Source of the DNA: a virus
Virus record (IMG/VR): IMGVR_UViG_3300048010_000106
Location: 1 to 35,757 of that record
Reading direction: 5' to 3' (one strand)
Length of the DNA: 35,757 nt
The notes under the pieces are model-generated. The model did not search any database and was not told the origin of the DNA. It saw only the letters and a program-made list of their open reading frames with translations. Made by a program: the position numbers and the translations under genes. This document shows, piece after piece, positions 1 through 35,757 of this stretch (its first letter is position 1; each line of letters opens with the position of its first letter).

Positions 1-399
1 ATATATAGGACCAGCAACAAATGATAATGCTATAGGTAAAACCGCAGGAGCTACCTTTTTAGCAATCTTTTTAATGCCTCTGAATAACTTTTTAAAGAAA
101 AACTCAGGCTGACCAGTTACAGGATTCAAACTGTTAAACTCACTGCCAACTACATAACGCTCTGGCTCTAACCCCATATCTTCCATTTGTTGAAAGATCA
201 TATTCTTCATACGCGGGTTAGCTTCTAATACCTCAAGTGGTATAACTGTTTCACCCTCAGCCGCATGTACAATATATGTATCACCCTCACGACCTAAATC
301 AGCTAACATTTTTGCTGCTGATTGCATTGTTTCTAAACCACCGACAGGAACCATCGGAGGAGTTTGTATTTCGTATGGGAGTGTTGCTATACCTTGCAT
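1..399 (-). CDS. Conserved phage virion-associated protein, N-terminal part (cut by window edge)
   Basis: The frame is open from an ATG at 399 to the left edge, giving the first 133 residues of a longer protein. An AGGAAAG Shine-Dalgarno sequence lies just upstream of the ATG. The N-terminal half contains a soluble segment with GDTYIVHAAEGETVIPLEVL (residues about 47-66), a pattern I recognise from virion or tail-end proteins of uncultured marine podoviruses. A later segment, FFFKKLFRGIKKIAKKVAP, leads into a Gly/Ala-rich hydrophobic stretch. The basic amphipathic helix followed by a hydrophobic region suggests membrane interaction during DNA ejection; this is inference. It is the most distal gene of the tail block seen here. 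Exact function unknown. Confidence 0.75.
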   Translation of the reverse strand, partial: MQGIATLPYEIQTPPMVPVGGLETMQSAAKMLADLGREGDTYIVHAAEGETVIPLEVLEANPRMKNMIFQQMEDMGLEPERYVVGSEFNSLNPVTGQPEFFFKKLFRGIKKIAKKVAPAVLPIALSFVAGPIY

Positions 400-486
400 C
401 TTACTTTCCTTATAAAATGAGATGCAGGGAGCTATACCTGATATTAGCAATATGCATCATAAACCTAATATTCTTACTATGCAACC

Positions 487-777
487 TTATGAAACAGATA
501 CTGTCACACTTCCTAAAGAAGTAGTTGCTTCAAAACTACCACTAAATATTTCTGTTTTCCCAACTATTTTCAAAAATCCACCATCAGATATATAAATATC
601 ACCCTGTTGTAATAGATTATTATTACCGCTTTCAGGAACCTCTTGAAAGTTAAGCTGAGGATTTTGCATTTGCCTTAAAAATATTTCTAATGCCCTAATT
701 AAATCTGTTATATATTTTTCATCTATCTGTTTTCCAGGAGTAGGTAATCTAGGGAAAGGTGTAACATTAGAAGCCAT
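487..777 (-). CDS. Small conserved phage protein with FEAT...VTVS tail
   Basis: This 96-residue protein starts in a TAATG overlap with the stop of the upstream 628-aa tail gene, so its translation is probably coupled to it. The N-terminal half is polar with a predicted helix around residues 18-40 (YITDLIRALEIFLRQMQ). The middle reads like a beta-rich segment, and the last 15 residues (FEATTSLGSVTVSVS) closely match the end of the zinc-ribbon protein at 10903-11217. I recognise the general type from marine phage genomes, where it sits among tail genes without an assigned function. No catalytic motif, signal peptide or membrane segment is visible. Confidence 0.75.
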   Translation of the reverse strand: MASNVTPFPRLPTPGKQIDEKYITDLIRALEIFLRQMQNPQLNFQEVPESGNNNLLQQGDIYISDGGFLKIVGKTEIFSGSFEATTSLGSVTVSVS

Positions 778-2663
778 TATCGTTTTCCATCCGCTCTCAT
801 ATCAACTCGTGGACTACCTAACCGCCATCTTGTACCTATAGATGATGAGTCTACTTTTATACTAAATGCTCTACCCCTTAATCTAACATCAGCTTTATCC
901 GTATATTTTTCAAACGGAACTGTCGTAGATGTAGCTGTTCTATCTACTTGTGCAACCTCACTTTGTAGATAATTTCCTCCAGGAAAATTATTAGATTGCA
1001 GTGTTACATTTACGGTAGGGTCTGTATTAGTAGAACCTGTAAATGTAAAATCAGGTATAATTCTTCGTATAAAAGTAAATTGATCACCTTCACCCATATC
1101 AATCGGGCTAGATTCAATACTTGCTACCAATGCTGCACCATCATCTGTGTAACCGGACTCATGGTTATATAGATAATTATCTGATGCACCTATTGGAAAA
1201 TCTCGTATTCCTCTATCAATAAATGCTGTCCTACCTAAATCACCATAATACCAAATGTTTTCTGAGTAATTGTAGATGACATATCTATCATTTTCACCTG
1301 TGCCACCATTAGCTAATGCATTTGTATTAGAAGTATAAAACCAAATAACCTCACTAAATTCAGAAATAACGGCTGCATATACTTTTTCAAATTGATCAAA
1401 GTCAAAATCAAAAAATATATGCTCAGTAACACTACATGGTAATTGTTGTGTTTTACCATCATACAGATAAAAGTTTTGTTTACCCATCCAAAAGACTGCA
1501 TCTTCTACTGCAACTGCTGCATTCGGACCCATGATAGTAATATTAGAAGCAAGAGGTTGTATGCCAAACGTAAAAGGACTTCCAATAAACTGCATAGAAT
1601 GCACTGAACTATTTGTAAATATAACTATCTCACGCTTAGTTTCTACAGCTTTCACAAATTGAGAGCCTGTGCCTATGCGTAAATCACCTGCTGTATTGGT
1701 AGCTGTTGGATTCCAATCCAATACATTTTCTTGATCTGAAAACCGTATTAATAAGGGGTCTTGCGTTGAACTACCTACCGGATTTGTGCCAAATGCGATT
1801 ACATGTCTATCAACATCAGATACCAAAATTTGTTTTGCTATAATGGGTGTTTCATTAGCACCACCTATTGCCCCTATTTCAACTGCTCTTGTTGAAAAAC
1901 CATCACCTTTAATCCAATAATAAATAGCACCATCACGTGGGTTAATGATTAGATTTTCACCAAAATTATCATGGCTCCACAATCTTAATTGGGTAGTCAC
2001 CCCTACAGAAGCAGCAGATCCCCAAGTGCCTCTGCCCCATGTTCCAGCACCCCAGCCTGTACCGCCCACACCATTTGCAAGACCTGCGTTAATTTGATAC
2101 ACACCATCAACTCCAGAGCCACCGTTACCACTATCACTAGCATTTGCGGTAATTGTTGCACCTGATGTATCTTTAGCTTCAAATGTATAAGTATTAGAAG
2201 TCACAGCACTTGTTACTTGATATTCTTGATTTAATACTGCTGCCGTTATATTACCACCTAAACTAATAGCCCCTGATATAGTAACATGATCTCCAGTTAC
2301 TGCCCCATGATTACTATCTGTAGCTGTTATTGTAGAACTACCATCAGTAGCGGCAAAAGTAATACTGTTTGTAGAAGTTTTTCTTATAGGAGTTATATCA
2401 TAAAATTGCTGACCTTCTTCTATGTAGTATTTAGATTCTGTGCCTAACCCTAATAAATTACTACCATCTAAAGCAGACCAATTAAATAAACCCCTAGCTG
2501 TGCCTACATATGTTTCACTCGTATACTTTTCCCAACCCCCTATTATTTCAGGATATCCTAAACGAAATCGAACACGATCACAATCTACCCAACCACCTTC
2601 ATTAGAAAAAGATGTTATATCTCTATTGATCCCAGGACGGAATTGTAATTTTGTTAATGGCAC
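777..2663 (-). CDS. Tail/packaged-DNA stabilisation protein, P22 gp10-like (tail tube or nozzle)
   Basis: This 628-residue protein begins at a GTG (GAGG about 8 bases upstream), the only plausible initiator near the preceding stop. The opening PLTKLQFRPGINRDITSFSN and the next 40 residues (GGWVDCDRVRFRLGYPEIIGGW) are hallmark features of a phage family likened to P22 gp10 and T7-type tubular protein B, which plug or extend the portal-adaptor stack. A beta-rich insertion of about 100 residues (roughly 95-195) carries Thr/Ala/Ser-rich repeats. It is followed by a Trp/Gly motif (GWGAGTWGRGTWG, about 203-215) that recurs at the N-terminus of the protein at 7857-8633. The C-terminal half is beta-rich, as expected for a propeller-type tail protein. 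Family membership is from memory; the gp10 role is inference. Confidence 0.75.
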   Translation of the reverse strand: MPLTKLQFRPGINRDITSFSNEGGWVDCDRVRFRLGYPEIIGGWEKYTSETYVGTARGLFNWSALDGSNLLGLGTESKYYIEEGQQFYDITPIRKTSTNSITFAATDGSSTITATDSNHGAVTGDHVTISGAISLGGNITAAVLNQEYQVTSAVTSNTYTFEAKDTSGATITANASDSGNGGSGVDGVYQINAGLANGVGGTGWGAGTWGRGTWGSAASVGVTTQLRLWSHDNFGENLIINPRDGAIYYWIKGDGFSTRAVEIGAIGGANETPIIAKQILVSDVDRHVIAFGTNPVGSSTQDPLLIRFSDQENVLDWNPTATNTAGDLRIGTGSQFVKAVETKREIVIFTNSSVHSMQFIGSPFTFGIQPLASNITIMGPNAAVAVEDAVFWMGKQNFYLYDGKTQQLPCSVTEHIFFDFDFDQFEKVYAAVISEFSEVIWFYTSNTNALANGGTGENDRYVIYNYSENIWYYGDLGRTAFIDRGIRDFPIGASDNYLYNHESGYTDDGAALVASIESSPIDMGEGDQFTFIRRIIPDFTFTGSTNTDPTVNVTLQSNNFPGGNYLQSEVAQVDRTATSTTVPFEKYTDKADVRLRGRAFSIKVDSSSIGTRWRLGSPRVDMRADGKR

Positions 2664-2666
2664 AGT

Positions 2667-3239
2667 TTAGACCTCATCAGGCCAGTCATTAATCGGTGCA
2701 TTACCAGTCGGGTTGCCATCACTATCTAAAGGCATATCATATAGTGCCATAAACGCAGCTAAGTCACTAGCGTTTGTAATCGCTGTTTCAATGGTGTTGC
2801 TGGCTGTGCGAACAGCCGCACGATATGTCAGCGTTGTGCTTGGCACAGTATAGCTGGAAACCTCAGACGCCTTAACAACCATCCAGTCACTAACAGACAG
2901 CTTGGCACCCGCCTCAACTTTCACCTGTTCGATGGCCTGTGTCTTTAAACCCTTGGTGACAAGCTGATTGCCATCTGGATCATTTATAGGATTACCATCT
3001 GCATCTACTTCATTAACATCTGTCAGGCTTTTGGGAATTAAAGTGCCATCAGTTTGGCGTCCTGAGTAAAAACGATCGTCATAGGGTGCTGCGCTTGCTG
3101 GTTCGTCTTCCCACACTATGCTGAAGGTAGCTTTCTGCGAATCCGAATAACGCATCCACACTTTTGAATGTTGATTACCACTATTATCAATCCACTCACG
3201 ACCCTCTTTCAAGGTTTTTTCATTATGTTTCCACGGCAT
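2667..3239 (-). CDS. Putative tail-fibre assembly chaperone-like protein
   Basis: The gene encodes 190 residues with AGGAG upstream of its ATG. The N-terminal 90 residues are Trp-rich and polar (DSQKATFSIVWEDEPASA). A Val/Asp-rich linker resembling DADGNPINDPDGNQL follows. The C-terminal region (about 115-165) contains SDWMVVKASEV...PSTTLTYRAAVRTASN, the pattern of the phage tail assembly chaperone family, in which a DW motif precedes a helix with YR.A(V/L)R. Such proteins usually lie immediately beside the fibre they help fold, and this one sits directly downstream of the 1076-aa adhesin. The chaperone role is inferred from motif and position. It could instead be a minor tail component. Confidence 0.6.
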   Translation of the reverse strand: MPWKHNEKTLKEGREWIDNSGNQHSKVWMRYSDSQKATFSIVWEDEPASAAPYDDRFYSGRQTDGTLIPKSLTDVNEVDADGNPINDPDGNQLVTKGLKTQAIEQVKVEAGAKLSVSDWMVVKASEVSSYTVPSTTLTYRAAVRTASNTIETAITNASDLAAFMALYDMPLDSDGNPTGNAPINDWPDEV

Positions 3240-3251
3240 AATTATCTCCTA

Positions 3252-6200
3252 TCATCGGGCATTGGAAAATTTAAATGGGGCTTCGGCAAATGCTATGAAA
3301 AAACAGGTGCCTGCATTAATATTGTCAAAAGTAGTCCTCAGCTTAAATCCGTTGCTAAGAAAATCCATATGAGGTGGACCGCTAGTGTTTTCTGCTGCAC
3401 TGTCTTGTGCCTCAAGCCTTACATCTATTTCATTACCAGCAAAAGCACGTTTATTATCAAAAATATGCCAGCCCCCACTGCCACTTGAACGCTTTATCAT
3501 AACCCATGCTGGCCTAAACCCTGTGTATACAAACGTGCCATTTGCATCGCCGTTGCCCACAAATGACGCATGTTTTGAGAACCCTTCAATAGAGGTAAAT
3601 AAATACGCTAAATATTCATCACCACTAGCATTTACTTGGTTATGGGTTTTTACAGAAAACACATTAGCAGTAGGTGCAGTATCATTCCAATCGTCAGCGT
3701 CACCTGCCGCAGCAGTGCTATTAAGATATATATAATCTGTCTCTGCATCAGAGGCTATTCCAACATGGTAAGCCTGCCAACTTGTGCCGCTATCAGTTAA
3801 ATTTTTAACAACATAAAAATCTGGCGCAGCCCCTAAACCATGAGGGATTGTTCCTGCCGACCCTGTGCCTGTCCATGTCACTATAGAAAATCCCGCAGTA
3901 GTGCTTGCCGAAAGTCTTTTTATAGCTATTGACGGAGAGCCAGAAAATGCACCACTCTGATTAGAACCATCTATTTTAGCTGAACCTGCCGTTGGCTCTG
4001 CGTTGGCAGCAGCAGAATTATCTGCTGTAGGTGCGCCACCAGCTTTCCAGTTCCAAGCAACATAGCTTTGACCACTTTGATTTGTTGCAATATCGGTGCT
4101 GCTAAAGGTTGCTCCGTTACTGTTAAAGGTCATATAATTTGGCGCATCTAAGTCAGCAGATGTACTGTTTGATAGTAAATATTTTGAACCGCCTCTAACA
4201 CTATCAAGCAAAATATTATTTGCCGCAGAACTTCTGTTCTTTTGCCAAACAAAATCAGGCTGGAATGACCCAGCATTTACAAAGCTCTGTGTTCCGCCAT
4301 TGCCAGTATACAAAGTGCTATCAAAGTAATCGTCAGCCTGTTCATCAGCATTTGGGCTGATGGTTGGCTCTGGTAGGTTGGCTGAACAGAGGGCTAAGAA
4401 GCCGGATGGTGGGGCATAATAAAAATTGCCAATGCCGTTATCATCTGTTGCGTTTGACGAACCTGATAATTTGTGTCCTGCAAAACTACTATCTTGACCA
4501 AAGTTTAATACACCGTTTGCCGAATTAGTGCCGCCACCGTGACCAAACCACGGGAAAAATTCAGTTGTCGCTGGTATTGAAAACGTGCCTTGATAAGTAT
4601 TGTTTTTTGCAAAGTTGATGGTGTCATTTTCGCGGTCAATAGCTACACCGATAACATCACCCGCCCCCCACGCTGAACCATAAGTCACTTGTGTTGAGCT
4701 ACCTGCAACCCTCTTCCCAGCGTCAGCTAGATAAGAATAAGATGTTGCGAAGCCACCGCGAGATGCGTCAATATCTACGCTTGCCACGTTTATTCCGATA
4801 AACCCACTATCGCCATCAACGGGACCATTAAAGGCGTTTTGCACATACTCAAAATAATACTTTTGATCAGTGCCGTGCGGAATTGCAAAGTTACACATGC
4901 CGCCGCGATTGTTGGTTGAACTTGTCCACTTTAGATTACCTTCGCTAAAGGTCATGTTAGCATGTGGAAAAACTGCATTTAGCGTTGGGAAGTTGTTTGT
5001 CGGGCTGTCTGGTACGACATCTGTGTCTAGTAGATTGTTAGCGGAAAAATCATTGCCATTGCTACCTGCATCTTCATTAAAAGCACTATTCGGGAAGGGC
5101 GATATCCCATCTGTTGCGTAATAACCAGAACCAGCAGTGCCATACGCAGTCCCAGTAACATTATTTGAACTTGCGTCTGCGGTAATTGTTGTCGTTGTGC
5201 AAGCTAAAATTTTAGTATTTGTAACAGCAGTGAGTGGCGAGGTAGGCACAGTTATTGACGAACCGTCAGAATAAACAGCAGAACCAATAACCCAACGAAC
5301 ATTACTAACATACCCATCAAAAGTAGCATTAGATGTTGCGTGTGCTTTATTAACTCTAAACTCAGGAATATCGTGAGTTCGGGTATTGCTCGTCGATGCT
5401 GATCCCACTTCAGCACCGTCAAGAAAACATCTTAAAGTTCCTGATGATCTATTAAATGCAAGATGATGCCACCGACCTGCTTGAACATCCCCTGCTGTAT
5501 ATGTGCCAAAAGTGGTAGCGGCTCCATTGCCGTGATACAAATAAAAGTTTCTACTGCTGAGACTAGCAGAAACCATAAAATATCCAACAGGACTGGTTGT
5601 TCTGTAATAACCAACAAGATTTGAACTGCCTGATACTTCTGTGGCTGTAGGCCAGAAAAATAATTCTAATGTATAATCATCACTTGAACCAATTTCATAT
5701 TCATTGCCGGGATCTGTCCAAGCTACATAGCTATTGTCATCTTGGTCAAAGAAAGCAGATGCGCTAACAGTTCTATCTTGACTAAAGGGTAAGTAAAAAC
5801 CATTTGTACCATAGCTACCGCTGTATTCTTTTGGCACCCAGACACCACCGATGGTTTCACCAAAGCTGGTAGGGTCTAAGGCAGTACCGTCAATAAAGTT
5901 GACCTCTGCCATATAGCCGTCAAAAAACGAACTATCTGTGCCATAATTATAAGAACCCAATGAGTGTTCGTGTGCGGCGTTCCAGCCCCAATCTGTGTTT
6001 AGTCCGGGGTTGCTACTTGTTGCGAATGATGTTTCGCGAGTTCCATTAACATAAATTTTTATTCTATCATCAGCAGTTGAGTCAGTTGTGTCTAAAACAA
6101 CTACAAAATGATACCAAGAAGAAGTGTCTCGAAACACTCTTGTGGTAACTTTATTGCCTCTTGTCGCACCACTATCGTATACTTGAAAACCATCTCCGAC

Positions 6201-6482
6201 TTGAAAATCCATTTGTGCTTCATTAGAACCATCGCCGCCGCGAGTAGGGTTAAATATGTTTTGCTTAACGCCAAGTGTGCCTCGTTTAATCCAAGCACTC
6301 CAAGTCCAAGTTTTCTGATTTCCAGCAGACGCTGGTGTGAAAGTTAAGTGTGCGCTATCGTTATCATTAAACCGCAGAGACTGGTTGATAGCATGACTAC
6401 CTAAAATACCACCACTAGCTAATGCACCACCGGGAGAACCAGAGCCTCCAAGTCCACCACCATTTGCTTTTTTAATAGACAT
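3252..6482 (-). CDS. Large adhesin/tail fibre with two LamG-like domains, a SPRY-like domain and three C-terminal modules
   Basis: This is the longest gene here (1076 residues). It starts in a TAATG overlap with the preceding fibre gene. After a Gly-rich leader (1-30) come two concanavalin/LamG-like jelly rolls: residues about 33-230 (TWSAWIKRG, SWYHFVVVLD, IKIYVNGTRET) and about 240-430 (TLELFFWP, GRWHHLAFNRSSGTLRCFLDG). A SPRY-like domain spans about 500-700 (KWTSS, YFEY, GFIGI, GVAIDRENDTINFAKNN). The last 350 residues hold three related modules (about 722-812, 862-965 and 970-1066), each with a TG-N/T-G opening, a (P/A)(D/A)(F/W)V.. K strand and an aromatic-rich end. LamG and SPRY domains bind glycans or proteins, so a receptor-binding fibre is likely. 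No enzymatic motif is seen. Confidence 0.85.
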   Translation of the reverse strand: MSIKKANGGGLGGSGSPGGALASGGILGSHAINQSLRFNDNDSAHLTFTPASAGNQKTWTWSAWIKRGTLGVKQNIFNPTRGGDGSNEAQMDFQVGDGFQVYDSGATRGNKVTTRVFRDTSSWYHFVVVLDTTDSTADDRIKIYVNGTRETSFATSSNPGLNTDWGWNAAHEHSLGSYNYGTDSSFFDGYMAEVNFIDGTALDPTSFGETIGGVWVPKEYSGSYGTNGFYLPFSQDRTVSASAFFDQDDNSYVAWTDPGNEYEIGSSDDYTLELFFWPTATEVSGSSNLVGYYRTTSPVGYFMVSASLSSRNFYLYHGNGAATTFGTYTAGDVQAGRWHHLAFNRSSGTLRCFLDGAEVGSASTSNTRTHDIPEFRVNKAHATSNATFDGYVSNVRWVIGSAVYSDGSSITVPTSPLTAVTNTKILACTTTTITADASSNNVTGTAYGTAGSGYYATDGISPFPNSAFNEDAGSNGNDFSANNLLDTDVVPDSPTNNFPTLNAVFPHANMTFSEGNLKWTSSTNNRGGMCNFAIPHGTDQKYYFEYVQNAFNGPVDGDSGFIGINVASVDIDASRGGFATSYSYLADAGKRVAGSSTQVTYGSAWGAGDVIGVAIDRENDTINFAKNNTYQGTFSIPATTEFFPWFGHGGGTNSANGVLNFGQDSSFAGHKLSGSSNATDDNGIGNFYYAPPSGFLALCSANLPEPTISPNADEQADDYFDSTLYTGNGGTQSFVNAGSFQPDFVWQKNRSSAANNILLDSVRGGSKYLLSNSTSADLDAPNYMTFNSNGATFSSTDIATNQSGQSYVAWNWKAGGAPTADNSAAANAEPTAGSAKIDGSNQSGAFSGSPSIAIKRLSASTTAGFSIVTWTGTGSAGTIPHGLGAAPDFYVVKNLTDSGTSWQAYHVGIASDAETDYIYLNSTAAAGDADDWNDTAPTANVFSVKTHNQVNASGDEYLAYLFTSIEGFSKHASFVGNGDANGTFVYTGFRPAWVMIKRSSGSGGWHIFDNKRAFAGNEIDVRLEAQDSAAENTSGPPHMDFLSNGFKLRTTFDNINAGTCFFIAFAEAPFKFSNAR

Positions 6483-7846
6483 TAAGTCAAAGCTCCAGAA
6501 ACCGTAATCAAAACTTCATTATTCCCTGTGCCTATACAGAAATAAGACAATTGATACACACCAGCAGTAGCTATCGCGGTTCCAGCAGTTGCATTTATGG
6601 CTACTTCGGCACCAAAAGTAACCGCTTGACCATTCGCGTTACTAAAATGAATATTGCCTGACTGTCCTGCTACTTCATTAGAAAAAGATAATAAACATCC
6701 ATCACTTGCCACAGTAATAGAAAAATCATTACTCAACGACATATCACAATCAGCTGTGTCTGGGCTGGTTCCTGTGCCAAGAGACACAGTGGTTACTGTG
6801 CCTTTTGCCCTTCCAACTACATTCACATCATCGTTTATAGTGAGTTCGGTGGTTCCTGTAGCAATTGAAGCAACCGTTGCATCGGCATCATTCTTAATTG
6901 TAACATCATTCGTGCTACCTTGGCCTGTTAGTATTAAACCTTCACTTGCGGTGAACCCTATAGCCGCAGCATCTGACGCTGCTGTGTCTCCAGCTACACT
7001 CAACTTTCCCTGTATGGTTACATTTTGTGTGCCTGTGGGTATTTCTAATACATCTTGGTCAGCATCATTTTTAATAGTTACATCATTTGTACTGCCTTGT
7101 CCTGTTATAATTATACCTTCTGCAGCAGTAAAACCAATAGCAGCACTATCGCCAGCGGAAGTATCTCCATCAGGCTCAAAAGTCTCTGCTGTAGCCACAC
7201 CCACAATATCTACGTTTGTTGTGCCTGTTGGTATCCCTATAACTTCAGCATCAGCATCATTTTTAATAGTTACATCATTTGTACTACCCTGACCTGTAAT
7301 AATTATGCCTTCAGCAGATGTAAATCCTATCGCTGCGGTATCACCACTAGATGTATCTCCTGTAGCACCTAATGTGCCGCTTGATGTAATATCGCCAGAA
7401 AGTAATGGATTAGTAAGAGCATTTACAACTGCCGCACCACTACCAGCACCATCAAGATAAACCATTGCTACTTGACCGTTCGGTATCGTTACATTTGCAC
7501 CCGAACCTTGGCTTATGATAATACTGTAAGGACCTCCACTGCCACTATCCGTTGTGGCATTTTCAATTAAATGCACACGGCTTATAGTGTTTGGACTAAT
7601 TGTGATTGTGCAATTTGAATCTAGCGCACCTGTATATTTGATATACATATTACGAGTGGGATCAGACACTCCATCTGCAACAACGCTTGAGTGCGTATCT
7701 GCATTAGTAGTTATAGCCTCTGTGCCAAAACCAAATGCTTCAGCAATAAGCTCAAAATTTGTATTTGTAGTTGTCCCCCAAGTACCAGAACCATCGCCAG
7801 TACCCAGCTCATTAAGTCTTAAATCATTTACATAGGTACTCGCCAT
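6482..7846 (-). CDS. Putative tail fibre/virion protein with three internal repeats
   Basis: The 454-residue product opens with STYVNDLRLNELGTGDGSGT, the signature start of a phage fibre family, and has AAGGAAAG upstream of its ATG. Residues about 161-209, 226-273 and 285-332 are three copies of a unit containing AAIGFT, then EG(I/L)I, then TGQGSTNDVTIKNDAD. Repeats are typical of trimeric beta-helical fibre shafts. The C-terminal part (350-454) is a Ser/Thr/Ala-rich beta region with two Cys residues (about 367 and 384). The stop overlaps the start of the large adhesin by one base (TAATG), so both are probably made together. I infer a shaft or collar role. No enzymatic motif is visible. Confidence 0.8.
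   Translation of the reverse strand: MASTYVNDLRLNELGTGDGSGTWGTTTNTNFELIAEAFGFGTEAITTNADTHSSVVADGVSDPTRNMYIKYTGALDSNCTITISPNTISRVHLIENATTDSGSGGPYSIIISQGSGANVTIPNGQVAMVYLDGAGSGAAVVNALTNPLLSGDITSSGTLGATGDTSSGDTAAIGFTSAEGIIITGQGSTNDVTIKNDADAEVIGIPTGTTNVDIVGVATAETFEPDGDTSAGDSAAIGFTAAEGIIITGQGSTNDVTIKNDADQDVLEIPTGTQNVTIQGKLSVAGDTAASDAAAIGFTASEGLILTGQGSTNDVTIKNDADATVASIATGTTELTINDDVNVVGRAKGTVTTVSLGTGTSPDTADCDMSLSNDFSITVASDGCLLSFSNEVAGQSGNIHFSNANGQAVTFGAEVAINATAGTAIATAGVYQLSYFCIGTGNNEVLITVSGALT
6851..7366 (-). repeat. Threefold coding repeat in the fibre gene
   Basis: Three units at about 6851-6994, 7028-7171 and 7220-7366 encode the TGQGSTNDVTIKNDAD repeat. The DNA is also partly conserved: the segment reading tttttaatagttacatcatt on the plus strand occurs in the two right-hand copies, while the left-hand copy has drifted. 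The spacing is in multiples of three and the frame is preserved. Confidence 0.85.
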
Positions 7847-7856
7847 TTTTCTTTCC

Positions 7857-8633
7857 TTACGCTGCTATAGTTGCCCAATTCGGCACTTGATTTGGGATAA
7901 TTTCTTGATAAAGAAGTTCCTCTCCGACTCGTCCTGTCGCTGATACACCAGTTGGGAAAACCCCTATGGAAGCGGTAGGTGCTTGTGTTCCTGTACCCGA
8001 CGCTCCTATTGCAGCCACACCTGTAGATTGTATTATTGTCCCTGCAAAAAGAGATACATTTCCTAATGTCGTTGTACCTACCACTCCTATAGGCACTTGT
8101 GCAAACTCTAAAATGCTCGGAGTATTAGCTGTTCCCCCCATCGCACTATGAACGGAGCAGTAATAATATAAAGTCGGAGCACCTACAGCAACCGTAATCT
8201 CAGTATAAGCTCCACCGCTTCCAGGAGTACCGCTTGTTGTAACGCCTGTTGTATAAGCAGAGCCACCACCGTGAGTTCCATTTGGTGTTTCACTTAATCG
8301 TAATGGGTGACCACTATTACTATTGTCTGATTGATCGAATCGATAAGTATTTCCCTCGTACAGTTCGAGAGTATCTTGTAAAACTCCATCAATATAATAT
8401 CTATTACCCGCTCCAGGATTAGCTACAGTAACGGTCAAAGTGATTGTAGAAGGATTAAAAGCACTAATACTAGCTGTGGAGGATACGCCAGTGGTGCCAA
8501 ATACTATACCTGTGTCAGATGCTGCTGTACCTAAACTAGCTGCGGCTGAGACCCCTGTAACAGAAACAGGCACAGGATTGCCCCAAGCACCTTCGCCCCA
8601 AGTTCCTCTGCCCCATCCTGTAATATCTGCCAC
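7857..8633 (-). CDS. Virion protein with a cupredoxin-like domain
   Basis: The gene starts at GTG (GGAG seven bases upstream) and encodes 258 residues. An N-terminal Trp/Gly motif (GWGRGTWGEGAWG, 6-18) is shared with the tail protein at 777-2663. Short GVSAT-type repeats flank the core. Residues about 66-170 look like a cupredoxin fold: the strand TYRFDQSDNSNSGHPLRL supplies His109, and YYYCSVHSAMGG supplies Cys159, His162 and Met165. The Cys-x2-His-x2-Met spacing matches the copper loop of amicyanin. I know this domain from marine phage structural proteins. Whether it binds copper is unknown. The C-terminus (LLYQEIIPNQVPNW) is also typical of this family. Position in the tail block suggests an exposed virion protein. 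Confidence 0.75.
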   Translation of the reverse strand: MADITGWGRGTWGEGAWGNPVPVSVTGVSAAASLGTAASDTGIVFGTTGVSSTASISAFNPSTITLTVTVANPGAGNRYYIDGVLQDTLELYEGNTYRFDQSDNSNSGHPLRLSETPNGTHGGGSAYTTGVTTSGTPGSGGAYTEITVAVGAPTLYYYCSVHSAMGGTANTPSILEFAQVPIGVVGTTTLGNVSLFAGTIIQSTGVAAIGASGTGTQAPTASIGVFPTGVSATGRVGEELLYQEIIPNQVPNWATIAA

Positions 8634-8645
8634 AGTTTTACTCCA

Positions 8646-9098
8646 TTAAGCTATTCGTATAATGGCATTACTCGCATCTGCTGTAGGGAATTGTATAGTA
8701 AAAGTTCCAGCTGTGGATGTTTTATTAGAGGTAAAATCCAATGCTGCAACTGCTTTATTACTATTTGTGCCATTATAAATTAAGGCTCCCATAGCAGTAA
8801 TCGTTGCTGTGGTAAAACTAATATCCGCAAAATCAGTAAGAGCTGTAGTTCCTGAAACACTTGGAGCAACTTTAGTCAATGTGCCGCCACCAGTGGCATA
8901 TGTACCACTTGAAGCAACTTCTCCAGTGGTAGTGAATGCTGTGGTTGCAGCCCCTAAAGTAGCTGTAGTGCTTGATTTGCCGCCACTACTTTCTGCGTAT
9001 AGAGCGATTTTAAATGTATTACCATTTGTTGCAAAATTGTGTGTACCGAGCAACAACTCTTGTTTAAATGATGTACACATTGCTTGTGCGATTGCCAT
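8646..9098 (-). CDS. Conserved phage structural protein
   Basis: This 150-residue, Ala/Thr-rich protein starts in a TAATG overlap with the upstream gene and has GGGAG six bases before its ATG. The opening AIAQAMCTSFKQELLLGTHNF and the closing FPTADASNAIIRIA are hallmarks of a small virion-protein family common in marine phages. The rest is a run of predicted beta strands, such as TFKIALYAE and AALDFTSNKT. No enzyme motif, signal peptide or membrane segment is present. Its place between adaptor and fibre genes argues for a tail or head-tail structural role, but the exact position in the particle is unknown. Confidence 0.75.
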   Translation of the reverse strand: MAIAQAMCTSFKQELLLGTHNFATNGNTFKIALYAESSGGKSSTTATLGAATTAFTTTGEVASSGTYATGGGTLTKVAPSVSGTTALTDFADISFTTATITAMGALIYNGTNSNKAVAALDFTSNKTSTAGTFTIQFPTADASNAIIRIA

Positions 9099-9391
9099 TA
9101 CAGTCTCCCGATAGCTTTTGCCAGTTCCAATTGACCAGCCTCACGAACCTTGTCGCAAATACTAGCACGTTCTTCTTTCCTCGCCAACTCTATATAGTAT
9201 TGTGCAAGATTCCTTACTCTATCTCTAAATGCTTCTGCTTGCAAGCGGATAGGCTCGGGAGCTTCATCTGAGATATAAATAAGTTTATTAGCCAACATTT
9301 CTGATATCTGGTCATTAGATAAACCACCTTTATCAGATGTCACAACACTTACGGCACCGACACTTCCCGCCCCTAAATCAAACACTATCAT
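9098..9391 (-). CDS. Small conserved phage protein, alpha-helical
   Basis: I place the start at the ATG at 9391 (GGGAG a few bases upstream); a TTG nine bases earlier is possible but has no Shine-Dalgarno sequence. The 97-residue product begins MIVFDLGAG. Its second half is helical and charged (APEPIRLQAEAFRDRVRNLA), a pattern I recognise from marine phages (...PIR.QA.AFRD...). It overlaps the end of the Rossmann-like gene by 14 bases, and its stop overlaps the next start (TAATG). Function is unknown. The helical amphipathic C-terminal half would suit a small assembly or connector protein, but that is only a guess. Confidence 0.7.
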   Translation of the reverse strand: MIVFDLGAGSVGAVSVVTSDKGGLSNDQISEMLANKLIYISDEAPEPIRLQAEAFRDRVRNLAQYYIELARKEERASICDKVREAGQLELAKAIGRL

Positions 9392-10055
9392 GTCTCCCAA
9401 ATATTATTGGCTCATTATCAACTGGCTCTGGTGGCTTTATTTCAGATTGCTTTGTTATCAACAGACCACCGTTCTGAACAGTTTGCACTAAAGGGTCATC
9501 TAATCTGTGGTATCCATACAGTTTTTCATCATCTGGTATATTTGTGTCTAATAAACTAGATCGATGTGCTACTTCTAATCTTATGCCTTTTGTAGCAGCT
9601 ATAGCACACCAAAATTCTACACAAGCTCTACCCGATTCAGCCATGCTTACATTTTTGTAAGTATAGTCGATACCATACAGACTAATTTTTTTGACTTTTT
9701 TCCATATTGCATACGCCATTGCATACGCAACTGTGTTATTGAAATAACAATAGCCGAGCTCCATAGCTATTTCTTTCAAAGGAAAAAGCTCTAGGTGCTT
9801 TACTCTTTTATCTATTTGACATGTTATTATAGGTTTTTTATTCGTTTTAAGGAATTGACGAGCTACCCCTGTCTGTGTCCCTGCATTATCCGTGTCTAAA
9901 AATCTAGAAACAGGATCCATCATAAATGTTTTATCAACATGAATGATTGCTCCTATGCAGTTTATACCCCAAACCTCGTCAAACTCTTGTGACGCCACTC
10001 TTGCGGCAATGTAATCTGCGTAGCTCCCACCCAGACCTACGATAGCTATATTCAT
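9378..10055 (-). CDS. Rossmann-like protein of unknown function (DUF115-like fold suspected)
   Basis: The 225-residue product begins with a strand-loop-helix, NIAIVGLGGSYADYI, the look of a nucleotide-binding Rossmann fold. FDEVWGINCIGAIIHVDKTF, FMMDPVSRFL, KKISLYGIDYTY and the conserved GRACVEFWCAIAATKGI follow. This pattern recurs in marine phages inside the structural block. The nearest fold I can suggest is the DUF115 / MptE-like or sialyltransferase-like Rossmann group, by overall look only. The start overlaps the upstream adaptor stop (ATGA). A nucleotide-sugar or nucleotide substrate is possible, perhaps for modification of the virion or host surface. Enzyme activity is not shown by the sequence. 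Confidence 0.65.
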   Translation of the reverse strand: MNIAIVGLGGSYADYIAARVASQEFDEVWGINCIGAIIHVDKTFMMDPVSRFLDTDNAGTQTGVARQFLKTNKKPIITCQIDKRVKHLELFPLKEIAMELGYCYFNNTVAYAMAYAIWKKVKKISLYGIDYTYKNVSMAESGRACVEFWCAIAATKGIRLEVAHRSSLLDTNIPDDEKLYGYHRLDDPLVQTVQNGGLLITKQSEIKPPEPVDNEPIIFGRHDSV

Positions 10056-10906
10056 GTTCTTGCCTGACTTGGTAGCCCTTTTCTATAAGCATCTGTATTT
10101 TCACGAGCTTCCGCTAAATCCTTTATACGACCTAATGCTTCGCCAAACCTTCCATTATAAAGTTGTAATAGGTCAGGTTCGCCTTTCATATATGTGTAAG
10201 CCTCTACTAAACATGCATATAGTAGCGCATTAGTAGCATTTTCACTAAGCCATGTAGTCGTTGTATCAGCACTGGTAGAGGCGAATATAGCAGTCGCGCC
10301 ACTGACACTACCAGTAATCGTTTCACCCACAGTAAACGTTCCCGTCGGTATGCCAATAGTAAATTCAGTAGCTGAAACTAAAGAAGATATACTGCTCGAC
10401 TGACCACTGGTAGCTCCGGTAATTACATCACCCAAAGCAAATACACCCACCACGTTGTTTACCGTAATGTTGAATCTACTTGCAGACAAACTAGCGGGTC
10501 TATGATAGTAAGCTATTTCTACAGTGTAAGAATCGTTAGGCGTAGGGGCTATTAAAAAATTAGTAACATCGTAATGGGCATAGTATTTAGGCACACCTGT
10601 GACAGTAGAATCTGGATAAGATTCTGCCAAGTAGTTCATATCTTTTTGTAACAAAAAAGATTTAGAACCAGCGTTTGTGATAGATAGACTAAAAGAAGCT
10701 AGATAATCTAAAGGTGTTGCTAAAAATTGATTACCTGATGTCATCGCACCACTTGCATTTTTACGAAAAAACTCTAGATCTACCGTAGTAAAAATTCTTT
10801 GTTCTGCATTTTTAATAAAACGATCTAAATTAGCTACAAACGTAGTTTCATTATTATCAGTGTAATTTTGTATAGCATCCTTTAGCTGGGTATATGTATA
10901 ACTCAT
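10052..10906 (-). CDS. Head-tail adaptor-like protein with a beta-rich insertion
   Basis: The 284-residue protein opens YTYTQLKDAIQNYTDNNETT and continues with a helix KNAEQRIFTTVDLEFFRKN, the signature of a phage adaptor family found downstream of the portal in podoviruses. The C-terminal LLYACLVEAYTYMKGEPDLL helix belongs to the same family. Between YYHRPASL and TTTTWLSENA (about residues 142-212) lies an insertion with two copies of an F.(L/V)G(D/E).ITG..SG motif (about 156-168 and 191-203). I recall homologues without this insertion. The gene is joined to its neighbours by ATGA overlaps on both sides. It probably sits in the portal-to-tail connector. Confidence 0.7.
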   Translation of the reverse strand: MSYTYTQLKDAIQNYTDNNETTFVANLDRFIKNAEQRIFTTVDLEFFRKNASGAMTSGNQFLATPLDYLASFSLSITNAGSKSFLLQKDMNYLAESYPDSTVTGVPKYYAHYDVTNFLIAPTPNDSYTVEIAYYHRPASLSASRFNITVNNVVGVFALGDVITGATSGQSSSISSLVSATEFTIGIPTGTFTVGETITGSVSGATAIFASTSADTTTTWLSENATNALLYACLVEAYTYMKGEPDLLQLYNGRFGEALGRIKDLAEARENTDAYRKGLPSQART

Positions 10907-11217
10907 GATATGCTCACCGTTACTGTACCAACACTTGCTGTGGCTTCAAAAGAAGTTAATTCTGCGCCGAGTATACCTAATCCCACATTTGTATAAACTA
11001 TAAATTTACTATTGTCTTCTTTTATATCTGGTCTAGGTTGGAACAATGCTTCAGCATCTGAGCCTGTTTGTGAAGGCTCTAACTGTCTAGCTTTAGGTTC
11101 ATAACACTCTGGGCAAACTTTGAAATTATTCCATTCTTCACGTAAATCCAGATATGGATATCTAAACCCACATCTATCACAAATACCGTTAGAGTATTTT
11201 CCTAATGCATAAGCCAT
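10903..11217 (-). CDS. Zinc-ribbon phage protein
   Basis: The 104-residue product has two Cys pairs, C13-x2-C16 (GICDRCGFRYP) and C35-x2-C38 (VCPECYE), the classic four-Cys zinc ribbon. A polar linker follows. The C-terminal part (FEATASVGTVTVSIS) nearly repeats the end of the 96-aa protein at 487-777. The start shares a TAATG with the upstream adaptor stop and the gene ends in an ATGA with the next adaptor-like gene, so it is embedded in the connector block. I recognise the N-terminal ALGKYSNGICDRCGFRYPY signature from marine phages. The zinc site is inferred from Cys spacing; the role is unknown, perhaps a structural connector or head protein. Confidence 0.75.
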   Translation of the reverse strand: MAYALGKYSNGICDRCGFRYPYLDLREEWNNFKVCPECYEPKARQLEPSQTGSDAEALFQPRPDIKEDNSKFIVYTNVGLGILGAELTSFEATASVGTVTVSIS

Positions 11218-11894
11218 TAACCAAACCCATAATAATCTCTACGCGGCACAAGACTAAGATTTGCACGATCTACATCTTCATACGCTGCTCTAGCAAACTC
11301 TTCATCATACATAGCCTTGAGTGCAGGGATACGCTCTGGTGCTTTTTTCATCGCTATGTAGTACGCTAATCCCGCTGCTAGACAGGGATAAAACCTAAAC
11401 GGCACATCAAGGGTATTTACAGAAGCATCGGCATCTTCTATACGCGTCAAACGATCATATATGAGTGTGTATGTTTGATCAGGTGTAGGCCAGATTTTTA
11501 TCTGTGGCACAACTTGTCTATCAACATACCATTGAGAAGGCTGTGCCTCAGTATTTTTACTTGGTATATTTATATACACATCTCTACTAATTCTAGTAAT
11601 TTGTATATCCGACTGATTTGTGCCTGTTCCAGTTCTCACCACTGCGCTTAACACATCAACAGTATCTGTAGGCAAAGTATAAACAGCAGTGCTTGCAGAT
11701 AAAGTTAAAGTGCTTTGATCTATAGTCCACCTATTTAAACCTCTGTTCGCCCAATCAGCAAACATAAGGTTTAAAGATCTACGAGCAGTACGCACATCAT
11801 AACCAGTGCGGACTTCTAGGCCACAGCGTTCAAAAGCCTCCTCAATGTAATCATTGACATCAAGCTCAAAATCTGTTGACCCAGAAGTTGCCAT
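11217..11894 (-). CDS. Head-tail adaptor / tail accessory factor-like protein (P22 gp4-like)
   Basis: The 225-residue product begins ATSGSTDFELDVNDYIEEAF and continues with ERCGLEVRTGYDVRTARRSL, then NLMFADWANRGLNRWTIDQ. These are strong signatures of the first adaptor that binds the portal in many podovirus-like marine phages, commonly compared with P22 gp4. The beta-rich centre carries VYTLPTDTVDVLSAVVRT. Near the end, DVPFRFYPCLAAGLAYYIAMK is the conserved helix. It starts and ends in TAATG overlaps, tying it to the basic protein upstream and the zinc-ribbon protein downstream. Function as a portal-bound connector ring is inference from family resemblance and position. Confidence 0.8.
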   Translation of the reverse strand: MATSGSTDFELDVNDYIEEAFERCGLEVRTGYDVRTARRSLNLMFADWANRGLNRWTIDQSTLTLSASTAVYTLPTDTVDVLSAVVRTGTGTNQSDIQITRISRDVYINIPSKNTEAQPSQWYVDRQVVPQIKIWPTPDQTYTLIYDRLTRIEDADASVNTLDVPFRFYPCLAAGLAYYIAMKKAPERIPALKAMYDEEFARAAYEDVDRANLSLVPRRDYYGFG

Positions 11895-12067
11895 TAGCTA
11901 TACGGACCTTTAATTACTTTAGGATTAGTAGTTTTACGAGTACCACCTTTAGCCATGCCGCCACCAGCCATTTTAATTGGCTTTTTGACCGCGCCGCCTT
12001 TAGCCATTTTCATTTTTTTAACCATGCCGCCTTTAGCGTACATTTTTTTATTCATTTTCTTTGCCAT
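11894..12067 (-). CDS. Short, very basic protein with MAKGG-type repeats
   Basis: I start this at the ATG at 12067 (57 residues), which overlaps the upstream gene by 20 bases. Upstream in-frame starts (ATG at 12076, TTG at 12100) are possible but extend further into the neighbour. The protein is almost entirely Lys, Met, Gly and Ala. Units such as YAKGGMVKK, MAKGGAVKK, MAGGGMAKGG recur, and there is almost no acidic residue. Its stop overlaps the start of the adaptor gene (TAATG). Small basic Gly/Lys repeat proteins are common beside head genes in marine phages, but their function is unknown. Nucleic-acid binding or a virion-internal role is a guess from charge alone. Confidence 0.65.
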   Translation of the reverse strand: MAKKMNKKMYAKGGMVKKMKMAKGGAVKKPIKMAGGGMAKGGTRKTTNPKVIKGPYS

Positions 12068-12749
12068 GCTCTTCATCCTCTTCTGCATAAAGATTATCAA
12101 AGATCCGATTTACATCCATTGTATAGTCTAAATCAGATTTTGAATAGTGAATGTGTTGTGACGGTTTAAACTTGGGAGCACCCTCGCCTGTAACATACCA
12201 AGCTGGATGTGTTACCCTCACACGATTGTTTGGCAAAGCCACTATATTACCTGTCCATTTACCAGCATCGAGTAACTCTAACACATGGCTTTGTTTATGT
12301 TGAGCTGGGTCATCTGCTACCTCACTATCTGTATAGTCAACAGTGAAAAAATATTTTGCGGGGTAAAACTCCCCTTCTATTTTGGCAAGCCAAGGACACG
12401 GCTGTGCTCTATTTAAGCTATACACAGAGTGTGTGTGAGACATACAGTCCCAAGGCTGTGCTTGGTATACATCCATTGGCTCAGGCCAACCTTCAAATGC
12501 TGTATCACCTACTAAAGCGGTTATTGGCATCCTTGCCCACATAGCGCCCCCATGAATATTTTCCTCACCTGTTATATCGCTTTCGCAACCTGTAAACAAA
12601 ACTTGGAAACTTAAACATCTATTTGGCATAGTCGTTACGGCTATTACCATTGCATGAAGGAACTCTCCATGGAAGTCTTCGTGGTTGCAAGTATACTCCC
12701 TCCTTACCCAACATTTAAAGTAAGGGACGTTACTTGTTAAAAAACTCAT
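12048..12749 (-). CDS. Highly conserved phage protein of unknown function
   Basis: The 233-residue product starts SFLTSNVPYFKCWVRREYT and contains NHEDFHGEFLHAMVIAVTT, HGGAMWARMPITALVGDT, HKQSHVLELLDAGKWTGNIV and ALPNNRVRVTHPAWYVTGE. I recognise this as a protein found, with very little change, in many uncultured marine phages, where it lies between head and connector genes. It is rich in His, Trp, Cys and Met. No known enzymatic or membrane motif is obvious. The start overlaps the upstream stop (ATGA). The position suggests a virion-morphogenesis role. The unusual conservation suggests tight structural constraint, but this cannot be measured from one sequence. Confidence 0.75.
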   Translation of the reverse strand: MSFLTSNVPYFKCWVRREYTCNHEDFHGEFLHAMVIAVTTMPNRCLSFQVLFTGCESDITGEENIHGGAMWARMPITALVGDTAFEGWPEPMDVYQAQPWDCMSHTHSVYSLNRAQPCPWLAKIEGEFYPAKYFFTVDYTDSEVADDPAQHKQSHVLELLDAGKWTGNIVALPNNRVRVTHPAWYVTGEGAPKFKPSQHIHYSKSDLDYTMDVNRIFDNLYAEEDEEHGKENE

Positions 12750-13018
12750 TTTTTCTTTTTATCCTCCTTTTTGGGCTTTTTACCTTTGCCAAAAATATGC
12801 GCGTCTACTTTAGCTGCTTTGCCTCCAGTCAAGACGCTATTTACCCTAGCCATTGCCCACTGACTAGGCGTCGTACCTGGACGATGTCCTGTTCTATACG
12901 CTGCCAGCCCCTTATTATAAACTCTGCCGAGTTGCCCAGCGGTGACATTTTTACCTTTTTTACGAGCCGCTTCAGCTTTTTTTGCGAGCGACTTTTTTGT
13001 TCCCGCGCTTAGTGCCAT
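12746..13018 (-). CDS. Small Lys-rich phage protein (DUF5824-like)
   Basis: The 90-residue basic protein has AAGGGGAAAACAA before its ATG. Its centre, GQLGRVYNKGLAAYRTGHRP followed by SQWAMARVNSVLTGGKAAK, matches the pattern of a short phage domain I associate with DUF5824 (a Gly-rich helix, RPG, then WA..RVNS). The C-terminus is a Lys-rich tail (KKPKKEDKKKK). It overlaps the preceding 52-aa gene by 47 bases in another frame and its stop forms an ATGA with the next gene. Biochemical role is unknown. High charge and position beside head genes suggest a virion-internal or nucleic-acid-binding protein, as an inference. Confidence 0.7.
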   Translation of the reverse strand: MALSAGTKKSLAKKAEAARKKGKNVTAGQLGRVYNKGLAAYRTGHRPGTTPSQWAMARVNSVLTGGKAAKVDAHIFGKGKKPKKEDKKKK

Positions 13019-13130
13019 TTGTTTTCCCCTTGGTTTTAGCAGCAGTTATAATGTCCGCACGAGTAATCTTGTTTCGGGGCGGTGCAAAAGCCGCTAACTT
13101 TTTTTGCTTTGCAGATAATTTTTTTGCCAT
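12972..13130 (-). CDS. Very small basic phage protein (52 aa)
   Basis: An ATG two bases after the stop of the preceding gene (TAGTTATG) opens a 52-codon frame that begins AKKLSAKQKKLAAFAPPRNK and continues ITRADIITAAKTKGKT. I recall the motif APP(R/K)(N/D)KIT.AD from short proteins in the head region of marine phages, which is the main reason for calling it. No strong Shine-Dalgarno sequence is adjacent, so translation would rely on coupling to the upstream gene. It overlaps the following Lys-rich gene by 47 bases in a different frame. Function is unknown; it is one of several consecutive basic micro-proteins. Confidence 0.55.
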   Translation of the reverse strand: MAKKLSAKQKKLAAFAPPRNKITRADIITAAKTKGKTNGTKRGNKKVARKKS

Positions 13131-13132
13131 AA

Positions 13133-13417
13133 CTATTTCTTTTTACCTCCGAACATTTTGCGGAATTTTTTGGTATACACAGATTCTTTTGTCTTCCTTC
13201 TAACTCCCGACTTATTAGTATCACTTGGGAAAACATAAGCTGATGGATCCTTTGATGATTTCCGTGCGTTACGTTGAATTTCTTTACGACGTTTTTTCTT
13301 ATCTTCCGGACTCAGTCCCGCGAGATACTTAGCCGGGATTTTTCGTTTTGATTTTTTCTTTCGACTAGAGGGGGCAGTCTTAATCTGCTTTGCCATATTA
13401 CCTCTTGTCATAGCCAT
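13133..13417 (-). CDS. Basic phage protein (DUF5872-like)
   Basis: I start at the ATG at 13417, whose A is the last base of the upstream stop (TAATG). An ATG at 13396 preceded by AGAGG is an equally good alternative. The protein, about 94 residues, is dominated by Lys and Arg: SSRKKKSKRKIPAKYLAGLS, then EDKKKRRKEIQRN, with a C-terminal YTKKFRKMFGGKKK. The KIP.KYLAGLS..DKKK pattern resembles DUF5872, known from phages and some large DNA viruses; this is a pattern match only. Located amid other basic proteins near head genes. Function unknown. Confidence 0.7.
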   Translation of the reverse strand: MAMTRGNMAKQIKTAPSSRKKKSKRKIPAKYLAGLSPEDKKKRRKEIQRNARKSSKDPSAYVFPSDTNKSGVRRKTKESVYTKKFRKMFGGKKK

Positions 13418-13575
13418 TACATTAGCCTCGGCACAGCCGCCGCCGCTATAATCAAAACCGCTATACCCCACAATCTCATATCTAATTTATCAAGTTGTTT
13501 TTGTATTTGGGCATACCGCGCACTGCAATCTGACTCATGTTTTTCCAACAACTTTAAAACATCATCTGCTTTCAT
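13417..13575 (-). CDS. Small coiled-coil protein with one membrane anchor
   Basis: The start is the ATG at 13575, one base after the TAA of the upstream gene (TAAAATG); a GTG further up is in frame but lies inside the neighbour. The 52-residue product has a helical, charged N-terminal half (MKADDVLKLLEKHESDCSAR) with heptad-like spacing, then LDMRLWGIAVLIIAAAAVP as a single C-terminal membrane segment. This architecture, a helix plus a short tail anchor, recurs in marine phages and resembles haemolysin XhlA-like or holin-accessory proteins. Lysis function is possible but not demonstrated, as it lies away from the other membrane genes at 18.4-19.3 kb. Confidence 0.65.
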   Translation of the reverse strand: MKADDVLKLLEKHESDCSARYAQIQKQLDKLDMRLWGIAVLIIAAAAVPRLM

Positions 13576-13576
13576 T

Positions 13577-13861
13577 TTACCACGCCTTACAAGACCAATA
13601 CCGCGCACTAAATTTATCTTTAGCACTAGCACAATTATGACGAGCCCTAAAAGATTTACGCCTCGCGGGGATATCTTTTTTGATACTCATGTTTTGATCG
13701 CCAAATCTAACTAATTTAATTTGGTCACCTTTTTTAGCTAAAACAGCTGATTTCTTTTTAGCTCCTGGAGTACGCTTCGGTTTATTGTACCCCGAAAAAG
13801 TCTCCCCCCGATACTGGAGCTTACCGGAAGGAGTACGTTTTACATTTTTGGTAGAAGCCAT
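13577..13861 (-). CDS. Basic phage protein (DUF6321-like)
   Basis: The 94-residue product has AGGTGAG upstream of its ATG. It opens ASTKNVKRTPSGKLQYRGET and contains KPKRTPGAKKKSAVLAKKGD, VRFGDQNMSIKKD and RRKSFRARHNCAS, ending ARYWSCKAW. This order (KSAVL.KKG, K.VRFGD, RRKSFRARH, YWSCK.W) is a family I associate with DUF6321, with His and Cys residues that might bind metal. Its stop is one base before the next ATG. It belongs to the cluster of consecutive basic small proteins. Function is unknown; a virion or nucleic-acid-associated role is inferred from charge. Confidence 0.7.
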   Translation of the reverse strand: MASTKNVKRTPSGKLQYRGETFSGYNKPKRTPGAKKKSAVLAKKGDQIKLVRFGDQNMSIKKDIPARRKSFRARHNCASAKDKFSARYWSCKAW

Positions 13862-13868
13862 AACTCAC

Positions 13869-14141
13869 CTACGCAAAGAAAAAAGTTACCGCAGTAATAT
13901 TAGTCAAGGTGCTGACAAAAATATCACTTACACGGATACCTTCATCTGGAATATTCACAGAGTGCGTATCAGAAGCATTGAAGTCTAAATCAAGCACTGT
14001 TGCCCCACCACTACCATCTGTAATAGTGAGGCGGGGTGTACCGGAAGCTGTCTTCAACTGTATCTGACGGATTCTAGCTGGACCCACTGCTACAGAACCT
14101 GTAGCAGTAATCCTTTTGGTTTTTACATCAGAACCAGACAT
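13869..14141 (-). CDS. Small beta-rich structural protein
   Basis: The 90-residue product has AGGGGG upstream of its ATG. It starts SGSDVKTKRITATGSVAVGP and continues ARIRQIQLKTASGTPRLTIT, then DGSGGATVLDLDFNASDTHS and VNIPDEGIRV. It is an all-beta sequence with a hydrophobic end (NITAVTFFFA) and no catalytic motif. I recognise it as a virion-type protein that travels with the 160-aa gene immediately upstream. The two probably form part of the particle surface or an attachment point. Exact location in the virion is not known. Confidence 0.7.
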   Translation of the reverse strand: MSGSDVKTKRITATGSVAVGPARIRQIQLKTASGTPRLTITDGSGGATVLDLDFNASDTHSVNIPDEGIRVSDIFVSTLTNITAVTFFFA

Positions 14142-14153
14142 GCTGTCCCCCTG

Positions 14154-14636
14154 TTAGGCTGTTGGTGAGTCGGATGAAATACCGAAAAACTTCAGTGATA
14201 GCTGACCGCCAGCACCGGCTGTTCCAGAAATAACAACCTCTACCTCATCCGCAGTCTCGGTTGCAGCAGTAGTTGTTCCACCAGACATGCCCAAAACACC
14301 GTTACAAGGGAAAAAGCCCTTAAAACCAGCAGCGTTAATAGCTAGAGAAACACCGTCTACGAAACCGTCTGTGTCAGCATCTGTACCAATATCCACAAGG
14401 TTAACGGCGTTTGCTGCCGCAGTAACCACAGTGATAGCTACGCCCATAGGAATAAAGTTAGATGGAATTCCAATAGCCGCTTCTTTATGCGAAGTGCCTG
14501 TGGCAGCAATATCAATGGTGGCGTTGTATGTAGAAAGAACCATCTCATTAGTAAGTGCGCCAGTTGTCGCATTCTTGATGATGGATTTAAAACCGTTTTC
14601 TGAACGGACGGGACCGTTAAAAGTTGTGTTCGCCAT
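14154..14636 (-). CDS. Putative head-associated structural protein
   Basis: The 160-residue product begins ANTTFNGPVRSENGFKSIIK, a characteristic start for a family of phage structural proteins. It has a good AGGAG six bases before the ATG. The rest is Ala/Thr-rich beta sequence (AIGIPSNFIPMGVAITVVTA, NLVDIGTDADTDGFVDGV). It is the first gene after the terminator that follows the major capsid gene. Its leader contains a stem-loop whose 3' arm reaches the Shine-Dalgarno sequence (see 14643-14676). Likely a decoration or vertex protein, by position only. Confidence 0.7.
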   Translation of the reverse strand: MANTTFNGPVRSENGFKSIIKNATTGALTNEMVLSTYNATIDIAATGTSHKEAAIGIPSNFIPMGVAITVVTAAANAVNLVDIGTDADTDGFVDGVSLAINAAGFKGFFPCNGVLGMSGGTTTAATETADEVEVVISGTAGAGGQLSLKFFGISSDSPTA

Positions 14637-14642
14637 TTCAAA

Positions 14643-14676
14643 CTCCTGTCGTGGCTAGTGTCAGCCACAGGATGCG
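14643..14676 (-). promoter_or_regulatory. Leader stem-loop upstream of the 160-aa structural gene
   Basis: In the minus-strand RNA, TGTGGCT and AGCCACGA form a six-base stem (GTGGCT/AGCCAC at 14651-14668 on the plus strand), flanked by CCTG and CAGG. The CAGG end touches the AGGAG ribosome site, so folding could affect translation. No ligand-binding fold is recognised. Confidence is low. Confidence 0.35.
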
Positions 14677-14701
14677 GCTGTCAGGGATAAAAATATAATA
14701 C

Positions 14702-14735
14702 TCAAAAAAGAAGGGAGGCACAAGCCTCCCTTCTT
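14702..14735 (-). terminator. Rho-independent terminator after the major capsid gene
   Basis: A perfect 12-base stem, AAGAAGGGAGGC pairing with GCCTCCCTTCTT, has a four-base loop and runs into a T-tract in the minus-strand direction (plus-strand AAAAAA at about 14704-14709). It lies 20 bases after the coat gene stop. A strong terminator here would separate abundant capsid message from the genes that follow. Confidence 0.88.
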
Positions 14736-14754
14736 AATTGTTTTTCCCAAGCAA

Positions 14755-15663
14755 TTAAGCTCCAGGAGAACCAAACACACAGCGTGGGTCAGAAACACCG
14801 AAGCTGTAACGCTCACGAGCTTTGTACCGCACGTTACCTGTATCAAAATCGCCTTCCATAGCAGTTTGCATCGGTGTACGAACAAAATGCTTGAAGCCGT
14901 TTGGTGCATCCGTTTTAATAAAGAATGCGTCTGTATCGGTTAGGAAGTGATTAACTACATAACCTTCAGGCAACATACCCATATTACGGATTGCATTGAC
15001 ATCATTATCTGCTGTACCAACGCGCAGATTAGAGGCCATCAACCGCTCTGCCACAAACTGCAATGCTGGTGGAATAATCATTTTCATACCACGAAGCGCA
15101 ATTTTCAAACCACGCTCGTCAATGAAAGCTGAAATATCAATCAACGATTGCTCAAGTGACGTTTCATTCAAATCAGCCGCAGTTGTCAACTCATTACGGA
15201 AGTTGCCACCAGCAGTAGTTGGATGATCGGTTGCACACAATTCTTTACCATCGCCAAGCGTAAAGCTGCTGTCAAAAGCATTATTCAGCGTAGCTGCTGC
15301 TTTGACCTGCTTTGTATTAGCCATGGAACGAGCCAATGCACGAGTGTAACGAGAGCTGAGCTTGTCGTAGAGGTTATCCTCAACGGCTTCTTCAGTAATC
15401 GAAAACGCGAGTGCGATTGTTTCATGTGTGTAACGAGCAGTAAATGCCTCATTAGCCAAATCAAATGATACCGCAGCACCTTCTTGTTTAGTTGGTGCGG
15501 CACCAAAGCCAGCGAGCATTACCTCTTCTTCGAACGCACGATCTGAATTTTCTGATTCATAAATCTCAGCATGTTCATTTTCGTAACGGTCGTACTCCAT
15601 ACCGAACAGGGCGTTTAGTCCCGGCTCTAGTTCTTTAAGGAGTTGGGATCTTGCAATAGCCAT
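14755..15663 (-). CDS. Major capsid protein (Mu gpT-like prohead subunit)
   Basis: The 302-residue product has AGGAG upstream of the ATG. Its second half carries sequence patterns I recognise from the coat proteins of marine podoviruses: ETSLEQSLIDISAFIDERG, GLKIALRGMKMIIPPALQF, VAERLMASNLRVGTADNDVN, and near the end GDFDTGNVRYKARERYSFGV followed by SDPRCVFGS. The N-terminal third is charged and helical (SQLLKELEPGLNALFGMEYD). Size and arrangement fit a HK97-type coat of the Mu-like prohead group. Scaffold, capsid-associated protein, coat and a strong terminator follow in order, the usual layout of a capsid operon. No protease gene was seen in the window. Confidence 0.88.
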   Translation of the reverse strand: MAIARSQLLKELEPGLNALFGMEYDRYENEHAEIYESENSDRAFEEEVMLAGFGAAPTKQEGAAVSFDLANEAFTARYTHETIALAFSITEEAVEDNLYDKLSSRYTRALARSMANTKQVKAAATLNNAFDSSFTLGDGKELCATDHPTTAGGNFRNELTTAADLNETSLEQSLIDISAFIDERGLKIALRGMKMIIPPALQFVAERLMASNLRVGTADNDVNAIRNMGMLPEGYVVNHFLTDTDAFFIKTDAPNGFKHFVRTPMQTAMEGDFDTGNVRYKARERYSFGVSDPRCVFGSPGA

Positions 15664-15676
15664 ATCTAATTACTCC

Positions 15677-16300
15677 TTATAGACCAGTGGTTGCAGTATG
15701 GAACGGAAGATTCAGTTTAACAAGTAATGTTACACCAGCAGATGCAACATCGATCTCATCAAACGAATCTTTAATACCAACAATACGGAAGTTATCCGTA
15801 GCTGTTGTTGCTCCAGCAGATGCTACAGAAACTTCACCGATAGAAATACCAGTAGAACCATTCTGTGAACCAAACCCTGTTCCCTCAGCATTTGAGTGAA
15901 TCAAGGCCGTTGCCGTTGCAATGTTGGTAAGGGACGCGTCTGCTTTAACTTCATAAACTTGGTGAGGGTTATCATAAACAAAAACCCTTGCCTCGCTGTT
16001 TGACTTTAAAGAAGATGTTCCTGGGTAGTTGTTGGTGAAAACAGTTTCACCATCAGTATTAACAAACTGACATCCGGCCATAACACCTAGGATAGCAACA
16101 CTACCACCATCTGCCGCACTTACATCTACAAGTCCATTAGTAAGAGGAATCACCATATCGCCTTGATAAATAGCAGATGATGATCCAGCTGTTCCGTTAA
16201 CTTGTACGAGATAAGACGTCAAACCTGTGGAGTTCGCTGCGCCACCTAGAAGATTGTGTGGACGCAAGCCAAATGGGGCATCAATATTTGTACCAGCCAT
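15677..16300 (-). CDS. Putative capsid decoration or head-associated protein
   Basis: The 207-residue product begins AGTNIDAPFGLRPHNLLGGA, with GAGG upstream of the ATG. It is a beta-rich sequence in which short strands alternate with Gly/Ser/Ala linkers: YLVQVNGTAGSSSAIYQGDM, VAILGVMAGCQFVNTDGE, EARVFVYDNPHQVYEVKADA. The opening DAPFGLRP is a repeated start of structural proteins that sit immediately before the coat in marine phages. A decoration-protein function is inferred from position and beta content, and it could instead be a minor coat protein. Expressed together with the coat, with which it is separated by only 13 bases. Confidence 0.75.
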   Translation of the reverse strand: MAGTNIDAPFGLRPHNLLGGAANSTGLTSYLVQVNGTAGSSSAIYQGDMVIPLTNGLVDVSAADGGSVAILGVMAGCQFVNTDGETVFTNNYPGTSSLKSNSEARVFVYDNPHQVYEVKADASLTNIATATALIHSNAEGTGFGSQNGSTGISIGEVSVASAGATTATDNFRIVGIKDSFDEIDVASAGVTLLVKLNLPFHTATTGL

Positions 16301-16314
16301 TATCTAGTCCTCTT

Positions 16315-16770
16315 CTAATTATCGGAGCCACCTTTAGCTCCGAAGGTTACACGGGATTGCCGATCATTATGTATCGGCATCGAACTATGTTGTTCCCTCA
16401 TTAGATCATTATCTACAGCGGTCATCTGATCTGCCGTTTTTTCACGATAAAATCTATCACGCTCAGATTTTGACTCAAGAGGAAATCTTGCTAAAATAAG
16501 CCCCCCAACTCCAATTACTCCTGCATGTTTTCCGTCTTGTACGGTAGGAGCAGCAAAATCAGGATACTCATCGGCGCGAACTAATTCAAAGCCTTCGCGT
16601 AAGCGAGCTGAAAGATTTTTATTATCATCATAACCCATAACTGATTCACGGATCCAACGATGAGTATATCCTTCAGGCGGTGGTGGTGCGTCTAATGAAG
16701 ACGGAGGAGTCCAAGGTTTACGGCGAGATTCTTTTTCTCGAGTGGCAGTATTGCGTGGGGTACGATCCAT
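16315..16770 (-). CDS. Conserved phage protein in the capsid operon
   Basis: The 151-residue product is highly charged and starts DRTPRNTATREKESRRKPWT. A conserved core reads GYTHRWIRESVMGYDDNKNL, then LREGFELVRADEYPDF, VIGVGGLILARFPLESKSER and REKTADQMTAVDNDLMREQH. I recognise this order from marine phages, where the gene lies between scaffold and capsid genes. AAGGA is upstream of the ATG. No enzyme motif or membrane segment is seen. A role in head assembly, possibly alongside the scaffold, is inferred from its place. Confidence 0.75.
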   Translation of the reverse strand: MDRTPRNTATREKESRRKPWTPPSSLDAPPPPEGYTHRWIRESVMGYDDNKNLSARLREGFELVRADEYPDFAAPTVQDGKHAGVIGVGGLILARFPLESKSERDRFYREKTADQMTAVDNDLMREQHSSMPIHNDRQSRVTFGAKGGSDN

Positions 16771-16781
16771 GATCTATTCCT

Positions 16782-17675
16782 TCACGATTGTAAGCGAGCT
16801 AGTTGCTTCGCGTATTGTTCATAAGATACACCTAATTTATCTGCGATTGCAACCTGAGAAGGTGATAATTTGATTTTTTTGTTGGGAGCTTTACCCGATG
16901 ACCTTGTAGCACCAGCTACTGGAGCACGAGCACTTGATCTTGTTCCCTGTTGAAATTTATGAGGAAATTCATCACGCATACGTTTATCTAGCTCATCATA
17001 ATACTCATCAGAGGATGGGTTAAAATATTCTTCCTCTATAAGTTTTTTATGTATACTAAATGCTGTGAGCGTCATAGGCTCATCTTGCCCAAACCAAGTA
17101 TTCCGCTCTGCCCAAGATCTAGCTTTTGGGTCTGGTTGGTTATTCTGTTGTTGCTGCGGAGCTGCTTGTGGCTGCTGTTGTGGAGCTGCTTTACGTTGCT
17201 CTAATTGTTGTTTTGCCACATTAAGACGCTCACTTTCAATAGCTAATTTAGCTACCGCTTTTTGAGCTTCTATCTGAGCATCAACATCACCAATATTGAT
17301 AGCATCACTTAATTGTTTTTTCAGTACATCTTCTTGTGATGTTACCCTTTGATCATACTCACTTATGTACGATTCATCAATTTGAGAACTACGTTTTTGA
17401 AGCTCTTCATTTTGAGCTTGAACAGATCTAGCATATTCAGTAGCTGCTTTTTCACGTCGCTCAGCCTCACGCATTTTGTAGGTGAGCTTTTCGATACGCT
17501 TTTGGACTTTGTCGCTATAGCCTTCGAGGTCTTCGTCTGAGGTTTCTTGGACTGTACCTTCTGCGCTTTCTTCACTGACGGCTTCTTGATTTTCTTCACC
17601 GTCTTTTTGCTCTTCTGTGTCATTTTCCAATTCCACTTCTACAACATCATCTTCTAATTGTTTAGCTTCGGGCAT
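16782..17675 (-). CDS. Scaffolding protein
   Basis: I start at the ATG at 17675, with AGGAG eight bases upstream; a GTG nine bases earlier would lengthen it by three residues. The 297-residue protein has an acidic N-terminal 55 residues (Glu/Asp-rich), a long coiled-coil region (about 55-165, KRIEKLTYKMREAERREKAA), a Gln-rich linker (about 165-185), and a basic C-terminal end (KAPNKKIKLSPSQVAIADKL) followed by a short helix. This layout is the classic scaffold: elongated and coiled-coil, with a positively charged C-terminal coat-binding segment. It lies just upstream of the coat operon genes and just downstream of the GroES-type gene. Function is by architecture, without a sequence search. 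Confidence 0.85.
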   Translation of the reverse strand: MPEAKQLEDDVVEVELENDTEEQKDGEENQEAVSEESAEGTVQETSDEDLEGYSDKVQKRIEKLTYKMREAERREKAATEYARSVQAQNEELQKRSSQIDESYISEYDQRVTSQEDVLKKQLSDAINIGDVDAQIEAQKAVAKLAIESERLNVAKQQLEQRKAAPQQQPQAAPQQQQNNQPDPKARSWAERNTWFGQDEPMTLTAFSIHKKLIEEEYFNPSSDEYYDELDKRMRDEFPHKFQQGTRSSARAPVAGATRSSGKAPNKKIKLSPSQVAIADKLGVSYEQYAKQLARLQS

Positions 17676-17686
17676 AAGAATCACTC

Positions 17687-18112
17687 CTATGTGTGGATTA
17701 TATCTTCAGGATTACTAATAGTAGCTAATATTTCATCATCATTCAATAAACGAACTTCGCCACCATCTATTTTAAAACGGCTACCAGCATATCGGCCAAA
17801 AATGACCCAATCACCTTCCTTACACCAAGGTTTGCTATCGCCAAATTTTTCTTTATCTTGATACGCTAATGGACCAACTTTGACCACATAACCACAAACA
17901 GTAGCTAATGCCTCACGATCAACTGTGGAATCAGGTATATAAATACCTCCTGAAGTTTTACCTTTACCTCGGTAAGGAAGAATAAGAATACGCCAACCAG
18001 AAGGCTCAGGAAGTTTTTCTTTTGAGGTGATATTATCGGGGGAGGTTTCTTTTTTAGCAGAATGTTCCGCAGCTTTTGCATACCGCTCTGGAACAAATAG
18101 AGTTTTACTCAT
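17687..18112 (-). CDS. groES: GroES-type co-chaperonin (Cpn10) homologue
   Basis: The 141-residue protein has a Cpn10 domain at about 33-133: PSGWRILILPYRGK, a mobile loop GKGKTSGGIYIPDST in which IYI replaces the GroES hydrophobic tripeptide, then GYVVKVGPLAY, CKEGDWVIFGRYAGSRFKID and LLNDDEILATI. It is longer than bacterial GroES (97 aa) because of a 32-residue polar N-terminal extension. Co-chaperonins cap GroEL so that a substrate folds inside. Phage T4 gp31 replaces host GroES for coat folding, so a similar role is plausible here. The gene lies directly before scaffold and coat genes, and its start overlaps the preceding gene by eight bases. Activity is not shown. Confidence 0.85.
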   Translation of the reverse strand: MSKTLFVPERYAKAAEHSAKKETSPDNITSKEKLPEPSGWRILILPYRGKGKTSGGIYIPDSTVDREALATVCGYVVKVGPLAYQDKEKFGDSKPWCKEGDWVIFGRYAGSRFKIDGGEVRLLNDDEILATISNPEDIIHT

Positions 18113-18296
18113 GTTCTATCCTTTTTAGCAGGAGGTCAAGCTCCTGTTTAATTGTTGCAAGTTCTACAAGCCGTGCTCGCAGTTCCTTGAATGCGGTAAT
18201 ATCATCTACTGAACCATTCAATAATTGCTCAGTAATCATATTTTCTCGTTCAATGATAATATTACGGAGTTTTTCGTGGATGTAAAGGGTAGACAT
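18105..18296 (-). CDS. Short coiled-coil phage protein
   Basis: The 63-residue protein is nearly all helix: STLYIHEKLRNIIIERENMI, then ITAFKELRARLVELATIKQE, then LDLLLKRIEHE, with heptad-like spacing typical of a coiled coil. Its ATG directly follows the TAA of the upstream gene (TAAATG), so there is no room for a separate Shine-Dalgarno sequence and translation is probably coupled. It overlaps the GroES-type start by eight bases. Function is unknown; its position between a basic micro-protein and the co-chaperonin is not informative. Confidence 0.7.
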   Translation of the reverse strand: MSTLYIHEKLRNIIIERENMITEQLLNGSVDDITAFKELRARLVELATIKQELDLLLKRIEHE

Positions 18297-18440
18297 TTAT
18301 GTTTTTATAACTTTCTTACGTTTTTTAGCAGTTTTAGCAGCATTTTTAAAATCTGAGGCTGATGGTGCGCCTTTTTGTCCAACCTTACGCATTGGTTTAC
18401 CACTAGCTCTTCGTTTTGCAATGTTCCTATATAAACTCAT
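18297..18440 (-). CDS. Small basic phage protein (47 aa)
   Basis: The start is the ATG at 18440 with AAGGA upstream; it overlaps the holin-like gene stop (ATGA). The 47-residue product is strongly positively charged: SLYRNIAKRRASGKPMRKVG, then QKGAPSASDFKNAAKTAKKR. The segment MRK.G.KGAPSA.DFK.AAKTA is a signature I recall from small proteins of marine phages. There is no acidic surface to balance it, so nucleic-acid or membrane-phosphate binding is possible but speculative. Confidence 0.65.
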   Translation of the reverse strand: MSLYRNIAKRRASGKPMRKVGQKGAPSASDFKNAAKTAKKRKKVIKT

Positions 18441-18814
18441 TTTCGTATTCCTTTTATACCGCGTATACCGAAACTTGCTCCAATAGAAGCATACATAGCC
18501 CACTGAAACCAATCAGGGGTTCTAGACAATGCCGCAAAACCATCTTCAACATATGGTTGAGTAAATGGGATAAAACACATAGCTATGATCACAATAAATA
18601 AAATTGTCCATGCTTCATCCTTCCAGCTATTATCGCTGGATTGTGCCATTATTTTTTCCCACCCTGCTTCATGGGTGGCAGCTACTTTCATAACTTCAGC
18701 TTCTGCTTCCGCTTTAGCTTGAGCAACTCTACCTTTAGCTTTAGTTTGCTCTATTTTGGATTCCATAAATGAGCCAGCTAAATTAGCTATTGGACCAATC
18801 AATGCTTGTATCAT
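18437..18814 (-). CDS. Putative holin (three-segment / GTA-type holin-like)
   Basis: The ATG at 18814 overlaps the stop of the upstream small exported gene (ATGA) and has AGGAG ten bases before it; an upstream in-frame start is possible. The 125-residue product has a short hydrophobic N-terminal helix (MIQALIGPIANLAGSF), an Ala/Lys/Glu helical stalk (about 18-60), and two membrane segments (about 68-86, WTILFIVIIAMCFIPF, and about 102-118, WFQWAMYASIGASFGI). The WKDE...P...FAAL...PDW.QW pattern fits the holin_3TM group found in phages and gene transfer agents. Such holins open the inner membrane for lysis. No endolysin is visible nearby. Confidence 0.7.
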   Translation of the reverse strand: MIQALIGPIANLAGSFMESKIEQTKAKGRVAQAKAEAEAEVMKVAATHEAGWEKIMAQSSDNSWKDEAWTILFIVIIAMCFIPFTQPYVEDGFAALSRTPDWFQWAMYASIGASFGIRGIKGIRK

Positions 18815-19026
18815 CTTGATAAAACTCCTTTGGGCAACGGCTTGCAACTCCAGCCAACAGGCTTATATCCTCGCATATGGATATGGACACGTTCTGCTAA
18901 AACTAATGCATGAGCTTGACAAGCACGTTCGGTATCCTGCCATTTTTGCGCTTCTAAAAAAGTACATTGATCACGTTGCACCGCGCTTGTTCCTATAAGA
19001 CAGGCTATAACTACAGCTTGATACAT
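18811..19026 (-). CDS. Small exported Cys-containing protein
   Basis: I start at the ATG at 19026, the A of which overlaps the upstream TGA (TGATG). The 71-residue product opens MYQAVVIACLIGTSAV, a short hydrophobic signal-like or anchor segment, followed by a soluble part with four or more Cys residues: C21, C36, C61 and one in the leader. The rest reads TFLEAQKWQDTERACQAHAL, then VLAERVHIHMRGYKPVGWSC. It lies between an EF-hand membrane protein and a holin-like protein, so a periplasmic accessory to lysis (an Rz1- or lysis-regulator-like role) is possible. The sequence alone does not prove this. Confidence 0.65.
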   Translation of the reverse strand: MYQAVVIACLIGTSAVQRDQCTFLEAQKWQDTERACQAHALVLAERVHIHMRGYKPVGWSCKPLPKGVLSR

Positions 19027-19340
19027 CACTTTTTATTCATCCAAGCTGTAGTACCCATATAAGCACCTACGATTCCAGCACCGCTTATGTAGAATAAATT
19101 GCTTATATCAGATAATGCTTTCACTCTATCTAAAGGAATAAAAAACATAGCTACAGTAAATAACCCCATAGAAATTAAGGTGAAACGCGCCATTCGTAAT
19201 TGTGCTAAATGTTTGCGTAATTCCGTTTCTGTCTTTTTTATTTCTTTGACGTGCGATAATTCTTCATCACTAACGATGCCATCACCATCTTCATCATACT
19301 CAGCAAACTTAGATTCTTTTTGCAGTTTTTTCTGCGCCAT
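19026..19340 (-). CDS. EF-hand membrane protein, holin-like
   Basis: The 104-residue product combines a canonical calcium-binding EF-hand loop with two membrane helices. Residues 16-27 read DEDGDGIVSDEE: Asp at positions 1, 3 and 5, Gly at 6, Glu at 12. A charged linker (about 28-50) leads to membrane segments at about 52-70 (FTLISMGLFTVAMFFIP) and 83-100 (FYISGAGIVGAYMGTTAW). I recognise this architecture as recurrent in marine phages. Its ATG directly follows the TAA of the upstream gene. Its place in the membrane-gene cluster suggests a lysis or membrane role, and calcium could regulate it, but that is inference. Confidence 0.75.
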   Translation of the reverse strand: MAQKKLQKESKFAEYDEDGDGIVSDEELSHVKEIKKTETELRKHLAQLRMARFTLISMGLFTVAMFFIPLDRVKALSDISNLFYISGAGIVGAYMGTTAWMNKK

Positions 19341-19580
19341 TTACCTCACGCCTCTGAATTTAATCCCTCTTGATGCTGCACCACGTCCGCGTGATCTATT
19401 ACCCATATTAGCTATTTCACCTTCTGGCGGAGAACCATCTGATCTTTTAGCAATACCTCTGCGTTTAAATTCTTCAAAGGACATAGTATCATCATAATTA
19501 CCATCAAAGAACATTTCCCGTAGTTCTTGGTCAGGATCCATTGGTATTTCTTTTACATCAACATCTTTATTTTTAGTCAT
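19341..19580 (-). CDS. Small acidic-to-basic phage protein
   Basis: The 79-residue product has AGGAG upstream of the ATG. The N-terminal half is acidic (DVDVKEIPMDPDQELREMFF, then DDTMSFEEFKRRG), with a segment that resembles half of an EF-hand, DGNYDDTMSFEEF, but without the full loop. The C-terminal half is basic (GNRSRGRGAASRGIKFRGVR). Its stop abuts the ATG of the EF-hand membrane protein. The two proteins may work together because they are adjacent and both contain acidic calcium-like segments; this is speculation. Confidence 0.65.
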   Translation of the reverse strand: MTKNKDVDVKEIPMDPDQELREMFFDGNYDDTMSFEEFKRRGIAKRSDGSPPEGEIANMGNRSRGRGAASRGIKFRGVR

Positions 19581-19589
19581 TATTTTCTC

Positions 19590-20561
19590 CTAACCTCCAA
19601 ACATATTTTTAACATTTTGTTGTAAAGCCTCAAGGCTGAACGGCTGCACCCCTTGTGTGTATTTTCCTGTGACTGTTTTTGCTGACGGATTTTTTTGGTA
19701 ATCACCAGCATAAGTCAAACCTGTTTTTGTATCCATATAGCCACCAGGAATGGATACGATATTATCGGCTAATTGTTTGAAACCTCGTTGCATATTTTCT
19801 AGTGTGCCAACTTGTCTAGCTTTTACGCCAAATGCAGATGGACCCACACTTGTTGTTGGCTTTCCACTAGCAATACCTACATTTTGAGAAGTAGAAAGAT
19901 TACTTTGTTGATCATTTATCATATCATTAATGGCATCAATAGCCTGTTGCTGTGGTGATCCTGCAGGAGCTTGTGATGGTGCAGGTGCATCATCTGGTCT
20001 ACCTGTATATCCAGTTGCAGGAGTTTGCCTACCGCTCGCTATACCTGTCTGTGGCATATTTGCTAACTCTCCCACAATACTATCTTTACCAATAACAGAA
20101 TCTGATACAGCGGTCTCAGTTGGTGCTTTACCTTGATTCATTTGCTTACCAAGTATAGAATTAACAAGACCAAGAGCAATTTGTTGTGCTTCTGTAAGTC
20201 CAGGCACTACTGCTGTAAGTCCACCGAGAGGAGTATTTCTTCCTGGAACAGTTATATCGAGTACATTGTCAAAAAAACTTTTTTTCTGGTCGTATCCAAT
20301 AAGACCTAAAATACCTTGATTATCTTGAAATACGCCATCCTTATAATCATCTGCTGTGAAAACGCCTACCGTTCTACCAGTGCTTCTAGCTTGATTTATT
20401 GCTGCTTCTACTGCTGCACGTTCTGCCGCTCTATCCGCAGCTCTATCAACATGGGATTGCCTATTATCTCTATCTTCAGATCTATCTCCACCACCAGCAC
20501 CTGGACCAGAGGGATCATTAGCTCTACCTGCTTCGTCTTCTCCAGCAAAACCTCTAGGCAT
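19590..20561 (-). CDS. Unknown low-complexity protein downstream of the portal
   Basis: The 323-residue product starts in a TAATG with the portal stop (the portal's own AGGAGAGG end serves as ribosome site). The N-terminus is Gly/Asp/Arg-rich, followed by an Ala/Arg/Glu helix (about 34-58). The centre has a hydrophobic segment (LTAVVPGLTEAQQIALGLVN). Two copies of a GIASG(R/K) motif, followed by T and Pro-rich residues, occur near residues 173 and 228. The C-terminal third is polar with LTYAGDYQKNPSAKTVTGKY. I recognise no family. Position suggests a head-related protein, possibly packaged in the virion. Confidence 0.65.
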   Translation of the reverse strand: MPRGFAGEDEAGRANDPSGPGAGGGDRSEDRDNRQSHVDRAADRAAERAAVEAAINQARSTGRTVGVFTADDYKDGVFQDNQGILGLIGYDQKKSFFDNVLDITVPGRNTPLGGLTAVVPGLTEAQQIALGLVNSILGKQMNQGKAPTETAVSDSVIGKDSIVGELANMPQTGIASGRQTPATGYTGRPDDAPAPSQAPAGSPQQQAIDAINDMINDQQSNLSTSQNVGIASGKPTTSVGPSAFGVKARQVGTLENMQRGFKQLADNIVSIPGGYMDTKTGLTYAGDYQKNPSAKTVTGKYTQGVQPFSLEALQQNVKNMFGG

Positions 20562-22960
20562 TAACCTCTCCTATTAGCTGTGCGTTGTAATGCTATTTGT
20601 GCTCGCATAGCTGCAATATCTTCTGTACTGCCAATACGCTCACGTTGGATAGCAGCTTGTTCATTAGCTTTTTGTTTATTAAATTCAAGCTCCATTTGAT
20701 CTTGCTGAGCATCTTGCATCTGATCTTGCTGCCGTAATGCAAGCTCTTGTTGTTTTAATTCTACAAGCGGATCTTTTTGTTGTGCCGCTAATAATTGTGC
20801 CTCTTGCTGCAAATATTCTGTTACTAGCTGTGCCTCAACTTGATCTAACATATTTTGCATAGCCTCAGGTGGCATTTGCTGATCGGTGTTTTGCATATTC
20901 ATCATTTGTTGTTGTGCAATCATTTGTGCTTTTAATGTCAAATGTTCAAAAATATGCGTCTGCAAAATTTGCATAGCCGCTGGATTGCCTTTAACAACTA
21001 TACTATTCATAAATGCTAAATGTGATTGTATATGAGCATCATGGTTCTGCTGTGGAAAGGCTTTTAATTGTTGCTTCCCAGCTAATGCCATCTGTAACAA
21101 ACCATTTTCTGTAATAGCATTTGTAGGCTGTGGCTGTTGCGGAGGTGTTAATATTTGCTCAATATTATCTACACCTAATGCACTATACATCCTACGATAT
21201 GCTTCATAGATATTATGCATTTGTGGATTAGCTTGTGCCAATTTTAATTGCTCACTGGCTAAACTTACACGTTGAGACATACTGAATATATTAGGATTAG
21301 CTACAGGAACAATATCAACCCGACCGTCAAAATCATTAGCTTTTAATCCCGGCTGATTACCTGTGACATTATATGAATAATCACTGCCATCTGTTCCGAT
21401 AATTTCTGCAAGTAGCTTAAACTCCTGCTTCATAGCATTGTACAAACGCTTATGTACCGCAGACATAATACGACTACCACGTTCCATTAATGCAACTGTT
21501 GTACCTACAGGCATTTCAGTATTTTGAATATTACCTGTGCCTATATCTGTTGTGCCTACAAATTTTTGCGCTGCCTGAACTACAAAACCAAGCAGCTGGA
21601 ACAGAGTCGCGCTCGGCTCTTTGTAGGGCAAAGGTAAAAGCGAGCCGCGTAGCTCCGTTCCAACAACATCGACATCTCGCCACTCTCCAGGTTGTAGTGG
21701 TTGGTCATCATCTCGGATACGCAATCCTCTAGCTTTAAATCCTGCTGGCATATTTGATAAAGTGCCAGCATCTATAAGTTGCCGTAGGTTAGCTGTAGCT
21801 GTGCGTGATAGATTACCTAGTAAATGAATCAAGCCATTACCGTAAAAACCTAATCCTGGAGTGAACATATAATGAATAAAGAACTGTTTTTTACGTTTCA
21901 TAGGGTCTGTTTCCGCATAATTACGGTAAATAGACAAAACTTCACCCGAATCAGCAGAAACTGTAACAATATACGGTAATTTTATACCTGTTTCCTCGCC
22001 ATCGGCATCTTTATCAGCAAAATCGGCTAAATCTAAGAAACAATGGCACTCATACAATGTGATTTCTTCATATGTACCCTGCTTCTCTACGCCAGCAAGC
22101 TCTTCTTTAGTCTCTTTAAGCTCATCATAATCACCTTCTCCAGCAGATATTTCAAGATCACGATAAAAACCATTTACTTGCTGCTTGCGTAATTCATTTT
22201 CGGTAATACGAATGATGTGTGTAGCACGTTCTGCACTCGCAAGATCAGTTGCACTGTACGGCACAAGCAAATCTTCAGCTTGTACAAACTTACTTACCTG
22301 TCTGCCAAGCTGCGGATCAGGATAAACCTTCTTAAATGCACTACCACACAGCCCTAAGTAGTATAACATCTGATCAAATTCAGAATCATACTCTTCCATA
22401 ATGTGTAGTATTTGATAATTCATCTCTTGTTTAATACGTTCTGCCTGTTTTTCCAGTTCAGAAGTTGTATCACCCAAGACTTGTGTGCGGACAGGACCGC
22501 TCGGTGGTAATAATTCTTTATATGCTTGTGCTTGGAACTGGCTAACAGCCTCATTCAACATAGGATGTATTACACCAGTAGCTCCTTGGAAAGGTTCTGT
22601 ACGGTTATCATACTTAATACCAAGTAAATTGAGACCCTTGGTATAAGTGCTTAACCATTCATTACGAGAGGCTTTATCTTCATCTACTTTTTCCAGCACC
22701 ATACTAGATATACCAGTAAGTTCATCATCATCAATAAACTCCGCAAGGTTATCCATGAATTCTGCTTCATCTTTATCTTCACTATCCGGTTCAGAAAATT
22801 CTACAGAACCATCTTCTAGTGTAGACATCTCCATACCCTCGAATGATGGTTCGGGGGCATCTGTCGGTAGTTCTATTTCTAACTCATCATCAGGCAACGG
22901 ATTACCAACCAATGCCATTTCACGTTCAACATTATTAAAGGGACTTTTCTGTACCGCCAC
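20561..22960 (-). CDS. Portal protein (P22-type)
   Basis: The gene starts at GTG (GGGAGG eight bases upstream), and the 799-residue product has the length and order of P22-type portals. Conserved parts are the acidic start, YDNRTEPFQGATGVIHPMLN, EAVSQFQAQAYKELLPPSGP, QMNYQILHIMEEYDSEFDQM, the channel region with YGNGLIHLLGNLSRTATANL, and MPAGFKARGLRIRDDD. The long Gln/Met-rich helical C-terminus (about 650-799) fits the helical barrel or internal domain. The portal is the dodecameric ring through which DNA enters and to which adaptors bind. It sits between the large terminase and the scaffold/capsid genes. Confidence 0.9.
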   Translation of the reverse strand: MAVQKSPFNNVEREMALVGNPLPDDELEIELPTDAPEPSFEGMEMSTLEDGSVEFSEPDSEDKDEAEFMDNLAEFIDDDELTGISSMVLEKVDEDKASRNEWLSTYTKGLNLLGIKYDNRTEPFQGATGVIHPMLNEAVSQFQAQAYKELLPPSGPVRTQVLGDTTSELEKQAERIKQEMNYQILHIMEEYDSEFDQMLYYLGLCGSAFKKVYPDPQLGRQVSKFVQAEDLLVPYSATDLASAERATHIIRITENELRKQQVNGFYRDLEISAGEGDYDELKETKEELAGVEKQGTYEEITLYECHCFLDLADFADKDADGEETGIKLPYIVTVSADSGEVLSIYRNYAETDPMKRKKQFFIHYMFTPGLGFYGNGLIHLLGNLSRTATANLRQLIDAGTLSNMPAGFKARGLRIRDDDQPLQPGEWRDVDVVGTELRGSLLPLPYKEPSATLFQLLGFVVQAAQKFVGTTDIGTGNIQNTEMPVGTTVALMERGSRIMSAVHKRLYNAMKQEFKLLAEIIGTDGSDYSYNVTGNQPGLKANDFDGRVDIVPVANPNIFSMSQRVSLASEQLKLAQANPQMHNIYEAYRRMYSALGVDNIEQILTPPQQPQPTNAITENGLLQMALAGKQQLKAFPQQNHDAHIQSHLAFMNSIVVKGNPAAMQILQTHIFEHLTLKAQMIAQQQMMNMQNTDQQMPPEAMQNMLDQVEAQLVTEYLQQEAQLLAAQQKDPLVELKQQELALRQQDQMQDAQQDQMELEFNKQKANEQAAIQRERIGSTEDIAAMRAQIALQRTANRRG

Positions 22961-23105
22961 TTGACTTACCTCCCTGTATCAAACGCAATTTAGGCCGATC
23001 TAGCTTTTTCACATCCTCAAGAACTTCTTCTATCAAATGTTTTAACTCTTCCACTCTAGCCGTAATAGGCTGTACTTCTGGGGGGTGCATCGACATAATC
23101 GTCAT
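22935..23105 (-). CDS. Small helical protein spanning the terminase-portal junction
   Basis: The reading frame starts with ATG at 23105 (AGAGG a few bases upstream) inside the end of the large terminase gene and ends inside the portal start. The 56-residue product has a central helix (RVEELKHLIEEVLEDVKKLD) followed by RPKLRLIQGGKSSGGTEKSL. I recall small proteins ending in LRLI.GG between terminase and portal of related phages. It overlaps the terminase by 50 bases and the portal by 26. The double overlap makes a conserved function likely, but the function is unknown. Confidence 0.6.
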   Translation of the reverse strand: MTIMSMHPPEVQPITARVEELKHLIEEVLEDVKKLDRPKLRLIQGGKSSGGTEKSL

Positions 23106-24528
23106 AATCCTCTGGGTGTTGTATAAACCCACCTTCGCGGAAACGTCGGAGAGCCTGTGTTACTGTATCAACAAAATCATCATTTTCGCCAACAGGAAAT
23201 GAGGCACACTCCTCGATTACTTCCTCTGCCCAACGAGTATCTGGAGCCCATACTAAACCACTTTCTAGGATTGGCGCAATGGAGTTTACACGAGTAAATT
23301 TATCATTACCTCTACTCGGCGCATAATTCTGCACCGGAATACCCATACTACGCAGTTCTTGCGTCAGCGGCATACCTGTTGCTTTTGCCTCAATAATCAC
23401 ACATTCAGGCTCCCAATAATCATATTCTTCTTTAGCTATACGTTTTAATTCTGGAAAATCCCATCGGCCACGCCGCGCATCACATAGAATAATGTTTGGT
23501 GGTTCTCCCTCCAGTGGATAAAATACACCCCATGTAGTTATTGCACTATAATCAGCATTCTCTTTTTTACTAAATGCCGTATCATAAGACTGCATTATAT
23601 AACTTAATTTAGGTATATCTTCTTTATCCCACTGTTTCCACCACTCGCGTTTTAATATAGCTGTAGTTTCACTCGTCGGATTTTGCTGCCATTGCGCTTC
23701 CCATTTACCTACGGATAATGAAGCCTTAACCTTTAACAACTCATCTTTTTTCCAAAACTCAGGCCACAATACTTTATCATCTTCTAATAAAGCAGGAAAC
23801 TCTACTACTTCCCACTGGTCAGCCAGTACATCTCGCGCCTGTTGTTTTAATAATTTACCCGTCAAATCAATCTCTGACCAACGCGTCATTACAATCACAA
23901 TTGATCCTCCCGGCTGTAAACGCTGCCGTGGACCACTTGTATACCACTCATATGCATTCTCTAATGCTGCTGGTGACATTGCATCTTGTTCACTGTGCGG
24001 GTCATCAATAATCATTAAATCCGCACCACGGCCTGTAATCGCACCGCCAACACCAGCCGCAAAATATTCACCGCCAGCATGTGTCTCCCATCGGCCAGCC
24101 GCCGAACTATCCTGCCGTAATTTCACATCGGGAAAGACCAGAGAGTAATCGTTACTGTTCATAAGGTTACGCACCTTACGACCAAACCGCACCGCCAGTT
24201 CACCTGTATGCGTTGCCTGTATTATCTTTAATTTTGGATTTAAGCCCATTAAATAACTCGGCAATAAATAACTGGCAAACTCTGACTTTGTATGTCGCGG
24301 TGGCATATTCACAATTAACCGCTTAATACTGCCATCAGCTAGGCCATTAAACTTCTTTGCCATTATCTTATGGTGCTTCCCCTCAATAAACTCAGGCCAT
24401 ACTGTTTTGCAATAGGCCATAAAATCCGCTCTCGCGCGATCACTCGAGATATGTTGCTTCTGCTTCTCAAGCAACCGTGCATACTGCTTCAATACTTCTT
24501 CGGGGATGTTTACCGGAACATCAGTCAT
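23056..24528 (-). CDS. terL: Terminase large subunit
   Basis: The 490-residue product is the ATP-driven packaging motor with nuclease activity. The ATPase domain has the deviant Walker A PPRHTKS (residues 76-82), the Walker B LMIIDDPHSE (Asp175, Asp176), and a coupling-like VMTRW (213-217). The nuclease domain has Asp315 (SYDTAFS), a conserved Glu380 (CVIIEAKATG) and Asp454 (DDFVDTVTQAL), the usual acidic metal-binding trio. It overlaps the small helical gene at its C-terminal end and is separated from the small terminase by an accessory insert. Motif order and length fit phages with PPRH-type large terminases. Confidence 0.92.
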   Translation of the reverse strand: MTDVPVNIPEEVLKQYARLLEKQKQHISSDRARADFMAYCKTVWPEFIEGKHHKIMAKKFNGLADGSIKRLIVNMPPRHTKSEFASYLLPSYLMGLNPKLKIIQATHTGELAVRFGRKVRNLMNSNDYSLVFPDVKLRQDSSAAGRWETHAGGEYFAAGVGGAITGRGADLMIIDDPHSEQDAMSPAALENAYEWYTSGPRQRLQPGGSIVIVMTRWSEIDLTGKLLKQQARDVLADQWEVVEFPALLEDDKVLWPEFWKKDELLKVKASLSVGKWEAQWQQNPTSETTAILKREWWKQWDKEDIPKLSYIMQSYDTAFSKKENADYSAITTWGVFYPLEGEPPNIILCDARRGRWDFPELKRIAKEEYDYWEPECVIIEAKATGMPLTQELRSMGIPVQNYAPSRGNDKFTRVNSIAPILESGLVWAPDTRWAEEVIEECASFPVGENDDFVDTVTQALRRFREGGFIQHPEDYDDYVDAPPRSTAYYG

Positions 24529-24696
24529 AATATTCTAATAATATAAAAATTTCTACGGCGCAATGATCTCGGATCAATGTTTCAAAAAGGGGGGTGGGGT
24601 ACGCCGCAATAATTATCTGACTACTGCCGAAGTCGAGAGAACCGTGTACTGCGCTGTGCTGGTACAGGTTCATCGCTCTCTTAGGGGGGTTGCCCT

Positions 24697-24712
24697 GTTG
24701 CAAAAGTGCAAC
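24697..24712. promoter_or_regulatory. Perfect inverted repeat GTTGCA-N4-TGCAAC
   Basis: Six-base arms GTTGCA and TGCAAC flank AAAG. It could be an operator or a small hairpin. A related string, TTGCACTTTTGGCAC, occurs at 32821-32835 upstream of another gene, so a shared binding site is possible. Confidence is low. Confidence 0.35.
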
Positions 24713-24729
24713 ACTGTAACAAATGTGCA

Positions 24730-24753
24730 GCGGGGTACCTTTTGGCACCCCGC
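24730..24753 (-). terminator. Stem-loop after the 171-aa gene, possible weak terminator
   Basis: A ten-base stem (GCGGGGTGCC with GGTACCCCGC, one mismatch that becomes a wobble in minus-strand RNA) with a four-base loop follows the stop of the gene at 24763. The bases after it are only moderately T-rich, so it may act as a weak terminator or only stabilise the RNA end. Confidence 0.45.
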
Positions 24754-24762
24754 CGCTAGGGG

Positions 24763-25278
24763 TTAGCTTGCCAGCACTAGCTTGCCAAACGCTGTGCCAT
24801 ATGTATTGGCTGTTTGGCTGGACAGGTTAAAGCCACCGTTTAGTATTGCGGCAACCGCGTTTTGATTGGTTGCGGCACTGTTTGCATTTGCAAACACGCT
24901 AGCCGCCCAATGCTGGTGCGCGGCCTGTATAGCCGCCAATGGCACTGGTGCGAGCTTGGCTGGCAGTTTAGTGCTAATGCCAGCAACATTATAGCACTGC
25001 ACACCTTTAACAGTATGCTGTGGCACACCGTTTACACATGCCCATAAAATAAGGCCGCGTGCGCTAACCGCACCAGACTTTTTAGGCTGCATAACACGCC
25101 ATAATGCACCGCCACCGAACAGCACACCGTTTGCCAAGGCATTAGGCGTTAATTGCAGAGCAACATTGCCAAGGCCATTAGCGTTGATAAAGGCAACCAT
25201 AGCTGCAACATTTGTTGCGTCGGCCGCACCGTTTGCACCGTTAAAAGCCTGTGCCGCTTGTGAAGTTTTGTTAACCAT
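24763..25278 (-). CDS. Unknown Ala/Asn-rich protein with almost no acidic residues
   Basis: The 171-residue product has AAGGGG upstream of its ATG. It is Ala- and Asn-rich, has a single Asp and no Glu, and keeps some Lys. Two Cys residues lie in LILWACVNGVPQHTVKGVQC. Hydrophobic and helix-favouring sequence dominates, for example LQLTPNALANGVLFGGGALW and LAPVPLAAIQAAHQHWAAS. I recognise no family. It sits in the GC-richer accessory insert between the two terminase genes, together with a small membrane protein, and is followed by a stem-loop, so it may be a moron-like gene. It could be a small structural protein or a membrane- or nucleic-acid-associated one. Confidence 0.65.
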   Translation of the reverse strand: MVNKTSQAAQAFNGANGAADATNVAAMVAFINANGLGNVALQLTPNALANGVLFGGGALWRVMQPKKSGAVSARGLILWACVNGVPQHTVKGVQCYNVAGISTKLPAKLAPVPLAAIQAAHQHWAASVFANANSAATNQNAVAAILNGGFNLSSQTANTYGTAFGKLVLAS

Positions 25279-25363
25279 TGTTAACCCCTTTTTAGTTAAG
25301 GCCGCCGCCCCATGCGGTGGCCGTAGGTATTTTATGCCACAGGTGGGATATGGGTGTAAACCC

Positions 25364-25432
25364 CTAAAAGCACATTAATACAAAAATAATTGCAATAACC
25401 CCAATTACCGCCATTAGCATTTGTGCCGCCAT
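25364..25432 (-). CDS. Tiny hydrophobic ORF (16-22 aa), possible
   Basis: A frame of 22 codons starts at ATG 25432, or 16 codons from the ATG at 25414 that overlaps the stop of the upstream membrane protein (TAATG). Residues include AVIGVIAIIFVLMCF, one membrane-spanning stretch. TAATG coupling favours translation from 25414. Too short for any family call. Listed because the same pattern recurs in other gaps of this window. Confidence 0.3.
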   Translation of the reverse strand: MAAQMLMAVIGVIAIIFVLMCF

Positions 25433-25602
25433 GCGCTGGCATAACCAAAACCAGCAATTACGAAACCCATTAACCCCATAAATATATTGACCCAATGGTG
25501 GTCAAAAATAGGTGGCAATACAAATGCACCCGTCGCGGCAAACATTAGGGTGACGCCAGCCACCATATTAAAGGTACAGAAAAACATATATAACCAGCTC
25601 AT
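25414..25602 (-). CDS. Small two-segment membrane protein
   Basis: The 62-residue product has a strong AAAGGAG six bases before its ATG. It contains two hydrophobic segments, about 3-30 (LYMFFCTFNMVAGVTLMF...) and 36-56 (HWVNIFMGLMGFVIAGFGYA), and ends WRHKC. A short loop with PPIFDHH separates them. It lies in the accessory insert between the terminase genes, next to an unknown Ala-rich protein. No family is recognised. A membrane role, for example changing host surface or superinfection, is possible for such morons but not shown. Confidence 0.65.
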   Translation of the reverse strand: MSWLYMFFCTFNMVAGVTLMFAATGAFVLPPIFDHHWVNIFMGLMGFVIAGFGYASAWRHKC

Positions 25603-25760
25603 ATCCAGCTCCTTTGCGTTAAGTTATGTATTTACATTGCCAGCCGCCGCACTGTCTTGCCAGCACAAAATTGTCGGCACGGCCGGGACAGAAGTCTTGA
25701 GAAGTCTAGGGATGTAATGTGAGTATATATGACTGTGCATATATAATGAGATCTCTTTCT

Positions 25761-25777
25761 ATCTCCATCCATCAATC
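25761..25777. repeat. 17-bp direct repeat, copy 1
   Basis: The string atctccatccatcaatc is repeated exactly at 26539-26555, in the end of the nuclease gene. The two copies flank the unknown gene at 25825-26274. The adjacent sequence holds further CCAT repeats (to 25785). Confidence 0.8.
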
Positions 25778-25784
25778 CATCCAT

Positions 25785-25817
25785 CAAAAAAGAAGGGCTG
25801 ACCAGAAGGCCAGCCCT
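25785..25817 (-). terminator. Rho-independent terminator after the 149-aa gene
   Basis: In the minus-strand direction, AGGGCTGGCC pairs with GGTCAGCCCT (one G-U pair), loop TTCT, then TCTTTTTT. It follows the stop of the gene at 25825 by a few bases. This is a good intrinsic terminator and shows the preceding gene ends a transcription unit. Confidence 0.82.
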
Positions 25818-25824
25818 CCGTAGA

Positions 25825-26274
25825 TTATTTGGCTGGGATAACGAACAGCTCAACGAAAGCATTGCCCCAAGTCGCCTTGGCTGATGGCGACTGTCCACCA
25901 TTAAGCGCGTCAAGCAAAGCGTGGAAACGACGTGCTTTAATAGAGCGGTGAGCCATATCAACTTCTTGCAATGTGCAATTACCGTTGATCAATTGCCAAA
26001 CGACTTTGCCGCGGAGAGTATCCTTGGGCTGACCGTCAGCAGTGTACAGAGTACGCTTGCTTTCAAAAGGGAAAGGCTGTTCAGCCTTGGGGTCAACCGA
26101 AGCAACAGTACGGACCCCCACATTAAGTGGATTACCGCCAGCGTTCTCCTGGACAAATTTAAAAATGTCCTCAGCAGTAACACCGATAGATTTACGGTCC
26201 TCAGGCAAATCCTGGATACCACGAAAAATTACTTCTGCCACTTGGGACTTTTTAACTACAGCTGATTTAGCCAT
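25825..26274 (-). CDS. Unknown soluble protein with its own terminator
   Basis: The 149-residue product has AAAGGAG upstream of its ATG. The N-terminal part reads AKSAVVKKSQVAEVIFRGIQ and the centre EDIFKFVQENAGGNPLNVGV, then FPFESKRTLYTADGQPKDTL. A basic segment (HRSIKARRFHALLDALNGG) follows. It ends WGNAFVELFVIPAK. No signal, membrane segment or enzyme motif is recognised. A strong terminator directly follows the gene. A 17-bp direct repeat lies on either side of the gene-terminator unit. This suggests an independently expressed accessory gene (moron) rather than a core packaging gene. Confidence 0.7.
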   Translation of the reverse strand: MAKSAVVKKSQVAEVIFRGIQDLPEDRKSIGVTAEDIFKFVQENAGGNPLNVGVRTVASVDPKAEQPFPFESKRTLYTADGQPKDTLRGKVVWQLINGNCTLQEVDMAHRSIKARRFHALLDALNGGQSPSAKATWGNAFVELFVIPAK

Positions 26275-26397
26275 AACAATGCTCCTTTCTACGAGCAGTA
26301 CCGCGACACCATTGCCGCTTTGGTAAGTATAGAGTAGCGCAGTTGATGGCTGATGTAAACACTTATTTTATCATTTTGAGTAAAAAAGATAGCCAGA

Positions 26398-26412
26398 GTC
26401 GAGCAGCTCGAC
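26398..26412 (-). promoter_or_regulatory. Short perfect stem-loop GTCGAG-N3-CTCGAC after the nuclease gene
   Basis: Six-base perfect arms flank a three-base loop just beyond the stop of the nuclease gene. A T-tract (CTTTTTTAC in the minus direction) starts about 10 bases further on, so termination is possible but the spacing is poor. It could instead be a protein-binding inverted repeat in the upstream region of the 149-aa gene. Confidence 0.4.
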
Positions 26413-26433
26413 GTCAGGTGATTTCAACAGATG

Positions 26434-26874
26434 TCAGCGGATCTCTCGACCTGGATCGTCGCTCTTCATCAGTCGTCCGAGTACTCTCGCCCATCCATCA
26501 CGGTCCATCGGCCATTCCATCCGGTCATCATACACTGGATCTCCATCCATCAATCTCTGACTCAGGTGCCGACCATCTATAAATAATAGCTGCCCTGACG
26601 AAGGATGATGAACCAAGTTCCAAACGCATCCACCAACAGATGTTCTTGAGGTCTGCCATGCTATTTGATGAGGACGCCATTGTGGGAACTTCTTGTCAGA
26701 CTTTGTCGTAAGAACTTTTAGCTCAACCCAGAAGTCCTTGCCATTCAAGCAACCATTGACATCAGGCACACCTGGACTAGCCCATGACTCTACCCTAGTC
26801 CAATGCACACCGAGGGGCTTGGTTCCATCCCGTAACGCTTTCCAAAATTTAGACTCAGGTTTCTTTGTCGCCAT
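26434..26874 (-). CDS. PD-(D/E)XK nuclease, VRR-NUC / resolvase-like
   Basis: The 146-residue product contains the nuclease core SPGVPDVNGCLNGKDFWVEL followed by KV: Asp39, then Glu51 and Lys53 in the ELK motif, with an upstream RVES. RPHQIAWQ follows (Gln70). The pattern G.PD...(E)xK fits VRR-NUC-type or Holliday-junction-resolvase-like nucleases that process branched DNA in replication or packaging. It overlaps the small terminase stop by 20 bases, which suggests co-expression with packaging genes. The C-terminal part (SQRLMDGDPVYDD) is less conserved and holds one copy of a 17-bp direct repeat. It could be a resolvase trimming branched concatemers before packaging. Confidence 0.78.
   Translation of the reverse strand: MATKKPESKFWKALRDGTKPLGVHWTRVESWASPGVPDVNGCLNGKDFWVELKVLTTKSDKKFPQWRPHQIAWQTSRTSVGGCVWNLVHHPSSGQLLFIDGRHLSQRLMDGDPVYDDRMEWPMDRDGWARVLGRLMKSDDPGREIR
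26539..26555. repeat. 17-bp direct repeat, copy 2
   Basis: Exact second copy of the 17-base string at 25761-25777. It lies within the 3' third of the VRR-NUC-like nuclease gene. Confidence 0.8.
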
Positions 26875-27409
26875 CTGTTAGAACCTCCAAGTTATCCATG
26901 TCTACGACAGGGCTGGTTGATTCTATCAATGCTGGGAAGTCTTGCTGAATACGCTTAATTTCATTGACCACTTCTTCTTTACTCATTTGGTCAATCTTAC
27001 CATGGAGTATTTCTTTACGATCAATGTACAGCCCAGCCGCCTGACCTCTTGACTTTTCAGCTGTGACCGCCGCCGCATAGTTTCCGTTCTGTAAAGCGGC
27101 GTCACGGAGTTGCGCTAATTTCTGCACATGGCTTTCAAAAGTCACCTCAAACTTCTGCTGTAACTCTTTCTTTATTTCGTAAACCCTGTTCAATACTTGA
27201 GGGTAGCTACGTCCGTTAAGCATGTGACTTGCAATAGAGTGTGCATTAGATTCAGCGTACCCTGCCCTGATCGCTGCTTCCGTTTGCGTAACTTCTTCTG
27301 TAGCATAAATCATTGCAAACTTTTCCTGCATGGGTGTCAGCCCTTTTTCCACCCGAGGATTAGCTACAATGTCCAAACTATTTTTGTGAGTGACTTTTGC
27401 CTTTGCCAT
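26855..27409 (-). CDS. terS: Terminase small subunit
   Basis: The 184-residue product has the organisation of a phage small terminase: a basic start, then LTPMQEKFAMIYATEEVTQT and EAAIRAGYAESNAHSIASHM (about residues 25-63), a helix-turn-helix that binds the packaging site. A helical oligomerisation part (about 80-130, KKELQQKFEVTFESHVQKLA) follows, and the acidic C-terminus should contact the large subunit. LTP.QEKFA...Y.....TQ.EAA..AGY is the classic small-terminase opening. It starts downstream of an AT-rich leader, and no strong Shine-Dalgarno sequence is adjacent to the ATG. The large subunit lies about 2.3 kb downstream beyond an accessory insert. Confidence 0.88.
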   Translation of the reverse strand: MAKAKVTHKNSLDIVANPRVEKGLTPMQEKFAMIYATEEVTQTEAAIRAGYAESNAHSIASHMLNGRSYPQVLNRVYEIKKELQQKFEVTFESHVQKLAQLRDAALQNGNYAAAVTAEKSRGQAAGLYIDRKEILHGKIDQMSKEEVVNEIKRIQQDFPALIESTSPVVDMDNLEVLTDGDKET

Positions 27410-27491
27410 AAAATCATACTACTTTTCTATAATAGGAAGGTAAATAGAAATCGAGTCATTTCCAAAAACCAATGGCTGAAACTCGCGTAGC

Positions 27492-27509
27492 TGTCTAAAG
27501 TTTTAGACA
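27492..27509. promoter_or_regulatory. 18-bp palindrome, candidate operator
   Basis: TGTCTAAAGTTTTAGACA has eight-base complementary arms (TGTCTAAA / TTTAGACA) around two central bases. It lies about 80 bases before the small terminase start, next to an A/T-rich TATATTA stretch in the minus direction. A dimeric repressor or activator site is likely; no factor is identified. Confidence 0.5.
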
Positions 27510-27583
27510 TAATATATGATTTAGTGATATAACCCTTTGATATGATTGTATAGCCAGATAACATATATTTGAATATCGGATAG

Positions 27584-27634
27584 AGTACCATACTCCATAT
27601 TTCATTTCTGGTACTATATATAAAAGTGATGCAA
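27584..27634 (-). promoter_or_regulatory. Candidate promoter with 5' hairpin, element copy 3 (divergent)
   Basis: In the minus direction GCATCAC, then TTTTATATATAG, resembles the element at 28464 (GCATCAC...TTATTATATAG) with two bases missing between the blocks. It is followed at once by arms AGTACCA and TGGTACT (27584-27590 and 27609-27615). The other two copies also carry a hairpin directly after the TATATA. No standard -35 box is clear. Confidence is moderate to low. Confidence 0.4.
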
Positions 27635-27640
27635 TATCAG

Positions 27641-27668
27641 AGAGCCATGATCCGTAGACCATGACCCT
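27641..27668 (-). terminator. Probable early-operon terminator with UACG tetraloop
   Basis: A 12-base stem (AGGGTCATGGTC with GATCATGGCTCT) and a four-base TACG loop form in the minus-strand RNA. Three of the pairs are G-U wobbles on that strand and would be A-C mismatches in plus-strand RNA, so the structure fits only minus-strand transcription. The bases after it (CTGATATT) are only weakly T-rich, so termination strength is uncertain. Confidence 0.55.
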
Positions 27669-27683
27669 TGACCCTTTTATTGT

Positions 27684-27743
27684 TTACAGAAGTTGAATTA
27701 GCACAGCGATGATTACTGGCATTGTATCCCAGATTAAATCCAT
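27684..27743 (-). CDS. Tiny hydrophobic ORF (19 aa), possible
   Basis: An ATG two bases after the TAG stop of the gene at 27746 opens 19 codons ending at 27684. DLIWDTMPVIIAVLIQLL is a single hydrophobic stretch. GGTGG lies close upstream, and coupling to the preceding stop would allow reinitiation. It could be a chance frame, but it fits the pattern of other tiny hydrophobic ORFs in the early region. Confidence 0.35.
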   Translation of the reverse strand: MDLIWDTMPVIIAVLIQLL

Positions 27744-27745
27744 AT

Positions 27746-28150
27746 CTACCACCAACAGTGATACACGACTTGTGTACCTTCTGCCATTGCTAGCCGAGCG
27801 GCTGTTACAAACTGATGGTCATATTCCATATTTTCATTTACCACTTCCTCTTGGAATTGGTGACCATAGAAAAAACCACCTTCACTAATATTTTCGGCGT
27901 ACCCTGTGAGCACAGCTTTTTCAAGCTGGTCAATATCAGCTTCGGTAAGTACCATATCATTACAATTAAGCTCAACGGCTGGTCTACCAGTTTTTTCAAA
28001 CCATAATTGCTCCATTAAATCTTGGAGCCGACTGTGTTTGCGCCAGTAGAATTCTTGGTCGGCCGTTTTTACAGTATACTCTTTACCAGTATCTGTATCG
28101 GTGCGTTTTTCGGTTTTAACGCCAATCATACCGTATTGATCTAATCCCAT
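27746..28150 (-). CDS. Conserved phage protein (MGLDQY...FYWRKH family)
   Basis: The 134-residue product has an unusually strong AGGAGG before its ATG. It opens GLDQYGMIGVKTEKRTD and has a conserved TADQEFYWRKHSRLQDLMEQ. The middle reads NCNDMVLTEADIDQLEKAV and the end GGFFYGHQFQEEVV...GTQVVYHCWW. I recognise this as a recurrent phage protein, with GLD.Y, YWRK and FFFG/FFYG motifs, found in cyanophages and other marine phages. Its biochemical function is unknown. High predicted translation and an early location suggest host takeover or metabolism, but this is only inference. Confidence 0.75.
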   Translation of the reverse strand: MGLDQYGMIGVKTEKRTDTDTGKEYTVKTADQEFYWRKHSRLQDLMEQLWFEKTGRPAVELNCNDMVLTEADIDQLEKAVLTGYAENISEGGFFYGHQFQEEVVNENMEYDHQFVTAARLAMAEGTQVVYHCWW

Positions 28151-28159
28151 TGTAACCTC

Positions 28160-28423
28160 CTATATATCCATATTTTTATGGGATGGTAATGTTGAGGAAT
28201 ACATACTATCAGCACGAAGCACTAATGCTTCCTCACAAATAGGGCATGGTGTTTTATCCATATCGCTATATGCCCGAGCATAATTATTGCCGAGCATTGG
28301 CATACCGCAAAGAGTGCCATGCTCACCCGGAACACTGAAGTGCTGTTGGCCGAGTTTTTTAGTCCACTCATGCAAGCCAAGGTCATTGGCAACTTTAGAA
28401 ATATAATTAATAACTTCAGTCAT
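28160..28423 (-). CDS. Small putative zinc-binding protein
   Basis: The 87-residue product has a strong AGGAGG before the ATG. A His/Cys motif can be read: His35-x3-Cys39 (EHGTLCG) and Cys60-x2-Cys63 (TPCPICEEA), so a zinc site of the HCCC type is likely. The segment GTLCGMPMLGNNYARAYSDM is a pattern I recall in other phages and bacteria. It lies directly downstream of a candidate promoter (28464-28507) and 9 bases upstream of the gene at 27746, with which it is probably cotranscribed. Function is unknown; a small metal-binding regulator or DNA-binding protein is possible. Confidence 0.7.
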   Translation of the reverse strand: MTEVINYISKVANDLGLHEWTKKLGQQHFSVPGEHGTLCGMPMLGNNYARAYSDMDKTPCPICEEALVLRADSMYSSTLPSHKNMDI

Positions 28424-28444
28424 TGAAACCTCCTGTTAAGATCC

Positions 28445-28460
28445 GTAAGCAACTGCCTAC
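28445..28460 (-). promoter_or_regulatory. 5' hairpin after promoter element copy 1
   Basis: In minus RNA, GTAGGCA and TGCTTAC form seven pairs, one of them G-U, directly behind the TATATA of the element at 28464. The equivalent position of copy 2 carries GTAGCCA/TGGCTAC. The short loop means the inner pair may open. Confidence 0.4.
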
Positions 28461-28463
28461 CCC

Positions 28464-28507
28464 TATATAATAAGGTGTGATGCCACATGAAGTAGTATTA
28501 AATACTC
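28464..28507 (-). promoter_or_regulatory. Repeated promoter-like element, copy 1
   Basis: Minus-strand GAGTATT and ACCTTATTATATA blocks occur 25 bases apart, as in copy 2 at 28628, with equal length (44 bases). The TATTATATA is a plausible -10 region about 40 bases before the ATG of the zinc-binding gene. No standard -35 is seen. GAGTATT in this copy is also one arm of an inverted repeat (AGTATT / AATACT) with outer arms CACATG / CATGTG. Confidence 0.55.
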
Positions 28508-28522
28508 CATGTGACTATTTTG

Positions 28523-28585
28523 TTATTCAAGTACCCATACAACAATGAGCAGCATTATCACACCTAAAATGGAAAAGAGTATCAA
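28523..28585 (-). CDS. Tiny hydrophobic protein (20 aa) with strong ribosome site
   Basis: A TTG at 28585 opens 20 codons, preceded by AAAGGAGGT at ideal spacing (GGAGG, six bases, TTG). ILFSILGVIMLLIVVWVL forms a single membrane helix with one acidic end. A candidate promoter (28628-28671), a 5' hairpin (28607-28624), and an upstream terminator (28681-28707) define it as its own transcription unit. A second promoter-like element follows before the next gene. TTG starts are less common, and a frame this short can arise by chance. Still, the ribosome site and flanking signals argue it is real. Function unknown; small phage membrane peptides can act on host membrane processes. Confidence 0.55.
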   Translation of the reverse strand: MILFSILGVIMLLIVVWVLE

Positions 28586-28606
28586 TTTGTACCTCCTTTG
28601 AATGAT

Positions 28607-28624
28607 GTAGCCACCATTGGCTAC
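28607..28624 (-). promoter_or_regulatory. 5' hairpin after promoter element copy 2
   Basis: Perfect seven-base arms GTAGCCA and TGGCTAC with a four-base loop follow the TATATA of element copy 2. It sits about 15 bases before the GGAGG of the 20-aa ORF, so it would form near the 5' end of that transcript and might stabilise it. Confidence 0.5.
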
Positions 28625-28627
28625 CAT

Positions 28628-28671
28628 TATATAATAAGGTATGAGAGCCATAGAGGTTGGTCATAATACTC
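28628..28671 (-). promoter_or_regulatory. Repeated promoter-like element, copy 2
   Basis: Same 44-base frame as copy 1: GAGTATT at the upstream end and ACCTTATTATATA at the downstream end. It lies 43 bases before the TTG of the 20-aa ORF and just after a strong terminator, which is where an isolated promoter is expected. Confidence 0.55.
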
Positions 28672-28680
28672 ATCGCGAAT

Positions 28681-28707
28681 AAAAAGACGGCCACCGAAGT
28701 GACCGCC
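28681..28707 (-). terminator. Rho-independent terminator with UUCG tetraloop
   Basis: In minus RNA, GGCGGTCAC and GTGGCCGTC pair (nine pairs, two of them G-U) around TTCG, followed by TTTTTATT. The wobbles would be mismatches on the other strand, so it fits minus-strand transcription. It lies downstream of the gene that stops at 28734 and ends the preceding transcription unit. Confidence 0.8.
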
Positions 28708-28733
28708 AGTACTCTAAGGGAGGAACCTTATCA

Positions 28734-28946
28734 TTACTCATCTTTTAACATCGCGCAAGTAGCATCCGCAAGATTTTGTGCGCGGATGCCAGTATGTTCA
28801 TCAATGAATACTTCTATTTCATCAGGATCCATCAATCCGCTACTATTGAGTTGTTCTGCACATTGTCGTGCATTAATCTTTCCATCCACAAAATCACTCT
28901 GAGCATCTTCCATAATACCCATCGCCCATGCTTTTACTTTACCCAT
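28734..28946 (-). CDS. Small acidic helical phage protein
   Basis: I start at the ATG at 28946, with GGAG seven bases upstream; an ATG at 28967 is possible but deeper in the neighbour. The 70-residue product is helical and acidic: GKVKAWAMGIMEDAQSDFVD, NARQCAEQLNSSGLMDPDEI, EVFIDEHTGIRAQNLADATC. It overlaps the preceding gene by eight bases, and a strong terminator follows, so it ends a transcription unit. No recognised domain. It may be a small protein-interaction or nucleic-acid mimic type, but this is not supported beyond charge. Confidence 0.65.
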   Translation of the reverse strand: MGKVKAWAMGIMEDAQSDFVDGKINARQCAEQLNSSGLMDPDEIEVFIDEHTGIRAQNLADATCAMLKDE

Positions 28947-29160
28947 TTTCGTACTCCACCCATCCATCTGGTCCCCATATACTTAAATGAGAACTTGCTT
29001 TACCATCCTTGATTAAAGCATTTGCGAAAATTTTTGCATACTCTTCACGGTGAAACTCTCCAAAGATAAAACCCTCTTCTTGCACTTGATAAGGGATACC
29101 GCTTGGATACCATTGCCTATCGGCGATCTTTTCTCGCCAAGATTGAGGTAACTCAGTCAT
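28939..29160 (-). CDS. Small unknown phage protein
   Basis: The 73-residue product starts TELPQSWREKIADRQWYPSG and continues with EEGFIFGEFHREEYAKIFAN, ending SHLSIWGPDGWVEYENG. It starts inside the preceding 59-aa gene (eight-base overlap) and ends inside the next, so it is part of a tightly coupled run. It contains several Trp/Tyr and an acidic surface. No domain, metal site or membrane segment is recognised. Confidence 0.65.
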   Translation of the reverse strand: MTELPQSWREKIADRQWYPSGIPYQVQEEGFIFGEFHREEYAKIFANALIKDGKASSHLSIWGPDGWVEYENG

Positions 29161-29332
29161 CTTTCCTATACTCCTTCATCCATGTATTTACAACTTCTGT
29201 AGCTGTATGTCTTGTTAAACCAAACTCTTCCATGATGTATGCGGTAGCACCGAACATATTTGTTTCACCACTTTCCCGCAAATCATCAAGGAATTGTTTG
29301 TATGATTTACTCAATCCACCAGAGTTACCCAT
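29153..29332 (-). CDS. Small helical protein (59 aa), HTH-like
   Basis: The ATG at 29332 forms a TAATG with the upstream stop, and the gene ends by an eight-base overlap with the next start (ATGACTGA). The 59-residue product reads GNSGGLSKSYKQFLDDLRES, then NMFGATAYIMEEFGLTRHTA, then TEVVNTWMKEYRKDD. The end resembles a helix-turn-helix (EFGLTRHTATEVVNTWM), and I recall similar short proteins in other marine phages (..YGL.K.EA.E.V..W). The overlaps on both sides support translation. Function, probably DNA or protein binding, is unproven. Confidence 0.65.
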   Translation of the reverse strand: MGNSGGLSKSYKQFLDDLRESGETNMFGATAYIMEEFGLTRHTATEVVNTWMKEYRKDD

Positions 29333-29715
29333 TAGTATTCACTCGGTAGCATAAGTACGCCATCCTGTAAGTAGAACTTGAAACCAGAGTTAGTGGGCAG
29401 GTCTGTATACTCAATAGTGCGAGTATGCAGGGTTATTGGACCACCACCTTTATCACCATCTGTACCTACAATCACTGCACTATTATCATCATTAACAGTT
29501 ACTTCAATGAAGATAATATAATCCTCTTCACTAAGCAGTGGCAGGAACTCAGTGGCTATGATATCCATAAGCCAGTAAGCCCCCATCGTATCAGCAAAAT
29601 GTTTAACACCCTCAGTAAGTCGCAACTCCGGTGTGAGTGGCAACTTATGTGAGTATTGAGTTAGACCACCAGTAAAGGCATCAAAATCAAAGATTAAGTC
29701 TTTTGCGTTATTCAT
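29332..29715 (-). CDS. DUF6876-like phage protein
   Basis: The start is the ATG at 29715 in a TGATG overlap with the preceding stop; GGAGG lies five bases upstream. The 127-residue product has the order AFTGGLTQYSHKLPLTPELR, LTEGVKHFADTMGAYWLMD, IIATEFLPLLSEEDYIIFIE, TIEYTDLPTNSGFKFYLQDG and VLMLPSEY. The string FTG...Y.H, TDG.K..AD..GAYWL.D.I, EYTD.P, LLPSEY is the signature of DUF6876, found in phages and bacterial mobile elements. Biochemical role unknown. The gene sits in the early region between small unknown genes. Confidence 0.8.
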   Translation of the reverse strand: MNNAKDLIFDFDAFTGGLTQYSHKLPLTPELRLTEGVKHFADTMGAYWLMDIIATEFLPLLSEEDYIIFIEVTVNDDNSAVIVGTDGDKGGGPITLHTRTIEYTDLPTNSGFKFYLQDGVLMLPSEY

Positions 29716-29963
29716 CATACCCTCCGTAATTTATCGTTAATAAGTTGATAATGACCATGGAGTTTGAACCCCATATCTTTTTTGGTTTTTACTACATAGA
29801 CATCATCGGGGTTATACTTATCAGGCCATGCTTTTGCCTGACGTTGTATTTTGTTTTGGATAGCACCAATCGTTTTATCCATAGCATAAATAGTCACAAT
29901 ATCTCCTGCCAAAGGGCGAATGGTTGAATGATTACCACTAGATAAATTGTACCAATAATACAT
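29715..29963 (-). CDS. Small unknown basic phage protein
   Basis: The 82-residue product has AAAGGAG upstream of its ATG. It opens YYWYNLSSGNHSTIRPLAGD and has a basic second half (NKIQRQAKAWPDKYNPDDVY, then VVKTKKDMGFKLHGHYQLIN). No known domain is evident. Its stop forms TGATG with the DUF6876-like gene, so both are translated together. The basic character might suggest nucleic-acid binding, but nothing specific supports it. Confidence 0.65.
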   Translation of the reverse strand: MYYWYNLSSGNHSTIRPLAGDIVTIYAMDKTIGAIQNKIQRQAKAWPDKYNPDDVYVVKTKKDMGFKLHGHYQLINDKLRRV

Positions 29964-29989
29964 CGCTAACTCCTTTCTGCGAGTTAAGG

Positions 29990-30064
29990 TTATAGTTTAA
30001 TAATAAAGTGCGACCCTATGATTACAATAATAAAAGTATCTAAATAATCGTTTAGGTGTTCCAC
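29990..30064 (-). CDS. Tiny hydrophobic protein (24 aa) with strong ribosome site
   Basis: A GTG at 30064 opens 24 codons, preceded by TGGAGG seven bases upstream. EHLNDYLDTFIIVIIGSHFI then IKL gives a polar acidic start and a hydrophobic second half, a possible membrane helix. The start codon lies inside an eight-base inverted repeat (CCACGGAT further upstream in the RNA), so folding could regulate it. The nearest downstream gene begins 27 bases after its stop. It may be chance, but the ribosome site is good. Confidence 0.5.
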   Translation of the reverse strand: MEHLNDYLDTFIIVIIGSHFIIKL

Positions 30065-30159
30065 GGATTGTCCTCCAATGATTTAAGGTAGAAAAGGATT
30101 TACTCATGCCATCCTGCATAATTATTCAGGCGAGGGGCAGAATGGTTAGAGATCCGTGG
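30061..30159 (-). promoter_or_regulatory. Long-range inverted repeat over a start codon
   Basis: Plus-strand CCACGGAT (30061-30068) and ATCCGTGG (30152-30159) are perfect inverted repeats about 83 bases apart. In the minus RNA they would pair the start region of the 24-aa ORF (ATCC GTG G) with an upstream leader segment. Between them is a near-palindrome at 30113-30130. Functional meaning is inferred. Confidence 0.3.
30113..30130. promoter_or_regulatory. Near-palindrome, candidate binding site
   Basis: CCTGCATAATTATTCAGG is an 18-bp near-palindrome (one mismatched pair) in the leader of the 24-aa ORF. It could bind a dimeric regulator; no known consensus is matched. Confidence 0.35.
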
Positions 30160-30255
30160 CTTTGTGTTCTACAATCCTTAGGAGCATCCATCCAGATTGC
30201 TAGGACGTCGTCAAACCTAATGCACGTCGCCCAGAAAGGTTAAGTTCTACCCCCT

Positions 30256-30519
30256 CTATCTCGGAACAGGATTATTATCATCCTGTTGATATAAATACTG
30301 TAACCCCCAGAACTCCGATACTTGCTCATCACAATACATAACACGCAACTCTTGCCTATCAATAATCCAAACTTGGTTATCAGGACGAAAGCATATCCTA
30401 GCATGTAAGTTATCACTTATATCAAAAGCACTACACTCAGCAGTAGTCGGGCTTGCCCAGTCAAATGAGACAATTAGTTCCAGAAGCTCTGGATCTTTTT
30501 CCAAATCTTTTTTATCCAT
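30256..30519 (-). CDS. Small acidic phage protein, unknown
   Basis: The 87-residue product has AAGGAGG upstream of the ATG. It reads DKKDLEKDPELLELIVSFDW, then ASPTTAECSAFDISDNLHAR and ICFRPDNQVWIIDRQELRVM. A helical start followed by a beta-rich centre suggests a small globular protein. No catalytic motif, signal peptide or membrane segment is present. It is separated from the next downstream gene by about 190 bases and from the upstream one by 48. Function unknown. Confidence 0.65.
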   Translation of the reverse strand: MDKKDLEKDPELLELIVSFDWASPTTAECSAFDISDNLHARICFRPDNQVWIIDRQELRVMYCDEQVSEFWGLQYLYQQDDNNPVPR

Positions 30520-30567
30520 CGGTCCCTCCTTGGGGTTGCAGTTAAAATATGTAGACCAACTAAGGAA

Positions 30568-30765
30568 TTAACCCCAGTCCTTACGGTCTTCTTCTTGCCT
30601 AAAAGCATTATGGTACTCCTCTATTTGAGCCTCGGTCATTTGTGGTGGCACAATCCGCTCACCAACATATGTACCTTCGGGATAGTAATGAGGTTTGTAA
30701 GGCCGACCATAATAACGGTCAGCCCCACCACGATCTGCTGGCGAACCATGCTTATGATACCTCAC
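30568..30765 (-). CDS. Short conserved phage protein (DRG.AD.YYGR family)
   Basis: The start is GTG at 30765, inside the end of the upstream gene, with GGGAG about eight bases upstream; no ATG exists before residue 43. The 65-residue product reads RYHKHGSPADRGGADRYYGR, PYKPHYYPEGTYVGERIVPP and QMTEAQIEEYHNAFRQEEDR, ending KDWG. The order HG.P.DRG.AD.YYGR.P.PHYY, then MT..QI..Y...F...EDRKD(Y/W)G is a widespread short phage protein whose function is unknown. The compact conserved Arg/Tyr/His motif might bind nucleic acid. Overlap with the upstream gene supports the GTG start. Confidence 0.75.
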   Translation of the reverse strand: MRYHKHGSPADRGGADRYYGRPYKPHYYPEGTYVGERIVPPQMTEAQIEEYHNAFRQEEDRKDWG

Positions 30766-30985
30766 GCTCTAGCTCCCTATCCATACGAGCTTGGGCAATA
30801 CGCTCAGCACATAACATAGCTTCTTTATGTACTTGCGGATACCGTGCCTCAACATAACCTTGATAAGCAAGTAACTCACCATATAGATTAGCTAAATCAC
30901 TAATCTGATGTGAAGCATCTAAAACATCTTGATGAACACGAGTAAACTGCTCAAGGTTTTCAATAAAATCTTTATTACTTGTCAT
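30752..30985 (-). CDS. Small helical protein, unknown
   Basis: The 77-residue product has AAAGGAGC before its ATG. It is predicted almost entirely helical: TSNKDFIENLEQFTRVHQDV, LDASHQISDLANLYGELLAY, then EAMLCAERIAQARMDRELER. Heptad-like spacing suggests a coiled coil or helical bundle. The end overlaps the DRG-family gene by 14 bases. No domain recognised. Confidence 0.65.
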   Translation of the reverse strand: MTSNKDFIENLEQFTRVHQDVLDASHQISDLANLYGELLAYQGYVEARYPQVHKEAMLCAERIAQARMDRELEREVS

Positions 30986-31023
30986 GGCTTGCTCCTTTCT
31001 CTAACAATATGCCATACTTTAAT

Positions 31024-31350
31024 TTAAGTATTTACAACCTCATGTGCAAGCCGTAATTTATCACGCCGATAAATATTATAAATAAACTGTCGGCTCACAC
31101 CATAATCATTTGCAATACTCTGATATGTCTCACCAGCATCACGTCTATTGCGAATATCAATGCGACGAGCAGTAATCCAATCGGCATCTTGCCTCGTATG
31201 TCTAGCATCGGGGATATCTAAATTATATTGCATCTTCCATCGGAGAACGGTCGGTGGTGCAATATCAAAATGATCGCAGAACTCTTTATGGCTACCGACG
31301 GTAGCTGCTACTTCACGCAATGCTTCTATATCAATCGGAGTTTTTGGCAT
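31024..31350 (-). CDS. DNA-binding protein with two HTH motifs
   Basis: I start at the ATG at 31350 (GGAGG six bases upstream); an upstream start would extend into the previous gene. The 108-residue product has two helix-turn-helix-like segments: about 19-40 (GSHKEFCDHFDIAPPTVLRW) and about 72-96 (AGETYQSIANDYGVSRQFIY). The second looks like the DNA-recognition fold in which Y.SIA.DYGVS...IY contacts DNA. It overlaps the gene upstream by 20 bases. A small phage transcription regulator is likely, possibly controlling the operons below. It could instead be a terminase-like or transposase-type HTH protein. Confidence 0.75.
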   Translation of the reverse strand: MPKTPIDIEALREVAATVGSHKEFCDHFDIAPPTVLRWKMQYNLDIPDARHTRQDADWITARRIDIRNRRDAGETYQSIANDYGVSRQFIYNIYRRDKLRLAHEVVNT

Positions 31351-31597
31351 CTTGCTCCTCCCAATATCCATCCGGCCTATCATACGGATGTTTAGGTGTA
31401 CTGGAATCACCAGACCTTAATTTTGTCACCTTACGATGATCTTTAGGGTCTTCATGGTAGGATTTTATATAGCGTTGCATTTCAGATAATGAGAAGAACA
31501 TTAAAGGTCGTTTAACCATAGGTCCATCTAATAGCCAGACTTTTTGTCCTGTATCAGTTATATTATCAGCATGATAAATTTCCCATATTGGTTTCAT
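31331..31597 (-). CDS. Small unknown phage protein
   Basis: The 88-residue product has GGAGGG upstream of the ATG, which overlaps the previous stop (ATGA). It reads KPIWEIYHADNITDTGQKVW and LLDGPMVKRPLMFFSLSEMQ, then KSYHEDPKDHRKVTKLRSGD. A beta-rich start is followed by a helix and a basic, polar C-terminus. No domain or membrane segment is recognised. Its stop lies inside the HTH gene, so the two are coexpressed. Confidence 0.65.
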   Translation of the reverse strand: MKPIWEIYHADNITDTGQKVWLLDGPMVKRPLMFFSLSEMQRYIKSYHEDPKDHRKVTKLRSGDSSTPKHPYDRPDGYWEEQDAKNSD

Positions 31598-32043
31598 GAT
31601 TTTGCCCTCCTAGCCATCACTGCATTGTAAGAGCGAATGCCTTGTAATGTGATATGGTAGAAGTAAGGGCGACCCGAAGTATTGATACGCTCTAAATCAC
31701 CGCGAGCACGAAGTGTAGACATTATTTTAGATGGGTCACACTTATCCTCTAAATCAATAAAATCATCTTTCGACATTGTCGCTCGCGTCTGTGCAAACTT
31801 TCCAAGTATTTTAGAAGTATTGTTTTCTTCAATACGCATAGGAATTTTCTTTGCCCCACTTTTTTTCTTACGCCTTATGGGAGCGGCTGGCATCATTGGT
31901 TTGAGATCAGCGAGCATTGGCATTTGTTTGATTAGCCATTGTATCTGACCACCAATACTGCGGCACTCATGCTCAGCGACTTTTGCCAATATATCGTATG
32001 TTTCTATATCAATAGAGACAGATTTAAATTTTGTGGTGTCCAT
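31594..32043 (-). CDS. Ribbon-helix-helix type regulator with C-terminal winged-helix-like part
   Basis: The ATG at 32043 has AGGAG upstream. The 149-residue product opens DTTKFKSVSIDIETYDILAK and VAEHECRSIGGQIQWLIKQM, the strand-helix-helix pattern of Arc/MetJ-type DNA-binding proteins (about 6-40). A Lys/Arg-rich linker (about 57-70) leads to a C-terminal part (about 85-132, DDFIDLEDKCDPSKIMSTLR ... YFYHITLQG) that resembles a winged helix. The ribbon-helix-helix call is by pattern. It is probably an early regulator of phage transcription, close to the HTH gene downstream. Confidence 0.65.
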   Translation of the reverse strand: MDTTKFKSVSIDIETYDILAKVAEHECRSIGGQIQWLIKQMPMLADLKPMMPAAPIRRKKKSGAKKIPMRIEENNTSKILGKFAQTRATMSKDDFIDLEDKCDPSKIMSTLRARGDLERINTSGRPYFYHITLQGIRSYNAVMARRAKS

Positions 32044-32053
32044 ATTCTTTCTC

Positions 32054-32527
32054 CTATGCACACAAGTCTTTTACAAAATTAGGGATAGGGCGACACTCCC
32101 ACTCAAAGAGGTGTTGCTTTTCCCCACGATAGTAATCACGATAAGCTGTTACGACATCGTGATGTTTGTACTCTTCTGGCATAGCTTGAGGGAAAGGTGT
32201 AAACCCTCGTGCTTTTAATGCTGGAGGAGCACACCGCACAGCAAAAAATACAGACTCTGAGCCATGTATCTTGCCACGCCTGTATCGGAACTCTTTAAAT
32301 AATTCATAACCTAAGTTCCATGCTATGCGGTAATTCTCAATTGTTTGAGCCACCCATTGAGTACATGGGTGGTGGTGATAAGCTGGTAGCCAAGGTGCAT
32401 CATTACCATGCGTCCAGTGAGCAGTGCATAGCATTTGCACCATCTCAGTGGGCATTTTACTGATGTGGCTTTTAGTGTGCATTTGAGCACACTGTTGTAG
32501 ATCCATAGATAACCAGAATATATTCAT
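32054..32527 (-). CDS. Conserved phage protein (MNIFWLS...QML.TAH type)
   Basis: The 157-residue product opens NIFWLSMDLQQCAQMHTKSH and ISKMPTEMVQMLCTAHWTHG, with HHPCTQWVAQTIENYRIAWN and LGYELFKEFRYRRGKIHGSE following. The end carries FTPFPQAMPEEYKHHDVVTA and YRDYYRGEKQHL. I recognise this as a widespread phage protein (MN(I/V)F.L......A.....KH..K...E..Q.L..A.). Its function is unresolved; some have been loosely annotated as pyrimidine-dimer glycosylase-like. It begins in an ATGA overlap with the preceding gene. Several conserved His and Arg residues could form an active site. Confidence 0.75.
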   Translation of the reverse strand: MNIFWLSMDLQQCAQMHTKSHISKMPTEMVQMLCTAHWTHGNDAPWLPAYHHHPCTQWVAQTIENYRIAWNLGYELFKEFRYRRGKIHGSESVFFAVRCAPPALKARGFTPFPQAMPEEYKHHDVVTAYRDYYRGEKQHLFEWECRPIPNFVKDLCA

Positions 32528-32766
32528 GGCATACGATCTTCGGGCAGTGGTAAACTGACAGTAAGCAAACGGTTAGGAGGCTGGCATACAGCGTACATGA
32601 GTACCCTACGCTGTGGCTCCTCAACTTTTAGTTTGCGTATTGCCATACTGCAATCCTGTAAATCATCATAACGCCATGTGCTGTACTTGGCGCGACCATG
32701 AAACTCTGTAATTGTGTAATAGACTACATGGTCAAACATGTAGTCTTCATATTGTTGCCAATCCAT
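32524..32766 (-). CDS. Small unknown phage protein
   Basis: I start at the ATG at 32766 (AAAGG upstream). The 80-residue product reads DWQQYEDYMFDHVVYYTITE, then FHGRAKYSTWRYDDLQDCSM and AIRKLKVEEPQRRVLMYAVC. It is Tyr/Asp-rich and mixed alpha-beta. It ends in an ATGA overlap with the following gene. A short AT-rich intergenic stretch with a possible promoter lies upstream. No recognised domain. Confidence 0.65.
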   Translation of the reverse strand: MDWQQYEDYMFDHVVYYTITEFHGRAKYSTWRYDDLQDCSMAIRKLKVEEPQRRVLMYAVCQPPNRLLTVSLPLPEDRMP

Positions 32767-32789
32767 AAGCAAACCTTTCTACGTTTAGC

Positions 32790-32854
32790 TTATTTATAGT
32801 AACATAACTATTTACAGGATTGCACTTTTGGCACTAAAAAAGTTATCTTTTTTA
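32790..32854 (-). promoter_or_regulatory. AT-rich spacer with possible terminator and promoter
   Basis: Just after the HD gene stop, AAAAAAG and CTTTTTT pair around ATAA (32836-32853), an AT-only stem that may terminate weakly. Further on, TTACTATAAAT is a plausible -10 for the gene at 32766, but no -35 stands out. The string TTGCACTTTTGGCAC (plus strand, 32821-32835) resembles the inverted repeat at 24697-24712. Confidence 0.35.
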
Positions 32855-33382
32855 TCAAACGCTTAAATTATAATGAGTTAAAACTTTATTTACTGGCTCA
32901 AAATCATCTAGATCACTAAATTTTTTGTACAGATAATTGATCCCTGTATGCATTATCACTTTCATCTGGTCACTTTGATTAGAATGGCGATGGGAATAGA
33001 GTACAAGTTCAAGCATATCTGCCATTTTTAATCTATTCTTTTCTTCTGGTGATAAAACAAATATCAATCCAAGGTCATCCATTACTTTCTTTTCTGCTTC
33101 CTCAAATGCTTTTTGCACTTCAGGAAAAGACCATTTAGCTGTAGCTGGTATATCACCAAGTATCAACTCTGGTACATCATGATATAAAGCAGCCATGATT
33201 AATTGTTTACTGCTATCCGGCCAGAGTTGGTCTATCAATATACTTACTGCGTATGAATGTGCTCCCACTGTCTGTCTTTCTGCTTGCATGGCAATTGTAT
33301 GGAAGCGCAATAGAAATTGTGCATCCCATGCTGTTGTCAAAGTTTTAATGTTTGGTATTATCTTGCATTGGCGTCCCGCCAT
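32855..33382 (-). CDS. HD-domain nucleotidase (YfbR-like; DatZ-type possible)
   Basis: The ATG at 33382 overlaps the polymerase end by 38 bases and has AGAGGG upstream. The 175-residue product has an early RFHTIAMQAERQTVGAHSYA, then AALYHDVPELILGDIPATAK, giving His42, His68-Asp69, Glu72 and an Asp at about 77 as metal and catalytic residues. The order RFH...V.AHS...LYHD..E...GD.P...K matches YfbR-type 5'-deoxynucleotidases. Some phage members of this group (DatZ) hydrolyse dATP in phages that replace adenine by 2-aminoadenine and are encoded near a family A polymerase, as here. No PurZ gene is seen in the window, so this remains only a possibility. Confidence 0.82.
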   Translation of the reverse strand: MAGRQCKIIPNIKTLTTAWDAQFLLRFHTIAMQAERQTVGAHSYAVSILIDQLWPDSSKQLIMAALYHDVPELILGDIPATAKWSFPEVQKAFEEAEKKVMDDLGLIFVLSPEEKNRLKMADMLELVLYSHRHSNQSDQMKVIMHTGINYLYKKFSDLDDFEPVNKVLTHYNLSV

Positions 33383-35264
33383 CACTTATCCCTCTTGACC
33401 AAGGCTTATCACTAAATGTCTTTTTTGCTTCGCCCCAACTCGGACCAAACTCTGCATCTACCACACTTGGTATCTGCATATCTACACAAGTCTCCATGAT
33501 TTCCTGTATTACAGATGCTGTTTCTGGTTCAGCCACAGATATATCTAATTCATCATGCACTTGTATGAGGGGGGTTATTCCTTCTTTATGCAAAGCTACC
33601 ATCGCAGCTTTTGTTTGATCAGCTGCACTACCCTGTATCAATCTATTTAATGCTTTATATGTGAAAGCACGTTTAATAGCTGGACCATGCTCGGCATATG
33701 CATCTTCATATGTTTGTGGTTTATACAATCCATAAGCATTTGGTTCCCATTTATCAAACCTACATTTGCGTCCCAACAGAGTGCGGATAACACCTTTATT
33801 AGAAGCACGGTTGACTACATAATCTGCAAGCTGCTGGACAAAAGGAACTTTACCATGATATTCACCAAATAATTCTTTAGCATCTTCATAATCAAGACCT
33901 AATTGTTCAGCTAATTTATTTTTACCCATTCCATAAAACAAACCAAGGTTAATATCTTTTGCTTGTTTACGAGGTACTCCAACTATATCAGCAGCCATTT
34001 GGTGAAAATCTGTAGTAGCATCTACATTGTACTGGTCAGCAAACTCCTGTGCGCCTGTCAGTTTTAGTAGGCTAGAATAATGAACGACGAGCCGTGGTTC
34101 TTGACTACTATAATCAAAAGCACCCCACAGTTCACCTTCTTCTGGTAAGAATAATCCGCGTATCATCGGACCAATCTCAGCATTCCGTGCTGGCACTTGT
34201 TGTAGATTAGGGTTGCTGTAACTAAATCTACCTGTCACTGTGCCACCATCATCACTGCGTAAACTATGTGCCTCTGCATGGATACGACCATTATGCTGAT
34301 GCTTTATAATAGTATCGATAAAGGTGGTTCTAGCTTTATTCAGCTCACGAGCTCGAACCACGGCTTGAGGAAGGGCATGGGCATGGTTAGCTAGAAAGTT
34401 TTTAGTAAAGCTAGGCTGTCCTGATTTGGGGGTTTTAGGGTAAGTCAGCCCCTTTGCATCAAATGCTTTAGCGATACTTGCCGCTGCCCATATATCAATA
34501 TCTTTGCCGCCCGATTCTTGTAATACTTTTTCCTCTTCCCTTTGCAAATATACTTTTAATTCTTCAGCTTTTTCTAGGTCTACACGCACACCTTTCTTAC
34601 GCATATCAAATACAACTTTGAGTACTTGTAACTCAAGGTCAAATATATCTGCTATATCTTCTTTTACTATTACGCCTTTAAAGAACTGCCACAATTTCAA
34701 TGTAAGTGCAGCATCCTGTTCAGCATATGCCCCCACAAAATGAGCAGGGAGTTTCCACATTTCACTCTTAGCATTTACACCAAACGATTGTGCAGCATCA
34801 TATAAATCTTTTTCACTCTTACGCTCATTCAGATAATCACGGCCTAATGCATTGAGGGCATAACTAAACCTATTTTCATCAATGAGTGCAGCTACAATCA
34901 TCGTATCTACAATACGACCTTTTACTTCTATACCTTCTGCCCATAACCATCCAAGGTCATACATAGCATTATGCATAATATAATCACGCTCGACTGAGCA
35001 TACATCATCTAACCAACGGAGTGTTTGTTTTACATCAAGGTTACTACCATTATCGTGTCTGATAGGGAAGTACCAAGCTGCACCATCAACCGCTACTGCT
35101 ATGCCGATGACATATCCATCTTTACGAGGCCATCCACTTCCACGAGATGTAAGGTTAGGGTCACATGTTTCTAAATCAATAGATACTTCCCTAGCTTCCG
35201 ATAAGTCAGGATAGCCATCTGGCATAACCCACTCAGTCGGGGGTGTGAATAATGGGAACTGCAT
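33345..35264 (-). CDS. polA: Family A DNA polymerase with 3'-5' exonuclease
   Basis: The 639-residue product copies phage DNA. The N-terminal exonuclease (about 22-195) keeps Asp30 and Glu32 (SIDLET), Asp103 (HNAMYD) and Tyr180/Asp184 (YAEQDAAL). The polymerase has motif A around Asp384 (GAFDYSSQEPRL), motif B PRKQAKDINLGLFYG with Arg432, Lys436 and Tyr444, and motif C IQVHDELD with Asp571 and Glu572. At the position equivalent to E. coli Phe762 the residue is Leu440 (codon CTT, 33945-33947). There is no 5'-nuclease domain, as usual for phage PolA. AAAGG precedes the ATG. It is followed by an HD nucleotidase overlapping it by 38 bases. Helicase and primase genes are not in the window. Confidence 0.95.
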   Translation of the reverse strand: MQFPLFTPPTEWVMPDGYPDLSEAREVSIDLETCDPNLTSRGSGWPRKDGYVIGIAVAVDGAAWYFPIRHDNGSNLDVKQTLRWLDDVCSVERDYIMHNAMYDLGWLWAEGIEVKGRIVDTMIVAALIDENRFSYALNALGRDYLNERKSEKDLYDAAQSFGVNAKSEMWKLPAHFVGAYAEQDAALTLKLWQFFKGVIVKEDIADIFDLELQVLKVVFDMRKKGVRVDLEKAEELKVYLQREEEKVLQESGGKDIDIWAAASIAKAFDAKGLTYPKTPKSGQPSFTKNFLANHAHALPQAVVRARELNKARTTFIDTIIKHQHNGRIHAEAHSLRSDDGGTVTGRFSYSNPNLQQVPARNAEIGPMIRGLFLPEEGELWGAFDYSSQEPRLVVHYSSLLKLTGAQEFADQYNVDATTDFHQMAADIVGVPRKQAKDINLGLFYGMGKNKLAEQLGLDYEDAKELFGEYHGKVPFVQQLADYVVNRASNKGVIRTLLGRKCRFDKWEPNAYGLYKPQTYEDAYAEHGPAIKRAFTYKALNRLIQGSAADQTKAAMVALHKEGITPLIQVHDELDISVAEPETASVIQEIMETCVDMQIPSVVDAEFGPSWGEAKKTFSDKPWSRGISDGGTPMQDNTKH

Positions 35265-35406
35265 CTCTTACCTTTATCTTCATAGGTTGATTACATTTAG
35301 AACAATGAGGCCATTTATTTTTGAGAGAACGGAAAGTCATAACTTTATAATCCCTTCCGCACTCACACTCAGCCAATACTTCTTTATCTAGCTTTTCGTT
35401 TGCCAT
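35233..35406 (-). CDS. Small zinc-ribbon protein (57 aa)
   Basis: An ATG at 35406 starts a 57-codon frame that overlaps the polymerase start by 32 bases and the preceding gene end by 23 bases. The product reads ANEKLDKEVLAECECGRDYK, then MTFRSLKNKWPHCSKCNQPM. Cys14 and Cys16 with Cys35 and Cys38 form a likely four-Cys zinc site. No strong Shine-Dalgarno sequence is seen, so translational coupling is likely. The position directly upstream of the polymerase suggests a replication or nucleic-acid-binding accessory. The zinc site is inferred from Cys spacing. Confidence 0.65.
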   Translation of the reverse strand: MANEKLDKEVLAECECGRDYKVMTFRSLKNKWPHCSKCNQPMKIKVRDAVPIIHTPD

Positions 35407-35740
35407 TCTTTACCATGCATACTTCAGCTTCCACTAAAAACAGATATCTTCGTAAATCTTGTATATCATCCAATATACCTTCCTCACGGCCATCATAATC
35501 GATAGCTTGGAATATATCATAGCCCTGCTCTGTTACTTGTTTTTCAAGCCGATCCCATTTACGAGCTAGCATCATAAATGCACCAACACCGCCACGTTGT
35601 TTCCAGCTATCACCATAAGACTTTTCAGCTTCATGAAGCTCATGAGCGTCTTCTATACCAAGGCACATAACTCTATTAATAATTGCGCTTCGAGGTTCAT
35701 CAGTAGCATAATCTGCACCCTCTAACAGTTTACATTCCAT
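35384..35740 (-). CDS. All-helical phage protein, possibly DUF1599-like; start may lie beyond the edge
   Basis: From an ATG at 35740 the frame gives 118 residues, and it also stays open to the right edge, so the true start may be upstream outside the window. The sequence is helical: SAIINRVMCLGIEDAHELHE, AEKSYGDSWKQRGGVGAFMM and LARKWDRLEKQVTEQGYDIF, with LDDIQDLRRYLFLVEAEV at the end. The YGDSWK.RGG..AF..L.RKWDRLE and DD..DLRRYL.L.E order is a recurrent phage protein that resembles DUF1599, a group related to all-alpha NTP pyrophosphatases. Acidic residues at the end could bind metal. It would fit nucleotide metabolism next to PolA and the HD gene, but this is inferred. Confidence 0.65.
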   Translation of the reverse strand: MECKLLEGADYATDEPRSAIINRVMCLGIEDAHELHEAEKSYGDSWKQRGGVGAFMMLARKWDRLEKQVTEQGYDIFQAIDYDGREEGILDDIQDLRRYLFLVEAEVCMVKNGKRKAR

Positions 35741-35757
35741 AAACTCTTCATGACTTG

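Follow-up and report, generated by a model that had tools for sequence, protein, structure and literature searches.

The toxicity of the 19-residue membrane peptide IbsC survives its shortening to 15 residues that include at least 10 hydrophobic ones (PMC8309996), and YohP, a small bacterial membrane protein, is only 27 residues long (PMC7549839, PMC12719787). On the phage side, Gp11 of PhiNM1 is a 53-residue early membrane protein that binds host MurG and DivIC (PMC11237401), and catalogues of phage small proteins have been reviewed (PMC11323111, citing Fremin et al. 2022). Here we describe a 20-codon hydrophobic frame, TMP1, in a window of 35,757 nucleotides of viral DNA (positions 1–35,757 of IMG/VR record IMGVR_UViG_3300048010_000106). 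By sequence comparison, this frame is probably, though by no means certainly, a genuine micro-gene in a podophage of the HTVC023P/HTVC027P type, and it would encode a 20-residue single-span inner-membrane peptide acting as a membrane modulator.

The window groups with HTVC027P/HTVC023P-type podophages and phage DSL-LC04 by its terminase and polymerase (58–63% and 51–57% identity). Deposited phages include no near DNA relatives of the region, and many are present in IMG/VR. When the exact promoter-leader pattern described below was used to look for a host, 0 of 84,980 genomes of bacteria and archaea matched. Elsewhere in the window, an Rfam Mu-gpT-DE RNA element (14634–14686, minus strand; 71 bits) lies directly downstream of the major capsid gene (14755–15663), and the virion gene region includes a minus-strand gene (12048–12749) whose product has no Pfam match and matches PHROG 3704, annotated as ferredoxin (moron, auxiliary metabolic gene and host takeover class).

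Architecture of the TMP1 locus

A sequence-only reading of the region had proposed that a terminator, a promoter-like element, a 5′ hairpin, a ribosome-binding site and a hydrophobic 20-codon ORF starting with TTG follow one another on the minus strand. The UUCG terminator, the hairpin, the AAGGAGG motif and the ORF are all present there, in that order. The intrinsic terminator of the upstream gene (28686–28707; 9-bp stem, UUCG loop, T5, −15.5 kcal/mol, z −4.9), which also precedes the cassette in related loci, is followed by the promoter-like block CATACCTTATTATATA (28628–28643, minus strand). This block is conserved; it has no TTGACA-like −35 box and is not listed on the minus strand by a generic sigma-70 consensus scan, and its promoter activity is putative. 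About 3 nt past the block, the leader folds into the 5′ hairpin GTAGCCAATGGTGGCTAC (28607–28624, minus strand; GTAGCCA/TGGCTAC, 7 bp, −10.5 kcal/mol), whose pairing is intact at all positions in six distinct relatives, with changes only to G-U that give no compensatory proof. The Shine-Dalgarno sequence AAGGAGG (28592–28598, minus strand) then stands 6 nt ahead of the TTG start codon of TMP1 (28523–28585, minus strand; start at 28585, TAA stop at 28523), whose 20 codons specify MILFSILGVIMLLIVVWVLE, a predicted single membrane helix.

Downstream of TMP1, and absent from the features listed by the sequence-only reading, is a 3′ hairpin (28482–28515, minus strand; 13 bp, no U tract, −18.3 kcal/mol, z −6.7) that separates the frame from a second promoter-like block. 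Three of its pairs show two-sided changes among five variants, pairing is 100% as compared with 29–57% when the pattern is slid, and one G-U pairs in the minus-strand RNA only; the hairpin is missing from the contexts of three relatives (L051, L053 and L090). Given these changes and the maintained pairing of the 5′ element, both hairpins most likely function within the RNA, where they would form its ends or protect it, and the 3′ one may be an end-of-transcript or processing element. A 15-codon frame that overlaps the 3′ hairpin and the adjoining promoter block (MEYLILLHVASHLII, 28463–28510) was set aside as probably passive.

The next gene had been predicted to have a promoter-like element of its own, and this is borne out by the block CACACCTTATTATATA (28464–28479, minus strand), which begins a second promoter-hairpin-SD unit and, like the first, has no −35 consensus and was missed by the generic sigma-70 scan. 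Its 5′ hairpin, GTAGGCAGTTGCTTAC (28445–28460, minus strand), is followed by a Shine-Dalgarno sequence and an 87-residue gene (28160–28423, minus strand) that has no family match and is present in 47 related loci. The combination of CACACCTTATTATATA, 3 nt, a GTAG..CTAC hairpin and GGAGG, repeated at 28445–28479 and 28607–28643 on the minus strand, precedes many different genes in relatives.

Related phages have more than 15 distinct units in which promoter block, 5′ hairpin and Shine-Dalgarno sequence recur together, and this repeated position suggests a promoter role for both blocks; the repeat is possibly a phage-group-specific promoter-leader lacking a −35 element. Because of the TATAGGG-like appearance of CACCTTATTATATAGGGG, a T7-type phage promoter was also considered: the RNA polymerase family PF00940 was unmatched in 10 records of up to 69 kb, and control genomes were likewise silent. 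An RNA polymerase has been described as specific to HTVC022P, as opposed to HTVC027P (PMC12753301); together with the unmatched PF00940 in relatives of the window (with its silent control), this fits transcription by the host.

A constant frame behind changing genes

The sequence-only reading had proposed comparing relatives, and this was done by scanning IMG/VR with a pattern taken from the sequence downstream of the stop codon alone. The scan retrieved 22 stretches, 20 of them related and 2 unrelated, and in 20/20 of the related loci a hydrophobic 20-codon frame, with its start and hydrophobicity kept, ends at the selecting flank. Relatives that lack both the downstream flank and the hairpin also keep the frame, as MILLSILGVIGLLVILLILD (L051), MILLGLLGVIFMVIVLLCTDW (L053) and MILFSILGVIGLLIILLILD (L090). 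Small indels occur immediately past the stop codon and in the Shine-Dalgarno spacer, and none fall within the 20-codon forms. This conservation of frame, start and hydrophobicity strongly supports the suggestion that the frame is a small gene whose product is one membrane helix. The acidic end that had been ascribed to the helix is not conserved, since residue 20 of the flank-selected frames varies among E, D, G, S and R. Comparison with Pfam, PDB and INPHARED entries gave no homologs of the peptide, and none was found outside this phage group.

What changes among relatives is the gene in front. The full cassette runs from terminator through promoter block, 5′ hairpin and Shine-Dalgarno sequence to an optional cargo gene and then the tiny ORF, and in most relatives TMP1 forms its final cistron, preceded by any of five different cargo genes, whose stop codon it usually overlaps as ATGA. 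Such overlaps join the frame to cargo A (L002, L009, L051, L063 and L064), to cargo B (L065 and L070), which has only its first residues in common with A, to cargo C (L050, L069 and L074) and to cargo E (L052, L053, L058 and L089); in L083, the frame comes after cargo D, outside these four overlapping kinds. The cargo genes that were tested against PHROG and Pfam gave no match. Cargo-less forms, in which the frame lies directly behind leader and Shine-Dalgarno sequence, are found in the window, in L049/L057 and in L004/L006/L073, and AGGAGG has the same position in all of the cargo-less relatives; L090 carries the frame in another arrangement, with no clear Shine-Dalgarno sequence. The idea that the frame is packaged as its own transcription unit therefore holds for the window and for two further lineages, not for the majority of relatives, and the cargo-less unit is one of several states of the frame.

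The three cargo-less lineages lie in three parts of the tree, each adjoining a cargo-bearing one, which suggests about three losses or gains of cargo around a retained tiny frame; this count is rough, as the tree uses 54 nt and recombination is likely. The clearest comparison is with L066, whose leader side is almost base-for-base equal to that of the window, as are its tiny frame and 3′ side; only the approximately 300 bp of cargo is absent from the window. The start codon is retained at these exchange borders, as is the strong Shine-Dalgarno sequence, and the gene downstream of the TMP1 unit also differs among relatives.

Selection on the peptide was assessed by parsimony on one tree. Among 14 haplotypes, 55 substitutions divide into 19 synonymous and 36 nonsynonymous changes, close to the 17.5/37.5 of random placement, and among 20 haplotypes 73 substitutions divide into 25 and 48 (neutral expectation, 25.5/47.5). 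A simple dN/dS ratio, at 0.8, was uninformative as proof of coding and was replaced by a residue-class simulation; since the counts are neutral, the evidence for coding rests on amino-acid class. In the smaller set, 0 substitutions place a charged residue, N/Q/H, proline or stop in positions 2–19 where 14.6 would be expected (1 in 5000 simulations); in the larger, 0 do so in residues 2–18 against 27.9 (0/4000 simulations). Mean hydrophobicity is less sharp (P = 0.004 for 14 haplotypes and 0.076 for 20), and the minimum GRAVY of the 20 gives P = 0.006. Every one of the 14 haplotypes has a mean GRAVY of at least 2.7 over residues 2–19 and one hydrophobic segment of transmembrane length. Few residues are fixed, but position 5 is S, G or A and position 8 is G in 20/20 haplotypes, a pair that could form a small-xx-small face of the kind used in helix packing. 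As judged from these substitutions, selection is on hydrophobicity, plus the small-x-x-Gly pair. Because hydrophobicity is held while the letters drift and the preceding gene is swapped or lost, what counts for the phage appears to be the peptide itself.

Two readings that deny the peptide a function of its own bear on these data. That the frame is a generic hydrophobic one of recent origin, functionless and kept by linkage to promoters and hairpins, accords with its few fixed residues and with the ease with which membrane-like frames arise from T-rich DNA (PMC10065794); drift over 73 substitutions free of stops and polar residues, indels at both borders and none inside, and a strong Shine-Dalgarno sequence and start kept where cargo is exchanged make this very improbable. 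The frame might instead be a regulatory element, either a leader or attenuator acting on the next gene or a segment for ribosome run-out by which cargo translation is coupled to the 3′ hairpin, consistent with its place after a cargo gene and before a strong hairpin and with synonymous and nonsynonymous changes in neutral proportions. Yet a hairpin, a fresh promoter block, a leader and a Shine-Dalgarno sequence intervene before the next gene, which varies among relatives, and the frame persists where the hairpin is missing and where the cargo is; nor would polar-residue avoidance be expected of a leader, and we regard such a role as unlikely.

Further tiny hydrophobic frames

TMP1 is not the only frame of its kind. 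The 3.0 kb of intercistronic DNA in the window contains 4 frames of 14–26 hydrophobic codons where 0.18 would be expected, a number reached by 0/200 shuffles, and the antisense strand of the same DNA contains 0; relative G001 has 5 between its genes, as compared with 0.47 expected. Together with the conservation of the frame in relatives, this excess upholds the view that the arrangement is unlikely by chance. Tiny frames lying within longer genes (31095–31187, 17168–17224 and 7170 in the window; 1761–1823 in L004) were discarded as overlaps.

The frame nearest to TMP1, TMP2 (MDLIWDTMPVIIAVLIQLL; 27684–27743, minus strand), comes right after the gene at 27746–28150 as the last cistron of the next unit. 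It has an acidic N-terminus and conserved W-D and P residues, and across 12 haplotypes polar residues are avoided in its core (P = 0.02; mean hydrophobicity, P = 0.005). Mirroring TMP1, it stands behind a cargo gene in most loci and directly behind promoter 2, hairpin and Shine-Dalgarno sequence in L050/L061. TMP4 (MEHLNDYLDTFIIVIIGSHFIIKL; 29990–30064, minus strand; 24 codons, GTG start, GGAGG upstream) is conserved in several relatives, and its last codons, FIIKL and the stop, coincide with the promoter-like sequence TTTATTATTAAACTATAA of the next unit. A longer membrane frame, MMDGTLIFLIVCDAVLLIAIGFKVKEALSE, of 30 codons and with an SD-like sequence, is identical in relatives L007 and L008 (5798–5890, plus strand).

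The start of TMP3 (MLMAVIGVIAIIFVLMCF; 25364–25420, minus strand) overlaps the stop of a gene for a 62-residue two-span protein (25414–25602), and the frame sits before the gene upstream of terL. At the same place L002 carries MLLGLFTGLAFIFIIMCF, and more distant phages, found via another gene, have frames of 18–22 residues, such as MWILIFAIILLGFYSLINK, just before the gene that precedes terL. The two-span protein next to TMP3, and the single hydrophobic helix of TMP1 in a phage that appears lytic, would suit a lysis function for TMP1, whether as a holin in miniature, as a pinholin or as an antiholin-like helper. However, a better holin candidate is encoded far off (18437–18847, minus strand; PHROG 3427 holin, 2.9e-4; Pfam GTA_holin_3TM, 24.0 bits, just under the 24.8-bit cut-off), the phage lysozyme (PF00959) of G001 is in another region, and no lysis gene family, endolysin and spanin genes included, was recognised among the neighbours of TMP1. 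These holin-like and lysozyme genes elsewhere make a lysis role less likely; we place its chance low, and TMP1 is probably not a holin. The long relatives lack the endolysin families PF08291 and PF14113, and the likely holin gene lies near one for a GroES-like protein (17687–18112). That neighbouring units end, one after another, in such tiny peptides points to a set of membrane modulators related to each other and less to a single lysis pore.

Possible role and comparison with known systems

For TMP1 as a membrane modulator, the following course can be envisaged. Host RNA polymerase would read the promoter block, the hairpins would protect the short mRNA, and ribosomes would enter at the Shine-Dalgarno sequence where cargo is missing and through stop-start coupling at ATGA where it is present. 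The peptide would then insert as a single helix into the inner membrane and serve as a dose-limited modulator of the infected-cell membrane, with its small-xx-Gly face packing against itself or against a host membrane protein; the likeliest single effect would be a lowered or tuned proton motive force, as produced by IbsC. Most likely, the peptide acts either on the host inner membrane, in the manner of Ibs or YohP, or on a membrane protein, and the data do not choose between an IbsC-like membrane effect and Gp11-like binding of a host target. A more tentative extension, which we hold to be possible but doubtful, is that these phages carry a modular array, every exchangeable cargo gene being trailed by a constant ultra-short membrane peptide. 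Such peptides would constitute a hydrophobicity-selected, sequence-tolerant modulator set that jointly fixes the state of the infected-cell membrane, and the borders of cargo exchange would be fixed at the tiny frames.

Genes of 20 codons are usually taken for noise and skipped by annotation, and drift with hydrophobicity held, combined with cargo swaps, is unusually clear evidence for a real one. The locus also suggests a search rule, namely tiny hydrophobic intergenic frames just before promoter-hairpin-SD units, which occur at about 20 times expectation in this genome, and it would offer a cheap, ordinary system for testing whether a marine phage needs a peptide made up of hardly anything beyond one membrane helix.

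Of the described systems, the Ibs peptides of E. coli (PMC8309996) resemble TMP1 in their length of 19–26 residues, their one hydrophobic helix and their tolerance of altered sequence, provided that the hydrophobic length is preserved; the tolerance documented for IbsC represents the same kind of constraint as the drift of TMP1. This match in length, composition and drift tolerance also raises the question of whether TMP1 is itself an Ibs-like toxin, belonging to a type I toxin-antitoxin pair whose antitoxin is an antisense RNA. Against this, a consensus scan, of a type that can miss promoters, found no plus-strand promoter-like site for such an RNA at 28400–28523, the flanks differ between clades so that no common antisense RNA is conserved, and a cargo-exchanging gene of a lytic-type phage has no obvious need of addiction; we regard a toxin-antitoxin pair as a rather remote prospect. 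Unlike Ibs, TMP1 belongs to a phage cassette that lies between the genes for replication and those for packaging. No antisense RNA was found for it, and the two share no sequence match.

As a putative membrane modulator, TMP1 is comparable to YohP in being a predicted inner-membrane single-span peptide that has no catalytic domain, but YohP is the product of a host stress gene rather than of a phage gene and does not match it in sequence. With Gp11 of PhiNM1 it has in common that it is a predicted phage-encoded small membrane protein, although Gp11, which has 53 residues and two predicted helices, comes from a different phage and host and likewise has no sequence match. In general kind, TMP1 is akin to the unannotated very short phage genes of the small-protein catalogues reviewed in PMC11323111; it is distinguished by being one family traced through cargo exchange, in a genome that carries four tiny frames.
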